Of a DNA stretch of 64,000 nucleotides, positions 1 through 64,000 are shown in pieces. The DNA is from a virus. The notes beneath the pieces are model-generated. The model saw only the letters and a program-made list of their open reading frames with translations. It was not told the DNA's origin and ran no database searches. The position numbers and the translations under genes are program-made. Each line of letters starts with the position of its first letter. Position 1 is the first letter of the stretch. The DNA is taken from the IMG/VR virus record IMGVR_UViG_3300042560_001981, positions 1 to 64,000 of that record, one strand, 5' to 3'.

Positions 1-110
1 GTTCCTGTAAAGCCTTCATCACCATTTTTCTGGAGGCGATAAGCGACAGGCCAAATTGAATTTGGTCTGTGGGAACAAATGCTTGTCGTTATGTGTAGTG
101 AATTTTTCAT
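1..110 (-). CDS. Partial open reading frame running off the window edge
   Basis: An ATG-started frame stays open to the window edge (36 complete codons visible) behind a consensus sigma-70 promoter. The visible product has no family I recognise. The start lies only about 3 bases beyond the expected transcription start and has no Shine-Dalgarno sequence. The mRNA would therefore be nearly leaderless, or the true start is a later ATG outside or near the edge. It is probably the first gene of an early unit. Confidence 0.4.
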   Translation of the reverse strand, partial: MKNSLHITTSICSHRPNSIWPVAYRLQKNGDEGFTG

Positions 111-119
111 AGTTTTTAG

Positions 120-148
120 ATTATACTCCATTATATAGGCTTTGTCAA
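120..148 (-). promoter_or_regulatory. Consensus sigma-70 early promoter
   Basis: On the minus strand TTGACA (143-148) and TATAAT (120-125) are exactly 17 bp apart. A second TATAAT copy lies inside the spacer (130-135). It sits just past the stop of the carbamoyltransferase gene and points away from it into the open frame at the window edge. It matches other promoters in the window at 4224, 6167, 6868, 58755 and 60046. Confidence 0.85.
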
Positions 149-156
149 GCGTTTTT

Positions 157-1731
157 TTAGGTATTTTTAGATTTTTTTATCAACTTATCCTGCACTATCA
201 GGAAGTCTAAACTAGTTGTTGTCAAAATGTCAAGAGCATCTTTAACGGTAGTAATCATTGGATTACCATTCACATTAAAAGAGGTGTTCAACAAAATATT
301 CATTGATCCAAGCAATTCGTAAAGAAAACTGTTCTGCTCTTTTTTCACCGTTTGAATTCTTGCCGTTCCATCAACATGGGTAATCGATGGATATTTTTCT
401 CTATACTCAATTCGAACTTTTGGTGAAAATGACATGAATCTGGACTCATAATCAAATTCAAAATACTTGTTTCTATCTTCGAATCTCACAACTGGAGCAA
501 ATGGTCGAAACCATTCACGATTTTTTATCTTGTTTAACTTATCTTTCATTCCGGGAAAAGAAGGATCACAAATCATACTTCTATTTCCCAAAGCTCTTGG
601 TCCAACTTCAGAATTACCTCGTATTACACCAAATATGTTACCTTGTTTCAGTAAAAAAGAAACTTCATTCAAATCCAAATCTGTAACCTCATAATCCGAT
701 GCAAGTGAATCAAATTCGTTCAGGTCAAGTATCGGTGCACCACAATAGGTTACGTCAATTTGTTCATTTGGTACATTTACTAAAAATAACTGACCTAAAG
801 ATATGCCACTATCATCTACATTCGGCGGAACGAAAACTTTGTTACCGTATTTTTTACGTATTTCTTCATTCAGTAGTACATTTAGTCCGCAACCACCTGA
901 TATGATGATAGGATCGTTGTCAACATAGGATTCTACAAGTTTAAAAAATTCTTTTTCAAAAACAAATTGATTTGTTGCAGCCAAATCATACGCTAGTTGT
1001 CCCGAATACTGTTTACAAAAAGGATTTGCTTTAAACTCCTCTTCGTTTACATGTTCCAGTCCTGTTGCAGACTTTAATTCGTTTAAACTGCCGGTTTTAT
1101 AGAAATATGTGAATCCTTCAATCCATTCTTTTCTAATTTTACCATAAGCAACTAAGCCCATGAGTTTACCAGCATAGCCAACCATGGGCTTTATTTTTCC
1201 ACCTTGGTCCTTCTTTATATCTTCAAGTATAAATGAGATTTGTCTATAACATTTACCAAAAGAAGGGACTTCCAATCTTTTAATGTGCTCAATCAGTCCA
1301 TCAAATTTATAAATGTTGAATCGACCATCATTTCCAGCGCCATCAAATGAAATGACTGTTCCTTTTGTATAAGGAGATTGATAGGCACTACAGGCTGCAT
1401 GGGAAAGGTGATGGTCTAATAAAACATACTTTTTAGCATGAACTAATTTTTTGATTTCCTCAATTAATACCAATGTTTTAAATTGAACACGTAAAGTATG
1501 ACCAGGAAAAGCACAAACATCGAAGGTTTCTCCGATGCCGTAATGCGATTTCATTATTTTTAGTGAATCTGCTATAATTTTTATAGCTTCATCTTTTGAA
1601 ACGCTGAGTAAACTGAAATATCTTTGTTTAACCAACCTTTCAATTTCAAAAGTGTAATATTTTCCGTTTTTCTCGATACTAATTGAAGCGCCATGCTGAA
1701 AATAAAAAGAAATATTACACTTTTCGATCAT
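157..1731 (-). CDS. Carbamoyltransferase, NodU/CmcH/TobZ family
   Basis: 524 residues, normal family length. The N-terminal Kae1-like ATPase/carbamoyl-adenylate domain carries LDHHLSHAACSAY (about 105-117) and SFDGAGNDG (about 128-136). The C-terminal domain has the family signatures SGGCGLN, VGPRALGNRS and LLNTSFNVNGNP. Such enzymes move a carbamoyl group from carbamoyl phosphate via carbamoyl-AMP onto a hydroxyl of a sugar or antibiotic. The natural acceptor here is unknown; a glycan of the virion, the DNA or the host surface is possible. The start overlaps the upstream small membrane gene by ATGA, so the two are translationally coupled. Last gene before the promoter at 120-148. Confidence 0.9.
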   Translation of the reverse strand: MIEKCNISFYFQHGASISIEKNGKYYTFEIERLVKQRYFSLLSVSKDEAIKIIADSLKIMKSHYGIGETFDVCAFPGHTLRVQFKTLVLIEEIKKLVHAKKYVLLDHHLSHAACSAYQSPYTKGTVISFDGAGNDGRFNIYKFDGLIEHIKRLEVPSFGKCYRQISFILEDIKKDQGGKIKPMVGYAGKLMGLVAYGKIRKEWIEGFTYFYKTGSLNELKSATGLEHVNEEEFKANPFCKQYSGQLAYDLAATNQFVFEKEFFKLVESYVDNDPIIISGGCGLNVLLNEEIRKKYGNKVFVPPNVDDSGISLGQLFLVNVPNEQIDVTYCGAPILDLNEFDSLASDYEVTDLDLNEVSFLLKQGNIFGVIRGNSEVGPRALGNRSMICDPSFPGMKDKLNKIKNREWFRPFAPVVRFEDRNKYFEFDYESRFMSFSPKVRIEYREKYPSITHVDGTARIQTVKKEQNSFLYELLGSMNILLNTSFNVNGNPMITTVKDALDILTTTSLDFLIVQDKLIKKSKNT

Positions 1732-1922
1732 TTTTCCTTTTTCTCAACATTTACTTCCGTTTTTTCACTTACAACATTGTGAAATACGGCAACTTTGAAC
1801 GGTTTCCAATAACGACAAAATACATTGTTCAAAAAAAGTATCGATAATCCGAGAATAATCAAAGATACGCTAAGTAAGATTGATCCGGCTAGAAAAATTA
1901 CAGCTGTTTCAATATTCATCAA
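1728..1922 (-). CDS. Small single-span membrane protein
   Basis: 64 residues. A long hydrophobic segment (about residues 7-32) is followed by a charged, Lys/Glu-rich tail, which predicts one transmembrane helix. No family recognised. It overlaps the carbamoyltransferase start by 4 bases (ATGA), which suggests coupled translation and possibly a membrane location for their shared job. Confidence 0.6.
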   Translation of the reverse strand: MMNIETAVIFLAGSILLSVSLIILGLSILFLNNVFCRYWKPFKVAVFHNVVSEKTEVNVEKKEK

Positions 1923-1955
1923 TTGCAGTTCCGTTAAAAGTTAAAAAAATCAGTT

Positions 1956-2438
1956 TTACTCGTCATCACTTTCTTCCCAATCTTCGACCAGGTCGTAAAG
2001 GTTCCAATGTTCGATCAAATATTCAGGAATATCCTCTAAAGATTCAGGATTTCCACTTTCATACTCATATTCTTCAGATTCACCTTCATAAAATCTTCCG
2101 ACAAATGACATTCCTTCTTCCAAAAATGAAGCATCAACATTAATGTCAGAATCATCTAGAAATTCATACAATTCTATCGGCGGTCCCCAAGGTGAATCGA
2201 ACCAAAAATGAATTCCTTCATCATCCCTAGTCCAATCTTGTGCATCACAGTTCCATTTACAACCCCAATTCTGTAAGGCCCATCCATACCACTCATCACC
2301 TTCAGCAATTTCTTGCGGAATAGGTCTAAAGAATGAAAACCATCCTTTTCCATTGTTTTCTTCCAAAAAGTTTTCAAAAGAATCTAAAACTTTTTCATCA
2401 GCATTAATTGTAATGGTATTATTGCACCAGTTGGGCAT
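1956..2438 (-). CDS. Api92-like / DUF1281-type ferredoxin-fold protein
   Basis: 160 residues. The opening MPNWCNNTITI and the Trp-rich centre (GWALQNWGCKWN, FDSPWGPP) are the hallmarks of the DUF1281/Api92-like family of phages and mobile elements. The family has a ferredoxin-like fold and no settled function. The C-terminal third is very acidic. It lies in the early small-gene region between an unknown gene and a small membrane protein. Confidence 0.75.
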   Translation of the reverse strand: MPNWCNNTITINADEKVLDSFENFLEENNGKGWFSFFRPIPQEIAEGDEWYGWALQNWGCKWNCDAQDWTRDDEGIHFWFDSPWGPPIELYEFLDDSDINVDASFLEEGMSFVGRFYEGESEEYEYESGNPESLEDIPEYLIEHWNLYDLVEDWEESDDE

Positions 2439-2442
2439 AAAA

Positions 2443-2814
2443 TTACTCCTGTTTTGTCTTAATATCAGATTCTTTGCTCATCGTAACAATGTTTTTCGTT
2501 TTTTTCAGGTAATTTTTGAACCATTTTGTCGATTTCGTTGTCTTTCTAAGTACACAACCACCTAATCTGCCGCCTACAAGGTTTCTAACATACACCAAAG
2601 GGTCAGAAAATATCGCCTCAAACGATTCATCGAACTCCAGGACGCCATTATCGTTTACCTTAAAGAAGGCAATGTGATATTTGTCGCCCATTTGAGTGTG
2701 CTCTATCTTTTCACCTCGATCCCTTTTCTTTTGAAACTCGAAAAATGACAACTGTAGCTCATCGTCATACTCTCCGGGCGTAAAAAAGAAGCCGTCAAAG
2801 TCAACTTTATTCAT
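2443..2814 (-). CDS. Hypothetical protein
   Basis: 123 residues with an AAGGAG ribosome binding site 7 bases before the ATG. No recognised domain. The product is rich in aromatic and charged residues and ends in a Lys-rich tail. It stands 4 bases before the Api92-like gene, so the two are co-transcribed. Confidence 0.6.
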   Translation of the reverse strand: MNKVDFDGFFFTPGEYDDELQLSFFEFQKKRDRGEKIEHTQMGDKYHIAFFKVNDNGVLEFDESFEAIFSDPLVYVRNLVGGRLGGCVLRKTTKSTKWFKNYLKKTKNIVTMSKESDIKTKQE

Positions 2815-2894
2815 TCGTAAACTCCTTTTGAATTATTTTTTTGTTGGAATTACGATTATAATACTTTTTACTCTCAACAATTCTAATTCTGTAT

Positions 2895-3395
2895 TTAGGA
2901 CTCAACAAATCCTTCAATAGGAGGTTCCTTTGAGCTATTTTTTTTGATACTTTTTTGCATTTTTTCATATTTTTTGTCCAAGAGTCCAAAAACCTTGGCT
3001 GCCAAGACCTTTTCTTTTGACCAAGCATCAATTTCCCAAGGCAATTCATAATAGTTTACTCGACTTTTGATAACTCTTTTGCCTTTCCAGTAGGTCGAGC
3101 GACCTTTTTGTTCAATCTGGCCAGTCACGAACTGCTTAATGTGTACCATTTCGTGAGCCAAAATCTCGACCATACGCTCAAAATTCAACCGAGGGTCAAG
3201 TCCAAGTGCATAGCAACCCTTAATCAAGGGTACGGCCATACCATGAGCATTGTGTACATTGCGAATTTCTTTATTGGCAAAGACCAATAGATTGAATTTT
3301 TTCTTTTCAATCTTTAATTCACGAGCAAACAGCTCGATACACGCCTCGATTAAGTCCCGGCGGTCACTTTTCCGCATATCAAAAACGATTTCCAT
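2895..3395 (-). CDS. HExxH zinc metallopeptidase-like protein
   Basis: 166 residues. LAHEMVHIKQ (about 83-92) supplies the HExxH zinc motif. A downstream ELPWEIDAWSKE supplies a candidate third ligand. This arrangement resembles small SprT/gluzincin-like phage proteins that are annotated as putative metallopeptidases. The C-terminus is basic. The substrate is unknown. It follows a GIY-YIG-like gene with a 4-base gap. Confidence 0.65.
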   Translation of the reverse strand: MEIVFDMRKSDRRDLIEACIELFARELKIEKKKFNLLVFANKEIRNVHNAHGMAVPLIKGCYALGLDPRLNFERMVEILAHEMVHIKQFVTGQIEQKGRSTYWKGKRVIKSRVNYYELPWEIDAWSKEKVLAAKVFGLLDKKYEKMQKSIKKNSSKEPPIEGFVES

Positions 3396-3399
3396 AATT

Positions 3400-3711
3400 T
3401 TAAAATGTATTTAAGGTTGGAGAATACTTAGCAATGAGCTCACGCTCCCTTTGATAAGCAGGTTTACGACCACGTACCACTTCAATCACACAATAATTTA
3501 GGCCTTCTGGCTGGTTTTCACGTAAAAAGTTATAGAGTTTCCAATTCTTAGATTCACATTTAGCTCTAGACCAATGTTTCTGAACACGTACTTTAACGGA
3601 ACGTAGAAAAGCACGGCCGGTAGCAACAGTAAGCCCAATATAAGAATCACCAGTGTCCTCAGACCAAATCGAATATAAAACATAATTTCGGTCATTCCGC
3701 TTCTTACGCAT
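3400..3711 (-). CDS. GIY-YIG-like nuclease domain protein
   Basis: 103 residues. VLYSI near residue 11 and DSYIGLT near 22-28 match the two strands of a GIY-YIG core. A conserved-type Arg/His (RVQKHWSRA) and a late ELIAKYSPTLNT complete the pattern. It is a compact freestanding domain with no DNA-binding extension, so it may be a homing-type or repair-type nuclease. Its start overlaps the upstream gene by 8 bases. Confidence 0.6.
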   Translation of the reverse strand: MRKKRNDRNYVLYSIWSEDTGDSYIGLTVATGRAFLRSVKVRVQKHWSRAKCESKNWKLYNFLRENQPEGLNYCVIEVVRGRKPAYQRERELIAKYSPTLNTF

Positions 3712-3934
3712 TTTTAAAACCTAGGTTATACTCAACCATTACCATTTTAGCGATATTGATATACTGCCTTGCAGCCTCAGTATCAAACTCAAGCATCTCC
3801 TGAGCATCCGACAGATAACTCGCCACGACCATACCAGGACCCGAAAGCTTCATACTAATTGAATTCTCAATTGATTCCAAAATCTGTGCCTTAGGGCCAC
3901 CGTATGCTTGCATTTCCCATTCCAAATTACTCAT
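3704..3934 (-). CDS. Small hypothetical phage protein
   Basis: 76 residues, mostly helical by composition (Ala, Met, Glu rich), with no signal peptide or membrane span. Function unknown. Overlaps the GIY-YIG-like gene by 8 bases and follows a membrane-protein gene by 10 bases, inside one early unit. Confidence 0.6.
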   Translation of the reverse strand: MSNLEWEMQAYGGPKAQILESIENSISMKLSGPGMVVASYLSDAQEMLEFDTEAARQYINIAKMVMVEYNLGFKNA

Positions 3935-3944
3935 TTCATCTCCT

Positions 3945-4217
3945 TTATTTCATCACAATCAGAGCCAACAGAATACTGTTAAAAAAGAATCCCACGGCGT
4001 TACTGATAATATACAATTTGTCATTCCGACCTAATGCACGTACCAGAAACAGAAACAAGCCCGACCACACCATGAGCACCATACTCAGGGGTGGGAGCTT
4101 ATCACTATACCCTAGAATCACACCAAGGCTCGTTGGCAGGGTTGCCGCATGGATCAGTACCATACCCACCCAACCGCAGGCCTCACTCAAATCAAATTTA
4201 TCTTTTCTCTTAACCAT
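3945..4217 (-). CDS. Small membrane protein, about three spans
   Basis: 90 residues from the ATG at 4217. I chose this start because an in-frame upstream ATG falls inside the promoter -10 region. The basic start (MVKRKDKFD) is followed by three hydrophobic segments (about 16-35, 43-61 and 70-88). No family recognised. It is the first gene behind the promoter at 4224-4251. The ATG comes about 7 bases after the -10 box, so the leader is extremely short. Confidence 0.6.
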   Translation of the reverse strand: MVKRKDKFDLSEACGWVGMVLIHAATLPTSLGVILGYSDKLPPLSMVLMVWSGLFLFLVRALGRNDKLYIISNAVGFFFNSILLALIVMK

Positions 4218-4223
4218 GTCTCC

Positions 4224-4251
4224 ATTATACACAAATGGGCACGGTTGTCAA
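4224..4251 (-). promoter_or_regulatory. Consensus sigma-70 early promoter
   Basis: TTGACA (4246-4251) and TATAAT (4224-4229) are separated by 16 bp on the minus strand. The spacer end CCATTTGTG plus TATAATGG is almost identical to the promoter at 6868-6895, so these belong to one promoter family. It drives the membrane-protein gene at 3945-4217 and the genes after it. Confidence 0.85.
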
Positions 4252-4291
4252 GGGCTTGTCAGAAAGTAAAGGAATGTTGCAAAAACCGCAA

Positions 4292-4333
4292 GGATTGTTA
4301 ACCATTCGACAATTGTAAATTGTTTAACAATCC
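4292..4333 (-). terminator. Inverted repeat, probable transcription terminator
   Basis: A perfect 10-bp inverted repeat (GGATTGTTAA / TTAACAATCC) flanks a 22-base loop that itself contains ACAATTGT. On the minus strand it is followed within a few bases by a T-rich run (GGTTTTTG). It lies between the stop at 4345 and the promoter at 4251, the right place for a terminator. The long loop also allows an operator role. Confidence 0.5.
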
Positions 4334-4344
4334 AATAATAAAGT

Positions 4345-4509
4345 TTATATTTTGTCAAGGCCCTGTGGATCTTGTCCATTTTGTTTTTTCGCCTCATCTA
4401 AAACAGCCAGTAAATCATTCACCGGTATCTTATTCATACCCCAATAATCCGAATAAATCACCGTGGCCGTATTGGCCTCTTTTTTCGGAAATGGGATAAT
4501 ATTACTCAT
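4345..4509 (-). CDS. Small hypothetical protein
   Basis: 54 residues starting MSNIIPFPKK. A longer frame upstream is open, but this ATG overlaps the TGA of the preceding membrane gene (ATGA), which favours it as the real start. No domain recognised. The protein is soluble and Asp/Lys rich at the C-terminus. Confidence 0.55.
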   Translation of the reverse strand: MSNIIPFPKKEANTATVIYSDYWGMNKIPVNDLLAVLDEAKKQNGQDPQGLDKI

Positions 4510-4655
4510 ACCACGCTCGCCATAAACGCCGCTGCATTGGCCGCCGAGACCACCAAGGAAGACCATCCCAAGAAGTTCAGCTCTTCCATAAAATAATAAT
4601 CCGCTGCCCGCCAAAAAACAACCGCACAGAAAAGATTTACCATTAGCATTAACAT
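4506..4655 (-). CDS. Small membrane protein, 49 residues
   Basis: An AGGTGA ribosome binding site lies 5 bases before the ATG. The product is almost wholly hydrophobic in two stretches (about 1-20 and 26-49) separated by an acidic turn. The TGA overlaps the next ATG by ATGA. Function unknown; small size and coupling are typical of early phage genes. Confidence 0.55.
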   Translation of the reverse strand: MLMLMVNLFCAVVFWRAADYYFMEELNFLGWSSLVVSAANAAAFMASVV

Positions 4656-4663
4656 TTTTTCAC

Positions 4664-4891
4664 CTAGGTAAAGAAAGTGTCCACGATCCTCGGCGCTTCC
4701 AAACCAGAGACCTCAAAGACCTGTGCCTTTGCCACGGCCACCGAGATTTCCTCTTCATAGTCATTTCCATAGTAACACACCTCACGGAGTAAGTCAACAC
4801 ATTGACCCTCATTCTCCGCTACGGCCACCCATGATCCACCATACTCGGAAGATGGAAATGGTACCCAATAATTTCCTACGTATAGATTCAT
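4664..4891 (-). CDS. Small hypothetical protein
   Basis: 75 residues from the ATG at 4891, with AGGAG 8 bases upstream. A TTG one codon earlier is a less likely start. The ATG overlaps the stop of the upstream lipoprotein gene (TGATG). The product is acidic and rich in Trp, Tyr and Val, with no recognised family. Confidence 0.6.
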   Translation of the reverse strand: MNLYVGNYWVPFPSSEYGGSWVAVAENEGQCVDLLREVCYYGNDYEEEISVAVAKAQVFEVSGLEAPRIVDTFFT

Positions 4892-5040
4892 CAATCAATC
4901 TCCTTTTCTATATTCTTCTTGAGAAATACACGAGCAAATTCAACCTTGAATCCATCGATATCTCGCTTCATATCCTTCTGTGCCTCCTGAAAGGTAGTAC
5001 AACCACAGAGGAAGATAGAAAATATAATTAAGCCTCTCAT
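4891..5040 (-). CDS. Small predicted lipoprotein
   Basis: 49 residues. A hydrophobic start (RGLIIFSIF) ends in LCGC, which fits a lipobox with lipidation at Cys14. A short charged helix follows. It should be exported and anchored in a membrane. Its stop shares a base with the next ATG. No family recognised; it is too far from the lysis cassette to be called a spanin. Confidence 0.55.
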   Translation of the reverse strand: MRGLIIFSIFLCGCTTFQEAQKDMKRDIDGFKVEFARVFLKKNIEKEID

Positions 5041-5041
5041 A

Positions 5042-5266
5042 TTAATCCAGTAGTGTCATGTAGGCCTTAGTATTATTCTCCAGAAACCAATCGATACCTT
5101 TACGGAGACCAATGTAATCACCGAGCATCTCGCAGCCTTTGAGATAATCATAGACGGCGACTTCCTCGGGGGTTAACATAATGGACTCACCGGAGAATGG
5201 GTTGCTCACAGAAACATTCTCAGTGTCGTAAACTTGAATTCCTGGGAAATCATTGAAAATAGACAT
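5042..5266 (-). CDS. Conserved small protein of T4-like phages
   Basis: 74 residues. The pattern of an N-terminal strand region, then LTPEEVAVYDYLKG and a C-terminal FLENN, resembles short conserved proteins of marine T4-like phages of unknown function. AAGGA precedes the start. A four-copy 11-bp tandem repeat lies just upstream (5281-5324), so expression may be specifically controlled. Confidence 0.6.
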   Translation of the reverse strand: MSIFNDFPGIQVYDTENVSVSNPFSGESIMLTPEEVAVYDYLKGCEMLGDYIGLRKGIDWFLENNTKAYMTLLD

Positions 5267-5280
5267 AGTGTATCCTTAGA

Positions 5281-5324
5281 GTGTGGACAAAGAATGAACA
5301 AAGGGTGGACAAAGGGTGGACAGA
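5281..5324. repeat. Four tandem 11-bp repeats
   Basis: Plus-strand units are GTGTGGACAAA, GAATGAACAAA, GGGTGGACAAA and GGGTGGACAGA, end to end with no spacer. The period is close to one turn of DNA. The array ends about 15 bp upstream of the ATG at 5266. It may be a protein-binding array or a leader element. The surrounding 5267-5447 stretch holds no supported gene; it also contains the palindrome AGGAATTCCT. Confidence 0.7.
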
Positions 5325-5447
5325 GACTCCTTGAGGAATTCCTGGCCGGAAAAAATTTCTCTGAGACTTTTTGTGGGAGCAGCAAGGGATCCTTAAACAA
5401 AAGTAGACCTGCTTTAGAGGACTCCTTCCAACTGTTCCTGGCGCTTT

Positions 5448-5597
5448 TTACCCCACCTCTATTGGGCCATATATGGACTCCCACTCACTTGCAATCCAAT
5501 CATAGGGTAGCTCAGTAAAGGCGGCCACCTCATCTATACTATAGCCATCTTCGAGCATCTCCTGAGCCATTATTAGCTTATCTTTTAGCTTTCCCAT
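5448..5597 (-). CDS. Small hypothetical protein, 49 residues
   Basis: Starts inside the end of the upstream gene (13-base overlap) and has a good coding pattern. The product is acidic and helical (MAQEMLEDGYSIDEVAAF) and looks like a short helix-turn-helix-type sequence. No confident family. It ends just before the noncoding stretch with the 11-bp repeats. Confidence 0.5.
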   Translation of the reverse strand: MGKLKDKLIMAQEMLEDGYSIDEVAAFTELPYDWIASEWESIYGPIEVG

Positions 5598-5773
5598 TCA
5601 TTCTCCCAATACCAAAGTCCATCATCATCACGGTCAGGTCCATGCCATCTTGGATCGGAGCCATACATCTCCTCGAGCATGGCATCATACTGAGCCTCCA
5701 CCATGGCATCAATAGCTTCCTGAGCTAGCTCCTGGAGCTCTTGGTTAATCTCATCGAAACTGGACACCACCAT
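5585..5773 (-). CDS. Small acidic hypothetical protein
   Basis: 62 residues from the ATG at 5773, chosen because AGGAGA lies 5 bases upstream; an in-frame TTG earlier is inside the ribosome binding site. Very acidic with a Trp/Asp-rich C-terminus (DRDDDGLWYWENEW). Function unknown. Confidence 0.55.
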   Translation of the reverse strand: MVVSSFDEINQELQELAQEAIDAMVEAQYDAMLEEMYGSDPRWHGPDRDDDGLWYWENEWES

Positions 5774-5784
5774 TGTATCTCCTG

Positions 5785-5961
5785 TCAAGGTGTAGGTGAG
5801 GCAAACATACGGGCTCCATCTGACATAAAACGGCGAAGTTCAGCCCGAACCACAGAGGGGTACTCATCGATGTTATCCAAAATAAACTCTAAGGCACCTA
5901 AGGTATCATAGCCCCAGGAATCTTTCATGGAGTTCACTTCGCTCATAAGGTTATCGTACAT
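5785..5961 (-). CDS. Small hypothetical protein, 58 residues
   Basis: AGGAG is 6 bases before the ATG, and the ATG shares one base with the upstream TAA (TAATG). The product is a soluble, helical protein. It belongs to a chain of overlapping small genes behind the promoter at 6167-6195. Confidence 0.55.
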   Translation of the reverse strand: MYDNLMSEVNSMKDSWGYDTLGALEFILDNIDEYPSVVRAELRRFMSDGARMFASPTP

Positions 5962-6053
5962 TATACACTCCTATCCAGATAAGCATCATACACAATGTAA
6001 AGGCCACTTAGAATGGCCAGGGCACTGAAAATAATATCAATTGTTTCCATCAT
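5961..6053 (-). CDS. Micro-protein with one membrane span
   Basis: 30 residues with a central hydrophobic helix (IIFSALAILSGLYIV). The start (6053, or the adjacent ATG at 6050) follows the TGA of the upstream micro-gene by one base, and the stop overlaps the next start. Length alone gives weak support; the ordered overlaps on both sides strengthen it. Confidence 0.45.
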   Translation of the reverse strand: MMETIDIIFSALAILSGLYIVYDAYLDRSV

Positions 6054-6054
6054 A

Positions 6055-6135
6055 TCACCCCAAAGTAGTAACAGAACCGTGAGCCAGGTAGCCCCAGATT
6101 ATCAAACCCGCAAATAGTATCAAAATCGCAATCAT
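6055..6135 (-). CDS. Micro-protein with one membrane span
   Basis: 26 residues, with GGAG 6 bases before the ATG and a hydrophobic helix covering most of its length (IAILILFAGLIIWGYLA). It is the first frame behind the promoter at 6167-6195. Very short, so kept at modest confidence. Confidence 0.4.
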   Translation of the reverse strand: MIAILILFAGLIIWGYLAHGSVTTLG

Positions 6136-6166
6136 CTCAATCTCCAAATCATCTCATCACGGTGCC

Positions 6167-6195
6167 ATTATGGCAGAAAGGGAGGGTTTTGTCAA
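6167..6195 (-). promoter_or_regulatory. Sigma-70 early promoter
   Basis: TTGACA (6190-6195), 17-bp spacer, CATAAT (6167-6172) on the minus strand. It follows the gene ending at 6209 and reads into the chain of micro-genes at 6135-5448. Confidence 0.8.
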
Positions 6196-6208
6196 GCGAT
6201 ATTTTTTG

Positions 6209-6526
6209 TTATGAAAGTGATAACTCCCGAGCAGGGTACAGGATCTGGCCATCGAATTCTAGCTGGGATCGCTCAAACTCGGTCAAGTAATCATCAGGCA
6301 CCACCTCCCAGTCAAGGATATGCTCACGGAAGTAATCGTTATCAATTTCAATCTGACTACGGAGCGCCACGACAACCCCTGTGGTCTTATCGAAGTCCTT
6401 AAAATTCTTTACCACATAATCACCACCGCCCTTTGGTTTCCAGTACGCATCAGCTCCAGTACCAATGGTGCCATCTTCCCGCCAGGCGTAATTCTCCCAA
6501 ATTTGAGTAGTGATTAGCAGTTTCAT
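6209..6526 (-). CDS. Conserved hypothetical protein
   Basis: 105 residues with GGGAG 6 bases upstream of the ATG. The opening MKLLITTQIWENYAW and the Gly-rich YWKPKGGGDY are seen in small proteins of phages and plasmids; I know no function for them. Soluble, slightly acidic. Follows the Lys/Ala-rich gene by one base. Confidence 0.6.
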   Translation of the reverse strand: MKLLITTQIWENYAWREDGTIGTGADAYWKPKGGGDYVVKNFKDFDKTTGVVVALRSQIEIDNDYFREHILDWEVVPDDYLTEFERSQLEFDGQILYPARELSLS

Positions 6527-6527
6527 A

Positions 6528-6833
6528 TTAGGCTCCCAGGGCCATCACAGTAACAGGACCTGCCTTACGTGCAGCCTTTCGAGCCGCAGCACCAACCTTC
6601 GGTGCCTTTAGAGCCGCAAGTTTCGCTTCCATCTTAGCGATTCGCTCTGCTTTTTTGACCTCACGAGCAGCCGCTTTCTCCACTCGAGCCTTAGCCTTTA
6701 GCTCCTTCGTTAGAGCCTTCGACAATTTTCGATTAGCCATATCAGCCTTAATGGACTCACGGAGAGCCTTGACAGTTTCACGTTTTTGAGCAAGGGTCAG
6801 ACCCTCAACAGAAGCACAAGCAAAAGTAAACAT
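6528..6833 (-). CDS. Lys/Ala-rich basic protein, possibly DNA-binding
   Basis: 101 residues dominated by Ala, Lys, Arg and Glu. After the first 25 residues it is one long predicted helix with AxxKAxxK-type repeats, strongly basic, ending in an AARKAARKAG segment. Composition resembles histone H1-like or other nucleic-acid-binding proteins, but no family is certain. It is driven by the promoter at 6868-6895. Confidence 0.6.
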   Translation of the reverse strand: MFTFACASVEGLTLAQKRETVKALRESIKADMANRKLSKALTKELKAKARVEKAAAREVKKAERIAKMEAKLAALKAPKVGAAARKAARKAGPVTVMALGA

Positions 6834-6867
6834 TTTATTAACTCCTCATCAATTCATCACAAAACCA

Positions 6868-6895
6868 ATTATACACAAATAGGCAGGAATGTCAA
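6868..6895 (-). promoter_or_regulatory. Consensus sigma-70 early promoter
   Basis: TTGACA (6890-6895) and TATAAT (6868-6873) with a 16-bp spacer on the minus strand. The last part of the spacer is almost the same as in the promoter at 4224-4251. It lies between the stop at 6899 and the ATG at 6833. Confidence 0.85.
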
Positions 6896-6898
6896 GCG

Positions 6899-7084
6899 TT
6901 ATGTGGTTCGCTCACCAGGGCTTACATAACCTCGACCTCGCACAGTACCACGCCGTTCAGGCCGATTATAGAGAGCCTTATCAAGATTGAAAGTTTTCTC
7001 TCCCTTGCGAGGTTTTGCAGGTTCGATAACAGCCACATTCTTAAAATCTTTGTAAGCCGCCTCTAGTTGTTCTTTTGTAAACAT
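6899..7084 (-). CDS. Small basic hypothetical protein
   Basis: 61 residues: a helical start (MFTKEQLEAAYKDF) and an Arg/Gly-rich tail (RRGTVRGRGY) that could bind nucleic acid. No family recognised. Directly behind the promoter at 7115-7142 with an AGGA-type ribosome binding site. Confidence 0.6.
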   Translation of the reverse strand: MFTKEQLEAAYKDFKNVAVIEPAKPRKGEKTFNLDKALYNRPERRGTVRGRGYVSPGERTT

Positions 7085-7114
7085 CTTGTCCTCCTGATAA
7101 TTTTCTATGGTTCC

Positions 7115-7142
7115 ATTATACAGAAAATGCGGTAAAAGTCAA
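7115..7142 (-). promoter_or_regulatory. Sigma-70 early promoter
   Basis: TTGACT (7137-7142), 16-bp spacer and TATAAT (7115-7120) on the minus strand. The -35 overlaps one arm of the inverted repeat at 7140-7178, so a terminator-like hairpin and a promoter share bases, as also seen at 60046-60080. Confidence 0.75.
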
Positions 7143-7178
7143 GGCCCGCTGTTGTATAAAAACTACAGACAGGCCTTG
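7140..7178 (-). terminator. Inverted repeat downstream of zinc-finger gene
   Basis: CAAGGCC (7140-7146) pairs with GGCCTTG (7172-7178), with an inner CTGT/ACAG pair. It lies 40 bases after the stop at 7219. No strong U-run follows, so termination would be weak. It could instead be a regulatory hairpin touching the -35 at 7137-7142. Confidence 0.4.
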
Positions 7179-7218
7179 GGTTTTAGTATAGAATGGAGGG
7201 CGGAAGAGGGAGGGTGGA

Positions 7219-7539
7219 TCACCAGTCCTCGGCCTTATCGTAATTAGTATAATCGTATAGGTCGGGAGGTAATTCGGGTATATCGACGGCGAATTGGTCT
7301 ATTGTTACTGGTGGCTCTTCGCCTCGCTTATCGGCATTTACTCGGCGATTATTCACAGTGGCCAGGGCAATACCTTCGGGTGTTTTATAGTATTCTCTGA
7401 GTCCTCTGGAGATTTTGTTTTTTGTTTCGTTGGTATAAGTCCTGGAGGTATTTGAGCATGCCTGGGAGCAATATAAGCCCTTTTTCCGGTGTTTTCCACC
7501 GCAGGCCGGACAATCCTTCTCCCTATACACTCCTGGCAA
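7219..7539 (-). CDS. Zinc-finger protein with NUMOD3-like motif
   Basis: 106 residues. CPACGG plus CSQAC forms a two-knuckle zinc site near the N-terminus. It is followed by NETKNKISRGLREYY, which resembles the NUMOD3 DNA-binding motif of homing nucleases. No nuclease domain is visible, so it may be a remnant or a freestanding DNA-binding protein. The start is probably the TTG at 7539 with GGGAG 7 bases upstream; a GTG at 7530 has a poorer site. Confidence 0.55.
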   Translation of the reverse strand: MPGVYREKDCPACGGKHRKKGLYCSQACSNTSRTYTNETKNKISRGLREYYKTPEGIALATVNNRRVNADKRGEEPPVTIDQFAVDIPELPPDLYDYTNYDKAEDW

Positions 7540-7591
7540 TCTTATACTCCCATTCGGTTACTACCACTTTTTACCACTTTTCTCCACTATT

Positions 7592-7849
7592 TCACACACT
7601 AGGTTTATCATACCTTCGGCCATATTGTGTATGGTGTCCTTGTGGTTCTACACTTGGATACTTTATATTGCTCTCTATAGGTAATCCAAATCGTTGGCGT
7701 ATATTCTTTTTATCGGCCTGAGCACCACAGCAGTTTATACATTCTTGGATGAGTAACTCGGCCAGCATTTCCATACGGTGTTGGCAATCCTCACTGATAT
7801 ATTGGTGGAGGCCATGTTTAATCATCAGAGCTTTAATTTGTTCGTTCAT
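7592..7849 (-). CDS. Conserved small phage protein
   Basis: 85 residues. A helical N-terminus with His/Cys residues (CQHRMEMLAELLIQECINCC) could bind metal; the C-terminus is polar. Similar small proteins beginning MNEQIK occur in many phages without a known role. Overlaps the next upstream gene by ATGA. Confidence 0.55.
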   Translation of the reverse strand: MNEQIKALMIKHGLHQYISEDCQHRMEMLAELLIQECINCCGAQADKKNIRQRFGLPIESNIKYPSVEPQGHHTQYGRRYDKPSV

Positions 7850-8091
7850 TCTAACAATGTCCTATTCTGAATGTCCCAAAATCTTTGTGTGGCTTCTTTG
7901 GCAAAATCAAGTGAAATGTATTGCCCTAGGTGTTTTTCATCTTGAACGGTAAAACTGTATTCGCCAATGTAGACTAGGGATATCCATACTTCTTGGAGTG
8001 CTATCTTGCTTACGGCACCTACGATTCTGCCTGTGGCTACATTATGATAATAGTGTTTTTCGCCAAATCGTTCCCACTTGTATTCATTCAT
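7846..8091 (-). CDS. Hypothetical protein
   Basis: 81 residues from the ATG at 8091 (MNEYKWERFG). An earlier TTG would add 6 residues, but it lies within the upstream gene. The product is a mixed strand/helix protein with several aromatic residues and no known family. It overlaps both neighbours, consistent with coupled translation. Confidence 0.55.
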   Translation of the reverse strand: MNEYKWERFGEKHYYHNVATGRIVGAVSKIALQEVWISLVYIGEYSFTVQDEKHLGQYISLDFAKEATQRFWDIQNRTLLE

Positions 8092-8245
8092 ATTTTCTAC
8101 ATTCAGCAATTAATTGTGATTTCACATGATTAAATCGTTTGGTCCATTTCTCCTGTTCGGCGATACATTCTTTTTCAGTAGAGAAATTGGTGTGTATGAC
8201 AAAATTGGTTGGCACACTGAGCCAAAAAACTAGAGCCCAGGTCAT
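8084..8245 (-). CDS. Small exported or membrane-anchored protein
   Basis: 53 residues. The N-terminal hydrophobic stretch (TWALVFWLSVPTNFVI) followed by a polar, charged helix suggests a signal anchor. The ATG lies in an ATGA overlap with the upstream gene, and the stop overlaps the next start by 8 bases. Function unknown. Confidence 0.5.
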   Translation of the reverse strand: MTWALVFWLSVPTNFVIHTNFSTEKECIAEQEKWTKRFNHVKSQLIAECRKYE

Positions 8246-8400
8246 TGTTTGTCCTCATGGCAAACGGGTACATTTTTCCACTCTGACCAAACTAGGTGTT
8301 TAAAATAGAGGCCGTTGTTCACCGGATCTGGATCTTCTTTTACTCGGTACTGCAAGACTGCCTTCCCGTCTGATTTTGCTAGTAGTCTCATCTCGAACAT
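8242..8400 (-). CDS. Conserved small phage protein
   Basis: 52 residues (or 49 from the second Met). The composition MRLLAKSDGKAVLQYR then a Trp/Glu C-terminus (LVWSEWKNVPV) is typical of a short conserved phage protein family of unknown function. It shares about 100 bases with the C-terminal part of the membrane gene at 8300-8530, in a different frame; one of the two C-termini may be overcalled. Confidence 0.5.
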   Translation of the reverse strand: MFEMRLLAKSDGKAVLQYRVKEDPDPVNNGLYFKHLVWSEWKNVPVCHEDKQ

Positions 8401-8530
8401 ATTCATATTCCTCAATTAGAACCATTATAAACATAAAACCAAAGCCAGCGAGGCAAATGCCAAGTATATCACCTCTTGATATGGCAAAGGTCATGGTTGC
8501 CCACCAGAACAAAAAATTAATGTGCATCAT
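8300..8530 (-). CDS. Small membrane protein
   Basis: 76 residues with two hydrophobic segments (about 4-17 and 24-39) and an Arg/Ser-rich tail. The start overlaps the upstream gene by ATGA. The last 33 residues are encoded where another convincing gene (8242-8400) runs in a second frame. Either both are real or the biological end differs. Confidence 0.45.
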   Translation of the reverse strand: MMHINFLFWWATMTFAISRGDILGICLAGFGFMFIMVLIEEYEYVRDETTSKIRREGSLAVPSKRRSRSGEQRPLF

Positions 8531-8742
8531 ACTCTATCCTTCTTTTTTACGGCATCTTTGAGCATTGATCGAACAATTAACACCACTCGATTCTTTTCAC
8601 GCTCACTTAGTATCTTGACCAAGTTTAGTTTATCATCATAACTATTGGCACCCTCCAAAAACTCTTTTGGAACGGCCATCTTTTTTTTCTTAGGTTTGTA
8701 TTTACTTAGCTGTGACTTTACATCTTCGTTATCATCGGACAT
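8527..8742 (-). CDS. Small basic hypothetical protein
   Basis: 71 residues, strongly charged, with a KPKKKK patch near the N-terminus and a helical C-terminus. May bind nucleic acid; no family recognised. The start shares a base with the upstream stop. Confidence 0.55.
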   Translation of the reverse strand: MSDDNEDVKSQLSKYKPKKKKMAVPKEFLEGANSYDDKLNLVKILSEREKNRVVLIVRSMLKDAVKKKDRV

Positions 8743-9005
8743 TATTTTTCCTTAGGTGATCCAATCTGTATCTTTTCATCGACACAATAACCACCCTTGA
8801 AAACATAAACGCCAGAATCAATTCTTATTTGCTGGTAAACCTCATTATCTACACATTTATATGGATCACGGTAAGAGGTGGCGAAATAGTATACAGCATA
8901 GCCTATGACCGCCAGAACCATTAAGATTGGAAGGTATTTCAGATACTTTGCAACCATTGGTAATGATTCTAGTATCTGGGGTAAAAACTTTAATAGGTTA
9001 TTCAT
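8742..9005 (-). CDS. Single-span membrane protein
   Basis: 87 residues. One clear transmembrane helix (about 27-46, YLPILMVLAVIGYAVYYFA). The region after the helix has two Cys residues (YKCVDN and GGYCVDE) that could form a disulfide, so it probably faces the periplasm. Function unknown. Confidence 0.6.
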   Translation of the reverse strand: MNNLLKFLPQILESLPMVAKYLKYLPILMVLAVIGYAVYYFATSYRDPYKCVDNEVYQQIRIDSGVYVFKGGYCVDEKIQIGSPKEK

Positions 9006-9022
9006 ACCTATTATTTAACCTT

Positions 9023-9238
9023 TTAGTGTAGTGGCTGAGCGTTTTTTTGTATCGTATCTTTTGCTTTATCGAGAACCAATGAAAATTCTTTTTGGCTACC
9101 AACAAACTCATTTGCCACAACAAGGCGGGCTAAAACGTAGGCTGACATGGTCAATGGGTGCATTTCATATTTCATTGCAATTGTGGCCAAGGCCTCATCA
9201 ATATCAAAGACCATATCTTTGAATTCAGTATCGCTCAT
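9023..9238 (-). CDS. Conserved small phage protein
   Basis: 71 residues, helical and soluble, without recognised motifs. Short proteins with a similar DEALATIA...HPLTMSAYVLARL layout recur in T4-like phages. It follows the upstream gene by 2 bases. Confidence 0.55.
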   Translation of the reverse strand: MSDTEFKDMVFDIDEALATIAMKYEMHPLTMSAYVLARLVVANEFVGSQKEFSLVLDKAKDTIQKNAQPLH

Positions 9239-9240
9239 TA

Positions 9241-9645
9241 TCAGCCCTTTTGATTCATTCGAAGCAACCGCACTTGCTCATCGGGTGTTACAAATATTCT
9301 AGCACGAATGGTTGTTTCCATACTAGCGTAATCTTGCTGTTTGGTGAATTCAATATAATGGCCATTCATCAATTCTCTTACTAATTTTGTAATCAATCGA
9401 TTTTTCAGTTCAATGTCATCCATTTGTATGGCTTCATTGGCATCAATAGACATTTGAGCCGTGACCATTTGGCCTTTGATTAAATCAAGTGAAGCATTTG
9501 TCACATTGCCATTAATACTGCCGACACCACGTACACTGTTGCCAACACCAGAATTCCAACGCATCACTGAGGCATGGTCAACCACTGGAGGATAATCTTT
9601 CTTTACATCATCAATCAAAACATCTACACTTTTCAATTCACTCAT
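9241..9645 (-). CDS. Hypothetical protein
   Basis: 134 residues from the ATG at 9645, chosen because AAGGA is 6 bases upstream and the ATG overlaps the preceding TGA (TGATG). The second half is strand- and helix-rich and ends with EQVRLLRMNQKG. Known as an unassigned conserved protein type in aquatic T4-like phages; no function assigned. Confidence 0.6.
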   Translation of the reverse strand: MSELKSVDVLIDDVKKDYPPVVDHASVMRWNSGVGNSVRGVGSINGNVTNASLDLIKGQMVTAQMSIDANEAIQMDDIELKNRLITKLVRELMNGHYIEFTKQQDYASMETTIRARIFVTPDEQVRLLRMNQKG

Positions 9646-9755
9646 CACCAATCCTTAAACATTTGCATAATGTTTCCAATAATGTTTAATTTTACTATAG
9701 CCAAAATCAAATATGCGGCAATGAAGCCGCATAAAAACCAATCAAACTTGTTCAT
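9645..9755 (-). CDS. Micro-protein with one membrane span
   Basis: 36 residues. FLCGFIAAYLILAIV makes one membrane helix. The stop shares a base with the next ATG and the start lies within the end of the upstream gene, so it sits in an ordered overlap chain. Confidence 0.45.
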   Translation of the reverse strand: MNKFDWFLCGFIAAYLILAIVKLNIIGNIMQMFKDW

Positions 9756-9900
9756 AATTTTCTTTTTCTAATTCTTCTACCATTTTCATTATTAATATTG
9801 CCGCCCGCTCACACAATGGTTCAGGGTGTCCATAAGTGGATAGTTCTTCCGCTAGTAGTTTAGCATCTTTTAATTCATTTTTTGTAAATCTCAGTCTCAT
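9742..9900 (-). CDS. Small hypothetical protein, 52 residues
   Basis: A charged helical protein (MRLRFTKNELKDAKLLAEEL) ending in Glu/Lys repeats. It starts inside the C-terminal coding region of the cytidylyltransferase gene (26-base overlap) and overlaps the next micro-gene by 14 bases. Function unknown. Confidence 0.5.
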   Translation of the reverse strand: MRLRFTKNELKDAKLLAEELSTYGHPEPLCERAAILIMKMVEELEKENYEQV

Positions 9901-10294
9901 ATGCACTCACGATCCTGTTTCTCAATTCGGTAGATGAAAACTTGTGGGTTCTTTTATTGAAGTGTATTTCCATTGGCAAATCATTACCCGTGAAAAACTT
10001 ATCTTTGTACTCTTCGCCGATAATTCTAACATCTATATTATAGGCTTTGAGTATTTGGAGTAAATCGTCCTCTGACTCGTAAACCACAATTTCATCAACA
10101 TATTTTACGGCAGATAATTGAATGAACCTTTCGGTCACACTTTGAATTGGTTTATTTTTGGTTGTTCTATCTATTGTTGGATCGGTTTGTAATCCCACAA
10201 TAAGATAATCACATTGGTCTTTTGCTTCTTTGAGCATTAGAACATGGCCGGCATGAAGTAAATCAAAACATGAACAAGTAAATCCCACTCGCAT
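9875..10294 (-). CDS. Cytidylyltransferase-like protein (TagD/RfaE-C type)
   Basis: 139 residues, the usual size for a single-domain glycerol-3-phosphate cytidylyltransferase. It has the nucleotide-binding motif LLHAGHVLML (about 12-21) and a late SSTELRNRI matching ISSTxLR. It should make a CDP- or ADP-linked precursor, perhaps for a modified sugar. Substrate not predictable from sequence. No biosynthetic partner lies next to it; the glycan block at 33.6-40 kb may use its product (inference). Confidence 0.8.
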   Translation of the reverse strand: MRVGFTCSCFDLLHAGHVLMLKEAKDQCDYLIVGLQTDPTIDRTTKNKPIQSVTERFIQLSAVKYVDEIVVYESEDDLLQILKAYNIDVRIIGEEYKDKFFTGNDLPMEIHFNKRTHKFSSTELRNRIVSAYETEIYKK

Positions 10295-10305
10295 AATAAA
10301 CTCCT

Positions 10306-10470
10306 TTAATTGTTTGGCTTATATATCTGATGGCCCAAAATGCCTTTGATAAAAGGCTCTTTTGTTTCTTTATAGTACAGGGTGTTCAGCTGAAACTCTT
10401 TTTCCACTTTATTGGGATAATTTTTAAAATTATCTATAATTGGCTGAAATGGATTATATGTGCTGAGCAT
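10306..10470 (-). CDS. Small hypothetical protein, 54 residues
   Basis: A polar, aromatic-rich protein with no recognised motif. Its start overlaps the upstream gene by 17 bases and it ends 12 bases before the cytidylyltransferase gene, near an AAGGAG site used by that gene. Confidence 0.5.
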   Translation of the reverse strand: MLSTYNPFQPIIDNFKNYPNKVEKEFQLNTLYYKETKEPFIKGILGHQIYKPNN

Positions 10471-10708
10471 ATTGTGGGTTCAATTCTACAACATGATTAA
10501 TGAAATTGATGGCCTCTATTTCAGATTCAAATTGGCGTATAATTGTTTGCCCAGTATAGGTTGAAACAAAGAATATTAAAATGTGGTCGTTATTGAATAT
10601 GGAAAACTTTACAAGCCAACCATTTCTTTCGATTGGATTCCACGATTGAATTTTTGATGCCGCATTTAAATATTCTTTAGACACGGCTTTTGATATTGGT
10701 TTTTTCAT
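10454..10708 (-). CDS. Hypothetical protein with start codon in a hairpin
   Basis: 84 residues from the ATG at 10708. An upstream in-frame ATG (10732) has no ribosome binding site. The chosen ATG lies in the arm of a 9-bp inverted repeat whose loop carries GGAGGG, so translation may be controlled by RNA folding. The product is an alpha/beta protein (KFSIFNNDHILIFFVSTYTG) of unknown family. Confidence 0.55.
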   Translation of the reverse strand: MKKPISKAVSKEYLNAASKIQSWNPIERNGWLVKFSIFNNDHILIFFVSTYTGQTIIRQFESEIEAINFINHVVELNPQYAQHI

Positions 10709-10735
10709 ATGCCTCAGATCCCTCCAAGGCATATG
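10706..10735 (-). promoter_or_regulatory. Inverted repeat enclosing ribosome binding site and start codon
   Basis: CATATGCCT (10706-10714) and AGGCATATG (10727-10735) are perfect 9-bp inverted copies. The 12-base loop reads TGGAGGGATCTG on the minus strand, exposing GGAGGG, while the ATG at 10708 is paired in the stem. This fits a translational control hairpin. Confidence 0.6.
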
Positions 10736-10740
10736 TATGA

Positions 10741-10968
10741 TTAATTGGATTTTGGTGAAACACTTTCGATAGCATGTTTTGCTAAGGTAGTATTGATTTT
10801 AACCATTGATTTTGCAAAAGTGGTTTGTGCATCGATGAAGTCTGAAGCAATTTTGCTTAGAGTTTTATCGGTGAAGATTTCATTTGAAATGTTTTTCTTC
10901 GTGTTTTGTAGGACATCGATGAAAGCATCTGGTGTCATAAGGTAGTTTTTGTACATATCTTGAAACAT
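10741..10968 (-). CDS. Small helical protein, possibly phasin-like
   Basis: 75 residues from the ATG at 10968, with AGGAGA 6 bases upstream. It is nearly all amphipathic helix. The pattern DVLQNTKKNISNEIF...FIDAQTTFAKSMVKIN recalls small phasin-type proteins that coat polymer granules. The resemblance is loose and could be only compositional. Confidence 0.45.
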   Translation of the reverse strand: MFQDMYKNYLMTPDAFIDVLQNTKKNISNEIFTDKTLSKIASDFIDAQTTFAKSMVKINTTLAKHAIESVSPKSN

Positions 10969-11012
10969 AATTTTCTCCTGTAGGTTAGACAGCCCCATTA
11001 GGCACTGTCCTT

Positions 11013-11432
11013 CTATTTAGTAGTTTTGTTGCTTTGCACAATAGTTTTTAGGTGATCTTTTCTTATCTTCGCCGAGACCCAATCATTGTACCACATATCA
11101 GATTCTAGAACCCTTCGGTCCATTTGTTCTCTTAATTCAAAATAAGAGCATTCAGATTTGGTTTTACAGAGGTGGAGAATTGTTCTGCGGAAGTTATGTT
11201 CGCCTAGTTCGGCCACTTCTCTTTTGAGTGTTTCGTTGGAACCCCAATAGGTTTCCCAGTCAGAAACTTTTCGTATTTTTCTTTTCTTGCCGTTGACCTG
11301 CTTTGTGCCAGCTTTACTAAAGTATTTGCGTCCAATATATTTTCTACCTGTGATAAGGTTTTCTATCAAATAAACAAAACCAAAATGTGTGCCGCTTTCT
11401 TCAAACGGCACACCGTCATAATACCATGTCAT
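11013..11432 (-). CDS. GIY-YIG family endonuclease-like protein
   Basis: 139 residues. GFVYLIENLITG (about 18-29) and RKYIGRKYF (about 30-38) are the two GIY-YIG strands. A later HNFRRTILHLCKTKSECSYFE has the family's Glu near its end. It is similar to T4 Seg-type and other freestanding phage GIY-YIG nucleases. No interrupted gene lies next to it, so no intron is implied. Confidence 0.75.
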   Translation of the reverse strand: MTWYYDGVPFEESGTHFGFVYLIENLITGRKYIGRKYFSKAGTKQVNGKKRKIRKVSDWETYWGSNETLKREVAELGEHNFRRTILHLCKTKSECSYFELREQMDRRVLESDMWYNDWVSAKIRKDHLKTIVQSNKTTK

Positions 11433-11434
11433 AA

Positions 11435-11584
11435 TTAATCATCTTCATCATCATATTCTTCGGATTCTAATATGTAGGCGCTGCAAAACGGACAATGAAT
11501 TGGATCACTTTCGCATACATCTTCATTGTATTTAATTGTAAATTCTGATCCACATTCATCACATAAATGGTGTATGGTAGCCAT
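11435..11584 (-). CDS. Small zinc-ribbon protein
   Basis: 49 residues. CDEC near the N-terminus and CPFC about 20 residues later form a four-Cys zinc ribbon, followed by an acidic tail. The start shares a base with the TAA of the secreted nuclease gene. Role unknown; such proteins often bind nucleic acid or another protein. Confidence 0.55.
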   Translation of the reverse strand: MATIHHLCDECGSEFTIKYNEDVCESDPIHCPFCSAYILESEEYDDEDD

Positions 11585-12048
11585 TAGTTACACCATGACT
11601 GCTTTGCTTCACCATAGTATTCACGAGCGAAACCATTTTGAATCAACATGGCTCGTAGACTTTGGCCATCTAGAATAATATCTCCTAAAACCCGACCACC
11701 AAACTTGTCCCAACCATATAGAACGAATTGTCTTTTAGTTGATTTAGCGACAGCATTAGTGGTAAATTTAGATGCGAGTAGCCCTCTTTCATTTTCTTGT
11801 GGGCACTGAGCACGATGGCCTTTTTCTGGAGTATCAACACCATATACACGAACAGCAAGCTCTTGTTTTAATGGTGGTGGTAAAAATGGTGCAGAAACAA
11901 CTACCGTGTCACCATCACTTACACGGAGAATTTGAGCATCATACATGACACCTTGTGGTGTTTTAGCCAAGGCCATATTGACCAAAGGAAAATACATCAA
12001 AAATGCTGCCATAGCGGCAAGCATGATATAATATTTTTTTACATTCAT
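11584..12048 (-). CDS. Secreted staphylococcal-nuclease-like (SNase) protein
   Basis: 154 residues from the ATG at 12048, which has AAGGA upstream. A longer frame is open but its start would lie inside the preceding gene. A signal peptide (about 1-28) precedes the SNase fold. The fold has catalytic-type residues in RVSDGDTVVV, RVYGVDTPE, ERGLLASKF and GGRVLGD. It would act in the periplasm or outside the cell, perhaps degrading nucleic acid; a phage-encoded exported nuclease could block competitors or release nucleotides (inference). Confidence 0.8.
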   Translation of the reverse strand: MNVKKYYIMLAAMAAFLMYFPLVNMALAKTPQGVMYDAQILRVSDGDTVVVSAPFLPPPLKQELAVRVYGVDTPEKGHRAQCPQENERGLLASKFTTNAVAKSTKRQFVLYGWDKFGGRVLGDIILDGQSLRAMLIQNGFAREYYGEAKQSWCN

Positions 12049-12067
12049 TTTAATTCCTTTCGAGTTA

Positions 12068-12523
12068 TTATACAGATTCTTTACACACCAAATTGAGTAT
12101 GTCGAAACGTGTGGTATTTGGCACATTCAGAGGAACAACATGTGTATTGACTTCGTAGGTATTCCTAAAAATTATTTTATTAGTCTCATCAACATACATG
12201 TCCATGAGCAACATCAATTTTTGTTTACCGCAGTGTAGTGAACCGTAAACATATAATGCTTTCACAGGAACATCTGTGCCGTACATTTTCTCTGGAACGT
12301 GATATGGGACAAAAGCATGAAAACTAACCACTTCACCTTTTGTGCCTAGCATACCTTTCTCAATGTATATATCATAGTCATCGGACTTGACTACGAAATG
12401 CCAGTCGTTTTGATTATGAATAATTACATCATCTTTGGTAATATTCAGCGTGTATTCTTTCTGGCTGGCATAAGAGGAAGAGATGAGGAATAATGCCATG
12501 ATAAAAGAAAATAGATGTTTCAT
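12068..12523 (-). CDS. Secreted protein, surface-adhesin E-like
   Basis: 151 residues. A clean signal peptide (MKHLFSFIMALFLISSSYAS) is followed by a beta-rich domain: a WHFVV start, a YIEKG turn, a Cys in SLHCGKQKLML and a second Cys near the end. The layout resembles the surface-adhesin E family (PF16747) but I cannot confirm it. Together with the SNase it forms an exported pair. A late-type promoter motif lies 31 bases upstream of the ATG. Confidence 0.55.
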   Translation of the reverse strand: MKHLFSFIMALFLISSSYASQKEYTLNITKDDVIIHNQNDWHFVVKSDDYDIYIEKGMLGTKGEVVSFHAFVPYHVPEKMYGTDVPVKALYVYGSLHCGKQKLMLLMDMYVDETNKIIFRNTYEVNTHVVPLNVPNTTRFDILNLVCKESV

Positions 12524-12553
12524 AATGCCCCCCCTATGTTAGGCGTAAACATC

Positions 12554-12561
12554 TATTTAGA
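12554..12561 (-). promoter_or_regulatory. Possible T4-type late promoter
   Basis: TCTAAATA on the minus strand, 31 bases before the ATG at 12523. It differs from the T4 late consensus TATAAATA at two positions and is weak on its own. The same core CTAAATA occurs 32 bases before the gene at 31012-33606. Confidence 0.35.
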
Positions 12562-13275
12562 CTAGTTCCAGTATTTGGTCCCGTCTAATCTATCCCAGTA
12601 TTCTTTGTTATTACGATTTATGAAGTTTTTGATGAGATATGCTGCCATGCCAAAGTAACCCATCTTTTTGAATCTGCGGGAATCTTGTCCAAAGTAGTGG
12701 TTGATAATCTCGAACTTTTCGGGACTGTACATTCTTGAGAGAAAGAAATCTTCTGAGGTGGTATAGTTCTCAGGAAAACCACCATATTCTTCAAACTTAT
12801 CTCTTCGTGTTAGCATAAATGCACCTACGGCAAATGGACTATATCTTTTGAGAATATTGTTTATAAAGTTAAACATCATAAATCCAAAACTTGCTCTCAA
12901 GTCCTTATCATAACAGTATATTTTAGCACCAACCAAATCCAAATCGTTGAATTCTAATTCATCAACAGCATCTCGAATCACATACTTATCTTGAAAACGA
13001 ACGTCGGCATCTATAAACAAAATATAAGGAGTGGTAACTAATTTAGCACCATTATTTCTAGCAATTGATACGGGACCACCCTCAATGATTTCGATATTCA
13101 AAGATTCACTATTATCTTTTATAACTTGTCGGGTATTGTCTGTAGAACAATCGGCAATAATGATTCTAGTTTTGCCGATTTTTTGTAGTTTGAGTGATGT
13201 GAGTAAATGAGGGATATACTCTTCTTCATTCTTGCAGGGTATTACAATCGTGATTTTATCGCTAAGTCCTATCAT
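12562..13275 (-). CDS. Family 2 glycosyltransferase
   Basis: 237 residues from the ATG at 13275, which overlaps the upstream stop by ATGA. It has the GT-A start ITIVIPCKNEEEYIPHLL, CSTDNTRQV and the metal-binding FIDADVRF. A late SEDFFLSRM provides the usual acidic acceptor-side motif. It transfers a sugar from a nucleotide-sugar, possibly to a lipid or polysaccharide at the inner membrane. The next known upstream gene is an LpxH-like hydrolase, which hints at lipid A or envelope modification (inference). Confidence 0.85.
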   Translation of the reverse strand: MIGLSDKITIVIPCKNEEEYIPHLLTSLKLQKIGKTRIIIADCSTDNTRQVIKDNSESLNIEIIEGGPVSIARNNGAKLVTTPYILFIDADVRFQDKYVIRDAVDELEFNDLDLVGAKIYCYDKDLRASFGFMMFNFINNILKRYSPFAVGAFMLTRRDKFEEYGGFPENYTTSEDFFLSRMYSPEKFEIINHYFGQDSRRFKKMGYFGMAAYLIKNFINRNNKEYWDRLDGTKYWN

Positions 13276-13433
13276 TTTTTCACACACTTTCCTTCTATTT
13301 TGAATGAATCAAACTTCAACCAGTAATTCATGCTTTGTAAACTTTTCTCGCAGGTAATTTGATCAGGATATTCCAGAGTTATTTTTCCTGGTATGTCCTT
13401 TGGATCGTTTAGGTGCACCGCTATCAATATCAT
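13272..13433 (-). CDS. Conserved small phage protein, 53 residues
   Basis: The frame begins within the end of the LpxH-like gene (71-base overlap) and ends in an ATGA overlap with the glycosyltransferase. The composition (MILIAVHLNDPKDIPG, two Cys, a C-terminal YWLKFDSFKIEG) matches a short conserved protein type of T4-like phages. Function unknown. Confidence 0.55.
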   Translation of the reverse strand: MILIAVHLNDPKDIPGKITLEYPDQITCEKSLQSMNYWLKFDSFKIEGKCVKK

Positions 13434-14193
13434 CAACCACATTGTCGCTCTCCTGTGTCCATGTTACTATTTCCCATCGACCATCATGATGCTCAACTAA
13501 TGCTGTCAACGATTCAACCCAATCACCATCATTCATATAAGTTACACCATCTATTTCTTTAATTTCTGCATGATGTATGTGACCACAGATCACGCCATCG
13601 TATCCTTTTTTCTTGCAATAACCTGCTAGATTTTTTTCAAATTGAAAGATAAAATCTACGGCTTTTTTTACCCTGTGCTTGAGAAAACGACTAAGGCTAA
13701 AATAACCAATACCAATTCTATGTAAGATCCAATTAAATTTATTATTAACTGATAAGATGCAATCATACGCTCTGTCTCCTAAAAATGATAGCCATGGTGC
13801 TAATCTTGTGATACCATCAAACAAATCTCCATGAATCACCAAATAATGTTTACCATCAGCACCGATATGCTCACATTGATTAACCATTTCTAACATACCA
13901 AAACTTAGATTGTATTGAAGAAATGGTCGGAGAAATTCGTCATGATTACCTAAAACGTATACTACACGTGTTCCCTTTTTAGCATGACCTAAAACACGAC
14001 GAACGACATTTGTGTGGCTTTGTTTCCAACGCCACTTGTTTTGTTTTATTTTCCAACCATCAATGATATCACCAACGAGATACAATGTATCACAAGTATT
14101 GTGTTTGAGAAAATTATTAAGAGCTTCAGCCTTGCAATCTTTTGTGCCAAGGTGAACGTCTGAAATAAAGATACTGCGATATGTTTTGTCCAT
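13363..14193 (-). CDS. LpxH-like metallophosphoesterase (UDP-2,3-diacylglucosamine hydrolase family)
   Basis: 276 residues from the ATG at 14193; a GTG at 14223 is also possible. Neither start has a clear ribosome binding site. It has the calcineurin-like set ISDVHLGT, VGDIIDGW, LGNHDE, IHGDLFD and CGHIHHAE. The last is typical of LpxH-related enzymes, which cleave UDP-diacylglucosamine to lipid X in lipid A synthesis. The phage copy may act on envelope precursors or on another phosphodiester. Confidence 0.8.
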   Translation of the reverse strand: MDKTYRSIFISDVHLGTKDCKAEALNNFLKHNTCDTLYLVGDIIDGWKIKQNKWRWKQSHTNVVRRVLGHAKKGTRVVYVLGNHDEFLRPFLQYNLSFGMLEMVNQCEHIGADGKHYLVIHGDLFDGITRLAPWLSFLGDRAYDCILSVNNKFNWILHRIGIGYFSLSRFLKHRVKKAVDFIFQFEKNLAGYCKKKGYDGVICGHIHHAEIKEIDGVTYMNDGDWVESLTALVEHHDGRWEIVTWTQESDNVVDDIDSGAPKRSKGHTRKNNSGIS

Positions 14194-14254
14194 AAGGGTT
14201 CTGGTTACGGGCTCCAGAGTCACCTGATTATTGTGACCGATTTTTAAGGGTTAC

Positions 14255-15661
14255 TTAGAAACTTAGTTGACTTCTAAACAATACTGCTTTGTCGCCATTT
14301 ACACGTGCGCCTGAACTACCGACTAGTGCATCAAATTTAGTGTCAACATAATTTATCATGAATCTAAGATTGTCGTTTACAAACCATGTCAATCCATATG
14401 TCATAGCAACTGCACGATTTGTTTTACCAGCTACAACTGTGATATTGCTGGCATCAAACTCACTGGCACGAACTCCAATTTGCCATGCACCGTTGCCACC
14501 TTTACCTACAGGATTATTTGGTTTGATCCAGTTGAACGCACCATCTTTGTAGGCATGATTTTCACCTGTAATATTATAAAGTGCTTGTACATAGTAACCT
14601 TTGATTTTTTGGTCATTACCTGTCGTAGGATCATATGTAAAATCAAAGTATTCACCTTGTACTTTTGCACCTTTGTATGCCAATGCTGCTTCAAGACCTG
14701 CACGTGTTCTTTCAGTAGAACCACTCAATGCAGGACCAACAAACCAACTGCTCTGTGTCCTTGCTTCAGTGCGACCACTTGATGGCGTTACACCACTCTT
14801 GATTGTACCAATGCTATAAGCCGCACCCAAGTGAGCAACAACTTCTTTATTACCAGCAAGTTCAGCTAGATTGGTGGTAACACGACCAATGTAATCAAAG
14901 TTATCATTGATAGCATCTTTGTTACCACGACCACGGCTAACTGCCAATTGATAAGTTAGACCCGACACAGGAACACCATGCAACATAAAGCCAGTTTCTT
15001 TTGCAGGAATCAATTCACTGTCATTCTGCCCAATCAAACTACGCTCCATGAAATCAATATTGTTTGAACTGGTCATTTGTTCAAGACTGAATGGCATTTT
15101 GAATAGTCCAAACTGAAATTGCATTTCAGGATTAGCGGCATAGTTTACCCACATCTCATCCATTGTACTCGAACTTGATGAAGCACCAACATCATTACCA
15201 AAGTTTGCAAGCAATTGATACTTGAAGTCTTTATTGAACTGACCACGCACACCAAATCTAGCACGGCGAACTTCTGCTAGGTTCTGATACGAATCCGTGG
15301 TTTGACCGACACCGTAATCTGGTGTGTAGTGTCGATAGTCCATATGTAATCGACCTGTAAATTGGGCAGTCGTGTTACCATCTTTGGATTTGAGTCCAAG
15401 TCCGTTTTCTGTGACTGCTCCATCGTTTGCTCTTGCTTGTCTATACTTGACTGAATCGCTAACGTCTTTGTCGATTCTTCTTTCAGCAAACTTTTTGTTT
15501 TCTTCTTTTTCTTCATATGCTTTGAGTTTATCTTCATATTCTTGTTGAGTGATTACATTCTTCTCTCTCAGAATATTCAGTGTGTCTTTATACTCATCAG
15601 CATATGCTGGAATCACTGCTGCTAAAGCAACTACAATAGAAAGTTTTTTTAATAATTTCAC
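14255..15661 (-). CDS. oprP-like: Phosphate-selective porin, OprP/OprO family
   Basis: 468 residues. A signal peptide (about 1-21, ending AYA) precedes a short helical stretch with coiled-coil character (about 22-66). A long beta-barrel region with alternating strands follows and ends in SQLSF, the terminal-Phe signal for outer-membrane assembly. Length, N-terminal helix and barrel features match PF07396 porins, which pass phosphate or polyphosphate through the outer membrane. The gene sits 9 bases after pstS, so porin and binding protein are almost surely co-transcribed. Exact ion selectivity is not provable from sequence. Confidence 0.85.
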   Translation of the reverse strand: MKLLKKLSIVVALAAVIPAYADEYKDTLNILREKNVITQQEYEDKLKAYEEKEENKKFAERRIDKDVSDSVKYRQARANDGAVTENGLGLKSKDGNTTAQFTGRLHMDYRHYTPDYGVGQTTDSYQNLAEVRRARFGVRGQFNKDFKYQLLANFGNDVGASSSSSTMDEMWVNYAANPEMQFQFGLFKMPFSLEQMTSSNNIDFMERSLIGQNDSELIPAKETGFMLHGVPVSGLTYQLAVSRGRGNKDAINDNFDYIGRVTTNLAELAGNKEVVAHLGAAYSIGTIKSGVTPSSGRTEARTQSSWFVGPALSGSTERTRAGLEAALAYKGAKVQGEYFDFTYDPTTGNDQKIKGYYVQALYNITGENHAYKDGAFNWIKPNNPVGKGGNGAWQIGVRASEFDASNITVVAGKTNRAVAMTYGLTWFVNDNLRFMINYVDTKFDALVGSSGARVNGDKAVLFRSQLSF

Positions 15662-15670
15662 GATATATCC

Positions 15671-16696
15671 TTATTTCCAAATTGGGTTGTTATCTGGTCC
15701 ACGGAAGTCTTTCTTCCAATTTTCTTGTACTAACTTGATTACATCGGCAGGCATATGAACATATTCCAATTCTGTTGACATTTGGCCACCATTCTTGTAT
15801 GACCAGTCAAAGAATTTGAGAACTGCACGACCTGTTAATGTATCTGCTTGTTGTTTGTGCATCAGAATAAAACTTGCACCTGTTGCTGGCCATGCATCTT
15901 TACCTGTCTGCCATGTAAGCAACAAATACATTCCTGGTGCATTGTTCCAATCGGCGTTTGTTGCTGCTGCTTTGAATGTGGAATCATCAGGCAATACAAA
16001 AACACCATCACGATTCTTCAACGAAGCAAATGCAATTTTATTCTTTTTAGCATATGCATACTCAACATAACCAAATGCACCTTTGACACGTTGAACATTG
16101 GCTGCAACGCCTTCATTACCTTTGCCGCCTACACCAGTTGGCCATTTTACTGCTGTGCCTTCACCAACAGTTTTCGCAAACTCAGCATTTGCTTTGCCCA
16201 AGAAATTTGTCCAGATGAATGTAGTACCCGAACCATCTGCACGATGAACTACAGTGATGTTCATGGCAGGAAGATTCAAACCAGGATTCAAATCAGTAAG
16301 TGCTTTGTCATTCCACTTTGTAATCTTACCAAGATGAATGTTTGCAATAATTTCTGGTGTCAGTTTCAATTGTCCTGGAGCAATACCATCAAGATTGAAT
16401 ACTGGTACAACACCACCAATGATTGCTGGAAATTGAACAAGACCTTCTTTATCCAATTCTTCTTTCTTGAGTGGCATATCACTTGCACCAAAGTCAACTG
16501 TTTTTGCCTTGATTTGACGAATACCACCGCCACTACCAATTGATTGATAATTTAGACCAATGCCAGTTTGTGCTTTATATGCTTCAGCCCACTTTGCATA
16601 GATTGGAAATGGAAAAGTCGCACCAGCGCCAGTGAATTCTGCTGCTGATACGACTGAAGATACTGCTAATAGAATAGATGCTAAAAACTTCTTCAT
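15671..16696 (-). CDS. pstS: Periplasmic phosphate-binding protein PstS
   Basis: 341 residues with a signal peptide (about 1-18). It has family motifs AEFTGAGATFPFPIY, SIGSGGGIRQI, FGASDMPL and HRADGSGTTFIWTNFL, the last near the phosphate-binding loop. It delivers phosphate to the host PstCAB transporter. pstS is a known auxiliary gene of T4-like cyanophages and pelagiphages, where it supports growth under phosphate limitation. Here it leads a two-gene unit with an outer-membrane phosphate porin. A palindromic sequence lies 39-54 bases upstream. Confidence 0.95.
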   Translation of the reverse strand: MKKFLASILLAVSSVVSAAEFTGAGATFPFPIYAKWAEAYKAQTGIGLNYQSIGSGGGIRQIKAKTVDFGASDMPLKKEELDKEGLVQFPAIIGGVVPVFNLDGIAPGQLKLTPEIIANIHLGKITKWNDKALTDLNPGLNLPAMNITVVHRADGSGTTFIWTNFLGKANAEFAKTVGEGTAVKWPTGVGGKGNEGVAANVQRVKGAFGYVEYAYAKKNKIAFASLKNRDGVFVLPDDSTFKAAATNADWNNAPGMYLLLTWQTGKDAWPATGASFILMHKQQADTLTGRAVLKFFDWSYKNGGQMSTELEYVHMPADVIKLVQENWKKDFRGPDNNPIWK

Positions 16697-16726
16697 GTTA
16701 TCTCCTATGGTTAGACTACTAAAATT

Positions 16727-16752
16727 ATTCTAGTGTAACGGAACCGTCACAA
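16727..16752 (-). promoter_or_regulatory. Palindromic element and -10-like box upstream of pstS
   Basis: GTGACGGTTCCGTTAC (minus strand, 16735-16750) is a 16-bp imperfect palindrome with one mismatch. TAGAAT follows at 16727-16732. TTGTGAC and CCGTTAC are 11 bp apart, the spacing of PhoB half-sites, but each matches the Pho-box half CTGTCAT at only 4 of 7 positions. Either a phage operator or a degenerate Pho box is possible. Confidence 0.35.
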
Positions 16753-16809
16753 TTTGGAATTTTTTTTAATAGTCCGACCATCGAAGATAATCAGACTTTA
16801 TATTTAGTA

Positions 16810-17802
16810 TTACGCTGCTTTACCCCAAACTTCTTCCCAATTACCAGTCAATGCACCTTTGGCATAATCTGTAGCTCTGTTCTCAAAGAAATTCGTATGA
16901 GTTGGAGCATTAATCATCTCCTCAACCCACGGTAAAGGATTTTTCTTTACCTTGAAAATCCCTTTAAGACCAAGAGAAATAAGACGGCGGTCAGCAATAT
17001 AGCGAATATAACGCTTAACATCTTCTGCATCTAGATTCTCCATAGAACCCATTTGGAATGCTAAATCGATGAATTTATCTTCAAGTTCAACCATTTTCTC
17101 AGCAATGGTATAAATTCTAGATTTTAATTCATCGTTCCAAATTTCTTTATTTTCCTCTATGTAGGTTCTGAATAATTTAATCATTGATTCAGCATGCTGT
17201 GTTTCATCAACGATAGACCAAGTAACAATTTGGCCCATACCTTTCATTTTCCCATGCCTAGGGAAGTTAAGTAACATGATAAAGGAACTGAATAATTGCA
17301 TCCCTTCGGTGAAAGCAGAGAATACTGCAATATGAGTAGCAGTAGAAGCAACATCGCCATTCTGTGCGCTAAGATCAAGTACGTAATCATGTTTGTCTCT
17401 CATCGCCTGATATTCTAAGAATTGATTATACATTGCATCAGGCAGACCCAATGTTTCAATAAGGTGTGAGTAAGCAGCAATGTGTAATGCTTCACGAGCA
17501 GCAAAGCCTAGAAGCATCATACGAACTTCTGGTTGTGGAAAATATGGTAAATAGTTTTTGACATAACCACCAGCAACATCGATATCACCTTGTGTAAAGA
17601 AACGGAAAATATGAGTAAGAAATTGTTTTTCTTCTGTCGTTAATTTATTTTTCCAATCTTTTACATCTTCAGCCATAGGAACTTCCGTGTGAAGCCAGTG
17701 ACTTTGTTCATGTTTCAACCAAGATTCATAGGCCCAAGGATAGTGAAAAGGTTTATACGATGATCTTTCATCTGTTAGTTTGCTAGCGGTTTTTTTAGTC
17801 AT
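16810..17802 (-). CDS. nrdB: Ribonucleotide reductase class I small subunit
   Basis: 330 residues. The di-metal ligands include REALH (E104, H107) and the later DETQHAE. Tyr111 lies at the position of the radical Tyr122 of the E. coli enzyme (ExxHxxxY). The protein makes the radical that NrdA uses to reduce ribonucleotides. It overlaps the thioredoxin gene by 8 bases, so reductant and enzyme are translated together. nrdA lies 1.5 kb upstream in the same operon. Confidence 0.95.
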   Translation of the reverse strand: MTKKTASKLTDERSSYKPFHYPWAYESWLKHEQSHWLHTEVPMAEDVKDWKNKLTTEEKQFLTHIFRFFTQGDIDVAGGYVKNYLPYFPQPEVRMMLLGFAAREALHIAAYSHLIETLGLPDAMYNQFLEYQAMRDKHDYVLDLSAQNGDVASTATHIAVFSAFTEGMQLFSSFIMLLNFPRHGKMKGMGQIVTWSIVDETQHAESMIKLFRTYIEENKEIWNDELKSRIYTIAEKMVELEDKFIDLAFQMGSMENLDAEDVKRYIRYIADRRLISLGLKGIFKVKKNPLPWVEEMINAPTHTNFFENRATDYAKGALTGNWEEVWGKAA

Positions 17803-18052
17803 CTCCGTTTATCCATTCCTTTATTTGTGTTGGTGTCATTACACCAGTTTTTCTTTTAATTACATTGTTTGATTCATCTACCATTACTAAAGTGGGAATA
17901 TTTCTTATTCCGTATTCCATGGCAATATCTGGATTTTTATCGATATCAATCACTTCAATCGATACGCCACTTGTATCGGTTTGGCCTAAGTTTGCGGCCA
18001 TACTTTTACAAGGTCCGCACCAGTCTGCGGTGAATCTAATAATTTTTTTCAT
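17795..18052 (-). CDS. Thioredoxin/glutaredoxin-like protein
   Basis: 85 residues from the ATG at 18052, with GAGGAA upstream. The active site is WCGPCK near residue 12, and the cis-Pro loop is NIPTLVMV. It lacks extra domains. Likely electron donor to the phage ribonucleotide reductase, between whose two subunit genes it lies. Confidence 0.9.
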   Translation of the reverse strand: MKKIIRFTADWCGPCKSMAANLGQTDTSGVSIEVIDIDKNPDIAMEYGIRNIPTLVMVDESNNVIKRKTGVMTPTQIKEWINGDD

Positions 18053-18053
18053 A

Positions 18054-18692
18054 TCATTCCTCATACATGACGGTATTTGTGTCGCCTAATGCCCATTTTG
18101 GATTTTGTTCTACAACATATTTCTTTGTGCAAACTTTAAAGTCTGGAAACTTCAATTGTTTAGGATTACTTGCTGCATCTAAAAACAGGCAACGATTATT
18201 TGGCTGTGCAGCAAATTGACCGTTATCTAGTTCAATGAAATTGAAACTTTTATGATCTTCTGGCCATTCAGCATAACTTGTATCAATAATATTCAAATCT
18301 GGCGCTGAATGGTCTACCGTAAACAAGTAATTGCCTTGATAGAACTGTTTATCTTTAGCATAAAACTTTGCTGTTAGATTTCTCAGAAAGGCTTTTTGTA
18401 TTACAGTAAAGTCATAACTGAAACAATCCCAAATCTGTAACGTATCTAGAGGTAAAAACTTCTTAGGGTCAAGATTCTCTGAGCGTGATACAAACGCATG
18501 GAGAGGTAGTTTGTCATAAATTGCGCCATAGTTTGGTAAGTATGCCTCTATTCTAAATGCTTGACCACGGATGCTTTTAAGTGTCACCCATATACAAGGC
18601 TCATAATCTCCATGACCTTTCTCAAAATCATAAAGAAACTCTTTGCGTATATAACAGTGTACTGGTGGTATGTTTGCAACTAAATGTGCCAT
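18054..18692 (-). CDS. Conserved phage protein of unknown function
   Basis: 212 residues without signal peptide or membrane span. It has many aromatic residues and a beta-rich look. Its fixed place inside the nrdA-nrdB operon, between an amidotransferase-like protein and thioredoxin, suggests a metabolic role, but no catalytic motif is clear. Confidence 0.65.
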   Translation of the reverse strand: MAHLVANIPPVHCYIRKEFLYDFEKGHGDYEPCIWVTLKSIRGQAFRIEAYLPNYGAIYDKLPLHAFVSRSENLDPKKFLPLDTLQIWDCFSYDFTVIQKAFLRNLTAKFYAKDKQFYQGNYLFTVDHSAPDLNIIDTSYAEWPEDHKSFNFIELDNGQFAAQPNNRCLFLDAASNPKQLKFPDFKVCTKKYVVEQNPKWALGDTNTVMYEE

Positions 18693-19331
18693 TTATTTTT
18701 CCATTAGTTTGTTCACGAATTCTTTTAACATAACATGATGCCGGCCTTCATGCCAATGTCTGTGTAGATAAGGTTTGTTGTACCAAAATTCTTCCGCTTC
18801 TAAATGTGGACCTATTAATCCTATTCTACCTTGAATGATCGCTGCTGCATCACCATTCGAGTATCTGGCGACAACATCGTAGTATTCTGGATTTCCGACA
18901 AATGCAGTTCCATCATAAAAGAAGAATCTGTCTGGTACGCCATTCCAGTCACATTCAATTGCTTTGGAGTATGATCGCCTTGTGCAAGTATTCGGTCGTT
19001 TGATGTATTGGACGGCGTTTGCTCCGTACAGAAGATTAAAATAATCAGGCCCAGCCCAATAGGCACCCATACAGATACCAAGATATCTTCCACCATTTTT
19101 GATGTAGTCGGTGATAAGACGCCCATGAGACTTGAAATATGTGTCATAAGAATCAACATCACCGACCCCGCCAGGAAAACATACGAGGTCGACAGAATTA
19201 AAAAAGTCGTTTTCGATTTCATGTTTAGTAAATAATTTATAGGTGTAATCTGAGCCAAGTGCTTTGATTATACCATTGCACGATTGAACTGAACATCTAG
19301 GATGTTGAACAAATAGAGCAATGGTGGGCAT
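18693..19331 (-). CDS. Glutamine-amidotransferase-like / BPL_N domain protein
   Basis: 212 residues. VCFPGGVGDVDSY and LGICMGAYWAG (nucleophile elbow with Cys) match the class I glutamine amidotransferase-like fold of the biotin-protein-ligase N-terminal family (PF09825). A His-rich late region (LHRHWHEGRHH) may supply the catalytic His. The reaction is unknown. Located directly after nrdA in a nucleotide operon. Confidence 0.7.
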   Translation of the reverse strand: MPTIALFVQHPRCSVQSCNGIIKALGSDYTYKLFTKHEIENDFFNSVDLVCFPGGVGDVDSYDTYFKSHGRLITDYIKNGGRYLGICMGAYWAGPDYFNLLYGANAVQYIKRPNTCTRRSYSKAIECDWNGVPDRFFFYDGTAFVGNPEYYDVVARYSNGDAAAIIQGRIGLIGPHLEAEEFWYNKPYLHRHWHEGRHHVMLKEFVNKLMEK

Positions 19332-19332
19332 T

Positions 19333-21129
19333 TTAACCTTCGCAGGCTAAACAAACTTCTTCGGTTGCTAAGGCTTTCAGGTCAATTTCTTCGATTACTT
19401 TTCTTTCGATTCTTTTCGAAACTTTATCCGCTTTCGCCAGTTTCTCTGAGCGGCAATAGTAAAGCGTTTTAAGACCTTGTTTCCAAGCTTGAAAATGAAC
19501 GGCATGTAGGTATTTGATATTTACATCAGGTCTAAAAAAGAGGTTAATGGATTGCGCCTGGTCAATGTAACTTTGTCTGTTAGCGGCGTGGTCCACAACC
19601 CATCGTTGGTCAATCTCCATACTAGTTTTGAACACATTTTTTGTCCATTCATCCAAGAATTCCAAATGCTGAACGGAACCATCGTTTGCAATGATACTTG
19701 ACCAGACTTCTTGGTAATCCAGTGATTTGCCTGCATCACATTTCTCCTGAATAATTTTATCAAGATATTTATTTTTGTTTAAGTGTGCTCCAGAAAGAGT
19801 ATCTTGGCGATAGGCATTTGCACGATAAGGCTCAACAGAAGGGCTAGTGTTGCCCATGATAATGCTGCTAGAAGCATTAGGAGCAATGGCCATAAGATGG
19901 CTGAAGCGTAAACCGGTGCCCTTAGCATCCGGTGCTTCGCCTCGTTCACTGCCAAGTTTAACATTCGCTTCATTTAATTTCTCTCTGATATTTTTGAACA
20001 TCTTGTTGTTTACACCCGTTGCTAACGCCGACTCAAACGGTATGTTATGTTTTTGTAGATAAGCATGAAAACCAAGAGCCCCCACACCGATGCTGCGCTC
20101 TTGCTGAGCAGAGTACCTGGCTCTAGAAATGTAATCAGGAGCGTTGTCAATAAAGTGCTGAAGTACATTATCCAGCATCTCGGCCACGTCCCGAAGAAAA
20201 AGTTCATTATCTTTCCACTCATCATAATACTCCAAATTTACAGACGAAAGACAGCAAACTGCGGTTCGCTCTTTATCTGTAGGTAAAATAATCTCACTGC
20301 ACAGATTTGATTGCTTGATGCTCAGACCTTTTTTCTTTTGAAACTCTGGCATCATACGATTACTTGTATCGATAAAATGAATGTATGGTTCGCCAGTTTG
20401 CATACGAATGTCAAGAATTCTTTGCCATAGTTCTTTAGCAGAAACCACTTCACGAACTTCATCGTTATGTGGATCAATCAGTTCCCAATCATCATTAGCA
20501 TTTGAATCTTCCATGCAAGTTTGAATTAATTGCATGAATTTATCTGTGATATTAATTCCGTGATGTAAATTCAAACAACGAAGATTGGGGTCACCCGTGG
20601 GCTTTCTCATTTCCAAAAATAAAAGAATATCAGGATGAGATATGTCAAGGTAGGTAGCATAAGAGCCACGGCGTGTTCGGCCTTGTCTGTAGGCCAATGA
20701 TGAAGCATCGTAAGTACGTAAGTGAGGCATAATGCCAACGGACTTATCATCAGCAGAACGAATACCCAATCCAATTCCAACGCCGCCTCCTAACATTGAT
20801 AACCAGTTTACTTCCGACAAAGTATCGACCAAACCTTCCGCACTATCATCAAGATAAGGGAGAAAACAAGAGATAGGAAGACCACGCTTACTGCGGCCAA
20901 AACTAAGAATAGGAGTAGAATAAGAAAGCCAATGCTTAGAACTATAGTTATACAGGCGTTGAGCGTGTTCAATATCAGAGCTAAAAGCTTTTGAAACATA
21001 TGCAAACCTTTCTTGAGGAGAAACTTCAGTCTCTCTCATATAACTCTCTTTTAATCTTTTAATTCCAAGTTCATCGAATAAACTATCTCTCGAATAATCT
21101 ACTACAATTCCGTTTACGATATCTTCCAT
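19333..21129 (-). CDS. nrdA: Ribonucleotide reductase class I large subunit
   Basis: 598 residues, shorter than the 761 of E. coli NrdA because the N-terminal ATP cone is missing. It would therefore lack the usual dATP off-switch. Substrate Cys in GLPISCFL, the N-C-E motif in SNLCSEI, the partner Cys in AVCCLSSVNLE, and the C-terminal CLACEG pair are all visible. Makes dNDPs for phage replication with NrdB (16810-17802) and the thioredoxin. Confidence 0.95.
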   Translation of the reverse strand: MEDIVNGIVVDYSRDSLFDELGIKRLKESYMRETEVSPQERFAYVSKAFSSDIEHAQRLYNYSSKHWLSYSTPILSFGRSKRGLPISCFLPYLDDSAEGLVDTLSEVNWLSMLGGGVGIGLGIRSADDKSVGIMPHLRTYDASSLAYRQGRTRRGSYATYLDISHPDILLFLEMRKPTGDPNLRCLNLHHGINITDKFMQLIQTCMEDSNANDDWELIDPHNDEVREVVSAKELWQRILDIRMQTGEPYIHFIDTSNRMMPEFQKKKGLSIKQSNLCSEIILPTDKERTAVCCLSSVNLEYYDEWKDNELFLRDVAEMLDNVLQHFIDNAPDYISRARYSAQQERSIGVGALGFHAYLQKHNIPFESALATGVNNKMFKNIREKLNEANVKLGSERGEAPDAKGTGLRFSHLMAIAPNASSSIIMGNTSPSVEPYRANAYRQDTLSGAHLNKNKYLDKIIQEKCDAGKSLDYQEVWSSIIANDGSVQHLEFLDEWTKNVFKTSMEIDQRWVVDHAANRQSYIDQAQSINLFFRPDVNIKYLHAVHFQAWKQGLKTLYYCRSEKLAKADKVSKRIERKVIEEIDLKALATEEVCLACEG

Positions 21130-21148
21130 TAATTCTGCTCCAGTTTTA

Positions 21149-21826
21149 TTATTGATTTTCTACAAATTCGTTCGCCATAGGAAATACTTTGGCGATTACT
21201 TCTGCACATTTACGTGCAACTTCCATGTGTTCTTTCTGTGTGCCGTTTGCGGAACGGAGTTGTATGTAGTGGATCCAACTACGCAAGGTTCCATTCATGT
21301 ACAAACGTGATTTGGTCAAGCCTTCAGGTAAAACTGCTCTGGCTTGTTCTTTGGCGATACCATTATCAATAGCCCATTTATAGGCTTGTTTAACCCTTAG
21401 AAGAACCGAAGCTTGTTCTTCTTCCCATCTTTCTTGTAAATAATCATCATCTATTTCAATACTGTTCTGACGATTCTTCGTATCTTGTAGTCTTGCTTCA
21501 CGATAAACAAATGTATCATCCAATTCAGCAGTTGGGTCAGCATAGCGTTGACTAAACTCCTGAAAAGAAAAAGATCGATGCCTCAATATCTGTCGAGCAA
21601 TGTCACGGGTCGTTTCAATTTCTAAACACATACTCACCATTTCCAGAGGCGACCAGTGCTGATTTTTAATCAAATAACGAATTAACTTCTCACTTGTTTC
21701 CGTGTTCATTTGATTGCTAGGGTTTGACACTCTAGCACAGAAAGATATTAACTCTTGTAAATCCTTTTCAATGCCACCACCTAATGTTCTTGGTATTTGC
21801 GAATAACTAATCAAGTACACTTTCAT
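21149..21826 (-). CDS. thyX: FAD-dependent thymidylate synthase ThyX
   Basis: 225 residues, normal length. The ThyX signature RHRxxSxxxxSxRY is present at 82-95. It makes dTMP from dUMP with FAD and methylenetetrahydrofolate. It sits between primase and nrdA, overlapping the primase stop by ATGA, and works with the dCMP deaminase at 51758-52174. Confidence 0.95.
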   Translation of the reverse strand: MKVYLISYSQIPRTLGGGIEKDLQELISFCARVSNPSNQMNTETSEKLIRYLIKNQHWSPLEMVSMCLEIETTRDIARQILRHRSFSFQEFSQRYADPTAELDDTFVYREARLQDTKNRQNSIEIDDDYLQERWEEEQASVLLRVKQAYKWAIDNGIAKEQARAVLPEGLTKSRLYMNGTLRSWIHYIQLRSANGTQKEHMEVARKCAEVIAKVFPMANEFVENQ

Positions 21827-22848
21827 AATTTTTTCCAGAATATAAATTTAGTTTGTGCTTCAAGACCTTTAAAGGTGTTACTACTTATAATATTTTCTAT
21901 TTCGTCCGGTGAAATACCACTCATGACCATCTCATTAATATCTTTAGCTGCAATTTTATCAGGCCAAATTACTACATTGTGGTCTAAATTGATTGCATCT
22001 TGCATCAATTTCACGATTTCTTTATTTCTAGGCTCATTATCAAAGATTAAAAGTTTTCTTTCACATGAAATATTTTTTGCTGTCACAGAGAGATTAGAAT
22101 CACATGATGCAACACAATTTTTCAAGAATAAGCTATCTATAGGACCTTCAACAATTTTTACGGGTTGATTTAGGTCCAATCTTTCCATACCAAAGATAAG
22201 TTTGTGATTACTATCATTGGTACGTAAGGTTACGTATCGTATTTTTTCTTCTGAGGATTCTAATGCACGGCCAGAAACAGCAATAAGTTCATTGTGTTCA
22301 TCATAGAAGGGAATTATTAGACGAGCATCGTCAATAATTTTTTTGCCATGATTTGGTATGAGGCTATCACAAAACTTCTTATAAGTCGAGGTGAATAAAA
22401 GTCTATCGTAAAAACGAGAAGGAATTTTCCTCTTCGTTACATATTCTAGACAAAAATGTCCACTTGGGAGTTTTTCGACCCATTCTGCATGATCGAAACT
22501 CTTTGCTCGATCAATCTTTCCAAATCTTGTCGTCGGGACATCAAACGCTTCTGGTGCATATCGTTCTCCTGTATGTCCCGATTTATATTTTTCAAGTGTA
22601 TATTCTCGATATACAGCTGGGTCGACATGTTTGATGAGATTCGCAAGATTTGTTCCTACCCCACAGTTATGGCATCGGTAATAAAGACCATTGCCTTTTT
22701 TATAGACATATCCTCTTGCCTTTAATTTGTTCTTTTGGCTATCGCCACAAATTGGGCAAGAGAAATTCCAGAGATTTGCATCCTTTTGCTTAAAGTTTCT
22801 AAGGCGAGCGGATACTAGTTTTATGTATTTAGAGTCAATGTGTAACAT
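21823..22848 (-). CDS. DNA primase, T4 gp61-like
   Basis: 341 residues, close to the 342 of T4 gp61. The zinc domain has CPICG (31-35) and CHNCG (59-63). The TOPRIM core has VEGPIDS (233-239) and FDNEP (269-273). It makes RNA primers on the lagging strand with the gp41 helicase. The start is almost on top of the promoter at 22857-22885, so the transcript may be leaderless. Confidence 0.9.
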   Translation of the reverse strand: MLHIDSKYIKLVSARLRNFKQKDANLWNFSCPICGDSQKNKLKARGYVYKKGNGLYYRCHNCGVGTNLANLIKHVDPAVYREYTLEKYKSGHTGERYAPEAFDVPTTRFGKIDRAKSFDHAEWVEKLPSGHFCLEYVTKRKIPSRFYDRLLFTSTYKKFCDSLIPNHGKKIIDDARLIIPFYDEHNELIAVSGRALESSEEKIRYVTLRTNDSNHKLIFGMERLDLNQPVKIVEGPIDSLFLKNCVASCDSNLSVTAKNISCERKLLIFDNEPRNKEIVKLMQDAINLDHNVVIWPDKIAAKDINEMVMSGISPDEIENIISSNTFKGLEAQTKFIFWKKL

Positions 22849-22856
22849 AGTTGCAT

Positions 22857-22885
22857 ACTATAACACACATTGATGTTCATGTCAA
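22857..22885 (-). promoter_or_regulatory. Sigma-70 promoter for the primase operon
   Basis: TTGACA (22880-22885), 17-bp spacer, TATAGT (22857-22862) on the minus strand. The predicted transcription start is within about 2 bases of the ATG at 22848. It drives primase, thyX, nrdA, thioredoxin and nrdB. Confidence 0.8.
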
Positions 22886-22886
22886 A

Positions 22887-23324
22887 TTATCCAAAAAATT
22901 TGCCTAAGAATCCTAGGTTAACATTGGACACTAACCAGGCAAAAACAACGACACCCCCGGCAACCATCCATCTCCATTGGGATAACTTTTTAAGTTCATC
23001 ATCCTCTTTTCTATTGTGTTCGGTGATATGGTCACGTAATGATTTTATTTCATCCATAATTCTACGCTCAGTCAGCTCTACCTTATCAGATAGCTCACGG
23101 CTAATTGTGGTAATTCTGGAGTGAATCTCTTTTATATCCGAATTGGTGCTTTTTTCTCGGTCGTTCATGTCGTTGTAGATTTGGTTGACGATACGATCCT
23201 GGTTATCGACAAGTTTCTCGATAACTTTATCCATTTTGTCACATAGTTGAGTTAATGTTGCTACTTGGGTTTTCAGGACACCAACGTCAACCTTCAATTC
23301 TACTTCTTTTATTTCTATTGCCAT
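22887..23324 (-). CDS. Coiled-coil protein with C-terminal membrane anchor
   Basis: 145 residues. A long heptad-rich helix (about 10-115) is followed by WRWMVAGGVVVFAWLV, one membrane span, and a short tail. This shape is common in aquatic phages near the lysis region; it may be a lysis accessory or membrane scaffold. Function unknown. Its start shares a base with the upstream stop. Confidence 0.65.
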   Translation of the reverse strand: MAIEIKEVELKVDVGVLKTQVATLTQLCDKMDKVIEKLVDNQDRIVNQIYNDMNDREKSTNSDIKEIHSRITTISRELSDKVELTERRIMDEIKSLRDHITEHNRKEDDELKKLSQWRWMVAGGVVVFAWLVSNVNLGFLGKFFG

Positions 23325-23503
23325 TATTTCTTCTCAGGAATCTTTGTGCCTTCTAGTTTCTTATGCACTTTGATCGTCTTGCAAACTTCCTTTTCTTTTT
23401 TAGTTTTGTTATCAAACTCTTTAACACAAACCTTTTTTTCCTCGGCAGCCCAAACACTTGTTAGTGCTAATACGCCGATCATCATTGCTAGTAAATAATT
23501 CAT
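23324..23503 (-). CDS. Small exported Lys-rich protein
   Basis: 59 residues. A signal peptide ends near SVWAA. The mature part is short, Lys-rich and has two Cys (VCVKEF, EVCKTI) that could form a disulfide. It overlaps the next start (TAATG) and the upstream gene (ATGA). No family recognised. Confidence 0.55.
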   Translation of the reverse strand: MNYLLAMMIGVLALTSVWAAEEKKVCVKEFDNKTKKEKEVCKTIKVHKKLEGTKIPEKK

Positions 23504-23727
23504 TTTTCTTCCTTTTTAGTAAATTTTTCAGATGCGGTAAAACCTAGGCCTGCAATAACGATATACATCATAGAATCGAAAGTTTGTGACGTAACTTTAG
23601 TATTCCAAAAAAGTTCACCGATAAAAGAGGCAGCACAAAGTAAGAAAGCAAACAGTGTTATTGCTCTCTTACTACTGACACTGCCATTATGGCCATCAGC
23701 TAATAAACTGAGAAACCATGCTTTCAT
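23500..23727 (-). CDS. Small two-span membrane protein, holin candidate
   Basis: 75 residues. Two hydrophobic helices (about 21-40 and 50-66) are separated by a polar loop, and the C-terminus is Lys/Glu-rich, a class II holin-like shape. It sits in the lysis region, 0.7 kb after the endolysin gene. Holin function is an inference from shape and place only. Confidence 0.5.
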   Translation of the reverse strand: MKAWFLSLLADGHNGSVSSKRAITLFAFLLCAASFIGELFWNTKVTSQTFDSMMYIVIAGLGFTASEKFTKKEEK

Positions 23728-24201
23728 TTATAGTTCTGGATGCGGTGGTTGTGATGGTGCTGGTTTACCACCAAAACCAGAAAACTCTGAAGCAGCAAAT
23801 GATGCAAACGGATCAGCCATTGGCATACTCATTGCTCCCATACCTGCCATACCCATTGAACCAAATGAGTTCATTGGTGATGATGGTGGCGGTGGAGGTG
23901 GCACATAAGGCTTTGTAGCAGACTCAAGTGCTTTTGCTCTCAACTCTTTATCATCACCCGCCAACATAATACCCGACAATGTACCTGTCAAGAATGTAGC
24001 AATAGGAATAATCAATTCAAAAAACTTATTGTCTACTGGACTCATGCCATTCATTGGCTGAGTAACAAAAATAAGACTATAGAGAACAACGAACACGATA
24101 CCAAAAAGTGTCAGACCCAAAACAATACCAATAAAAAACTTCAAACGAGCATTCAACTCTTCAGTTGTATATCTTTCTCCTGACCATAATTCTCTAATCA
24201 T
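23728..24201 (-). CDS. Two-span membrane protein with Pro/Met-rich tail
   Basis: 157 residues. Membrane helices lie at about 21-45 and 62-82. The C-terminal half has a PPPPPPSSP run and Gly/Met repeats (MGMAGMGAMSMPM), so it is probably unstructured. It could be a holin or antiholin, or a regulator; no homologue is named. Neighbours are a lipoprotein and a small membrane protein. Confidence 0.55.
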   Translation of the reverse strand: MIRELWSGERYTTEELNARLKFFIGIVLGLTLFGIVFVVLYSLIFVTQPMNGMSPVDNKFFELIIPIATFLTGTLSGIMLAGDDKELRAKALESATKPYVPPPPPPSSPMNSFGSMGMAGMGAMSMPMADPFASFAASEFSGFGGKPAPSQPPHPEL

Positions 24202-24419
24202 CTACATTCTCCTCTGATAGGTGCCGGTATCATGCCATTAGGCTGACCAACTTTATTTTTTTCGTAATGTGTCAAATCTTCAGGGCAAGTTCCGTTTGCA
24301 CTGCAAAATGGTTTTTTACATTGTTGTGTGTCCCAATTTTCTGGGTCTTGGCAAGGATAACGAAATCGTTCTTCACATGCTACCAACAATGGAAACAATA
24401 GAAGTACAAAATATTTCAT
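24198..24419 (-). CDS. Small Cys-rich lipoprotein
   Basis: 73 residues. FVLLLFPLLVAC is a signal peptide with lipobox (Cys15). Four more Cys in the mature part could form disulfides. It overlaps both the endolysin stop and the next start. Possibly an envelope-located lysis or superinfection factor; not known. Confidence 0.6.
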   Translation of the reverse strand: MKYFVLLLFPLLVACEERFRYPCQDPENWDTQQCKKPFCSANGTCPEDLTHYEKNKVGQPNGMIPAPIRGECR

Positions 24420-25036
24420 CAGTGAACTCCTAACACATGAAGAGCATGCTCGTAATGTTTGATACGATCTTCTAGCCCAATGAAACCACCATTGATCTTG
24501 CGTGTCATTGTTTTGATGTCGCCTTTATCGGCTTCAACATTCAGTTTGTTTGTTTCCCAGAACCAACATGCTGATTGTGCTGCACCCTCAAATGTTTGTG
24601 TATATTCGGCTGCTTCTTCTGGTGTAATCTCAAGTGATGCTGCAAACCATGTATAGTTCGTTTTGCCGGTCAATTGAATCAGACCACGACCACGGTATTT
24701 CCAACCATCGCCCGATGCTTCATTACCATTACCCATTCGGTCGGCATAGATTTTGTTTGCAATCTTTTCTGGTTTCTTTTCGTAAGCCTTTGCAGTAGCC
24801 ATATCTTTGAAGTATTTTGGAAATACTTTCAAAAGACTCTCTGCTTTGTAGTTTAGATTCTCTGTCAGAAAAACAAAACCACCAGACTCATGGGCGCACT
24901 GAGCAATAAATGCCGCAATGCGTTGTGGTGTATTGATTTCATAATCGGGCAACAATTGACTCAGTGCTTTGTGCCACTGGTCAATGTAAGGATTCTTTGG
25001 AAGTAATTCTTTTAGTTGTTCTTTTGTCAATTCCAT
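24419..25036 (-). CDS. Endolysin, GH19 (chitinase-like) family
   Basis: 205 residues, one catalytic domain. The first catalytic Glu is in HESGGF (E50) and a second at about E59. The family signature region RMGNGNEASGDGWKYRGRGLIQLTGKTNY is represented by RGRGLIQLTGK and follows later. No signal peptide, so release would need a holin. It cleaves the peptidoglycan sugar backbone during lysis, followed by spanins encoded at 25164-25942. Confidence 0.9.
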   Translation of the reverse strand: MELTKEQLKELLPKNPYIDQWHKALSQLLPDYEINTPQRIAAFIAQCAHESGGFVFLTENLNYKAESLLKVFPKYFKDMATAKAYEKKPEKIANKIYADRMGNGNEASGDGWKYRGRGLIQLTGKTNYTWFAASLEITPEEAAEYTQTFEGAAQSACWFWETNKLNVEADKGDIKTMTRKINGGFIGLEDRIKHYEHALHVLGVH

Positions 25037-25037
25037 A

Positions 25038-25154
25038 TTATTCCTTTACAAATAACGATTTTATTTTTGTTTGAATATCTTTAGCATATTGTGGTTGAGG
25101 AAAATTCCATCCTATGAAGGCACCAACTAAAATCCAAAATAGAGTTTCTAGCAT
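25038..25154 (-). CDS. Micro-protein with one membrane span
   Basis: 38 residues. LFWILVGAFIGWNF is a membrane helix and a charged tail follows. Short proteins starting like this are found next to lysis genes in other aquatic phages. Between the o-spanin and the endolysin. Confidence 0.55.
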   Translation of the reverse strand: MLETLFWILVGAFIGWNFPQPQYAKDIQTKIKSLFVKE

Positions 25155-25163
25155 GTTCTCTCC

Positions 25164-25430
25164 TTATTTTACAGACTCAAATATCTTTTTTTGTTTTACA
25201 TGCCAATCATTCCACTGTTCAACTTTCACAGCACACTCATGATATAAAGTATAGTTTTCAACTACAGTTTTATGTAAATCTACAATTGAAACTGAATCTG
25301 ATTCAATCTTATTCAAAGGTGGACATTTTTCAGTCAATGATTTAGGTGCATCTGGAAACTTTGCTGTTACTGGTACAAGTGTTGAACAACCCGTAAGTAA
25401 AGCTAATGATAGAATTGCAAATAGTTTCAT
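25164..25430 (-). CDS. Outer-membrane lipoprotein, probable o-spanin
   Basis: 88 residues. LALLTGC is a lipobox (Cys15). The mature part is short, Pro-containing near the N-terminus (KFPDAPKSL, KCPPLNK) and helical at the end. It overlaps the i-spanin gene by ATGA. Together they would span the periplasm and fuse the two membranes in the last lysis step. Confidence 0.75.
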   Translation of the reverse strand: MKLFAILSLALLTGCSTLVPVTAKFPDAPKSLTEKCPPLNKIESDSVSIVDLHKTVVENYTLYHECAVKVEQWNDWHVKQKKIFESVK

Positions 25431-25942
25431 TTTAACTCAGCCGCTTTGTTATGTTCTTCTACGATAATTTTTGGTACTGGACAATTCTTGATTGAATCTA
25501 ATAGTTCTTTTTGTTTTGCTTCAAAAACTGCTCTTTCTTCAGCAGTCATATCTTTGACAATCTCTACAGTTCTACCTTCAACAAGACGATTGATATATTC
25601 AACTCTTGTCTTGCCTTTTTCACGAATGAGTTTTGTTTTCTCAAGTGTTTTTGCTTCTATCTCTTTGTTGGCCAATTGTGCTTGCTCTTCAGCCTTTTTT
25701 ACCTTGGCTTGCATTTCTTCTACTCTTTGGCGCCACTCTTCTTCTACGTCAAGGCCACCTTTCAAGTATAACCCTACGCAGAATAAAGCAATAGAAATAT
25801 ATTTGATGGGAGTTAGGTAAGAACTGATAACTGGTATCTTGCTCCCAAAGAAACCCAGTACAATACCAATAACACTACCGATTAGTGTAGCATTAATAAT
25901 GAATTCTAAAAACCCTGTAGGTAGAAAACTAAGAAGCCACAT
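25427..25942 (-). CDS. Probable i-spanin (Rz-like)
   Basis: 171 residues. Hydrophobic segments at about 10-33 and 45-63 are followed by a long coiled coil (about 66-150). The usual i-spanin has one N-terminal span; here two are possible. The ATGA overlap with a lipoprotein gene and the nearby endolysin support the assignment. Confidence 0.7.
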   Translation of the reverse strand: MWLLSFLPTGFLEFIINATLIGSVIGIVLGFFGSKIPVISSYLTPIKYISIALFCVGLYLKGGLDVEEEWRQRVEEMQAKVKKAEEQAQLANKEIEAKTLEKTKLIREKGKTRVEYINRLVEGRTVEIVKDMTAEERAVFEAKQKELLDSIKNCPVPKIIVEEHNKAAELK

Positions 25943-26120
25943 TTGATTTTCTCTTTATGAATGAAATGAATGTTGCTGTCTTGCGTTTCTTGACACCAGG
26001 TTCACCTTGTGGACCAACGCCAAGACCTGCAATTTGCCCACCAGAAACATTGTTTACTGGAGAACCACCTACCATACCATCACTTTCAATGACTGGTTTT
26101 GACTTTGTTTTGTTTTCCAT
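25929..26120 (-). CDS. Small conserved phage protein
   Basis: 63 residues from the ATG at 26120, with AAGGCAG upstream. The motif GSPVNNVSGGQIAGLGVGP followed by a basic tail is conserved in T4-like aquatic phages. Role unknown; gene position suggests a virion or assembly role. Confidence 0.6.
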   Translation of the reverse strand: MENKTKSKPVIESDGMVGGSPVNNVSGGQIAGLGVGPQGEPGVKKRKTATFISFIKRKSNVAS

Positions 26121-26145
26121 CTGCCTTAACTTTCTATGGTACAAC

Positions 26146-26538
26146 TCATTTAATGTTTCTTAAAGCCTCTGCTATTCTCATATCAACAGGTATCGTTGAC
26201 GAAACTATATCATGTCCTTTTATACTTTTAATTTTTTCGGGCATACAACTCAGAAATAACAAATAGGTCTTTAAGGCAGAATAATCTTCCTTGGACATTT
26301 TGAAGAATAGGAGTCTAGAAGCGACTTCTGGACCGAAAACATTGTAAAGAACAATTAGGTGATTCAATACCAATTGTTCCCTCAATTCGTTCAACTTACG
26401 ATATCTACGAAATAATCTCTTCAGATAATTAAATCGTTTCATATCATCTTTGAATTCACTCATGATACAATTAGGTTTTTCATAGGCCTTAATTGCATAC
26501 ATCATTACATTCTCATTATTTAAATCATCAAAAAGCAT
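26146..26538 (-). CDS. Conserved protein of T4-like phages
   Basis: 130 residues, helical, with a basic centre (FNYLKRLFRRYRKLNELRE). Start overlaps the upstream gene by one base. Seen next to structural genes in related phages; no function assigned. Confidence 0.6.
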   Translation of the reverse strand: MLFDDLNNENVMMYAIKAYEKPNCIMSEFKDDMKRFNYLKRLFRRYRKLNELREQLVLNHLIVLYNVFGPEVASRLLFFKMSKEDYSALKTYLLFLSCMPEKIKSIKGHDIVSSTIPVDMRIAEALRNIK

Positions 26539-26918
26539 TATATTTCTTCGGTTTCTTCCTCTACGTCAGAAAGGAGTTCATTCATCCTATTTTCATCACC
26601 TACTTCCGCAAAAAATTCATAAACAGCATCTTCTTTTAAATAATATAGAATGTAAATTCTCCATTTATCAGTTAAATCTACAGCCAATTCATCGCCTTCT
26701 GATTCAAGGTCGTAGAGTGCTGGAAAATCAAGTCCGTATAAATGCAGCACTCTACGAATCCTCTGTATGCCAGATTCGGGAGACAAATAAGGTTCATCCA
26801 TCTCATAGTATAGGCGACTATTTAAGTTTTCCAAATTTACTTCAGAAATAGACGGAGTTGGAACTGTTTCCATTTCCACTTTATCTCCAGTCATTTTTAA
26901 ATAGTCTCTAAGATTCAT
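26538..26918 (-). CDS. Conserved protein of T4-like phages
   Basis: 126 residues, acidic, with a central alpha/beta segment (RIRRVLHLYGLDFPALYDL) and an acidic tail. No catalytic motif. It follows a virion-protein gene by 2 bases and is probably co-expressed late. Confidence 0.6.
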   Translation of the reverse strand: MNLRDYLKMTGDKVEMETVPTPSISEVNLENLNSRLYYEMDEPYLSPESGIQRIRRVLHLYGLDFPALYDLESEGDELAVDLTDKWRIYILYYLKEDAVYEFFAEVGDENRMNELLSDVEEETEEI

Positions 26919-26920
26919 TA

Positions 26921-27490
26921 TTAAGCGTCAGGGAAGTAAGCGTCATCCGAACCATCACCTCTCATAGAACCCATAGCAACAACAGTTTCAGTCATAACAC
27001 GGTTAGCACGACCACCCATTGTTACTGTGAAAACTGCATTACCTGTATTAGGTCTAGCTGTTGGTGTAGATTCGTAAACACCACCACCTGTCACTGTAAC
27101 ACTGACAATGTGGAATGTGGAGTTTACAGCTACAGTTGCTGTTGCTGGTGTATTGCTTGTACCACCACCAGAGAATACAACAGAACTGTTTACTCCTGTT
27201 GCTCCACTGTTAGCAGTGATAGTAACAACAGGGCCTGTTCCTGCTTTTCTGATTACCCAGCCGGCATGCTGAGCTCTTGTTTTTGATGAAGCTGTTCTAG
27301 AAACGCCTTGTTCAGTTGTATCTACACCAAACATTCCGATAGCAGCTTTGTCGATGTAAGCTCCCACCTGATTGTTGGCAAAGTATACCTGTGTATTTGG
27401 TGTCACTGAGCCGGTGTTTCCACCGTATCCAGTAGTATCACCTTGTTTTGGCGCATTGTTAGCAGCGTCTAAGTTACCCCATAGTGACAT
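26921..27490 (-). CDS. Virion structural protein, beta-rich
   Basis: 189 residues rich in Thr, Gly, Val and Asn with repeated strand patterns (about 85-160), typical of a capsid or tail decoration protein. It starts with MSLWGNLDAANNAPK, an opening shared by structural proteins of aquatic T4-like phages. The best late promoter of the window (TATAAATA) lies 36 bases upstream. Confidence 0.65.
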   Translation of the reverse strand: MSLWGNLDAANNAPKQGDTTGYGGNTGSVTPNTQVYFANNQVGAYIDKAAIGMFGVDTTEQGVSRTASSKTRAQHAGWVIRKAGTGPVVTITANSGATGVNSSVVFSGGGTSNTPATATVAVNSTFHIVSVTVTGGGVYESTPTARPNTGNAVFTVTMGGRANRVMTETVVAMGSMRGDGSDDAYFPDA

Positions 27491-27525
27491 GTTTTTTTCT
27501 CCTAATCTGTATTTGTTTGATAATG

Positions 27526-27533
27526 TATTTATA
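27526..27533 (-). promoter_or_regulatory. T4-type late promoter TATAAATA
   Basis: A perfect TATAAATA on the minus strand, 36 bases before the ATG of the structural gene at 27490. It lies in the short gap after the previous gene and has no -35 partner, as expected for a gp55-type late promoter. Confidence 0.75.
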
Positions 27534-27544
27534 CCTCAAACACT

Positions 27545-28432
27545 TTAATAATTTTTTGTTATAGTTGTTGATAAAACTGGATCTGCTTGAAACTTGTCTG
27601 AAGGTTCTTCTTTCTTTTTCTTTGCAGCGTTCTTAACAATCTGCGCTTTTACAGATTGACCGTTTTCTTCATCAACTTTATATTGTCTATCTCTTGGTGA
27701 TGCCACATGAGAGGCCTTTACCATATGAGGGATGACAGGTCTAAATCTGCCTTTATCACGGTGTTGCTCGTCAATTTTTTCTTTTGTGTCGCCATACTTC
27801 TTCATTGGCTCTTTATTTGGCTTGGTCTGATATGTTTCAGATGCTGCAGAACCATAACGGTCAACAGATTCTTCCATAACACTTTGCATATAATTGGAAG
27901 CGACTACAATATAATCTTTTGCTAAGGTAATTTTAGATTGTACCCATTCTGGCATGTTCTCATCATCTTCTAACATATCATGTAATTCTTGTGCATTTCG
28001 AATGATAGTTTTCAGTTGAGTTTTTGCCATGTCTCCTTCATAATCGTATTCACCTTCATCTTTCTGTTCGCTCACAGATTTCCAACCACCACCCATTTCT
28101 TTGTATTTCTTTGCAGCCCAACCGTTCGCATAAGCACTAGGGTAAACATCAAACTTAGCCTTTGCTTGTGCTTTGGCTCTTGCCCATTTTTCTGGAGAAG
28201 TTGGAACATTCTTTTCTTCCAAATGTTCCACTTCTTCTTTGACACTATACTTCTTCTTCAGAGAAGATTGATGCGCCATACGTTCACTGTCATCTTTAAT
28301 ATCGTAAGATTTACCCAACTCTTTATAGTAATCGGGATGAGGTAAGCCACTCTTCTTACGAAGTTCTTGCTGTTTACTATGCAATTTTTCAGCTACACCT
28401 TCACGTAGCTTTCTAAATCTTAAATTAGGCAT
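27545..28432 (-). CDS. Virion-associated protein with conserved phage motifs
   Basis: 295 residues, highly charged. It has two motifs common in phage structural proteins: SPEKWARAKAQAKAKFDVYP (about 78-97) with SAYANGWAAKKYK, and MPEWVQSKITLAKDYI (about 159-174). Long charged linkers separate them. Possibly a head-interior or scaffold-type protein; that role is inferred from composition and neighbours. Confidence 0.6.
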   Translation of the reverse strand: MPNLRFRKLREGVAEKLHSKQQELRKKSGLPHPDYYKELGKSYDIKDDSERMAHQSSLKKKYSVKEEVEHLEEKNVPTSPEKWARAKAQAKAKFDVYPSAYANGWAAKKYKEMGGGWKSVSEQKDEGEYDYEGDMAKTQLKTIIRNAQELHDMLEDDENMPEWVQSKITLAKDYIVVASNYMQSVMEESVDRYGSAASETYQTKPNKEPMKKYGDTKEKIDEQHRDKGRFRPVIPHMVKASHVASPRDRQYKVDEENGQSVKAQIVKNAAKKKKEEPSDKFQADPVLSTTITKNY

Positions 28433-28434
28433 AA

Positions 28435-29283
28435 TTAATCCTTTTTAGCCATTTTGGTAGCTGTGGCATACATAACCGACTTAGCACGTTCACCATAACG
28501 AGCTTTGAAACCTGATAGTCCTTTCTTCATACCTTTTACATACTTTTCTTTTGTTTCTGCTTCACCCTTTGTCAATGTACGCTCATCAAGTTCAACTTCT
28601 TCGGTTTCTGAAATAAAATCATCCGGATCAACATCAGTTTCTTCAGGCATTTCTTTTACGCCCTTAGTTGCTGCTGCAGCAACAGATGGCTGTTTTTTCT
28701 TGCCTTCCATTGAAGCCTTCTGATCTTCAAACTCTTTTGTAAATTGCTCATTGTCTGGTTCTTCAACAACCAACATAGAGTTAAGTGCTTTCAGACCACC
28801 TTCTTGGTAAGCTTCCAACATTTCAGTCATCTTCATTTTTTTCATGTGGTCTGGATTATCAGAGCCTTTTCCAATCATCCTTTTGCGGCCAGCTGGTTTT
28901 GGTGCTTCATACTCGGCATCCTTTTCAGTATGTTTCTTAGTATAAATTGTACCTTTTGAAGATTTTTGTTTTTCGAATTTGCTTGACTCAGCATCTTTCA
29001 TTCTTTTTGCTGCATCAGCAACAGTTGGAAATGCTTCATCAAGTTCTACTTCTTCTTTGTTGTATTTCTTTTTCAAATATTTGTCCACTTTACGTGCATA
29101 TTCATCTTTCACTTCCTCTTTCATACCTTTTTTAGCACGAAGGAGTTTGAAGTCGTGTGAATCAATCTTACCATTTTTATTGGCATCAATCTTGTGTTGA
29201 TTGCCTTTTAGTTCTTCTTGTTGCATGATTTTTGCTGCTGCTTCTGCTACACCTTTCAGTGCTTTGTCATTGAAAATTGACAT
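28435..29283 (-). CDS. Virion-associated protein with EF-hand-like motif
   Basis: 282 residues. DANKNGKIDSHDF near residues 33-45 is a good EF-hand/dockerin-like calcium loop. Two EEVELDE motifs and a C-terminal GFKARYGERAKSVMYATAT motif recur in neighbouring genes and in other aquatic phages. The protein is otherwise charged and repetitive, suggesting a disordered head-interior or assembly protein. Confidence 0.6.
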   Translation of the reverse strand: MSIFNDKALKGVAEAAAKIMQQEELKGNQHKIDANKNGKIDSHDFKLLRAKKGMKEEVKDEYARKVDKYLKKKYNKEEVELDEAFPTVADAAKRMKDAESSKFEKQKSSKGTIYTKKHTEKDAEYEAPKPAGRKRMIGKGSDNPDHMKKMKMTEMLEAYQEGGLKALNSMLVVEEPDNEQFTKEFEDQKASMEGKKKQPSVAAAATKGVKEMPEETDVDPDDFISETEEVELDERTLTKGEAETKEKYVKGMKKGLSGFKARYGERAKSVMYATATKMAKKD

Positions 29284-29305
29284 GTTACTCTCCTATTAGT
29301 TTTTG

Positions 29306-30619
29306 TTATCTTGTGACTTCTTCCCAGTCCATCGAACCATACATGTCGGCACCGTTGGTACTTGCCGAAGCGACTAATGTTAGTTCATATGCTGTGTTTG
29401 CAAAACTATTTCTTTCTAATTGAAACTTGAATAATGCTTCTTTGAGAATATCAACCGGTGATATACTTTGAGTGGTTGCACCCGTAAATCCAGATGCTAA
29501 TATTCTACCACCCGTAACTGATCCACCGTCAAGTTTGTATTCTACAGCAGAATCAGTTCCAGCACTTACCCATGTTCCACCACCCGATGTGTTTGCATTT
29601 GATCTTACTTGCCAGTTGTAATATGCATTATTCGTTATACCTAAAATTGATAGTGCGGTTAGAATAACAATCGCATCTAAACGATTCGATTTTAATCGTA
29701 TTGAAACAACTGGATAATATGTTCCTGCTGTTGGTAAGTCTACTGGCGCAGTAATTGTTGTACCCACTGCTTGCTGTGAACCGTACAATTCATAACCACC
29801 CTCAGAAATTACAGTAGAGCAAATCTGACTTAGTGTTGAATTGCTTGCAGTTATTCCAGTATTTTTTATCTCTAATCTTAACGGTAATGATGCCGTTGTC
29901 ATGTAAGGCACAGTGTTTCTATTATCGTGATGAAATGTGTGTGCCGGTATCAATTTTCCATCTACGACAAAACCGCAACGAACGTCACCAACACCTAACC
30001 ATTCAACATCCATCCAAAAAATATTTGTTTTGCTTACATCTAATCCGCCTGCGTGTTCTGGTCCGCCAATTTGTGATGAGTAACCTGTACCATCAAACTT
30101 ATCAACGTTCCAATTTGATTGTGCTACTCTTGTCTCTGTAACTGTGCTTGAAGTGTTTGTTCTCACTATAAGATAATTTGTATTACCATCATTCTCTAAG
30201 TAAATGCCATTACTTTGACCAAAATATCCAACTCTTTGACGGACATTTGCTTTTGGTGTGTTCATTGCAAATGTATTCATAACCAACAATGATTTACCTG
30301 GTTGGTATGAAAACACTTTTGTTGTTTCACGAATGACTTCAGCATTTGCTGTCGTGCCAACAGTCATGTCAACTGTACTTTGATTTTCTACGAATGTATG
30401 TGAACTATTACTTGCTGTGTTTGATGTTACCCATAAACCGTTATCATTAAATCTATGTGAACTATCAAAAAGCGTGAATGGTTGAGTGACACGTAAGCGA
30501 CCGAACGCATCTGTCAATGTGCCAGATGGTGATAGACGATCAGACATCATATTCACTTCATAACGAGTGAATACTTGTCCTGAATCTATCTTGTTTAAAT
30601 CGGTCCTAAATTGTGCCAT
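29306..30619 (-). CDS. Virion structural protein, tail-fibre or decoration type
   Basis: 437 residues, beta-rich, Ser/Thr/Asn-rich. The N-terminal RVTQPFTLFDSSHRF and WLGVGDVRCGFVVDG segments are shared by structural proteins of T4-like aquatic phages. No collagen-like or peptidase motif. Expected to be surface-exposed on the virion. Confidence 0.65.
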   Translation of the reverse strand: MAQFRTDLNKIDSGQVFTRYEVNMMSDRLSPSGTLTDAFGRLRVTQPFTLFDSSHRFNDNGLWVTSNTASNSSHTFVENQSTVDMTVGTTANAEVIRETTKVFSYQPGKSLLVMNTFAMNTPKANVRQRVGYFGQSNGIYLENDGNTNYLIVRTNTSSTVTETRVAQSNWNVDKFDGTGYSSQIGGPEHAGGLDVSKTNIFWMDVEWLGVGDVRCGFVVDGKLIPAHTFHHDNRNTVPYMTTASLPLRLEIKNTGITASNSTLSQICSTVISEGGYELYGSQQAVGTTITAPVDLPTAGTYYPVVSIRLKSNRLDAIVILTALSILGITNNAYYNWQVRSNANTSGGGTWVSAGTDSAVEYKLDGGSVTGGRILASGFTGATTQSISPVDILKEALFKFQLERNSFANTAYELTLVASASTNGADMYGSMDWEEVTR

Positions 30620-31009
30620 TTAGCAGTTCCACTTTCTCAATGCTTTATTAATACGTGAATCTGGATCACGTGCCGTCTTTGCTGATGTGAGTCTGCGTTT
30701 CATGCCACCCATTCTGGCACAAAATGACTTACGACGATTTGCTGCTTTAGAACCAGGCTTCAACTTTGATGGCTTTGTTGTAACAGCCATTGATAACTTT
30801 GAACCAGGATTTTCACGGCGATATGATTCAATACCTTTACGATTCAATCCACCCGATTCAGATTTACCTTCTTTACGTTGCCACGCTGCAACTTCATCAA
30901 GTTCAACTTCTTCTTTTACACAAGAGCCTTTTGAATATGCTTTTTTACCTGGCGTTTCTTTGTATCCTGGCCAGCATCTCTCATCTAAATGTTGTTTAAA
31001 TGTTTTCAT
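30620..31009 (-). CDS. Small basic virion-associated protein
   Basis: 129 residues. It begins with MKTFKQHLDERCWPGYK, carries an EEVELDE motif, then AAWQRKEGKSESGGLNRKG and a Cys/Arg-rich end. This combination is a conserved protein type of large phages, and the motif also occurs as part of longer structural proteins. Strong positive charge suggests contact with packaged DNA. Confidence 0.65.
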   Translation of the reverse strand: MKTFKQHLDERCWPGYKETPGKKAYSKGSCVKEEVELDEVAAWQRKEGKSESGGLNRKGIESYRRENPGSKLSMAVTTKPSKLKPGSKAANRRKSFCARMGGMKRRLTSAKTARDPDSRINKALRKWNC

Positions 31010-31011
31010 TT

Positions 31012-33606
31012 TTATCCTATAAACTTTTTAGATTTAAATGTTTTTAAATCAATGCCTTTTTTCTTTAATTCATCTTCTTTTTGGGCGCCAATACTATAGG
31101 TTGTTTCGTCACCAGTTAATTCTTCTAAAGGCTTCTTTAGTGATTTTACTTTTGTAGCCGATCTTCCTAAATTTTCACCCGATGTTGCCATAGAAAGACC
31201 TGGTTCAATGTTCTTATCAATTGATTCAACTATTTTTTCTTTCTGCTTCGACCTGATTTCGGAGATGGAGATTTTTCTTCTTGAATCTCCTGAACTGGTT
31301 TCTCCACTTTCGGTGGCGAGTATTGTTCCACTCTCTGAGAGAAGTCCTCGTTCGGTGCTCGGGTCGCTCCTTCCAGTCCATGTTTTTCTGGACTCTTCGA
31401 TCCAATCCCCAATAGTTCTTTTAGAAGCTTCAACATTTTCCTTTTCCTCTTTTAGTTTAACAACATAACCGTTTTTGTGTTTTAGAACTGTCCCTTGTTT
31501 TGTGTGAGCTTCTTTTGCAGCTGCTGCCCTTAACATAAAAACTCTAACAGTTCCGTTTTTATCCTTTAACAAATTATGTTTCTTTTCTTCTTGAATATTT
31601 GTAATCATGTCATTTGTAATTGTGGTATTTTCCATTTTTTCACCAAATGGCTGCATAGATTTACCAAGAGTTATTAGATCGTTTCTAGAATCTGAAAGAG
31701 CGTATTGTTCCGTTGTCTCTACTGGTGAATTAAAGTTATTGAAAAAATCTTTGACTTCTTCTACAGTATCTCCTGTTATGGAAACAGTAATTGATTCAGA
31801 CAATTTACCTTTTCCAAAATTGGAAACATTTACAGGTTTACCACCTTTACCCGATCTATCTGCAACAGGATCATGGCGGCGCTTAGCAGCAACAGCCGAC
31901 GCTCTTTCTTTCTTACTTAATTTAGCTCTTTTCTCGTTTGACATACACTTTGGTTTTGCTTCACCGGGTTCTCTAGCACACGGACCAATTGCTTCACCTT
32001 TGCTATTGATACGTTTCCAACCACCTTTTGGATGTTTCGGATCAAACCAATTACGCAAATCTTCAGAGATTGGTGATGAACCTGGAGTTGGAAGTTTTGG
32101 TTGCTTAGGTTCTTGTTTTGTGACCATGACTAAAGATCCATGTACTGATCGATGAGTTACTTCACCATCTTTACCATATCGACCAAATCCATAGTATTGC
32201 AATCCTAGTTTTCTCGCTTCTTCTGCTGCACCGGCATCTGAGTGTGGAACTTTTTCAGCACCATCCTTTGGTATTTCTAAAGTGTCTTTTTTGTCCATCT
32301 CATTTGCAACCCAGAATTGTGCTTCTGGTGATTGTGGTGGTGCCGCAGTAAATTCTTTTACCTGTTTAAACAGTTGAAGTAATTCTTGTTTCTTTTCTCT
32401 GACAATTTCTGGATCAGCACTTCTTAAATCTTCAGAGTTATCAAACTCCATGTAGTTATTACCAAACGTCTTAGCATATTCTGTGCGAGCATTTTGAACA
32501 TTGTCCCATTTTTCTTTACGTATGGTTTCTGGTACAGTTCTACCACCTCTTTGGCCACGTTCAATATTTCTTGCTGCAGATATCTCATCTCTTGTGTTTA
32601 CTAATAACATAGAAGTATCATAACCAAGTTTTTCCAACTCATCTTTAATTTTTTTTGTTTTCTCTACGTCATCACCTGTGCCGTTGATGATAAGACCGTT
32701 TCTACCTAGAAGTGCTAGTCTTTGACGGAGTTCAGTAATATTTTTTGCACGACCACGAACTAAATCTCTCTTCTCTGTTTCGGAGGCTGGCATCATTTTA
32801 TCCAGACCCTCTTTGTCCATCAAATATTCAAGAGCTTTATCCGAATTAATTTCTGTTAGACCATGGCCATCTAAAGTATTACTGAGAACATAGTCTTTAC
32901 CTGAACCTGGTCCACCGGCTAAAAAAACTGCCTTAAAAATGGATTCATCATGAACACCTTCGTTTAATAATTCAACGAAACTTTCATTAATTTCTATAAA
33001 TTCTTTTATACTCATACCCTTACGAACATCGTTGTATAGTTCTTTAGCATGATGGTCAGCAACATGTTTTGGAATGCCTTTTTTGAATTCTTTAAAATTA
33101 CCAGAAGTTGCATGTCCTCTCATTTTAGATGCAGACATTCCTGTGGTGCCTTCGGCATCAGGATCACGTTCGCCTGCTGAATGAACTTCTATGTGTTTGA
33201 AATTGAAATGGCCATGAGCATCCTTTACACCGTTGTATTTGTGGAGGGTCTTTTTATATTCTTCAACTCTATCAGAACCAGCGACCATGTGTAGGTGTGT
33301 AACACCTTTTTTGTACAGTTCTGAGGCATGATGCAAGAAAGTCGGTTTCTCTTTACTTGCGGTTGAAATATTGGTGCCAGGGAAAAATCTTTTGGCGTGT
33401 TTGACCTTCTGTTCCGAGGACAGAGGATTTTTCTCGGTGTCTTGGCTATGGGATAAGATAACGTGGTGAGAACCACCTACGCTTTTAGCTACATCTTTTA
33501 CTTTATTGACTAGAACCTCATGTCCAGTCGTTGGTGGGTTCATACGGCCAAAAGCCATGACCGCATGATTTTCCGCTTTCTCAGTAAGAAATTCTGTAAA
33601 CCTCAT
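31012..33606 (-). CDS. Large multidomain protein: nucleotidyltransferase, P-loop domain, structural tail
   Basis: 864 residues. About 14-165 is a nucleotidyltransferase-fold domain with FGRMNPPTTGHE and MSASKMRG, matching the HxGH and ISSTxxR signatures. About 225-400 is a P-loop kinase-like domain with LAGGPGSGKDY. About 455-500 and 510-590 carry phage motifs, including KGGWKRINSKGEAIGPC and a Cys/Lys-rich stretch. The rest is charged linker. The gene lies among virion genes behind a late-type promoter. It may be an injected or head-borne enzyme; this is inference. Confidence 0.7.
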   Translation of the reverse strand: MRFTEFLTEKAENHAVMAFGRMNPPTTGHEVLVNKVKDVAKSVGGSHHVILSHSQDTEKNPLSSEQKVKHAKRFFPGTNISTASKEKPTFLHHASELYKKGVTHLHMVAGSDRVEEYKKTLHKYNGVKDAHGHFNFKHIEVHSAGERDPDAEGTTGMSASKMRGHATSGNFKEFKKGIPKHVADHHAKELYNDVRKGMSIKEFIEINESFVELLNEGVHDESIFKAVFLAGGPGSGKDYVLSNTLDGHGLTEINSDKALEYLMDKEGLDKMMPASETEKRDLVRGRAKNITELRQRLALLGRNGLIINGTGDDVEKTKKIKDELEKLGYDTSMLLVNTRDEISAARNIERGQRGGRTVPETIRKEKWDNVQNARTEYAKTFGNNYMEFDNSEDLRSADPEIVREKKQELLQLFKQVKEFTAAPPQSPEAQFWVANEMDKKDTLEIPKDGAEKVPHSDAGAAEEARKLGLQYYGFGRYGKDGEVTHRSVHGSLVMVTKQEPKQPKLPTPGSSPISEDLRNWFDPKHPKGGWKRINSKGEAIGPCAREPGEAKPKCMSNEKRAKLSKKERASAVAAKRRHDPVADRSGKGGKPVNVSNFGKGKLSESITVSITGDTVEEVKDFFNNFNSPVETTEQYALSDSRNDLITLGKSMQPFGEKMENTTITNDMITNIQEEKKHNLLKDKNGTVRVFMLRAAAAKEAHTKQGTVLKHKNGYVVKLKEEKENVEASKRTIGDWIEESRKTWTGRSDPSTERGLLSESGTILATESGETSSGDSRRKISISEIRSKQKEKIVESIDKNIEPGLSMATSGENLGRSATKVKSLKKPLEELTGDETTYSIGAQKEDELKKKGIDLKTFKSKKFIG

Positions 33607-33637
33607 TTTTCCGCCTCTGCAGCAGTTTATAATGAGG

Positions 33638-33645
33638 TATTTAGT
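33638..33645 (-). promoter_or_regulatory. Possible late promoter
   Basis: ACTAAATA on the minus strand, 32 bases before the ATG at 33606. Two differences from TATAAATA. It lies in the gap after the methyltransferase gene, where a switch from glycan to virion genes would be expected. Confidence 0.4.
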
Positions 33646-33647
33646 AT

Positions 33648-34331
33648 TTAACTGGTCTTGATAATCAATACTCCTTCTGATTTTTGCCCACCAATTTCCA
33701 TTGGTTTCTTGACTCCCACATTGCCTCGATCAAAAACCACAATACTATCATAGACAGTCATACACTTTAGATTTCGTGTAAACCAGTCAGGTTCTACTTG
33801 AGCCGGACAATGATCCGCATTTATCTTATCGACCATTTCTTTTGAAATATTGTTGATTGATTGTGGATGATTTTTATCACCACCATGAGAACCCCAATAT
33901 GCTGCATGAGTATCTTCAATGAAGTATGTTCCATTTTCTGAGATTTTTGGAAACAAGAATTGGAATGTTCTGTTCACATGGTCAACGTGATGGCTGCCAT
34001 CGTCAATGACTAAATCAAATTCTCCAAATTCATCCACTAAAGTTTGTAAGAAATTCTCATCGGCTTGATTACCAATTCTGACATGAACATTGTTCTCAAC
34101 ATCTTCGTGATTTTTACAACTTGGATTTAAATCAATGCCAACGATCAAACTATCTGGATGAAAGTATTCTTTCCACATCTGTAGAGATCCACCATTTAAA
34201 ATACCAATTTCAAGTAATTTAATTGGTTTATCCCTCAAAGAAGAAAAGTGTTTCTCATAAACCCAAAAGTAATGTGTCCACTTGGTAATTTTTTTACCAG
34301 TGTTATTTTCAAAATAATTCCATAGATCCAT
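33648..34331 (-). CDS. SAM-dependent methyltransferase, class I
   Basis: 227 residues from the ATG at 34331, with GAGGTGA upstream. LLEIGILNGGSLQMW is the SAM-binding loop, VGIDLNP follows and FDLVIDDGSHH is the motif of the cephalosporin-hydroxylase/MycE-like group. It closes the glycan block and probably methylates a sugar. Confidence 0.8.
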   Translation of the reverse strand: MDLWNYFENNTGKKITKWTHYFWVYEKHFSSLRDKPIKLLEIGILNGGSLQMWKEYFHPDSLIVGIDLNPSCKNHEDVENNVHVRIGNQADENFLQTLVDEFGEFDLVIDDGSHHVDHVNRTFQFLFPKISENGTYFIEDTHAAYWGSHGGDKNHPQSINNISKEMVDKINADHCPAQVEPDWFTRNLKCMTVYDSIVVFDRGNVGVKKPMEIGGQKSEGVLIIKTS

Positions 34332-34338
34332 TTTCACC

Positions 34339-35058
34339 TCAGTAAGTTTCTGTTGCACCAGATCCGGCCACAATGCCTTCACAGTGTAGTTTTTCTAATT
34401 CTAAAAGATACTTCTTATCTATATGTTGATGATGAGCATGCTCGGTGTCAATTCCATGTTTGTTCACCGTTTCAAAGCATTTTATAAGTGTCTGACAGTA
34501 ATCTGGAATTAAAGATGGACACATCGAATACATTCTTGTAATAAACAAATGGTCTGTTGTGACTGCTTGTTTTGTGGGTATCATCCATGAACCAATTTTT
34601 TTCTTAAAAACGTATTTACCATAGTGGTCATGTTCCTTCGGATCGAAATCATCATTCAAAAAAGTTCTGGCTGAAAACTTATAAATTCTTTTTACAGAAT
34701 ACATCATCTTTTGCAAATCTGGATTTTGTAATAAAGATGAAATCGATTTAAGTAAAAGAACTATCTCTGTCTCACTCTTTCTGCCAGCTGAAGATAAGGC
34801 CTGAATATCAGAATCAAAATTCCAAACGGCTATAACATCTAGAGTTTTTAAATCATGGAGTTGTTGTAACCATTCTTGTGGTATTTGATTCGAAGATCCA
34901 TCTGTAAAAAATATGTAATCATTTGGGAAATGTTTACGTAAAGATTTTATAGACTCAAGGGTTTGTTTGAATCTTTCTTCTGGCGAAACAGCGCCTTGAT
35001 TGTTTGGAACCAATGCGGAGGTAAGTAGTATTAAATTTTTATTTGGCAATAAGCTCAT
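34339..35058 (-). CDS. Glycosyltransferase-like protein of unknown specificity
   Basis: 239 residues. It starts with strand NLILLTSALVPN and has a Rossmann-like alternation, with DYIFFTDGSSN resembling a GT-A DxD region. No certain family. It lies between an epimerase and a methyltransferase, so a role in sugar assembly is likely. Confidence 0.5.
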   Translation of the reverse strand: MSLLPNKNLILLTSALVPNNQGAVSPEERFKQTLESIKSLRKHFPNDYIFFTDGSSNQIPQEWLQQLHDLKTLDVIAVWNFDSDIQALSSAGRKSETEIVLLLKSISSLLQNPDLQKMMYSVKRIYKFSARTFLNDDFDPKEHDHYGKYVFKKKIGSWMIPTKQAVTTDHLFITRMYSMCPSLIPDYCQTLIKCFETVNKHGIDTEHAHHQHIDKKYLLELEKLHCEGIVAGSGATETY

Positions 35059-36061
35059 AATTTTGTCTCATAGTTTCAATCATTAACTTTTCAATGTTTT
35101 GATTAGGTCTCCATCCCGTTATCAAAAAGGCGTTACAGAAAGAACCCAGAGCAAATTTATTTACCTCCCGTTCAATGGTCTTTTCTGATAAAGGCACTCC
35201 TTGATACAGTTCAGGATATCCACTCCAAAACTTTTTAGGTTTTTCAAATCTATAATCTAACTTCGTTTCAAAAGCCTTTTCAGCACACTGAATAACATCT
35301 CGAACGGATGTTAAAGTTTTGGTGCAAACATTCATCACTGCACCGGGCAGTCTATCGTTGTTTTTATCTAAACATCTCTCTATCAGGTCAACAACATCAT
35401 CAACATGAACATAGTCTCTTTGTTGCAGGCCATTGGAGTAAAATGTCATTGGTCTTTTATTATAGTATTCCCTAACAATATAATTTATTAGAGGTGGTGA
35501 TGATCTATGAATGTCTTGCCTTGGGCCAAACACATTAAAGAATCTGAGAGTAACGATATCCATACCATAGTTATCAATGAAGGACTTTATTACTTCTTCC
35601 ATCAATTTCTTAGATAAGGGATAAAACAGTCTAGGATTTACTTTTAAGTTCTCTGTAAAGGGTGCTTCAGATTTTTCATTACATTCATATATTGCTGAAG
35701 TGCTCGCTGCAATAACTCTTTGGCCTTTTGAGAGTCTTGCAGCATTTAAAACTGAAGCAGTACCAGCAACATTTACATCTATACATTCAACCGGATCCGA
35801 TTCACATTGAGGTAAAGATGTTATGGCAGCTAAATGTACAATAGCATCAGTCTTATAAAAATCTAATGCTTCTTTTAGTCGATTTGTTTCTCGAATGTCT
35901 AAGTTTAAAACTTCACAAAAATATTCACCATTTTGTTTTAGATTTTCTGGATAGCCATTGTTGAAATTATCGACAACAATAATATCGTAACCTTTTTTCT
36001 TCAACATTAAAGCTAAAGTAGAACCTATACCACCGGCACCACCAGTAATCATAATGTTCAT
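35039..36061 (-). CDS. NAD-dependent epimerase/dehydratase (extended SDR)
   Basis: 340 residues. GGAGGIGS near residue 7 binds NAD. The catalytic set is TSAIYEC and YPLSKKLME (YxxxK), and FFNVFGPRQ is the usual substrate-binding motif. It probably interconverts UDP- or other NDP-sugars. Overlaps both neighbours by a few bases. Confidence 0.9.
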   Translation of the reverse strand: MNIMITGGAGGIGSTLALMLKKKGYDIIVVDNFNNGYPENLKQNGEYFCEVLNLDIRETNRLKEALDFYKTDAIVHLAAITSLPQCESDPVECIDVNVAGTASVLNAARLSKGQRVIAASTSAIYECNEKSEAPFTENLKVNPRLFYPLSKKLMEEVIKSFIDNYGMDIVTLRFFNVFGPRQDIHRSSPPLINYIVREYYNKRPMTFYSNGLQQRDYVHVDDVVDLIERCLDKNNDRLPGAVMNVCTKTLTSVRDVIQCAEKAFETKLDYRFEKPKKFWSGYPELYQGVPLSEKTIEREVNKFALGSFCNAFLITGWRPNQNIEKLMIETMRQNYELIAK

Positions 36062-37068
36062 AACATTTCCTCTAGATTATCTTCATCTCTACGAAGGTTA
36101 ATTGCAACAGCAGAAGGATATGGATTTGAGCTTGCAAAGTCATTGATTAACACTCGGCGTGCATGGTTAGTTTCCATGACCAAAACGTAATTCTTAAATC
36201 CAAGTTCATCTAATGTTTGTCTCGTATATGCTTCATATTTGTTATTTCTAGCGGTGCAGAAAACAAACATACAACCACGTTCTTGTTCTTTCAGTAGAGC
36301 CTTCACATTATTCATCAGAGGCTCATAAGGTTCATCATGAAACGTCTTACTTAAAACTAATGTACCATCTATATCACAAAAGTATGTTGGTTTATCATTG
36401 AACTTAAACCAATCTTCTGCGGTACCAACATCGACAAAATTCTCAACATCTTTTTCGACAAAAACTTTGCCATTAGAAATCATGTAGTCAATGATATTTG
36501 AAACAAAAATCTCAGAATCTTTTTTCTGTAACTCTTCAAATGCCTTGATATATTCGTCAGCACTTTCGAATTGATAACCACCAACACAAAAACTATCACT
36601 TACGATTTGTTTCTCCACGACAGTTGTGATTAAACCTTGTTCATTTGTGATGGTGTAACTTTTGGCAGGCGCATTACGAATATCTGGATTTTTAGATAGT
36701 TTTGACACATAGACGGCATTACCTTCTACAAGGTCGGAATCATAAAACCCATCACAATCTTTTATAAGAATTGAATCATTTATTCCCATGACCTTCAATG
36801 CTTGATAAGCTGTGTCTGCTGGGCCAGAAGTTGGTTTTTCCAAAACGGCTATTCGTACTTCATCACCAAAAGCTTCTCTTAACTTTTGCACAGCACTAAA
36901 CTTCTCATCATGCTCTCTTAGAATGATGATTGTAACAGGATATTTTCCAATAAAGTTTTTTGCTGCACTCTCAATCATCAATCTTCTATTGTAATCTGTA
37001 AGAAGATATTTTGGCCTCAGATTAGGAAATCTTGTAGATAGTCCTGCACATGGCATAATTATTTCCAT
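36058..37068 (-). CDS. NTP-transferase fused to HAD phosphatase
   Basis: 336 residues. About 1-230 is a sugar-nucleotidyltransferase domain, with MPCAGLSTRFP at the start and IKDCDGFY as the metal site. About 232-336 is a HAD-type domain with CDIDGTLVLS and FCTARNN. A single polypeptide could activate a sugar or polyol phosphate and remove a phosphate. Similar fusions occur in capsule-type clusters. Confidence 0.85.
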   Translation of the reverse strand: MEIIMPCAGLSTRFPNLRPKYLLTDYNRRLMIESAAKNFIGKYPVTIIILREHDEKFSAVQKLREAFGDEVRIAVLEKPTSGPADTAYQALKVMGINDSILIKDCDGFYDSDLVEGNAVYVSKLSKNPDIRNAPAKSYTITNEQGLITTVVEKQIVSDSFCVGGYQFESADEYIKAFEELQKKDSEIFVSNIIDYMISNGKVFVEKDVENFVDVGTAEDWFKFNDKPTYFCDIDGTLVLSKTFHDEPYEPLMNNVKALLKEQERGCMFVFCTARNNKYEAYTRQTLDELGFKNYVLVMETNHARRVLINDFASSNPYPSAVAINLRRDEDNLEEML

Positions 37069-37802
37069 AACTTTTTCACCCCGTTCATCAAGTAATCTTT
37101 ATCTTTTTCGTTTTTAGTATAAGGCAATACTCTCATCAACATTAGTATTAATAGGTAATTATTTTCAAAATACTCATATGATTTTAGATTATCATAGATC
37201 GATTGTAACTTAGAATCTAAGAATACCGAATCATTTCGAATGAACCACTTACATACCAAGTCTTGTCTTATTTTCGCTAAGTCAAATATATACGAATCGT
37301 ACTCGGTTGTCAAGGGGTCAATCAAAACAAACCTTGAATTATTGGTGTCGTATAGTACATTTTCCAATGTAAGATCACCATGGTATTCAGTCCAAGGTAA
37401 AGTTTTAGGTAGTTTATCGATTAACTGTTCACAGGTAAATGGCAAATCATATTTCGAAAAATCAAAAGACGAAAGTTTTTTTTCGTATGTTTCGGTGTAA
37501 TCTTTCTCTATTGATTTTTCTTTGAGTTTGTCTATCGTTTCTTTTAAAAAGTTTACTATGTTCGTTGTTGGATTTATAGACAGATATTTTTTCATCTCCA
37601 AACAAGAGATGTATTCCATATCATAATAACTACCAAAAACATTGTAGATTTTTGGTAGAGACAAACCTATGTTTGTTAATGAATCATATCTTTCTATATT
37701 ACGATGAATATCTCCCGTTTTTCTGACAAAAAACTTTTCATCGTACATCAAGTGAACACTAGACTCTGAGTATCCCTTTAATTCTTTGACTAATTTTACC
37801 AC
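37059..37802 (-). CDS. Aminoglycoside/choline-kinase-like phosphotransferase
   Basis: 247 residues. WTEYHGDLTLENVLYD is the catalytic loop (HGD...N) and FVLIDPL the metal-binding motif. It probably phosphorylates a small hydroxyl compound for the next enzyme. The start is a GTG at 37802 within a 7-base overlap with the upstream gene. Confidence 0.75.
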   Translation of the reverse strand: MVKLVKELKGYSESSVHLMYDEKFFVRKTGDIHRNIERYDSLTNIGLSLPKIYNVFGSYYDMEYISCLEMKKYLSINPTTNIVNFLKETIDKLKEKSIEKDYTETYEKKLSSFDFSKYDLPFTCEQLIDKLPKTLPWTEYHGDLTLENVLYDTNNSRFVLIDPLTTEYDSYIFDLAKIRQDLVCKWFIRNDSVFLDSKLQSIYDNLKSYEYFENNYLLILMLMRVLPYTKNEKDKDYLMNGVKKLWK

Positions 37803-38497
37803 TTTTCAAAATCATCTCTCATTAGTGAGTGCCAAGTTCCATTGTGTGGACCTGGTGGAAAAGGATGATTCATATCACAATAAACTAAGTTCTCACCAAC
37901 AAGGCCAGTTGTTTTCCAATTCATGCTCATCATCTCTTCACCGATCATCGTTGTACCTAAATCATAAAACTCATCGATGCGGTTAAAAACATTACAGTAT
38001 TTGTCCATGTTTCTTGAAGAAGAAAAAGCAAACTGGTCATTTCCAAAATCTCGACCTGGTGTTCTTCTACAATTCGGTATGTAAAGTTTTTGATTGTCTA
38101 ATTCTTCAAAAAGAATTTCTACATTCAAAGTAAAGTCATATCTCGAACGAATGACCCAATCAAACACCATTTTATTTTCTTTCTCATATTGCATCTTCAA
38201 TTTATTTGCCATATTCAGCGAATAAAATTGAGCATAAGTTGAAAGAGCTGGATCTTTAACTTTCCAGTTTGGTTGTGGTGGTGGAACTCTAGTGTACTTT
38301 GATAAGTCTGGCGTAATAGGTGGTTCCACAATTATGTTTTGTGGCTTGTAAAGTTCTTTTAACTTTTCAACACCAGAGAAATCCCATACGTGGCAAAAAA
38401 CAGTGATATCGTGTTTATCTAAAAGGTTTTTCTTTACGTATTCATATACTTTGTCAAAGCATCTGGCTTGCCCAGATAGACATAATGCAATTTTCAT
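37796..38497 (-). CDS. Glycosyltransferase-like protein
   Basis: 233 residues. It starts ALCLSGQARCF and has WVIRSRYDFTLN, matching a group of putative glycosyltransferases found in phage and polysaccharide loci. Its neighbour at 38501-39211 has a related opening (ALVISGHLRTF) and FTRFDTH, so the two may be old duplicates. Confidence 0.65.
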   Translation of the reverse strand: MKIALCLSGQARCFDKVYEYVKKNLLDKHDITVFCHVWDFSGVEKLKELYKPQNIIVEPPITPDLSKYTRVPPPQPNWKVKDPALSTYAQFYSLNMANKLKMQYEKENKMVFDWVIRSRYDFTLNVEILFEELDNQKLYIPNCRRTPGRDFGNDQFAFSSSRNMDKYCNVFNRIDEFYDLGTTMIGEEMMSMNWKTTGLVGENLVYCDMNHPFPPGPHNGTWHSLMRDDFEKW

Positions 38498-38500
38498 TTT

Positions 38501-39211
38501 TCACCTTTTAATCATGACTGGTAAATCTACAACTATGTATGGCGTATCTGTTTCAAAGTAATTTCTCATACACAGCATATGAGGACAATATCGATTCTCA
38601 TCATGTAGTTTTATATCTCTTTGACCATTTTCCCACCAAAACTTTACTGAGAGCCATTCTTTATACTTTTTACTGAATCTTGTAGAAAGTATCTTTTCTG
38701 CTCTCGGATAAAAGAAGTAGTTATTGGCATATTTCCAAGGAATAATGGCAAAAATATCCGAAACCATTCCGTACTGTTCATTTGTAGGTGTGACCACAAC
38801 ATCAGGATAAGTTTCTACCATATTTCTCACTTTAAAAGGATACAAATGCGTATCAAATCTGGTAAAAACTACATTATCATATTCTTTATCGATCAACTCA
38901 AATGCTTTTCTGCGAGCAAAATGCATTGATAGAGTAACATGATTCCTATCTGGAGTAATTAAATCTTTTGGATTTTTTTCAGAGATTCTAGATTCCGCAT
39001 CTAAAAATTCCTGTGCATAGATTTCATTTCTTTCTGCAGCCCATTTTACTGGATTTAAATATTTTACCGCATAATCAATATCTTCTTGATTGCCTTCATC
39101 CCAAACGTACATATAAACATCGAGTTCATTTAAAGAAATGAAATGTTTCAATTCTTCACAGATGTTTCTGAAAGTTCTTAGATGTCCTGATATAACAAGT
39201 GCATTAGCCAT
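38501..39211 (-). CDS. Glycosyltransferase-like protein
   Basis: 236 residues from the ATG at 39211, with GAGGCGA upstream. Begins MANALVISGHLRTF and contains VVFTRFDTHLYPF, the equivalent of the sugar-donor site seen in its downstream neighbour. Acceptor unknown. Confidence 0.6.
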   Translation of the reverse strand: MANALVISGHLRTFRNICEELKHFISLNELDVYMYVWDEGNQEDIDYAVKYLNPVKWAAERNEIYAQEFLDAESRISEKNPKDLITPDRNHVTLSMHFARRKAFELIDKEYDNVVFTRFDTHLYPFKVRNMVETYPDVVVTPTNEQYGMVSDIFAIIPWKYANNYFFYPRAEKILSTRFSKKYKEWLSVKFWWENGQRDIKLHDENRYCPHMLCMRNYFETDTPYIVVDLPVMIKR

Positions 39212-40037
39212 ATTTCGCCTCAATAATTTTACGCCATTCTGGAACCCTATCGTACTGGTGAACAATGTAGTAAGGATTTCCTTTTGATGTAGTTACAATG
39301 TCATCCTTTAATATAGGCGATTCTTCCAACAAGAAAGGCCTAAAACTTTCTACTTTTGATGGATCTACTGTTGTACCTAATTGGCATGCCCAACCATCTT
39401 CTGACCTACAATATTGACTGGTCGTTTTATATGGATGCATTGAGATTAAAAAGTTAAATGTAGATTGGTCACAAATTGGTATAGGTCTGTTTATGGCAGT
39501 AGAGAAAATGTTTATTGCTAAATCACGTATCGCAAAGCCGTGACCAGCAAGAACGCCAACATTAAAAATTTCATTATGCTTAAAAATACTGTGTATATAA
39601 TCACCGTATGTCTCATATAGATTCTGATTACCCCATGGTTCATCCTTGTAAAGCATACTTTCAGATGAAAAAACTAAATGTTTTGAAATGAGATTGGCTT
39701 CTAACCAATCAATTGGATTTTGTTGAAAGATAACATCTTTAACATCCGTTGTTATCACATAACGATAGTCATTATTTCTTAGATACTCATAAATGTGGCC
39801 AAATCTTTCAACATGAACAGGAATTTTTGATTCGTAACGAAGATTGCCTTCGTTGTCTTGATTGAAACCGATGATTTTAAATCCTGCTTCGCTGACCTTT
39901 TTCACTGTGTCAGCATCACAGTTCATCAGAATAAGAACTTTATCGCCATCAAAACCAGATTGGTTGATGGAGTTTATCCAGTATTTTAGTTTAGGCCAAT
40001 CGTAATTGGTACTGGCACCAATAATCAAATCTTTCAT
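39204..40037 (-). CDS. GT-A type glycosyltransferase
   Basis: 277 residues. The region YVITTDVKDVIFQQNP carries a DxxD-like metal site in a GT-A fold; VGVLAGHGF and a late acidic DQSTFN follow. It is the first gene of the glycan block in transcription order. Confidence 0.65.
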   Translation of the reverse strand: MKDLIIGASTNYDWPKLKYWINSINQSGFDGDKVLILMNCDADTVKKVSEAGFKIIGFNQDNEGNLRYESKIPVHVERFGHIYEYLRNNDYRYVITTDVKDVIFQQNPIDWLEANLISKHLVFSSESMLYKDEPWGNQNLYETYGDYIHSIFKHNEIFNVGVLAGHGFAIRDLAINIFSTAINRPIPICDQSTFNFLISMHPYKTTSQYCRSEDGWACQLGTTVDPSKVESFRPFLLEESPILKDDIVTTSKGNPYYIVHQYDRVPEWRKIIEAKYG

Positions 40038-40054
40038 AACAAATCTCCATTATA

Positions 40055-40225
40055 TTACTTAGTTGTCTTGTAGTCTTTGAATTTAGTTATACTTTGTCCA
40101 GGTGTATCTTTTCTATAAGTGTCTGCCAATTCTTTGGTGCCCCATTGGCCTGCACCAGATTTTGGTAGAATATCAGGCTTTATATTTTGCCTAATTTCTT
40201 TTTTGGGTCTAGGTATTCTTATCAT
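40055..40225 (-). CDS. Small basic conserved phage protein
   Basis: 56 residues from the ATG at 40225, just after the HesB-like stop. Lys/Arg/Pro-rich start (MIRIPRPKKEIRQN) and a GAGQWGTKELADTYRKDTPG stretch. No family function known. Confidence 0.55.
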   Translation of the reverse strand: MIRIPRPKKEIRQNIKPDILPKSGAGQWGTKELADTYRKDTPGQSITKFKDYKTTK

Positions 40226-40226
40226 G

Positions 40227-40550
40227 TTAGATTGTAAATGAAGAACCACAACCACAAGTTGCGGTTACGTTAGGATTTTTAATACTAAAATTGGATCCCA
40301 TAAGCGTTTCTTCATAATCGATTACAGCTTCATTCAAATACTGCATACTCATACTATCTATGATAACACCAACACCATCTTTTTCAAATACAAAGTCATC
40401 ATGTTCTGGGGGTAATTCTTCTATTGAAAACCCATACTGAAATCCTGAGCAGCCTCCACCCTGAACAAATATTCTTAACTTTAAATCTGGATTTTCTTCG
40501 TCGATTACAGATTTAATTTTTTTCGCAGCACCAGAAGTTATTTCTACCAA
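40227..40550 (-). CDS. HesB/IscA-type iron-sulfur carrier
   Basis: 107 residues. The three invariant Cys are present (C34 in [11 protein letters not shown]99 and C101 in TCGCGSSF). It would carry or insert Fe-S or Fe into target proteins. In a phage it may help maintain host or phage metalloenzymes during infection; homologues are known in T4-like cyanophages. Confidence 0.9.
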
Positions 40551-40552
40551 TT

Positions 40553-40831
40553 TTAACCTCTTGTCAAATTTAGAATCTTCTGAATCTGTGCTTCAAGAAT
40601 TGGCCTTCTGTTTGGCCATTTGATGATTGGCTGATCCGCAGTTTTGAGAAGTTTGGTTAAAAACGGAAGAATAAGTTTTTCAACTTGTACTAGTCTTTCT
40701 TTGTATTCTTCCACAGTCTCTTCTTTTTCCGCAATTACTGAAGTATACTCTTCTTCGTCGATGGCGGTAAAACCAAAATCATCTTCGTCGTATTCAGCCA
40801 AGATGGCCGTTAGATCAAATTTCTTTTCCAT
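40553..40831 (-). CDS. Conserved phage protein
   Basis: 92 residues, acidic N-terminal half and helical C-terminus ([19 protein letters not shown]). Starts right after the ligase-like gene's stop. Similar small proteins flank virion genes in aquatic T4-like phages; function unknown. Confidence 0.6.
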
Positions 40832-42061
40832 TTATTTGTCCCATGCCTTTGCTGCATTAAAATTGGCCTGACTAAACTCTAGTCTATCGACAAGTTTAAC
40901 AGCACCACCAGTTATTGTTGATACAGCAACAAATCCTTCTGGATCGGTTACTTTAAAACCATTTTCTGTTCTCAAGAAAGTGTGTGTTACTTGTTTCATC
41001 TCTTGAAGTTTTTTAATGATTCTATTTTTAGAGTCAACTAAAAGATTCATTAGTGTAAATATCTGAATTAAATCGGAAGCAGAACCTCTGAAAAATCTCA
41101 TGACATCCGTTTTTTCTTTGATTCTTTTCTTTCGTGTATCTTCTTTTTTTGCAGATAAAACTTCTTTGTTTAATTTATCTTCTACATAACGAATTAACTC
41201 TAAAGTATGAGCTCTCGGGTCTTTGATTTGTGAACCGGCTCTTATCTTTGCATTATTAAATGTTTTGATGTAATTTTTAAACACATCACTTGTAGCAATT
41301 CGATTTAATGTCAAAGAATTTATTGTGTTAAATGTTTTGCCTGCTGAAGATAATATTTTTGTTAAATCTTCAGTTTCTTTTTCGGTAAAAGATGCCATAC
41401 CAGATGCATCAGTAAATGTAGCATCTCTGAACCAAACATCTTTTGTATGCGTTAGATGACCAATATCAATGTTAAAAGATGCCTTCATATCTTCCATGGT
41501 TTTACCAGTGTATGAAGTATGAAAGACAACTCCTAATTGTGCTGTCATCATTTTAAAAGCCAAAGGTGAATCGAAAGGTACTGCATAAACAATTGTATTT
41601 GGCTGAAAAATAGCATATTGCATGCCATCAATATTTTGTTTCTTTATGTCACCTTTGGTGAAAAGCATATCACCTTGAAGAACACCTTTTATTCCTAGTT
41701 TGGGTAAATATCTTAAAGCAACTTTGAGTTTATGATTCAATCCTTCAGCAGGATGGTTGTTATCGATATCTTCTTCAGTGTAGTTTAGTTTGGCGTTTTT
41801 AGCAAACACACCTTTTGTGCCAACAAAAAATTTACCATTTTCGGGATTAACTCCTGCAAATATGGCTGGTGATCCATCCCATTTTGTTGTGACATTTATT
41901 TTAGTTGAGGATTTTCCTGCTAACATGTCACGTAGAGATTGTAGAAAGTTTATAGCACTTCTGGCACCAACAACACCGCCATTGAGAACCTCATCTTCGA
42001 GATGTTCCAGATGCAGGTTTTTACCTTCTTTTCCTTCTTTTAAAAATTCTGTGAATTTCAT
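40832..42061 (-). CDS. Ligase/nucleotidyltransferase-like phage protein (DUF6267-type)
   Basis: 409 residues. It starts MKFTEFLKEG like other virion-region proteins here. TTKWDGSPAIFAG (Lys60-x-Asp-Gly) fits motif I of ATP-dependent ligases/RNA ligases, and KGVLQGDMLF later resembles motif III. The C-terminal half is helical. It may seal or cap nucleic acid; this is inference from motif I. It overlaps the nuclease-like gene upstream by ATGA. Confidence 0.6.
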   Translation of the reverse strand: MKFTEFLKEGKEGKNLHLEHLEDEVLNGGVVGARSAINFLQSLRDMLAGKSSTKINVTTKWDGSPAIFAGVNPENGKFFVGTKGVFAKNAKLNYTEEDIDNNHPAEGLNHKLKVALRYLPKLGIKGVLQGDMLFTKGDIKKQNIDGMQYAIFQPNTIVYAVPFDSPLAFKMMTAQLGVVFHTSYTGKTMEDMKASFNIDIGHLTHTKDVWFRDATFTDASGMASFTEKETEDLTKILSSAGKTFNTINSLTLNRIATSDVFKNYIKTFNNAKIRAGSQIKDPRAHTLELIRYVEDKLNKEVLSAKKEDTRKKRIKEKTDVMRFFRGSASDLIQIFTLMNLLVDSKNRIIKKLQEMKQVTHTFLRTENGFKVTDPEGFVAVSTITGGAVKLVDRLEFSQANFNAAKAWDK

Positions 42062-42786
42062 TTTTTCATGTTCATGAATGGATTTGTTTTCTTTGTGCCT
42101 GGTGCTACAGAGTATTTACTGTTTGGCATTTTTTTAATTTTAATTTCTGCTTGAACTTCATAAAACTCAGAGCGGGTCGCTACACGAACTTTAAAATCAC
42201 CAGAACCACTTAAAAGAGGAACACCCGTTAACTTCAGAGGATTTGTTTTTGAGATTAAATAGAAATCATCTCCTGCTTGCATGTAGTATGCAGGCTCAGC
42301 TTTACCTTCTGTGTAATGCTCCGTCACCAATTGTCCTAAGTCTCTATTTTCATCATTAGCAATATAACGGTTAATACTTGGCTGATCAAAATAAGACTTC
42401 ATAACATGAAGTGGTACAGCACCAGGCTCTTTGAGTCCGGATTTTGTAGTTGGAATTTTTATCTGTTTTTCCGGAATGCCAGAAAATTTAGAAATAGCTT
42501 TTATAAAGGCCTTGGCCTGTGCAGACTTATTTAAGATATCTACAGCAGCTTTGGCTGTGGGTGTTTTATACGTAGTTTTCCATTTACCACCCTCATAATA
42601 AACTCTTGGGTTAGAAAGATTGTCAGTATGTGACATTTTAACTTCCACCCAAGTTTTTATGTTTTTATATTCAACTTTTACATCCGAGTATTCTGTACTT
42701 ACTTTTGGCCTAGTGGCTTTTATTCCCGGAAGTTTATTGATAGACTTTGCTACATCTTGTTCGAATTTATCTGAAGCAACACTCAT
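42058..42786 (-). CDS. PD-(D/E)xK nuclease-like phage protein
   Basis: 242 residues. SDVKVEY (Asp35) and TWVEVKM (Glu48, Lys50) have the spacing of a PD-(D/E)xK active site. The following region has repeated strand/helix elements. Could be a resolvase-type or packaging-related nuclease. It lies 24 bases behind a late-type promoter. Confidence 0.55.
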   Translation of the reverse strand: MSVASDKFEQDVAKSINKLPGIKATRPKVSTEYSDVKVEYKNIKTWVEVKMSHTDNLSNPRVYYEGGKWKTTYKTPTAKAAVDILNKSAQAKAFIKAISKFSGIPEKQIKIPTTKSGLKEPGAVPLHVMKSYFDQPSINRYIANDENRDLGQLVTEHYTEGKAEPAYYMQAGDDFYLISKTNPLKLTGVPLLSGSGDFKVRVATRSEFYEVQAEIKIKKMPNSKYSVAPGTKKTNPFMNMKK

Positions 42787-42809
42787 GAAGTCTCCTAAAG
42801 AGTTTTATG

Positions 42810-42817
42810 TATTTATG
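42810..42817 (-). promoter_or_regulatory. Possible T4-type late promoter
   Basis: CATAAATA on the minus strand, 24 bases before the ATG at 42786, in the 32-base gap after the DruA-like gene. One difference from TATAAATA. Confidence 0.5.
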
Positions 42818-42818
42818 C

Positions 42819-43934
42819 CTATCGTATAATGTCTAGTTCAGTGTCGCCAGTCCAGACTTCAATATCATTTCTCAGACGATTCTCCGTTTTGAGATTTTCG
42901 TATCTTGTCGTGGCCTTTTTTCTCCACCATTCAATCACATTCTTCAGATAGAATTTATCATAGTTTTCACCTTTAGTCAAGGTATTCGATTTACCATTCA
43001 CAAAGTCAATCATGTTACTGAATCCATAATCTGAAACATAATATCTCTTTTGTTCGTTTAGATTTTTGGCATTTTCAATCGTCTGTTTAAACTTAGCACC
43101 CTCTGGTGTTCCCTTCAGAGCAACATTGATATGTGAAACGATTGCATTAGATATTTTCAGTTTTCTACTAGAGGCACTTTCTGGTGCCAATGGCTCACCA
43201 ATTATATTTTCAATATACTCTTTTAGGTCTGTATAAGTTTTACCATGTAACATGGGAAGAAAATCACTGTCGGTCAAACCTTTATAACGAATATAAGGTT
43301 TCATGCCATCATACTGTGATACGGCCTTAGTAGAACCATACAGACTAGTCGTTTCAAACAAACATGTGGTCATATTGTATTTTTTATTTAGCATTTCACG
43401 AACTTCATGTGTCGTGCAAATAGATGCCATCAATTTACCACCAAGATAATTAAATCCAAAAGGCTGTGCGGGTACAATCACAAAACCCATCATAGCACAT
43501 TGATTGAATCTTTGAGCACCACCATCGACTTGTGTGAACACTTGACCCAACATCTCATTTCTTGGTTTACAGTTAATTACAGGAGAACCAAGACGAATAA
43601 AACCACACCACTTGTTCGTTGTAGTTTCTAAGACTGCCAATCTGAGGGATCGACCGGGAATATTGGTCATGTTTGAATGTGAAGAAATCATATTCAAATA
43701 AATGTCCCATCTCTCTTGAGGCAGTTCTACAATTTCGAAATTCATTTTCTCTGGCGAAACAGAAAAATCGGAAAACAAATCTTCTTCTGGTCCCATACCA
43801 GGCAAAACAAAAGGCCTCTCTGCCATAGAAGCCTTTTTCTGTTCTCTCATGTACTCATCTATTCTCGAAAACTTATCGAAATAGTTTGAAAAAACATTTG
43901 CACAGTAAACTGCCTGTTCCTTAGTCAAACTCAT
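42819..43934 (-). CDS. DruA-like (DUF4338-type) protein, copy 1
   Basis: 371 residues. WCGFIRLGSPVI, FVIVPAQPFGFNYLGGKLMA, CLFETTSLYGSTKAVSQYDG and a trailing helical part follow the layout of DUF4338. That family includes DruA of the Druantia defence system. The start overlaps the gp41 stop by ATGA. A second, divergent copy lies at 62533-63810. Function in phages is unknown. The family call is from motif order, not a search. Confidence 0.55.
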   Translation of the reverse strand: MSLTKEQAVYCANVFSNYFDKFSRIDEYMREQKKASMAERPFVLPGMGPEEDLFSDFSVSPEKMNFEIVELPQERWDIYLNMISSHSNMTNIPGRSLRLAVLETTTNKWCGFIRLGSPVINCKPRNEMLGQVFTQVDGGAQRFNQCAMMGFVIVPAQPFGFNYLGGKLMASICTTHEVREMLNKKYNMTTCLFETTSLYGSTKAVSQYDGMKPYIRYKGLTDSDFLPMLHGKTYTDLKEYIENIIGEPLAPESASSRKLKISNAIVSHINVALKGTPEGAKFKQTIENAKNLNEQKRYYVSDYGFSNMIDFVNGKSNTLTKGENYDKFYLKNVIEWWRKKATTRYENLKTENRLRNDIEVWTGDTELDIIR

Positions 43935-45334
43935 ACTTTTAGACCACCAAAATTTTTATTAAATTTACGTTCACGATTACCAAATGTATTCAACGGAGGC
44001 GTATCATCAGGTTGCCCCGAATCTGTAATTCCATTTTGTGCATCAGGCTCCGTATCATACAGTCTCATTTTAGCCCTGTCAACCCCCACAACAAATCTTT
44101 TATAATCATTTGGGTCAGAATAACGATTTTTCAATTGTTTTACCATAATTTGATTCAATTGTTGCAACTCTTCATTTGTAATCAAAGCAAACATAAAGTC
44201 AGCAGTTGCAGGCAAACCAAAAGATTCTGAAGTATCTTCAAGACCTGGATCAGAGTTTGTAAAACCACTTCTTGTGGTTTGTGTTGCAGATACAATTGGC
44301 ACATTGAATTCAACTGCCAAGCCACGAAGCTCTTCAGCAATAGATTTTACATATGTGTAAGAGTTTACACTTCCGCCAGGTTTTATTCTAGAAGATGAAC
44401 AGATGTTCAAATAATCAATGAAGATAATTTCTGGAGTAAAATTCTTTTTCAGAGCCAATTCATTAAGCAAAGCCCTGAAATGTAGAGCAGAGGCAGAAGC
44501 AGTTGGATATTCTTTGATGATTAATTTGCCATTTGCCTTGTTTCTTAATACTTGAAACTTTTTGTCGTAGTCTGTTTTACTGATTGTTCTCAGTTCATTC
44601 AAATCAATATTTAAAAGATTTGCATCAATTCTTTCAGCAATTCTTTCTTCGGCCATTTCAAGAGTAATATATAAAACATTTTTACCCTGAGATAAACAAG
44701 ATGCGGCCACATGACACATGAATAAAGATTTACCAACGCCTGTGCCAGCCAAAGCAATGTTCAAAGTTTTGACCGGTAAGCCACCCTTTGTAATTTTATT
44801 GAATATATCGAGATCGAATGGAACTTTAGCTTCTACTTTATGATAAAAATCATATCGTGAATCGTAGTCATTCATGTAATCATGACCGATGTGTTGGTCA
44901 AAAGAAACGCCAAGGGCATCACTCAGAAGTTTTGGAATTTCTCCTTTTGTTTTACCTTTGTTTCTATCATCAAGAATCTGGACAGATTCCATGATAGCAT
45001 TGTAAATGGCTTTATCTTGACAAAATTTTTCAGTTTGTTCAATAAGCCATTTTTCTTCGACTTTTTCTTCTCGATTAGAGTGGAGTTCTTTTAGTAAGTC
45101 TATTGATCCTTTGACCTGGTCGCCAGTAAGAGTTTTACTTTCGGTAAAATTGATTACAAGGGATTCGTATGTTGGAAGATTTTTATACTTGTTTACAAAA
45201 TCAAAAACTTCTTTGAATACAATTTTTTCTGTGTTGTCTGAAAAATAATCTGATCTTATGAATGGTAATACTTTTCTGGTATAGGCCTCATTGTATATCA
45301 AATTCTTCAGTATCGTTTGTTCCAGTCGATTCAT
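43931..45334 (-). CDS. Replicative DNA helicase, T4 gp41-like (DnaB family)
   Basis: 467 residues. The RecA-type core has Walker A GTGVGKS (about 197-203) and Walker B EIIFIDYLN (about 300-308). The N-terminal helical domain fits the DnaB family and the length fits gp41 (475). It unwinds DNA ahead of the polymerase and works with the primase at 21823-22848. Confidence 0.95.
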   Translation of the reverse strand: MNRLEQTILKNLIYNEAYTRKVLPFIRSDYFSDNTEKIVFKEVFDFVNKYKNLPTYESLVINFTESKTLTGDQVKGSIDLLKELHSNREEKVEEKWLIEQTEKFCQDKAIYNAIMESVQILDDRNKGKTKGEIPKLLSDALGVSFDQHIGHDYMNDYDSRYDFYHKVEAKVPFDLDIFNKITKGGLPVKTLNIALAGTGVGKSLFMCHVAASCLSQGKNVLYITLEMAEERIAERIDANLLNIDLNELRTISKTDYDKKFQVLRNKANGKLIIKEYPTASASALHFRALLNELALKKNFTPEIIFIDYLNICSSSRIKPGGSVNSYTYVKSIAEELRGLAVEFNVPIVSATQTTRSGFTNSDPGLEDTSESFGLPATADFMFALITNEELQQLNQIMVKQLKNRYSDPNDYKRFVVGVDRAKMRLYDTEPDAQNGITDSGQPDDTPPLNTFGNRERKFNKNFGGLKV

Positions 45335-45605
45335 GTTGTTTATAATCCAAAATAATTTTACTGAGAATATCCCCCATTATTGTATGAAAATTTTCATCTT
45401 CTAACAAGGCCTGCATCTCATGTTTTCCAGGAGTGATGATGACATAACTGAATCTAAGTTTAGCTACACCTTCATCTTCAACTGCACCAACTTTATGGTA
45501 ATGGTACATTGTACCTTGATATTCTTCCATTAACAACTCTATACCAATAACTTCGGTATGACTGAAGTTTATGAATTTATAATCAATATCTTCTTCAAGC
45601 TTCAT
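45288..45605 (-). CDS. Hypothetical protein between UvsX and gp41
   Basis: 105 residues from the ATG at 45605; an earlier in-frame ATG would overlap uvsX by more than 70 bases. It overlaps uvsX by 11 bases and gp41 by 47. Alpha/beta protein without recognised motifs; position suggests a replication or recombination accessory. Confidence 0.55.
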   Translation of the reverse strand: MKLEEDIDYKFINFSHTEVIGIELLMEEYQGTMYHYHKVGAVEDEGVAKLRFSYVIITPGKHEMQALLEDENFHTIMGDILSKIILDYKQHESTGTNDTEEFDIQ

Positions 45606-46656
45606 TTTCTTCGACTTCTTCCAAAATGTCATCTTGTCCCATAATACTGCTATAAGTGATTTCATATCTTTTCTTCACATAGTCTTTGAATGAATTATTT
45701 TCTAAAATATCTCTCCAAAATTCTTCTGTTTGTGTATCAGCAAAGCGTTTCTTATCTAAGACTTCACCAGTCTCCTGGTCAACTTTAGCATACCAACCAT
45801 TACTTGGTTTGGTTACAAAATTGCCTTCGAGAGCGATATCCATAAGGCCAGACCACTTGTTAATACCACCATCAAAAGATACAGTAACAGGTATTTTAGA
45901 TTTTTCTCGAACATATCTTGATTTCTCTACGTTAATGATGAAATTGTATCCAACAATTTCTGATCCTTCTTTTTCTTGTTGACGACCTAAAATGAAGATA
46001 TTGTCAGCAGAATAGTAAGAACCTGTTCCACCACCAACGATATCTTTAGGAAACATTCCGATTTCTTTATAAGTGTGATTCACCACAACCATAGGAATAT
46101 CTTTTAGATTTAAATGTGGTGTAATCATGCGGAATAAACTTTTTACTTGTTTTGCTCGTGACATATCAGCAACAGACTTCTGTTCAAGAGCATCTTCAAC
46201 TTCTTTCTTTGATGCGAGATTACCAATCGAATCAATGACAATGATAACACGATCACCTCGATTGATATTTTCCAACTGAGCCATAATATCAAACTTTAAT
46301 TGTTCAATATCAGTAATTGGTGAATGAATCACTCTGTCAGTGTCAATACCAAAGGTATCAAAGTATGACTGTGGAGTTCCAAATTCGGAATCATAAAACA
46401 ACAAAACAGATTCATCATACTTGTCCATATAGGACTTAGCCATCAACAAAGAGAAGGCTGTCTTAAAGTGTTTAGAGGGACCTGCCCACATTGTTAAACC
46501 AGGAGTAAGACCACCATCCAATCTTCCTGACAAAGCAACATTCACCATAGGAATGGCAGTTGGAATCATATCTTTTTCTGTAAACAACTTTGATTTAGAT
46601 AGAATAGAACTATCTTTGATTGTAGAATTCTTTTTAATCTTTTCAAGTAAACTCAT
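45595..46656 (-). CDS. uvsX: Recombinase UvsX (RecA-like)
   Basis: 353 residues. The Walker A loop is GPSKHFKT at 59-66, and VIIVIDSIGNL is Walker B. The C-terminus is acidic, as in T4 UvsX. It catalyses strand exchange and recombination-dependent replication. Placed directly upstream of gp41 as a recombination-replication unit. Confidence 0.95.
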   Translation of the reverse strand: MSLLEKIKKNSTIKDSSILSKSKLFTEKDMIPTAIPMVNVALSGRLDGGLTPGLTMWAGPSKHFKTAFSLLMAKSYMDKYDESVLLFYDSEFGTPQSYFDTFGIDTDRVIHSPITDIEQLKFDIMAQLENINRGDRVIIVIDSIGNLASKKEVEDALEQKSVADMSRAKQVKSLFRMITPHLNLKDIPMVVVNHTYKEIGMFPKDIVGGGTGSYYSADNIFILGRQQEKEGSEIVGYNFIINVEKSRYVREKSKIPVTVSFDGGINKWSGLMDIALEGNFVTKPSNGWYAKVDQETGEVLDKKRFADTQTEEFWRDILENNSFKDYVKKRYEITYSSIMGQDDILEEVEENEA

Positions 46657-46657
46657 T

Positions 46658-47272
46658 TTATTCTCCGTTTAGAATCAGTAAAGTTTCCGTATCACCAAGA
46701 GTTCCTTTAAAGAAAATATTAAAGGCGATAACACATCTTTCGATACCTGAAATATTTCTCGAAACTTCGTGTGTTAGATGAGATGGAAAAATTAGTATGT
46801 CATTTATTTTTGGCGTTACAACCCAATCAACAGAACTAATTCTGTTTTCTTCCTCAACATCAGGACAAACAGAAATTGGCCAAACATTATATGCCCTAGA
46901 ATCACGAACAAACTTTATGTTACCACTTTTTTCATCGACATTAACATATAAAACACCACTGAAAATACTATTACTATGGTGATGTGGTTGTGCCCAATCA
47001 CCTCTCTGGTGTTTTACTGCCCATGATGATGTAATGTATACCTCAACATTTTTTACAACTTTCAAATAATCATATACATAATATTCAACTTCTCTGAGAA
47101 TCAGGTGTTTGAGATCAGAAAGTTCTGGAAGATCGAGAAGTTTGGCATCAGTGAACAAACCATTATCGTTTCTTACGTATTTACAGTTCATTACAAAGCG
47201 TCTTGTGTCCTCATCAACGAAAATATTATTTCTATACAGAGGAACAGGAAAAAGTTCAATTACTTCCCTCAT
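46658..47272 (-). CDS. 2OG-Fe(II) oxygenase (TIGR02466-type)
   Basis: 204 residues. QPHHHSNSIFSGVLYV supplies the HxH/HxD-type iron site, FPSHLTHEVSRN the distal His, and ERCVIAFN the Arg that binds 2-oxoglutarate. Common in cyanophages and pelagiphages. The hydroxylated substrate is not known. Confidence 0.8.
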   Translation of the reverse strand: MREVIELFPVPLYRNNIFVDEDTRRFVMNCKYVRNDNGLFTDAKLLDLPELSDLKHLILREVEYYVYDYLKVVKNVEVYITSSWAVKHQRGDWAQPHHHSNSIFSGVLYVNVDEKSGNIKFVRDSRAYNVWPISVCPDVEEENRISSVDWVVTPKINDILIFPSHLTHEVSRNISGIERCVIAFNIFFKGTLGDTETLLILNGE

Positions 47273-48177
47273 GGTTTTGAATCATCCTCAAAATTGGCAA
47301 TTTTTGATTTGTGTATTACTTCGTGTTCTGTATCAACAAAAAAAGAGTCTAAACTATTAGCGGGCTGTTTGTCAATCTTTTTCCTCTTTCTTGCCTTAAT
47401 TTCTGGTAAAATGTCCACTTTATCAGCTGCATATTTTCTATAAGTTTGATTTGATGCTACTAACAGCAAAACAGCAAGTGGATCAAACACGATAATAATA
47501 ATAAAAATTACCAGTCGAACTGCTTTATCAATCAAATCACGGTCTTGTGTACCATATACTACTTCTGCCACGTATTTGATAGGTCCCAAATCTGATTCAG
47601 CCTTCTTAACTTCCAAGGATAAAGGGAGTTTTTCTTCCGTGAGGTTTTGTATTTCTTTTTGAAGCCTTGCATTTTCAGAAGCGATTCTCTCACGGTCTTT
47701 CTGTTGGGCCTTGCGTATCTGTGATGCCCTCTCGGCGCCCCTTTCGTCTTTCGACCTGCCCATAATTTCATCGACAGATGCATCATACTGACTAAGGTTC
47801 TTGTCATTCCTCTCAATGGTCGCTTGGAGTGCTTCAATCTTTTTGTCATAAATTTCTACCTTTGCGGCTAAAGGTGATATGTTTGATGAGTGTTCAATAT
47901 GGGCCTTTGATAGGTAACCAAAAATACCCATTGAAGTAATTGCCATAAGCAATATCACTGCAATCAAAAAATAAAACTTGAGTGCAGAGAATGTTTCTTT
48001 CCAATGATTATGTAACCATGATACTGTCACCAATTTTGCTATTTCTAAAACTGTGCCCATGATTATAACCGGCCAATAAGATCCAGGAAATATCTGTGCA
48101 AGTCCTATTACCGAATAATAAGCCGCCACGCCCGAAAGAGCAATGGCGGTCAAAAAAGGTAATATAAATTGTGTCAT
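47269..48177 (-). CDS. Membrane protein with central coiled coil
   Basis: 302 residues from the ATG at 48177, which overlaps the polymerase stop by ATGA. Hydrophobic helices at about 5-30, 39-55 and 63-85 are followed by a long coiled coil (about 100-195), another hydrophobic helix (about 217-240) and a basic tail. Similar proteins lie near replication genes in aquatic T4-like phages; role unknown. Confidence 0.65.
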   Translation of the reverse strand: MTQFILPFLTAIALSGVAAYYSVIGLAQIFPGSYWPVIIMGTVLEIAKLVTVSWLHNHWKETFSALKFYFLIAVILLMAITSMGIFGYLSKAHIEHSSNISPLAAKVEIYDKKIEALQATIERNDKNLSQYDASVDEIMGRSKDERGAERASQIRKAQQKDRERIASENARLQKEIQNLTEEKLPLSLEVKKAESDLGPIKYVAEVVYGTQDRDLIDKAVRLVIFIIIIVFDPLAVLLLVASNQTYRKYAADKVDILPEIKARKRKKIDKQPANSLDSFFVDTEHEVIHKSKIANFEDDSKP

Positions 48178-50726
48178 GAGAAAAAGCTGTCTAATGAATT
48201 GGTTTTTTCTGTTGTCCATCCCATACAGTCGAGAATCACTTTAATTGGTTCCAAAAATGACTTTTCAAACTGCGTATCATAATCAACAAAATCATGGAGA
48301 CCAAACTCTGGTGGCAATCTCGTTGGATAAGAAATGACCATATCTTTTAAAGGATTCGGTTGTTTTAGGTAAGTAAATTTAATTTTCTCACCTTCTTGAA
48401 TCCTTGGATATTTTTTATCTAACTTCAAAGATTCCAACCGATTGTTGTATAGTAAAGCACCCTTGACATGAATCGGTGTCCCTTTTTTATATAGAGTAGC
48501 GGTATCAGAATAATCTTTCAAACCATTCAATCCTCTGGGAAAAGATACTTCTTCAGGAGGCAATTGTTTAAACTTCTCTCTAAATTCTTCAATGAAGTCA
48601 TGAATATCACCTTCTTTACCATTCAACATAATGTGAATAGCCTGTTTCATTTTTTCCCGAATAGCAGCAGGCGTTGAAGATTTAACCATCTCCATACCCA
48701 TAACTTTCATTTGAGGTTCTTTATATTGAACACCTTCATTGTTGTGTACGTTTAGAATATATCTTTTCTTTGCAGTCCAAATGCCACGATCAGATAATGC
48801 TTCACGTTTCATTTGCATTTTTTGGGCGTATGCACGAACATACGTAGCAAGATCCTTGTAACTTTCATCAATGAACGGTTGTATCTTCTGCTCGCAGACT
48901 TTATCCATGAACTCGATGATCTTGATTCTAGATGAAGGAACTTTTTCTCCCGCAACATACACCTTTTTAACAAGCGGACCAAGATTAAGATAAATCGAAT
49001 CTGTGTCTGAGGCGATAACGTAATCTTCATTATTTGTACTTAATAACTTATTTAAATATTCATTTAGTTTATTTTCAATCCAACGAATGGATAATTGGCC
49101 CGCTGTAGTAACGCCAAGTGCCATTCTCAAATCATAAAAACGGAAGTATTGACTACCAAGAGCACCGTAAGCAGAATTGAGGGAGACTTTCTTCGCTAGT
49201 TGAAGATTATCATATCGTGCAATTCTTTTTTCGATTTCATATTTCTTTTCATCGTCATTTTCTTTTTCATATTCTTGTTTCGCCTGCAACATCATCTTCT
49301 TAAATTTTTTACGACCTTCATACATTTCTTCCAACATCTTAGGAAGAAAACCTTGAAAGTCAGTTCTAAAAAGTTGACCGTTTGGTGTAATTGTAGCATC
49401 AATGAGTTTTGAAGTGTCAACCTGTCTCATTAATAGTTTCTCGACATTTACGCCTGCTGAAAGAATATCACGCATTTCATCCGTGTAATCCTCTGTATCA
49501 ATAAGAGTTTCTGGTGAAATGTTGTACATCATCATCAAGTGTGGATAGAGAGAGTTCAAGTCAAATGAAGCAACATATTCATGAACACCGACTTGGGGTT
49601 CTTTCACATAAGCACCCTCAAAAGCCGAACTCTTATTTTTTACCGTTTTTGGTGGAACAATGATATCTTTGTCTAAAAGATAATTATAGATCAAAGAATC
49701 CCACATTCTCGTTTGTGCGAAAATGTCCTCATAGTTTGTTTTTGTATCGTAAGCCAAAGTCAAACCCAATTCAATCAATTTAAGTTTTTCTTCCAACTTC
49801 AGTACAAGCTCAACGTCTTTAATGTTATAATCAATAAACTTTTGAAAGTTTAAACGATATAATGAATGTAAGTTTTCATATTCGTCATATGAAAGTTTGT
49901 TCTCATTCAGTTCAACGCTGGCGATGTGATCTAGCCGATAAGATTCTTGTGACTTACCAGCCGGAGCGTACCATCTATACAGTTCGATATAATCTAGTGT
50001 TGGAACACCAAGTAAATCATAAACATCAAGGTCACGATTAATCTTTGTAATCTTTTTTGTGTTTATGATACCCCATGGTGAAAGTTTCTTTACTTCTTCT
50101 TCACCCAAAAGGTTATTGATTCGATTGACCAGATATGGAATATCAAAGAAACGAATATTCCATCCACTGATTGCATCAGGACAGTTTTGTTGCCAATCAT
50201 CGATGAATTTTTTACACAGGTCGATTTCACTCTTACACTTGATGTAGGTAACATCATCACGTTGATTGTCATAGTCACCACAACCATAGACAATCATTTT
50301 TCCATTAATATATTTTATTCCAATGGCAGTGATAGGCTCTGTGACTTTGTATGGGTCAGGAAAACCATTTTCTGATCCAACTTCAATATCGATTATAGCA
50401 ATAGAAAGATCATCAAAGTTCCAATTAATGTCACCTTTGAATGTATCAGCAATGAAAGCGTATTCATAACGGTCATTACCAAAGATTTTAAATCCTTCAA
50501 CGTCATTATACTGACGAACAAAGTCTCTCGATTCACGAATGGTCTGAAACTTTATTGTCTCTAAACTCAAACCATCAAGAGATTTATACTTGCTAGGTTT
50601 ATTTGATTTCAAAAACAAAGTCGGCGTGTAAGCAACTTTATACTTAACACGCCGGCCGTCTTTAACACCTCGGAAGAGAATATTACTTCCGAGGCATGAA
50701 ACATTTGTATAATAATTATTTGTCAT
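48174..50726 (-). CDS. DNA polymerase, family B, T4 gp43-like
   Basis: 850 residues, near the 898 of T4 gp43. Exo I lies at IIDIEVGS (D113, E115). Polymerase motifs are FDLNSLYPHLMM (A), KKVSLNSAYGALGSQY (B) and ASDTDSIYL (C). Complete, with no intron or split. The clamp (56500-57189) and clamp loader (54170-56242) are encoded nearby. Confidence 0.98.
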   Translation of the reverse strand: MTNNYYTNVSCLGSNILFRGVKDGRRVKYKVAYTPTLFLKSNKPSKYKSLDGLSLETIKFQTIRESRDFVRQYNDVEGFKIFGNDRYEYAFIADTFKGDINWNFDDLSIAIIDIEVGSENGFPDPYKVTEPITAIGIKYINGKMIVYGCGDYDNQRDDVTYIKCKSEIDLCKKFIDDWQQNCPDAISGWNIRFFDIPYLVNRINNLLGEEEVKKLSPWGIINTKKITKINRDLDVYDLLGVPTLDYIELYRWYAPAGKSQESYRLDHIASVELNENKLSYDEYENLHSLYRLNFQKFIDYNIKDVELVLKLEEKLKLIELGLTLAYDTKTNYEDIFAQTRMWDSLIYNYLLDKDIIVPPKTVKNKSSAFEGAYVKEPQVGVHEYVASFDLNSLYPHLMMMYNISPETLIDTEDYTDEMRDILSAGVNVEKLLMRQVDTSKLIDATITPNGQLFRTDFQGFLPKMLEEMYEGRKKFKKMMLQAKQEYEKENDDEKKYEIEKRIARYDNLQLAKKVSLNSAYGALGSQYFRFYDLRMALGVTTAGQLSIRWIENKLNEYLNKLLSTNNEDYVIASDTDSIYLNLGPLVKKVYVAGEKVPSSRIKIIEFMDKVCEQKIQPFIDESYKDLATYVRAYAQKMQMKREALSDRGIWTAKKRYILNVHNNEGVQYKEPQMKVMGMEMVKSSTPAAIREKMKQAIHIMLNGKEGDIHDFIEEFREKFKQLPPEEVSFPRGLNGLKDYSDTATLYKKGTPIHVKGALLYNNRLESLKLDKKYPRIQEGEKIKFTYLKQPNPLKDMVISYPTRLPPEFGLHDFVDYDTQFEKSFLEPIKVILDCMGWTTEKTNSLDSFFS

Positions 50727-50729
50727 TCA

Positions 50730-51029
50730 TTATAATTTAGGAATTGAAGAAGCGATTTCGATACCAGAACCGAACATCTTATTATACTGATTTTCGAGTT
50801 CTCTTACAGGCGAACTTGTAAATAAAATGTCGTTATTATTAATTACAAATCCAGTTTTAAAGTCCTCACTAAAGTCAACAAACGGAACAAAACCCATCAT
50901 TGGGCCATCTTTTGTTGGCTGAACAACAACTTGAACTGGTTGTTTTATTTTTACACCAACATTACCTTCATCAACAATTTCTCCGATGAGAGTGTGGTTA
51001 GTTTTAAGTGTAATTAATTTAACGGTCAT
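50730..51029 (-). CDS. Sm-like fold protein of cyanophage type
   Basis: 99 residues. LIGEIVDEGNVGVKIKQPVQVVV has the Sm1-like strand pattern and the whole resembles the Sm-like family of putative cyanophage origin whose structure was solved from metagenomic DNA. It may form rings and bind RNA. It overlaps the upstream gene by ATGA and sits just before the polymerase gene. Confidence 0.65.
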   Translation of the reverse strand: MTVKLITLKTNHTLIGEIVDEGNVGVKIKQPVQVVVQPTKDGPMMGFVPFVDFSEDFKTGFVINNNDILFTSSPVRELENQYNKMFGSGIEIASSIPKL

Positions 51030-51250
51030 ACATTGACTCCCATATTAGCATCTAGAACTCCCAATGTAACCCACCGATTTGGAATGAGCATTTCTCTTCC
51101 ATTGAAATCAGAAGCATTAATCAAAGGGTCTTGAACCCAACCCAAAACTTCTACCATGTTATCATAATCACGATAATATAAATCATACTTTTCAGCATGA
51201 ATCATTTTGTTATCGATAGCAAGTTTTTTTGCTAGTTCACGAATGTTCAT
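51026..51250 (-). CDS. Small conserved phage protein
   Basis: 74 residues from the ATG at 51250, with AAGGA upstream. Begins MNIRELAKKLAIDNKMI, a helical segment, then an aromatic-rich middle (YDLYYRDYDNMVEVLGWV). No function known. Confidence 0.55.
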   Translation of the reverse strand: MNIRELAKKLAIDNKMIHAEKYDLYYRDYDNMVEVLGWVQDPLINASDFNGREMLIPNRWVTLGVLDANMGVNV

Positions 51251-51307
51251 ATTTTTCCTTAACAATAAAAATAATATTATACAATATACAATTCAAAAAA
51301 GTGGCAA

Positions 51308-51748
51308 TTAAGCACCAATTTCTTGTTTGTATGCCTCAAGAGTTTTCTTAAACTTACCTGCATGGCTGCGTTCTGCTTTTGCTAGAGTTTCAAACCAATC
51401 GGCAATTTCTTCGAAGCCTTCTTCACGAGCAGTTTTAGCCATACCTGGATACATGTCGGTATATTCATGAGTTTCACCTTCGATGGATGATTCGAGAGCC
51501 TGAACAATGCTCTTTGCAGGCATTCCTGTTGCAGGATCACCAGCACCGCCTTCGATCAAGTATTCCATATGACCGTGAGCATGACCTGTTTCTCCCTCAG
51601 CAGTATGGCGGAAAACAGCTGCTACTTCTTGAGCGCCAGCAATATCACACATGTTAGCGAAATACAAATAACGACGATTCGCCTGCGATTCACCAGCAAA
51701 TGCTTCTTTCAAATTCAATTCAGTTTTAGTACCTTTTACCTGCGACAT
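51308..51748 (-). CDS. Rubrerythrin-like ferritin-fold protein
   Basis: 146 residues: a four-helix di-iron domain without the usual C-terminal rubredoxin domain. Ligand motifs are E20, ETGH (53-56), GETH (91-94), E120 and ERSH (126-129). Rubrerythrins reduce peroxide. A phage copy may protect DNA synthesis or metalloenzymes from oxidative stress. Encoded between dCMP deaminase and a conserved small gene. Confidence 0.85.
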
Positions 51749-51757
51749 AACTTCTCC

Positions 51758-52174
51758 TTATAGTTTATTAATATCGATATTACATTTTTTAAGAAAATCT
51801 ATACCATCTTGTGATCTGTATTCATTTTTATAAAAAACTTTTTTAATGCCAGATTGATATATCAATTTAGCACACTCAATGCATGGTGCATGTGTGATGA
51901 ACATAGTGGAGTTTAAACCAGATTCGTTACTTCTTGCTAATTTGGCTATAGCATTCATTTCAGCATGAAGCACCTCTGGTTTTGTTTTTAACGTACCATC
52001 TTCATTAATATTTTCACACACATTATCCCAACCTGATGGCATTCCATTGTAACCTATACTAATGATACGATCATCTTTGACTACAATGGCACCAACTTGC
52101 AATCTCTTTGCCGATGACTGTCTAGCAAAGATTTCAGCCACACCCATATAAGATTCAAGATATTTTTCTTTCAT
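51758..52174 (-). CDS. Deoxycytidylate (dCMP) deaminase
   Basis: 138 residues. Zinc-binding and catalytic HAE (70-72) and PCIEC (97-101) are intact. It turns dCMP into dUMP, the ThyX substrate. The ATG overlaps the upstream gene by ATGA. Confidence 0.92.
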   Translation of the reverse strand: MKEKYLESYMGVAEIFARQSSAKRLQVGAIVVKDDRIISIGYNGMPSGWDNVCENINEDGTLKTKPEVLHAEMNAIAKLARSNESGLNSTMFITHAPCIECAKLIYQSGIKKVFYKNEYRSQDGIDFLKKCNIDINKL

Positions 52175-53004
52175 GATAAAAACGCTAAAGGAACTTCGAT
52201 TTTCCTTAGCCCATTAGCGTACATAAAGAACGGAACGAACCTTTCATTTAGAAATCCAGGATATCTCCATGGAAAAGGTTCAGAGCAGTGCCAACTCCTC
52301 TTGTTTTTATCCGGATATACTTCTTCGCAATTTTGCCAAATATATTCCATGATGGCAAAATATTCACCAAACATTTTCTTGAACCATGATTTTGGCATTA
52401 CATAAACACATTCATAGTTACAGATACTATAATCTGTGAACCAAATCATATGTCGTTTGTATTCAGGAAAAAGAGTTTCTATACCTTGTTTGAAAAGAAA
52501 CCAATATTCTGGAAGTTGTGATTCCAAATATTGTCTTTCAATTGAATTGTGCATCATTCTAAATCTACTACAAACTACATCAGCAGATTGTAGATAATCT
52601 AGAGCACGATTCATCTGAGAATCAGAAGTTAAAAACCTGCATGAATCTTCATTAGCAGGAACTTCTAATTTTTCTCCTGTATAACCAACACCATTCTCAA
52701 CTGCCAAATATCTTCTATATGAACCACATCCAATGTAATCAGAATCTATGTGATTAGCAGCATAATATTCTGTTGATTGTTGACCCATAGCTTTAAGAAA
52801 TTCTAATTCACTTATGTGTGAATAATACTTGTAAAATTTCTTAATGGTGTTTTCTCCTTCGTACACATTGGTAAAATTACCAACAGAAGGATGCCATTCA
52901 TTTGGATCGGAAGATGCGGCGTAGAAATACTTAACCCACTTCGAATCAAAATTGAAAGCGTACTCTTTATGAGTATGAACCAGCATTGTTATTGGTGTGT
53001 TCAT
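52171..53004 (-). CDS. DUF4422-type glycosyltransferase
   Basis: 277 residues. DYIGCGSYRRYLA and the end segment RYPGFLNERFVPFFMYAN are the DUF4422 hallmarks (capsular polysaccharide synthesis). It probably transfers a sugar, perhaps to a phage or host surface glycan. Isolated from the main glycan block. Confidence 0.75.
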   Translation of the reverse strand: MNTPITMLVHTHKEYAFNFDSKWVKYFYAASSDPNEWHPSVGNFTNVYEGENTIKKFYKYYSHISELEFLKAMGQQSTEYYAANHIDSDYIGCGSYRRYLAVENGVGYTGEKLEVPANEDSCRFLTSDSQMNRALDYLQSADVVCSRFRMMHNSIERQYLESQLPEYWFLFKQGIETLFPEYKRHMIWFTDYSICNYECVYVMPKSWFKKMFGEYFAIMEYIWQNCEEVYPDKNKRSWHCSEPFPWRYPGFLNERFVPFFMYANGLRKIEVPLAFLS

Positions 53005-53033
53005 AATATAGATGAGGCCGAAGCCCCAAGAAA

Positions 53034-53513
53034 TTAAGCCGTTTGTTTTTCTTCTTGTAGAAGTTGAGGTTCAAACGTCTTTAGTTCATTGCCAATTTCA
53101 ATCTTACGTGGTTTCTTATGCTCTGGAATGATGTTCTCAAGTCCAATGCGTAGAATACCATCTTTGAACTCTGCACCTTTTACTTCAATGGTGTCAGCGA
53201 TTGTGATTGCTTTAGTAAAAGATCGTGTGCCAATTCCACGGTGTAGGTATTGAACATCGGGTGTACCGACTTTCTTATCACCTTTGATAGTCAAAGTATT
53301 ATCCTGCACTTCGATATCAATTTCGTCTTTACTAAAACCAGCAACAGCAAGTTCTACCACATATTTGTTTTCATCTGCTTTGATGATGTTATGTGGTGGA
53401 AAATTGTTTGTTGGTCTAGAATCATTTAGAATTGCTTCAACGTCACGAATAAAATTTTCAAAACCCAATGTCTGATTAAGAACCATTGGACCAAATCGAC
53501 CAGTAATAGTCAT
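53034..53513 (-). CDS. Small heat-shock protein, Hsp20 family
   Basis: 159 residues. The alpha-crystallin domain covers about 38-135, with VVELAVAGFSKDEIDIEV, IGTRSFTKA and GILRIGLEN. It binds unfolded proteins. Hsp20 is a regular gene of T4-like cyanophages and may help capsid or replication protein folding. Confidence 0.92.
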   Translation of the reverse strand: MTITGRFGPMVLNQTLGFENFIRDVEAILNDSRPTNNFPPHNIIKADENKYVVELAVAGFSKDEIDIEVQDNTLTIKGDKKVGTPDVQYLHRGIGTRSFTKAITIADTIEVKGAEFKDGILRIGLENIIPEHKKPRKIEIGNELKTFEPQLLQEEKQTA

Positions 53514-53543
53514 ATTTTCTCCTTTTTTTAAGCAAGTTAATAA

Positions 53544-53564
53544 AGTGGCCCATTAGGCGCCACT
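53544..53564 (-). terminator. Hairpin between small gene and hsp20
   Basis: AGTGGC and GCCACT (6 bp) flank a 9-base loop, within a longer CAAGT/ACTTG frame, and TTTATT follows on the minus strand. A weak rho-independent terminator after the gene at 53567-53749. Confidence 0.45.
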
Positions 53565-53566
53565 AC

Positions 53567-53749
53567 TTACTTGACAACCACAAAAGCCTGTCGGTTGACA
53601 AGAAAAGTTCGGTTAGGATTATGTGATTCGAAAACACGAATAAACTCGTTGTTGCCGTCTTTAACCACATTATCATAGTCTCTTGTGTACACTTCTTCTT
53701 TAGTATATTTATTCACTAACTTGATAGATTTGTTTTTCACTTTTGTCAT
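53567..53749 (-). CDS. Small conserved phage protein
   Basis: 60 residues, basic, beta-rich (SIKLVNKYTKEEVYTRDYDN ... FLVNRQAFVVVK). It follows regA and precedes hsp20. No function known. Confidence 0.55.
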   Translation of the reverse strand: MTKVKNKSIKLVNKYTKEEVYTRDYDNVVKDGNNEFIRVFESHNPNRTFLVNRQAFVVVK

Positions 53750-53763
53750 AATTAATCACCATA

Positions 53764-54168
53764 TTAGTAATCTTGTGATTTTTTGCCTATATTATATTTT
53801 GTTATCAGTTCCCACTGATCTTTCTCTTTAAAAGAGATAATTTTAATTTGATGCAGTGGTGCTATATTATTTTCTAAAATAGATCGGTTCATAATTTTAA
53901 CTAAACCCCACTCTTCTAGCAAATTAGCAATTGCATTTCTTCTTTGTATATCATTTTCAGAGAGATTTGAGGGTTTACCATCTAATGCAAATAACTCTTT
54001 AAAATGTACAATGTAATACTTGCCTTGTTTATGTAAAATGTGGCAAGACTGATACAGGACTTTTTCTTTTCTGGATGATACTCCAATCCTAGTCAAAGTT
54101 TCTCTTACCTTTAGAAAATCGTCCTGTTCGTTGAGTTTCACCTCAACAAACTTGGATAAATCAACCAT
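53764..54168 (-). CDS. regA: Translational repressor RegA
   Basis: 134 residues, compared with 122 in T4. The stretch FLKVRETLTRIG, then KVLYQSCHILHKQGKYYIVHF, then RNAIANLLEEWGL and IISFKEKDQWELI, matches T4 RegA block by block. T4 RegA binds start regions of early mRNAs including its own and the clamp-loader genes. Same gene order as T4 (44-62-regA). Confidence 0.93.
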   Translation of the reverse strand: MVDLSKFVEVKLNEQDDFLKVRETLTRIGVSSRKEKVLYQSCHILHKQGKYYIVHFKELFALDGKPSNLSENDIQRRNAIANLLEEWGLVKIMNRSILENNIAPLHQIKIISFKEKDQWELITKYNIGKKSQDY

Positions 54169-54169
54169 A

Positions 54170-54553
54170 TCATTTCCTTAATCCACCGATCTCGGTTTGT
54201 TCTTTTAGTTGTTGGATTTGTTCATTGCTAAGTAGGCGTAATGCCTCACGGGATTTTGAGTCAGAGAAACCATAGACTAATTTAACACATTCTATATCTT
54301 CACTTTTTTCACGCTTAACCCACTTAGCAAAAGTCCTTTTCTGGGACCTGATGGTATTTAGAAGGAAATCATTTTGTAATTTTTTATCTAAATGGTGCCT
54401 CCGATTCATCTCATTTGCATAGAACACACAGTCTTTATGATAAGACAAAGATCGGTTTACTAGAAATGGTTCGTATCCTTTCTCAGTTATATCATCAACA
54501 ATTAGTTTTTCTTTACTCTTTAATATAGCATTTACATAATCAAAAGGGTTCAT
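54170..54553 (-). CDS. Clamp-loader small subunit, T4 gp62-like
   Basis: 127 residues, shorter than T4 gp62 (187). VNRSLSYHKDCVFYANEMN and HHLDKKLQNDFLLNTIR are the family's conserved core. Works with gp44 to load the gp45 clamp. Located between a membrane gene and regA. Confidence 0.88.
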   Translation of the reverse strand: MNPFDYVNAILKSKEKLIVDDITEKGYEPFLVNRSLSYHKDCVFYANEMNRRHHLDKKLQNDFLLNTIRSQKRTFAKWVKREKSEDIECVKLVYGFSDSKSREALRLLSNEQIQQLKEQTEIGGLRK

Positions 54554-54837
54554 GTCAACATCCTAATCAGTCCAAATGTATCTATTGCAGTTATGAGCAA
54601 ATAGTTAGCCAGCATGCCAAACGATTTCCTAGAATAAGCAGCCCAAGAATACATGATGCAGCCAGTAATCCAAGCAGGGTAAAGAGTGAGGAGTGGAGGA
54701 TTAGGGACTGTGATCGCCATAGTAAGGCTACACCCAATGCTAATGCCCCAAGCCAAAAGCTCAATGACAAAACGGGCAGGATGGGAATCAAAGTCATCAC
54801 GTATCCATTGGAAAATAGCATTGGTTTCTCCCTTCAC
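54550..54837 (-). CDS. Conserved small membrane protein in clamp-loader operon
   Basis: 95 residues with three hydrophobic spans (about 23-42, 47-67 and 72-93) after a charged start. Conserved in aquatic T4-like phages; no function known. Overlaps gp62 by ATGA. Confidence 0.6.
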   Translation of the reverse strand: MKGETNAIFQWIRDDFDSHPARFVIELLAWGISIGCSLTMAITVPNPPLLTLYPAWITGCIMYSWAAYSRKSFGMLANYLLITAIDTFGLIRMLT

Positions 54838-55313
54838 AACAAATCTTTCACGATATAAACATCGAAGTCTTTTCGGTCAATCATTCTAAACTTCTCTGGC
54901 TCTTTTCCTCTCCAAGTTCTGACATGTGATTCCACAGGAGATTTTAATATAGAATTTCTGTCTGTGATGGCAAAACTTGTAAAATCTTTATTGAACATTA
55001 CAAAGTACATATTCAAATTAAGATACTCTTCTTTGTAGAGGTATCGACCCTTTCTCTCTTCAAGATACGATAGTCTTTTCCAAGGGAAATTTACAGTTTT
55101 CCAAGAGTGGGAAGTTTCAACCTCAATGTAGGCCACAGGAGAATCTTCACTTTGATATCCAATCAAATCTATACTGTATTTGTTTGGGTGCTCTTGAACT
55201 TCAACTATCGAGTCAATGATTTTTGGAATCACCAACTTAGCAAGTCTTTTAGCAGGTTCGTCAAATACTTTTAAACCTTCTTCAATTGTGATATCGCTTC
55301 TGTGTAAACTCAT
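54834..55313 (-). CDS. Conserved phage protein, nuclease-like fold possible
   Basis: 159 residues from the ATG at 55313, which overlaps the gp44 stop by ATGA. SIDLIGYQSEDSPVAYIEVE has a D...ExE layout that recalls PD-(D/E)xK nucleases; the Lys is absent. C-terminal half is alpha/beta. Function unknown; location in the clamp-loader operon suggests a replication role. Confidence 0.55.
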   Translation of the reverse strand: MSLHRSDITIEEGLKVFDEPAKRLAKLVIPKIIDSIVEVQEHPNKYSIDLIGYQSEDSPVAYIEVETSHSWKTVNFPWKRLSYLEERKGRYLYKEEYLNLNMYFVMFNKDFTSFAITDRNSILKSPVESHVRTWRGKEPEKFRMIDRKDFDVYIVKDLL

Positions 55314-56242
55314 AAAAACTCGCAATCGACCATGATTTCCGTGAGCATAGCCAAAGTATTTATCTCCTGGTCAGCGACAAATGCCGCTTTATACTGATAA
55401 TCCGCTAAAATAATTATGGCCTGCGGAACGGATTGCGGCTTTAGCAACTCATTTAGCGAATCGTAAATCTTCCTGTACATGGTGGCAGGATCAATGTCAT
55501 GGCTGGCCACCCACTTCCGGACATTAGAAAAGTCTTTCGACTTCAGGTAGCCAATCAGCTCAGTAAGGGTTATATCACCAATCTGCGACAGGATACCAGT
55601 ATCGATCTTACCAAACTGAGAGTAACGCTGCAGCTCATTGATGATACGGCGAAAGTCTGGAAAGTGTTTCTTGATGAGCTCAGCCAGGACCTTGTCATCA
55701 TACTCGACTTTTTCACTTTGCAAAATCGATTGAATTCTCATGAAAAAGAGAGAAGCCATCTTAGCCTTCTCACCATTCTTCAAATTGAATTCAACGACAG
55801 CACAGCGACTATGCAACGGCTCAATGATTCGATTCTTGTAGTTACAAGTAAAGATGAAAGAGCAATTACTTGCAAACTCTTCTATAGCATTACGAAGAGC
55901 AGGCTGTGTCGAATTTGGATTCAGATAATCAGCTTCATCAATGATGATGACCTTGCGGCCACCAGACAAAGACATAGATGAAGCATAGTTCTTAATCGTT
56001 ACACGAAATGTGTCGATGTTTCTTTCATCAGAACCATTGATTACGATGTAGTCGCAGCCGATCTCGTTGCACAGAGCTTTCGCTACTGTTGTTTTCCCAA
56101 CGCCCGCTCCACCACTCAAGAGAAGATTTGGAATGTTTTGTTGATTGACGTACTCCTGAAACGGCTTCTTTAGCCGTTCCGGGAGAATACAATCTTCGAT
56201 GGTTTTGGGACGATACTTCTCTGTCCACAATAGATGTTCCAT
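55310..56242 (-). CDS. Clamp-loader large subunit, T4 gp44-like (AAA+)
   Basis: 310 residues, close to the 319 of T4 gp44. Walker A is GGAGVGKTT (44-52), Walker B IIIDEAD (99-105), sensor FIFTCNYKNR and arginine finger HSRC. ATP-driven loader of the sliding clamp, partner of gp62. Confidence 0.97.
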   Translation of the reverse strand: MEHLLWTEKYRPKTIEDCILPERLKKPFQEYVNQQNIPNLLLSGGAGVGKTTVAKALCNEIGCDYIVINGSDERNIDTFRVTIKNYASSMSLSGGRKVIIIDEADYLNPNSTQPALRNAIEEFASNCSFIFTCNYKNRIIEPLHSRCAVVEFNLKNGEKAKMASLFFMRIQSILQSEKVEYDDKVLAELIKKHFPDFRRIINELQRYSQFGKIDTGILSQIGDITLTELIGYLKSKDFSNVRKWVASHDIDPATMYRKIYDSLNELLKPQSVPQAIIILADYQYKAAFVADQEINTLAMLTEIMVDCEFL

Positions 56243-56281
56243 TTTTAGTCCTCACGTAAATCATAATAAAGTGTAATTGTA

Positions 56282-56500
56282 TCAGTTGTTAGAGTTTAAT
56301 GTGGCAATTACAGTTAAGTAATTCTCTCTAACTTGGTATGTAATACTATTTGAGGTAAAAATATTCGTGACAGCATCAAGTTCATTTGTATCAGGATTAG
56401 GATACAATGTTTCATACACGGCTACAACATAGTCAGAGTTGATAGCGATAGTGTCTGATGCATTACCTTCAAAAACATTTGTAAAGTTATATAAAGCCAT
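56282..56500 (-). CDS. Small conserved phage protein
   Basis: 72 residues, beta-rich, Thr/Asn-rich, no signal peptide. Its start shares a base with the clamp stop. Could be a clamp partner or a small DNA-binding protein; nothing specific is seen. Confidence 0.55.
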   Translation of the reverse strand: MALYNFTNVFEGNASDTIAINSDYVVAVYETLYPNPDTNELDAVTNIFTSNSITYQVRENYLTVIATLNSNN

Positions 56501-57189
56501 TATTCAGACCTTTCGAATTTGCTTCCAGATTCAGTAGTGATCCAGTATTTTAGAGCGATGTTTTTGTTATTCCAACGGGAGATTCCTTTTGAAGAAATAA
56601 AAACATCATAAGAACCGGGCATAACTTTAGTGATGTTTTCTGTTTTGAAAATCATCTTGTATTTGTTACCATCACCCTTAACATTTAGTTTAAGAGAGTC
56701 GGTATGCGAAGAGTCATTTTGAAGGTCGAGTGTGACGATATGAACTTCTTCACCATCAGATTGAATAGCCACATGAGGAGAAGATAGAACAGACGCAGCA
56801 CGTAGAATCCATTCGAAATCTTCCGAAGAAAATTCGAACTTGATTTCTGGTTCTGGCATTGCAATATCTTTTTCGGGTGGTGTGTTAATCATTTTTGGAT
56901 CACAAAAACGATATTTGATTTTACTACGACCTTTATTACCAACGATCACCACATGCTTGTCGTCGAAATCGAAAGACGGGTCATCTTTGTGTAGAGAAAC
57001 TACAGAAAGAAAATTGTTTAGGTCATAAACACCAAAATCAGTAGGAATATCTTCTTTAATATCCACTTGAGCGAGAATATTTTTATGAGAAGAAACTGTC
57101 TTTAGTGTGTTACCTTTTTTGAAAAACAAACCTTGATTGATAGAACCAAAGTTTTTTAGTACAGAAAGGGTATCATTTGATAACTTCAT
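56500..57189 (-). CDS. Sliding clamp, T4 gp45-like
   Basis: 229 residues, matching T4 gp45 (228). The start MKLSNDTLSVLKNFGSINQG and the FGVYDLNNFLSVVSL segment are characteristic. Forms the ring that tethers the polymerase and, in T4, also activates late transcription with gp55/gp33, which fits the TATAAATA promoters found here. Confidence 0.95.
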   Translation of the reverse strand: MKLSNDTLSVLKNFGSINQGLFFKKGNTLKTVSSHKNILAQVDIKEDIPTDFGVYDLNNFLSVVSLHKDDPSFDFDDKHVVIVGNKGRSKIKYRFCDPKMINTPPEKDIAMPEPEIKFEFSSEDFEWILRAASVLSSPHVAIQSDGEEVHIVTLDLQNDSSHTDSLKLNVKGDGNKYKMIFKTENITKVMPGSYDVFISSKGISRWNNKNIALKYWITTESGSKFERSE

Positions 57190-57203
57190 GTTTTACTCCA
57201 TAA

Positions 57204-57509
57204 TTAAGAATTGTCATCTACTGAATATAGTATATCATGTTCATACAGAAACATGAGGCAACACATAGCATGAGCTAAGTGATGGCGACCAGATTCAGGA
57301 TCATTTACTTCACCTTCTTTCCATGCCCAGATATGTCTTTGCATGGCATCAAAGTATCTACGTTTGGAATCAGAAACTTTTTTCCAATTATCACGTTCAT
57401 ACTTTTGAGCACCAAAGGTAAGAACATCAACTGTGGCTTTTAAAGCCAAAGGTGGAAGCAAACCATATTCTAGTTTGCCTCCATCAAATTTACGACCTTG
57501 CTCTTGCAT
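57204..57509 (-). CDS. dATP/dGTP diphosphohydrolase-like protein
   Basis: 101 residues. KFDGGKLEYGLLPPLALKAT, FGAQKYERDNW and HHLAHAMCCLMF are motifs of the phage dATP/dGTP diphosphohydrolase N-terminal-type family (PF18909). It may remove host-type nucleotides or balance dNTP pools. The start shares a base with the upstream stop. Confidence 0.75.
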   Translation of the reverse strand: MQEQGRKFDGGKLEYGLLPPLALKATVDVLTFGAQKYERDNWKKVSDSKRRYFDAMQRHIWAWKEGEVNDPESGRHHLAHAMCCLMFLYEHDILYSVDDNS

Positions 57510-58324
57510 TACAGCCTTCCAGTGAATTGAGCAACAGCAGGCATATTACCTGTGAAAGCGTAAGTACCAATATGTTGTGTTCTCATCCAAGGACACAGAT
57601 AGATTTTACCGCCCATTTTACGCCACATTTGGCAGAACATGTAATCTTCTGATAGATAGCGTTCTGATCCACCACCAGTGATAGAATCTTTGTGGTCAAT
57701 TACTGTATCAAAGTAGGCATGAATGTAACGTGATCCATCAAAGTTGGCTTGACCAACATGATCTGGCTTGTATCGAATGTTTGGATATTCCACTTCCATT
57801 CTTTCAAACACGTTACGTTTTACCAACATGAAACCTGTTCCAATTTCCATCACTTCTAAGGGTTCGGTAACTTGAAAGTGTTGTGTGCCTTTCACTACAT
57901 TGAATACATATTCACCAACAAGGTTTTCAAGTTCTTTTGGTTCCATATTTGGGTGTGTTCGTGCAGCTGTAGCCACATTACCCCAGTTAATAGATTTTTT
58001 TGGATAAGGAGCACCAATAACATCCTTATCTAATGCCAACAGAGCTAAAACATCTTGCGGATTGTAATGAATATCCGAGTCAATGAAAAGTAAGTGTGTG
58101 TAACCTGAGCGGAGAAACTCGTCTACCAAATAATTTCTTGCTCTGGTAATGAGTGATTCATTAAACAGAAATGAAAATTTGGTTTCTACACCGTATTGTG
58201 TCATAACTGTTTGTAAATCGAGGCAGGACTTTACATACAGTCCATGTGACATACCGCCATACATCGGCGTAGCAACAAATATTTTATTTTTCTTCAAATC
58301 ATCAATCTTAACTTCAATTTCCAT
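57509..58324 (-). CDS. GT-A glycosyltransferase
   Basis: 271 residues. VATPMYGGMSHGLYV at the start, LLFIDSDIHYNP (DxD-type metal site) and SEDYMFCQMWRKMGGKIYLC mark a GT-A enzyme. Located between clamp-type genes and a terminator. Acceptor unknown. Confidence 0.8.
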   Translation of the reverse strand: MEIEVKIDDLKKNKIFVATPMYGGMSHGLYVKSCLDLQTVMTQYGVETKFSFLFNESLITRARNYLVDEFLRSGYTHLLFIDSDIHYNPQDVLALLALDKDVIGAPYPKKSINWGNVATAARTHPNMEPKELENLVGEYVFNVVKGTQHFQVTEPLEVMEIGTGFMLVKRNVFERMEVEYPNIRYKPDHVGQANFDGSRYIHAYFDTVIDHKDSITGGGSERYLSEDYMFCQMWRKMGGKIYLCPWMRTQHIGTYAFTGNMPAVAQFTGRL

Positions 58325-58338
58325 AATTCACCCATAAA

Positions 58339-58377
58339 ATAAAAAGAGGAAGTAACACCTATATGTATTACTTCCTC
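58339..58377 (-). terminator. Rho-independent terminator after HTH gene
   Basis: A perfect 10-bp stem (GAGGAAGTAA / TTACTTCCTC) with a 12-base loop is followed on the minus strand by TTTTTATTTT. It ends the single-gene unit of the regulator at 58398-58688. Confidence 0.9.
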
Positions 58378-58397
58378 GATGCTTTTTCTAGCCCAAA

Positions 58398-58688
58398 TTA
58401 GGCAAAAGCATTGATACCTTGCATACGAAGATATTCTACACCAGCGGCGACAACTTTCTTAGTTGGCTTGCCTAGTTTGTAGTATTGAATCTTGCGGCCA
58501 TCGGCGAGAGTTTTACGATTGGTATAAATCGCATATCCCTCTTTGCGGAGTTCATCGATACGGGCAGTCACATTATCGATTTTGAAGCGAGCACGAGCTT
58601 GTGCAACGGTCAAAGTGTTGTAGCCATCTTCTTTCGAAAGATAAGCAAGGATTTTTTCTTTTGCAGACATGTTAGAATAGTTAGGCAT
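58398..58688 (-). CDS. Winged-helix DNA-binding regulator
   Basis: 96 residues from the ATG at 58688, with GGAG upstream. SAKEKILAYLSKEDGYNTLT starts a winged helix, and VTARIDELRKEGYAIYTNR is the recognition helix and wing. Flanked by its own promoter and a strong terminator, so it is a monocistronic regulator. A 7-bp inverted repeat sits at its transcription start and may be its own operator. Confidence 0.75.
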   Translation of the reverse strand: MPNYSNMSAKEKILAYLSKEDGYNTLTVAQARARFKIDNVTARIDELRKEGYAIYTNRKTLADGRKIQYYKLGKPTKKVVAAGVEYLRMQGINAFA

Positions 58689-58724
58689 AACAAACTCCAT
58701 AAATTGGTCTCACATTAAAAACGG

Positions 58725-58747
58725 TTGAGAGGAGACCGTTCTCTCAA
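58725..58747 (-). promoter_or_regulatory. Inverted repeat at the 5' end of the HTH mRNA
   Basis: TTGAGAG (58725-58731) and CTCTCAA (58741-58747) form a 7-bp stem at the predicted RNA 5' end. A competing GGTCTC/GAGACC pairing (58706-58711 with 58732-58737) and an AACGG/CCGTT pairing followed by U residues are also possible. Candidate operator, 5' stabiliser or attenuator. Confidence 0.5.
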
Positions 58748-58754
58748 GTTGACA

Positions 58755-58783
58755 ATTATAAACTTACCTTCTTTGTTTGTCAA
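58755..58783 (-). promoter_or_regulatory. Perfect sigma-70 promoter
   Basis: TTGACA (58778-58783), 17-bp spacer, TATAAT (58755-58760) on the minus strand. It follows a terminator at 58804-58833 and drives only the winged-helix gene. Confidence 0.9.
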
Positions 58784-58803
58784 CAGTTAGTCAGGTAAAA
58801 GAT

Positions 58804-58833
58804 AAAAAAATAGCCCATCTTAACCGATGGGCT
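58804..58833 (-). terminator. Rho-independent terminator after CobS-like gene
   Basis: AGCCCATC / GATGGGCT, 8 bp, with a 6-base loop, then ATTTTTTT on the minus strand, 9 bases after the stop at 58842. Confidence 0.92.
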
Positions 58834-58841
58834 GAAATTGA

Positions 58842-60014
58842 TTAGAAAGGTTGTTCTGGTTCAACAGGAGCTGAAACTTCCGGAGCAGGTGTTATTTCTT
58901 CAGGATTAACACCGGCATCAATTTTGCTATACAGATCGAGAAAACTTGCCTTAGTATCTTCATCAAAGCGATTTAGGCAGAGCGAAATTGATTTCATTTT
59001 ATCACCGTGAATACCATAAGTATTTACGATATGCACCAAACGGCGAGTAGAAATCACTTCATCACAACCACCATCATCGAAAGTTCGGCGAATTGTATCA
59101 GCCCACAATACCAATTTATCAGAGAAATCGGCATCTTCACGACCAACAGATTGTAGTTCCTTTTCGATGATTTTCTTTTCGATTTTAACAGGAGGCCACT
59201 TCTGTTCGTAAGTGTTCAGAAAACGCTCAAGAAATGCTTCGTTCAGAACATTGGTGAACATATAACGACCGTCATCAGAACCTTTACCTTTAGTATTTGC
59301 GGTAGCAAAGATAGTGAACCCTTCAGCAGGAACAATCAGTTCACCTTTCTTTTTGAGCATGAAAGGTTTACCTTCTAGAACACGCTGAAGGCAAGATAGA
59401 TTCTGAGCACCATAGTCAATCTCATCGATACACAGAACAGCACCTTGACGAGCAGCAGTGGTCACAGGACCATCACGCCATTCCATATTGCCATTAATCA
59501 GAACATAATTACCAAGAAGATCACCTTCATCGGTTTCAGGTGTCATCGAAATACAAATGAATTTTCGTTTTGCCTTTGCACAGGCTTGTTCGATGCTCAT
59601 GGTTTTACCGTTACCAGAATGACCAGTAACGAAAACAGGGAAAAACTTTTTCGAAGAAACAATCGAAACAATATCCTCAAAATCACCAAAAGGAACATAG
59701 TTTTTGTATTGTTTAGGAATCAAATCAACGCTGTCCAAATCAGTTTGAACATTAACGATTTTGTTTGTGGATTTTTCCATGGCTTTGGTCATAGGAATAA
59801 CTTGAGCCTGCATATTAACAGTATCAACAGTGGCAGCAGGAACTCGGTAAAGGCCACGGGAAACTTTGTTTGTTTCTTCTTTAGTAAACCATGAAGCACC
59901 AGAAATTCCCAAAGTTTCACACACTTGCTTAATCTCCGTTTTAGTCACTTGGGCTTTACCCAGACCTTGGAGAGCTTCTAGAAACTTTTGACGGGTCATT
60001 TCACGCTTAGTCAT
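58842..60014 (-). CDS. CobS/MoxR-like AAA+ ATPase
   Basis: 390 residues. An N-terminal helical domain (about 1-60) is followed by a AAA+ core: Walker A TGHSGNGKT (130-138), Walker B VLCIDEID (193-200) and sensor FATANTKGKG. The C-terminus is Pro/Glu-rich. CobS/MoxR ATPases remodel a VWA-domain partner; the gene directly upstream encodes a VWA protein, so they probably work as a pair. cobS is common in T4-like cyanophages. Own promoter at 60046-60074. Confidence 0.88.
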   Translation of the reverse strand: MTKREMTRQKFLEALQGLGKAQVTKTEIKQVCETLGISGASWFTKEETNKVSRGLYRVPAATVDTVNMQAQVIPMTKAMEKSTNKIVNVQTDLDSVDLIPKQYKNYVPFGDFEDIVSIVSSKKFFPVFVTGHSGNGKTMSIEQACAKAKRKFICISMTPETDEGDLLGNYVLINGNMEWRDGPVTTAARQGAVLCIDEIDYGAQNLSCLQRVLEGKPFMLKKKGELIVPAEGFTIFATANTKGKGSDDGRYMFTNVLNEAFLERFLNTYEQKWPPVKIEKKIIEKELQSVGREDADFSDKLVLWADTIRRTFDDGGCDEVISTRRLVHIVNTYGIHGDKMKSISLCLNRFDEDTKASFLDLYSKIDAGVNPEEITPAPEVSAPVEPEQPF

Positions 60015-60045
60015 AATGTAAACTCCATATCAATGTTGTACAACA

Positions 60046-60074
60046 ATTATATCAAAAAAACAGCCCTTTGTCAA
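60046..60074 (-). promoter_or_regulatory. Perfect sigma-70 promoter inside a terminator
   Basis: TTGACA (60069-60074), 17-bp spacer, TATAAT (60046-60051) on the minus strand. The -35 covers the loop and stem end of the terminator hairpin at 60061-60080, and the U-run lies in the spacer. One short stretch thus ends one gene and starts the next. Confidence 0.88.
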
Positions 60075-60080
60075 GGGCTG
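60054..60080 (-). terminator. Rho-independent terminator after VWA gene
   Basis: CAGCCCTT / AAGGGCTG, an 8-bp stem with loop GACA, followed by TTTTTTT on the minus strand, 17 bases after the stop at 60097. Confidence 0.92.
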
Positions 60081-60096
60081 TTGCCAATAAACAACA

Positions 60097-62352
60097 TCAA
60101 GTTGCAATACCTTCAATGAATTTAGAAACAAGAATTCGATTGATTTGTTTGCTCTTATTATATTTCATGAAGGCATTTTTCAATTTAGCCGAAGTTATTT
60201 TACCTTCAATTTCAAGTTCCTCATCTTCAGCCAAAAGATCATCACCACCATTTATAAAGAAAAATGAATCAAATCCAGGGTTCTTAGAAAGAAGGTATTT
60301 TTCTTTTCTGAATTTTTTAGCTAATTCTTTCTTTATATCCCACATATCGGCATTGTAAGGCAAATGATTACCATTCTTATCACAGTATTTTGACATCAAT
60401 ACCCGACTAATGTTGGTTGGTGGAACAATAAAGAAACCAAAAATTTTAGAACCAGTCGTTTGTGAAAACCACTTCAAAAGAGATTGATTCAAATTAGTTT
60501 CAATTTTTGATTGAAACTTTATTTTTTTATCCTGCATAATCACGTTTTGTGAAGTAGTATTGTACCAACCAGTATACCCAGAATTTTCTTCATTGGGCTC
60601 TTTGTGATAGCGATTGATATCATCAGATTCACCGTCATGAACAATGACCAAATTTGTAATATCCAAGTTATTGGTTTTCTTGAATTTTTCCATAATAGGT
60701 TTCATTGCTATGATCGCCTCATTCATTGGTGTATTTGATAACGATTCACTTTGTGGCCGCATAATATACCGAGTGCCACGACCAGCATACGACATTTTCA
60801 GCAAAATCATATTCTTCAATGCTTTGTTAAACTCAGCATTTCCCATATTTGAGTTCAAGTATTCACGAAGAATAAGATCAGAGGAACCAAATTCATTTAG
60901 ATTTTGACTAAAAGATTCTGGCTTTCTTACATCATAAGATTTTTCGTTATCAATATACCATGTGGCTGTGCAATTTGAAAACGCATAAACATGAAAAGGA
61001 ATATTCACTTTACGGCAAAACAAAGATAAAACAAGAATTTGTTCAATCGAGCCGGCCATGTTTTGTGACATGGAACCAGAATAATCCAAAAGAAGAATCA
61101 TGCCATGCGATTTGCCTTTTGGCACAATCGTAAGTTTACGGAAAATATTATCATCAAACTTGTAAAGAGACAATTTGGAAACATCAATATCACCAGTATC
61201 CGATTGTTTTGATTTGCTAAAAGCTTTTGCAGCCTTACGCATTTCAAACTCTTTCACCAAAAGGTTGATATACTTTTCGTTTTTGGTTTTGAAATCTTGA
61301 ACAAATTTGTTTACATCATTTGCCGTGAACCGATTTATAGCAATCTGTGAAGCAAAACTATCCGATAGAAGTTGTTGTACTCGCTTTGCAGGAGTAACAA
61401 TGACATCCAAATTCGGAGTTGGCATATTCAAATACAAGTAAGGTTTGCATTTTTCATCCAAAAGTTTATCTTCATTCTTGCGATACTGTTCATCTGTTTG
61501 GCATCCAGGTGAAAAATCATCGAAGCCATTATCAAAAGAATTTTGTGATTCTTTTCTAGATTCTAGATTTGATCCATTGGATTTTTCACCTTCAGAATTG
61601 AAATCATCTTGGGAGTTTTCAGAATTTTCCGGATTGGAGTTTTTATCACCACCTTCAGAAGTTGAATCTGGTTCACCATCGGTTTCATCTTCTTCAGATT
61701 CAATATCATCGAAATCAAATTCTTCTTCACCATCATAAGAGCCGTTGGAATTGGAAAAATCTTGAATCGTTTCCAGTTGGTATTGCTCTTCTTTAGAATA
61801 TTGGTAAATTTTATCGGCTAGTTTTACTACATCTTCCCAAGTTTCTAGAGCTTGTACTTCTTGAACCATCAATTGCTCTTCATCGGTAAAACCGATATCT
61901 AAAGAGTATTGGCTCTTGGTGTACAAATTCAATCGATCAATAAAGGAAAGGCTGTCAATGTTTTGATCTTTAATGCCAAAGAAATCACGCTCAAATAGGT
62001 CATTGAAAGCTTTGCGGAAAGAAAGCCGAAGACCGGGGTATTTACGAATTACTTTTTTCTCGATTCGAGCATCTTCGAGAACATTTAGGAATGATTTGTA
62101 TCCTTTGCCTTTAGACTTGTCGGTAGCAACATCATGCCAACCTTCCGCAGGAGTGTACAAAGCATGGCCAACTTCATGACCGGTCAAAAGGTCATAAAGG
62201 TGGCCAGACATATTTTGCCAAATTGGCAAGTAGAGAACACGGTTTTTTGTATCGAACATAGCAGTTCGAATTTTTTGGTGTTCGACCGTAAGGTTCTCAG
62301 TTGCCATAAGTTTAGCAAGCTGAGACTTTTGTTCAACAGTAAAAGTTGTCAT
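60097..62352 (-). CDS. VWA-domain protein with N-terminal HExxH motif (CobT-like)
   Basis: 751 residues. The N-terminal part has LLTGHEVGHALYTP (HExxH, 59-63) and LNVLEDARIEKK (Glu93 region), a zinc-peptidase set. A very acidic, low-complexity segment (about 205-295) resembles that of CobT. The C-terminal VWA domain begins with LLLDYSGSMSQ (MIDAS). Partner of the CobS-like ATPase just downstream. The combination suggests an ATP-driven machine that may cut or remodel a target protein. Confidence 0.85.
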   Translation of the reverse strand: MTTFTVEQKSQLAKLMATENLTVEHQKIRTAMFDTKNRVLYLPIWQNMSGHLYDLLTGHEVGHALYTPAEGWHDVATDKSKGKGYKSFLNVLEDARIEKKVIRKYPGLRLSFRKAFNDLFERDFFGIKDQNIDSLSFIDRLNLYTKSQYSLDIGFTDEEQLMVQEVQALETWEDVVKLADKIYQYSKEEQYQLETIQDFSNSNGSYDGEEEFDFDDIESEEDETDGEPDSTSEGGDKNSNPENSENSQDDFNSEGEKSNGSNLESRKESQNSFDNGFDDFSPGCQTDEQYRKNEDKLLDEKCKPYLYLNMPTPNLDVIVTPAKRVQQLLSDSFASQIAINRFTANDVNKFVQDFKTKNEKYINLLVKEFEMRKAAKAFSKSKQSDTGDIDVSKLSLYKFDDNIFRKLTIVPKGKSHGMILLLDYSGSMSQNMAGSIEQILVLSLFCRKVNIPFHVYAFSNCTATWYIDNEKSYDVRKPESFSQNLNEFGSSDLILREYLNSNMGNAEFNKALKNMILLKMSYAGRGTRYIMRPQSESLSNTPMNEAIIAMKPIMEKFKKTNNLDITNLVIVHDGESDDINRYHKEPNEENSGYTGWYNTTSQNVIMQDKKIKFQSKIETNLNQSLLKWFSQTTGSKIFGFFIVPPTNISRVLMSKYCDKNGNHLPYNADMWDIKKELAKKFRKEKYLLSKNPGFDSFFFINGGDDLLAEDEELEIEGKITSAKLKNAFMKYNKSKQINRILVSKFIEGIAT

Positions 62353-62379
62353 ATCGTTAACCTTTGTCAGTATAGGTTA

Positions 62380-62408
62380 ATGGTAACACAAAAGTGGAGG
62401 TTTGTCAA
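62380..62408 (-). promoter_or_regulatory. Sigma-70 promoter for the VWA gene
   Basis: TTGACA (62403-62408), 17-bp spacer, TACCAT (62380-62385) on the minus strand; the -10 is weaker than consensus. It lies 28 bases upstream of the ATG at 62352. Confidence 0.6.
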
Positions 62409-62409
62409 C

Positions 62410-62515
62410 CTGTTGCGGTATTTGCAACAGTTATCACTTTGATAAGGGTGGAGCGGTTCAGAGGAGTTAAACCTCTCTACCTTCGGGGGAAGGCTGTCTC
62501 GGACTCACCGCACTA
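62410..62515 (-). ncRNA. Candidate structured noncoding RNA
   Basis: In minus-strand order: GCGGT pairs with ACCGC (62507-62511 / 62453-62457) around two inner hairpins, CCTTC-CCCC-GAAGG (62480-62493) and AGAGG-TTTAACT-CCTCT (62460-62476). TTATCA-AAG-TGATAA and CTGTTGC-AAATACC-GCAACAG hairpins follow. An extended -10 promoter (62522-62530) would start the RNA just before the closing stem. The area is GC-rich compared with its surroundings. No known RNA family was recognised. Confidence 0.5.
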
Positions 62516-62521
62516 GAAAAG

Positions 62522-62530
62522 ATTATATCA
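62522..62530 (-). promoter_or_regulatory. Extended -10 promoter
   Basis: TGATATAAT (TGnTATAAT) directly after the stop codon of the DruA-like gene, with no good -35. The predicted start is near 62515, at the edge of the structured RNA. Confidence 0.55.
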
Positions 62531-62532
62531 GA

Positions 62533-63810
62533 TTATCGACCCACTTGAGGCAAATATTTATCTTTTGTTTCTTGCCAGGTTAAGACGGCAAGATCATCAT
62601 AAAAAAGGTTTTCGGTAGATATTCTACCTTTCTTTGCCAATTGTTTGATTCTCGGTTTGGCATGTTTTTGTTTCCAAACATTGGTAAGATTCTCGACACT
62701 TGTATCAAATAATTTTACCATGTTACTGCCATCATTTTCGCCACGAAGAAATTCACAAGTCTTATCATACAATGGCGAAAAATAAATTCCTCTTGCATGT
62801 TCGGAACGAATCAATTCTTTTGGTACAGAAAGTTTGTTGTATGCAAAAGACAGCGATCTGTTTTTATGGTCACGTTTATGTGGTTGACCAGATGGTTTCT
62901 TTGCAACATACCACTCAAAATATTTTCTGGTGTGATTTGTTTTTAACCACTCACGAATCATGTAACGTGTTTCTGCCAGAGGTTCAAATGAAACTGAGCC
63001 TGAAGTAAAACCCATTGGCTGCCAAAAATCTAGATTATCGTATTGAGACAGACCACCGGCCTTTGTTTTACCATACAAAGAAGTCGTGGTTATACCAACA
63101 AGTTTATCACCATATAAGTTTTCCCATAATTCTTGAATTGGTGTTGACAAGCAAAGAAGTGCTAACAATTTACCACCAACATAATTAAAACCGAGAGGTT
63201 GTAGTGGAACAATTGTTGAACCAATGGCTGTATGATTAATCATACCACCCTGAGTTTTCTTTTCTCTTTCCCAGCCAATAAAGTTATCTCTTGGTGTTAA
63301 ATCAAGAAAGTCTGAACTGATGCAAGTAACACCAAGATACTTTTTAGTTACTTTATCACGTACAACAAAATTTAAGTTACGACCAATATTAGAATTGTTT
63401 TTCATCGTTGAAGAAAATGTACGTATACAATTCCACAACTCAGGTAAATCATCTTCTTTATTTGTATATAGGAGTTCTGGCTCAATGTTTAAGTAATCAT
63501 CAACATCGTTTTGTACCCAAAAGTTGCTCTTGATTTCATCAATAGCCTTCTGTTGATTCGGGTCGGAGATGACTCGTTTCTCTCCTTCCCACAAATCATT
63601 GACCACAATAGATGGATATCTATCTTGCACTTCACACCATTTCTGGAACAAAGTATACTCTTTAACATCCATTTGTGAAACATAGGACAAATCACGAATG
63701 ACCCTCTCCCGAAGATCACTCTCATCAATGTTCTCATACACAATGCCGGAATCTCTCCATTTATCCCATTGTGTTTCTACATCATCTTTTGGATCAAATC
63801 GATAACTCAT
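62533..63810 (-). CDS. DruA-like (DUF4338-type) protein, copy 2
   Basis: 425 residues. The block order matches copy 1 at 42819-43934: YLGVTCISSDFL, IVPLQPLGFNYVGGKLLALL, LVGITTTSLYGKTKAGGLSQ and a basic C-terminal part with HKRDHKNRSLSFAYN. The two are clearly related but diverged, so they are old paralogues. Overlaps the deformylase gene by 17 bases. Confidence 0.55.
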   Translation of the reverse strand: MSYRFDPKDDVETQWDKWRDSGIVYENIDESDLRERVIRDLSYVSQMDVKEYTLFQKWCEVQDRYPSIVVNDLWEGEKRVISDPNQQKAIDEIKSNFWVQNDVDDYLNIEPELLYTNKEDDLPELWNCIRTFSSTMKNNSNIGRNLNFVVRDKVTKKYLGVTCISSDFLDLTPRDNFIGWEREKKTQGGMINHTAIGSTIVPLQPLGFNYVGGKLLALLCLSTPIQELWENLYGDKLVGITTTSLYGKTKAGGLSQYDNLDFWQPMGFTSGSVSFEPLAETRYMIREWLKTNHTRKYFEWYVAKKPSGQPHKRDHKNRSLSFAYNKLSVPKELIRSEHARGIYFSPLYDKTCEFLRGENDGSNMVKLFDTSVENLTNVWKQKHAKPRIKQLAKKGRISTENLFYDDLAVLTWQETKDKYLPQVGR

Positions 63811-64000
63811 TATTTTTCACAGCTCTCTTTATCTTTTTAAGCATCTTTTGTTGTTTTTGCTTTGCCATTTTAATTGCTAATGAACCTGCATGTTCAACAA
63901 ATCTGATACCGTTCATGTGATCTAATTCATGTAAGAAACATCTGGCAGTTAGACCACTCAGTGTAGTAGTTTTTGTTTCACCATTTTGATTGATAAACTC
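63794..64000 (-). CDS. def: Peptide deformylase, C-terminal part
   Basis: 68 codons plus stop are visible; the N-terminal part lies outside the window. LTARCFLHELDHMNGIRF carries the HExxH zinc motif of deformylase (motif 3). The product removes the formyl group from new proteins. Short deformylases are known in T4-like cyanophages. The Lys-rich end (KQKQQKMLKKIKR) is longer than in many phage forms. Confidence 0.85.
   Translation of the reverse strand, partial: EFINQNGETKTTTLSGLTARCFLHELDHMNGIRFVEHAGSLAIKMAKQKQQKMLKKIKRAVKNNELSI

Follow-up and report, generated by a model that had tools for sequence, protein, structure and literature searches.

The stretch of DNA analysed here (the window) comprises positions 1 to 64,000 of the IMG/VR virus record IMGVR_UViG_3300042560_001981, which is 69,263 bases long. 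Four genes lie in a row on one strand, and sequence and fold identify their products as PstS, an OprP/OprO-type outer-membrane porin, a PlcP-type enzyme and a glycosyltransferase (Table 1). The pstS and porin genes are both intact on the minus strand and, as a sequence-only reading of this DNA had described, 9 bases apart; an AAGGA motif overlaps the pstS stop. That reading took the two genes to be the whole unit; the pair stands, but its proposed extent does not, as the plcP-type gene and the glycosyltransferase gene continue downstream on the same strand. The plcP open frame extends to a GTG at 14223 and the GT2 gene has an alternative GTG start at 13287, so that the gap between plcP and GT2 is 75–87 bases, depending on the GT2 start used. 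Median dN/dS was 0.08–0.17 for five genes, and on this measure the module genes are under purifying selection.

Table 1 Features of the phosphate module in the window
Feature	Positions	Strand	Basis or remark
Pho-box-like direct repeat TTGTGAC-GGTT-CCGTTAC	16735..16752	-	38 bp upstream of pstS start
pstS, periplasmic phosphate-binding protein, 341 aa	15671..16696	-	NCBIfam equivalogs, PHROG 5385, PDB PstS
Porin_O_P (OprP/OprO-type) outer-membrane porin, 468 aa	14255..15661	-	PF07396, model fold
plcP-type metallophosphoesterase, 275 aa from ATG	13363..14190	-	identity to P. aeruginosa PlcP
GT2-family glycosyltransferase, 237 aa from ATG	12562..13275	-	PF00535 E=3.6e-24

The record carries T4-type replication genes matching PHROG 168 (clamp loader, E=8e-127), PHROG 223 (processivity factor, 7e-67) and PHROG 19 (helicase, 6e-129), which we take to be gp44-, gp45- and gp41-like, respectively; a head-and-packaging PHROG is also present. 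By this gene content the source is a T4-like phage, as had been supposed; we take it to be a freshwater one, and the module recurs in freshwater-type phage contigs. This setting bears on the possibility that host genes entered a mis-assembled or mis-binned contig. The genes are indeed of host type and the records are metagenomic, but the module is flanked by T4-type genes, its G+C lies inside the range of the whole window, the same pairing occurs in many contigs, and the phage copies group separately from bacterial ones; we give this explanation hardly any credence. The gp44 family, with a strong match in 12 of 21 carrier contigs and a weak one in 6, adds little here, as cellular genomes match it too.

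PstS passed both NCBIfam equivalog cut-offs (PRK10918, 417.9 vs 339 bits; TIGR00975, 365.7 vs 205 bits) and matched PHROG 5385 and PDB PstS (E=2e-113), which confirms the identity first assigned to it. The signal peptides of PstS and the porin were assessed by eye. The pstS gene of T4-like cyanophages is an established auxiliary metabolic gene, and its product is likewise a phage-borne phosphate-binding protein of PHROG 5385; in the window, by contrast, pstS heads a unit of four genes. Ninety phage records match the window PstS, mostly cyanophages, all with less than 60% identity (51.9% for the best among the matches listed).

The porin gene starts with GTG and its product ends in Phe. Its only Pfam match is PF07396 (E=8.6e-47, 160.6 bits vs a cut-off of 20.9), in agreement with the OprP/OprO-type barrel with terminal Phe proposed from the letters. 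An AlphaFold2 model built from 48 aligned rows, bacterial ones included, reached a pLDDT of 82; an earlier one, built on 27 phage rows, was of poor quality (pLDDT 54.5) and was set aside, and five partial, over-long or distant porins (L156, L161, L162, L163 and L167) were excluded from the rows. The model superimposes on OprO and OprP with Z-scores of 40.8–40.7 and an rmsd of 2.4 over 366–367 residues at 25% identity, against 25.4 or less for other porins, the comparison being confined to entries matched by Foldseek. The modelled porin thus has the OprP/OprO fold.

Residues R34, R59, R60, D94 and R133 of OprP, which we take to be its constriction, are conserved in 25/25 phage and 23/23 bacterial porins aligned. 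K121 and K126, presumably the channel lysines, are absent, with Gln and Asn in their place in all 25 phage rows; because these lysines are not conserved, we file the protein as Porin_O_P and not as OprP. At the positions aligned to R218, R220, R222, R226 and R242, which we understand to form the loop arginine ladder, the alignment shows G, T, S, T and a gap, and the near-invariant R297 and R301 of the phage porin adjoin these positions, in a loop alignment that is gap-rich and uncertain. The sequence-only reading had proposed to look for this ladder in a model. Compared with OprP, fold and constriction residues agree, K121/K126 do not, and no arginine occupies an aligned ladder position, with R297/R301 nearby. 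In family and fold the protein is nevertheless of the OprP/OprO kind, not another barrel, and basic residues are present at its constriction. With the lysines absent and no arginine at the aligned ladder positions, phosphate selectivity rests on genomic context and the constriction site, from which we infer it. Members of Porin_O_P may transport other solutes. The phosphate and diphosphate porins OprP and OprO of Pseudomonas aeruginosa share PF07396, the fold and the five constriction residues with the phage porin; the latter differs in being phage-borne and coupled to pstS, in lacking K121/K126 and in having Arg and Lys at OprP positions 62 and 114.

In the porin tree the phage proteins form one group separate from the bacterial ones, and Burkholderiales porins are likely the donor clade, which gives an answer to the question of donor lineage raised earlier; the tree is a quick one, with SH-aLRT support only and long-branch warnings. 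In locus L142, the gene for a bacterial relative of the porin is oriented divergently from ppx-like, phoX, olsB-like, plcP-type and MGDG-synthase-like genes.

A pstS gene lies directly upstream of the porin in 59/59 loci of the first viral scan, and precedes it in 53/53 clusters (95% identity) of all phage loci fetched from IMG/VR, the pstS of L225 being broken. The ranked lists hold the best 80 loci, so that the counts apply to the nearest relatives; some loci are one contig fetched repeatedly, for which the cluster counts correct. The pairing exceeds chance. It had been called unusual for a phage, and this holds in that the porin has no match among 50,697 INPHARED phage records at E<=1e-3; it is not, however, the rarity of a single phage, as every porin cluster fetched from IMG/VR has the pair.

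These data also bear on an alternative in which the porin acts in superinfection exclusion, as a decoy or replacement receptor, and not as a nutrient channel. Phages commonly use outer-membrane porins as receptors, the lambdoid phage PA-2 reportedly carries a porin gene, and porin-like proteins occur in other viral records, such as that of Siphoviridae sp. ctBLh2 in BFVD, which is named phosphate-selective porin O and P and matches the window porin by Foldseek (E=8e-19) at 16% identity. However, pstS accompanies the porin in all clusters retrieved, the region upstream of that pstS often bears Pho-box-like repeats, and the porin has the OprP/OprO fold and bacterial relatives in a phosphate-starvation locus; we regard a decoy role as quite improbable. 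A probable joint function of pstS and porin in phosphate uptake, suggested from the sequence, is supported by the pairing and by family and fold.

The window PlcP is 55% identical over 243 residues to a P. aeruginosa protein that precedes a glycosyltransferase, and the metallophosphoesterase motifs DxH, GDxxD, GNHD, HGD and GHxH, read on L250 (identical to the window), are as in that protein. Compared with bacterial genomes, it showed 52–53% identity (E about 1e-80) to PlcP-type paralogues, as opposed to 28–29% (E about 1e-3) to the LpxH paralogues of two of the same genomes and no LpxH hit in two others. PlcP-type genes are usually filed as LpxH, as UDP-2,3-diacylglucosamine diphosphatase or hydrolase, in sequence records. 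An assignment of 13363–14190 to LpxH was rejected, with scores far below the NCBIfam LpxH cut-offs (43.5 vs 134 and 33.2 vs 190.35 bits), closer similarity to the PlcP paralogues, and the PlcP tree. In that tree (duplicates L409–L412 dropped), phage copies are separate from bacterial ones with moderate support (84/75) and long-branch warnings. The gene probably encodes a phospholipase C of phosphate-starvation lipid remodelling.

A glycosyltransferase gene lies directly behind plcP in 70 of the 76 phage loci with enough sequence among the nearest loci: 42 have the window-type GT2 and 28 an Agt homologue, with neither in the other 6. Conversely, plcP is directly upstream of phage agt in 72/76 and of gt2 in 70/71 loci with enough sequence. 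The phage Agt shares 37% identity over 327 residues with the glycosyltransferase behind P. aeruginosa PlcP. The window enzyme was also considered as an Agt homologue (GT4), which was rejected: it is GT2 by PF00535, and Agt homologues replace GT2 in other phages. No close bacterial relative of the window GT2 was found among plasmids (nearest match 28.8%) or 369 genomes of a bacterial class (36%), and phage records gave two partial matches only. The order of plcP followed by GT2 or an Agt homologue in these 70 loci matches the bacterial phosphate-starvation pathway from phospholipid to glycolipid. In Phaeobacter and P. aeruginosa (PA3219-PA3218), as in the phages, plcP is followed by a glycosyltransferase gene and Pho-box-like repeats are present; the phage unit differs in being phage-borne and joined to pstS and the porin, and in the window the partner is GT2. 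According to PMC4796936, plcP and an adjoining glycosyltransferase gene often form an operon. GT2 is the predicted partner of PlcP, with diacylglycerol as its putative acceptor.

The gene orders seen include pstS-porin-plcP-gt2, plcP-gt2-pstS-porin, plcP-agt-pstS-porin and pstS-plcP-agt; among the 80 nearest PlcP loci, 60 had no pstS in the fetched flank. Since plcP and GT2 are repeatedly found together with pstS and the porin, in various orders, we regard the unit as one of import and probable membrane phosphate salvage. The module might instead serve import only, with pstS and the porin for uptake and the other two genes unrelated, for example in an LPS or O-antigen change blocking superinfection. 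The best PHROG of the window GT2 is GtrB-like O-antigen conversion (E=4e-9), the records name PlcP-type genes after the LPS enzyme, and some loci with the pstS-porin pair have no plcP in the flank retrieved (e.g. L006, L008–L019). Yet the gene is PlcP-type by sequence and LpxH a separate paralogue, the alternative partner of PlcP in phages is an Agt homologue, and in many phages plcP is preceded by its own Pho-box-like repeats; we therefore think import alone unlikely, though less so than a decoy porin.

Repeats were scored as half-sites with 11 or 12 of 12 positions at a spacing of 11, a rule set after inspecting the sequences, and the final counts leave out named records (at least L247 and L249). 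Such repeats at 11-bp spacing were found upstream of pstS in 25/38 clusters and upstream of plcP in 34/72 and 9/16 (43/88 together). Under the same rule, the counts were 0/32 for the internal porin, 0/52 for the internal gt2 and 1/139 for other genes, taken as controls. The copy at the window pstS has 11/12 half-site positions at spacing 11, is one of 5 such sites in the window and is not significant alone; across phages the repeat is clear. The window copy scores 8/14 against the E. coli consensus (shuffle p=0.70); across phages this consensus showed a modest shift (mean 8.9 vs 7.8 of 14). TAAATA is absent behind the window repeat, though it follows most other copies, and no separate box precedes the window plcP (8/12). 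Five bacterial spacers adjoining the porin gene scored 9–10/12 and the spacer of the phage Mosig (see below) 8–9/12, and with these low scores the same repeat is not confirmed there. PhoB induction of the phage module from a candidate Pho box is suggested by the phage upstream regions.

A weaker parallel is found in an isolated pelagiphage, Pelagibacter phage Mosig EXVC030M, in which a PlcP homologue (47.7%) is divergent to a PstS-family-like gene. The neighbour was considered as a PstS like that of the window and rejected: it belongs to another PstS subfamily, scores below the cut-off (143 vs 206.6 bits) and is 27% identical to the window PstS, and is a remote PstS-family protein only. Mosig had no porin match in the search of the 50,697 phage records (E<=1e-3). 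Its plcP is annotated as a putative UDP-2,3-diacylglucosamine hydrolase and is followed by genes for a hypothetical protein and a 2OG-Fe(II) oxygenase. Words for these genes are absent from the Mosig genome paper (PMC7892664). Our literature search, which had preprints and most subscription papers outside its reach, turned up neither a phage OprP-type porin nor a phage PlcP-Agt module. A table in PMC9611531 lists lpxH in a Lake Baikal viral-fraction metatranscriptome. This raises the question whether viral genes reported as lpxH, such as that one, are plcP, in which case they would move from LPS synthesis to phosphorus cycling. A wider reading seems to us evenly balanced: freshwater phages would carry a full phosphate-starvation programme answering to host PhoB, with import across outer membrane and periplasm and turnover of host phospholipid to glycolipid, GT2 would represent a new family of diacylglycerol glycosyltransferases replacing Agt, and viral lpxH would be plcP.

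We consider it likely that the four genes form a phage phosphate-starvation module, induced by host PhoB, for phosphate import and membrane salvage; the inferred parts of this model are the activities of the enzymes, the selectivity of the porin and the induction. In phosphate-poor water, PhoB, proposed to be active because the host cell is starved, would bind the Pho-box-like repeat and turn the phage genes on. The porin would admit more phosphate through the outer membrane, and PstS would capture it for the host PstCAB pump. PlcP would split host phospholipids into phosphate-containing head groups, which are released, and diacylglycerol, to which the glycosyltransferase would add sugar, keeping the membrane intact until lysis. 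The phosphate gained would go into phage DNA.

In poor waters, the yield of phages is thought to be limited by phosphate. This virus seems equipped to supply its DNA synthesis under phosphate scarcity. To our knowledge, the phosphate genes of phages known so far are mostly pstS, phoA and phoH; compared with the known phage pstS, the module adds an outer-membrane porin and salvage of membrane-lipid phosphate. If the model is correct, the phage taps the phospholipid pool of a cell that is due for lysis, and the membrane of the infected cell changes, such that viral lipid remodelling would be directly testable by lipidomics.

The PstS gene and the gene for an outer-membrane porin, which the sequence-only reading had described as one closely spaced unit, are both intact in the window and lie on the minus strand. 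The two model searches that it proposed gave matches above cut-off: PstS clears two equivalog models for PstS at their curated cut-offs, belongs to PHROG 5385 and matches solved PstS proteins near full length, and the porin scores 160.6 bits against PF07396, Porin_O_P (cut-off 20.9), with no second Pfam family at E<=0.01. However, the unit is longer than the two genes described, as a metallophosphoesterase gene (plcP) and a GT2 glycosyltransferase gene (gt2) follow on the same strand. The source record, an IMG/VR virus of 69,263 bases, carries a T4-type clamp loader, processivity factor and helicase and a head-and-packaging PHROG. Ribonucleotide reductase and thioredoxin-like genes precede pstS, and the nrdB-pstS adjacency is seen again in part of the relatives. 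Many phage loci with such modules also encode the BPL_N/glutamine-amidotransferase-like protein beside them, some immediately next to plcP or the porin. The 151-aa protein behind the unit has no match in Pfam, PHROG or NCBIfam; its relatives come after pstS in two loci without porin (L105 and L122).

Features of the phosphate module and its surroundings in the window
Feature	Position	Strand	Remark
pstS	15671-16696	minus	intact
porin, 468 residues	14255-15661	minus	intact; 9 bases from pstS
plcP, metallophosphoesterase	13363-14190 from ATG	minus, as porin	downstream of porin
gt2, GT2 glycosyltransferase	12562-13275	minus, as porin	downstream of porin
ribonucleotide reductase small and large subunits, thioredoxin-like gene	16810-21129	as pstS	directly upstream of pstS
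BPL_N/glutamine-amidotransferase-like protein	18693-19331
151-aa protein	12068-12523		behind unit; signal-like start
porin-plcP spacer	14191-14254

By sequence, the PDB relatives of the porin are OprP and OprO (E ~6e-19). A structure model based on an alignment of 48 rows, phage and bacterial (pLDDT 82), matched OprO, OprP and an OprO mutant best (Z 40.8, 40.8 and 40.7), followed by general porins at Z 25.4 and below. OprP residues were carried over by sequence alignment with OprP/OprO. The constriction residues R34, R59, R60, D94 and R133 are kept in 25/25 phage and 23/23 bacterial porins, all 48 rows have Arg and Lys in place of Tyr62 and Tyr114, and each of the 25 phage rows has Gln and Asn for K121 and K126. 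For the arginine ladder, which had been proposed as a check, the residues aligned with R218, R220, R222 and R226 of the OprP loop are Gly, Thr, Ser and Thr, and opposite R242 is a gap; the loop alignment has many gaps, and next to the loop are two near-invariant arginines, R297 and R301. With core site and fold present and K121/K126 replaced, the porin is, as judged from alignment and model, a member of the OprP/OprO family, yet not an exact counterpart of OprP; the earlier assignment stands for family, fold and constriction.

Of 50,697 phage records, none matches the porin at E<=1e-3 and 90 match PstS, most of these being cyanophages. In IMG/VR, a first scan yielded 59 loci with close porin relatives, all 59 with pstS directly upstream (five are cut by the contig edge). 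When the best 80 of 325 pstS relatives were kept, a porin followed in 77 (E<=1e-3), though L113 retains just 47 residues of it where the contig stops; none followed at this threshold in L085, L105 or L122. A porin profile scan, with the best 80 of 112 relatives kept, added 78 newly fetched loci, 77 with pstS directly upstream and one, L225, with a broken copy. Counting this copy, the pair occurs in 53/53 clusters (95% identity) of phage loci with a complete porin, which answers the proposal to survey other phages for it. The genes flanking the pair vary among phages, which suggests that it is maintained by selection rather than shared synteny. In L225 (1049-3267), a stop shortens pstS, which is joined to the porin frame without its first residues, through a phage deletion or an assembly chimera. 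In L085 (4369-5211), the porin-less pstS is followed by a PhoH-like gene (PF02562, 170.8 bits against 27). The pstS-porin spacers of L003, L004, L024 and L034 (~60 bases) contain, by eye, a terminator-like hairpin and TTGACA/TATAAA-like boxes, and those of L045-L048 a different hairpin, so porin dosage may be separately set in these phages.

The nearest bacterial porins (47-54%) come from Burkholderiaceae, Oxalobacteraceae, Burkholderiales and Polynucleobacter MAGs. In the tree proposed for finding the donor lineage, the 25 phage porins come together as a single clade (SH-aLRT 100) next to Burkholderiaceae/Oxalobacteraceae/Polynucleobacter porins, a topology that would fit a gene taken up once, long ago, from a Burkholderiales-like freshwater donor. 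Porin matches (E<=1e-3) were found in 21/294 genomes sampled from the family of the bacterial genome G003. The flanks of 28 bacterial porins (<=8 kb a side, many shorter) held no match to the window PstS at E<=1e-3 save one of 23% in L154, so the pairing looks like a phage arrangement. Among 21 carrier contigs, the gp44 clamp-loader model, which also matches all 14 cellular controls, gave five T4-type matches (E<1e-120), seven at 1e-71 to 1e-79, six weak and three none; this unevenness hints that carriers span more than one phage group.

A clue to the longer phage unit came from the bacterial locus L142, where the genes divergent to the porin are ppx-like, phoX, olsB-like, one for a metallophosphoesterase that shares ~51% identity with its phage counterpart, and one that resembles MGDG synthase. 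PhoX, Ppx-GppA and MGDG_synth exceed their Pfam cut-offs, and the NCBIfam OlsB and Ppx models remain below theirs (161.6 vs 350 and 282.6 vs 307 at best); judged by these family matches, the neighbours together cover functions of phosphate starvation and of phosphate-free lipids.

Databases name such metallophosphoesterases UDP-2,3-diacylglucosamine diphosphatase. We rejected LpxH for the window protein, whose 43.5 and 33.2 bits fall far short of the 134 and 190.35 set as cut-offs for LpxH. In four bacterial genomes that encode a true LpxH above cut-off alongside a PlcP-type paralogue, identity of the phage protein to the PlcP-type copy is 52-53% (E ~1e-80); to the LpxH copy it is 28-29% (E ~1e-3) in two of these genomes, and the remaining two give no LpxH match. 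In the PlcP tree, the phage proteins fall together, with moderate support, separate from bacterial PlcP, and LpxH lies far outside. By homology, the window enzyme is thus PlcP-type, not LpxH. Over 243 residues it shares 55% identity with a P. aeruginosa protein whose gene precedes those for a family-1 glycosyltransferase and an adenylate cyclase; we take the first two genes to be PA3219 and PA3218. According to an excerpt of PMC8528852, mutants of plcP (PA3219) and agt1 (PA3218) lose MGDG under phosphate stress, and plcP is commonly in an operon with a glycosyltransferase (excerpt of PMC4796936). The freshwater cyanophage isolate Synechococcus phage S-SRM01 (L248) has a distant PlcP/LpxH-like gene (39%), also annotated UDP-2,3-diacylglucosamine diphosphatase, with psbA pieces and endonuclease genes nearby. 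PMC9611531 lists in a table an lpxH among auxiliary genes in a Lake Baikal viral-fraction metatranscriptome; as the LpxH-named phage protein here is PlcP-type, that lpxH could, by analogy, be plcP.

PlcP has at least 595 relatives in IMG/VR. Directly downstream of it in the nearest 80 loci lie GT2 (42), an Agt homologue (28) or neither (6), the sequence ending too soon in 4; the corresponding numbers for 61 clusters at 95% are 29, 23, 5 and 4. Phage Agt is GT4-type and aligns with the P. aeruginosa glycosyltransferase at 37% identity across 327 residues. Viewed from the partners, plcP is directly upstream of agt in 72/76 and of gt2 in 70/71 loci with enough sequence (4 and 8 loci starting too near the gene were left out, as was L032 among the 80 gt2 loci), so GT2 looks like a dedicated partner of PlcP. 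Elsewhere, GT2 has a sole plasmid match at E<=1e-10 (28.8% identical), two partial matches in phage records, and matches in 239/369 genomes of the bacterial class at E<=1e-3, as expected for so common a family (best 36% over 174 residues). Among its conserved stretches are a DxD-type site and QDSRR, the latter reminiscent of QxxRW, the signature of lipid and polysaccharide GT2 enzymes.

Import and salvage genes are joined as pstS-porin-plcP-gt2, plcP-gt2-pstS-porin, pstS-porin-plcP-agt, plcP-agt-pstS-porin, pstS-plcP-agt, plcP-agt-pstS and others, and these different orders argue for a common purpose; 60/80 nearest PlcP loci have no pstS in the fetched flank (<=4 kb). Median dN/dS (pairs with dS 0.1-1.5) is 0.13 for porin, 0.10 for pstS, 0.09 for plcP, 0.08 for gt2 and 0.17 for agt, so all five genes are under purifying selection. 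In the isolate Pelagibacter phage Mosig, a PlcP homologue is divergent to a gene annotated as putative phosphate ABC transporter. The Mosig binding protein belongs to another subfamily of the PstS family, below cut-off and 27% identical to the window PstS, and as such a remote relative makes Mosig a weaker parallel.

Upstream of pstS, many phages share two half-sites like [CT]TGTNA[CT], 11 bases apart. This Pho-box-like repeat was scored at 11 or 12 of 12 half-site positions in 160-base upstream regions clustered at 85%, by a rule set after the sequences had been viewed. At spacing 11 it occurs in 25/38 pstS regions (0 at spacing 10 or 12), in 34/72 plcP regions not behind porin and in 9/16 behind porin (1 and 0 at spacings 10 and 12 in either set); the internal genes porin (0/32) and gt2 (0/52) have none, and six control genes have it in 1/139. 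In 20/25 pstS and 20/34 plcP cases the box is followed after 11 bases by TAAATA, at a place that fits the -10 of a PhoB-activated promoter; the motif is also like the T4 late-promoter core. Scored by the E. coli consensus, the excess across phages is smaller. The window box reaches 11 of 12 by the half-site rule, as do four other sites in the window; it has 8 of 14 consensus positions, no better than shuffles, and no TAAATA follows it. The case for PhoB control would thus be carried by the phages as a group and not by the window copy. The porin-plcP spacer, GGTCAC..GGTGAC..CTGG..CCGTAACCAG, is kept in L005, L031, L044, L084 and L123, with two short possible hairpins by eye; plcP in these carriers lacks a strong Pho-box-like repeat.

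That phages carry phosphate genes is already known; the open PubMed Central literature searched yielded neither a phage OprP-type porin nor a phage PlcP-Agt module. In Pseudoalteromonas virocells at low phosphate, phospholipid metabolism is changed, according to an excerpt of PMC12282109. From the genes and families observed, their linkage, selection and common upstream repeats, we infer a module that PhoB would control and through which phosphate would flow, with a predicted phospholipase activity of PlcP and a predicted diacylglycerol glycosyltransferase activity of GT2 or Agt, and from which phage yield would benefit.
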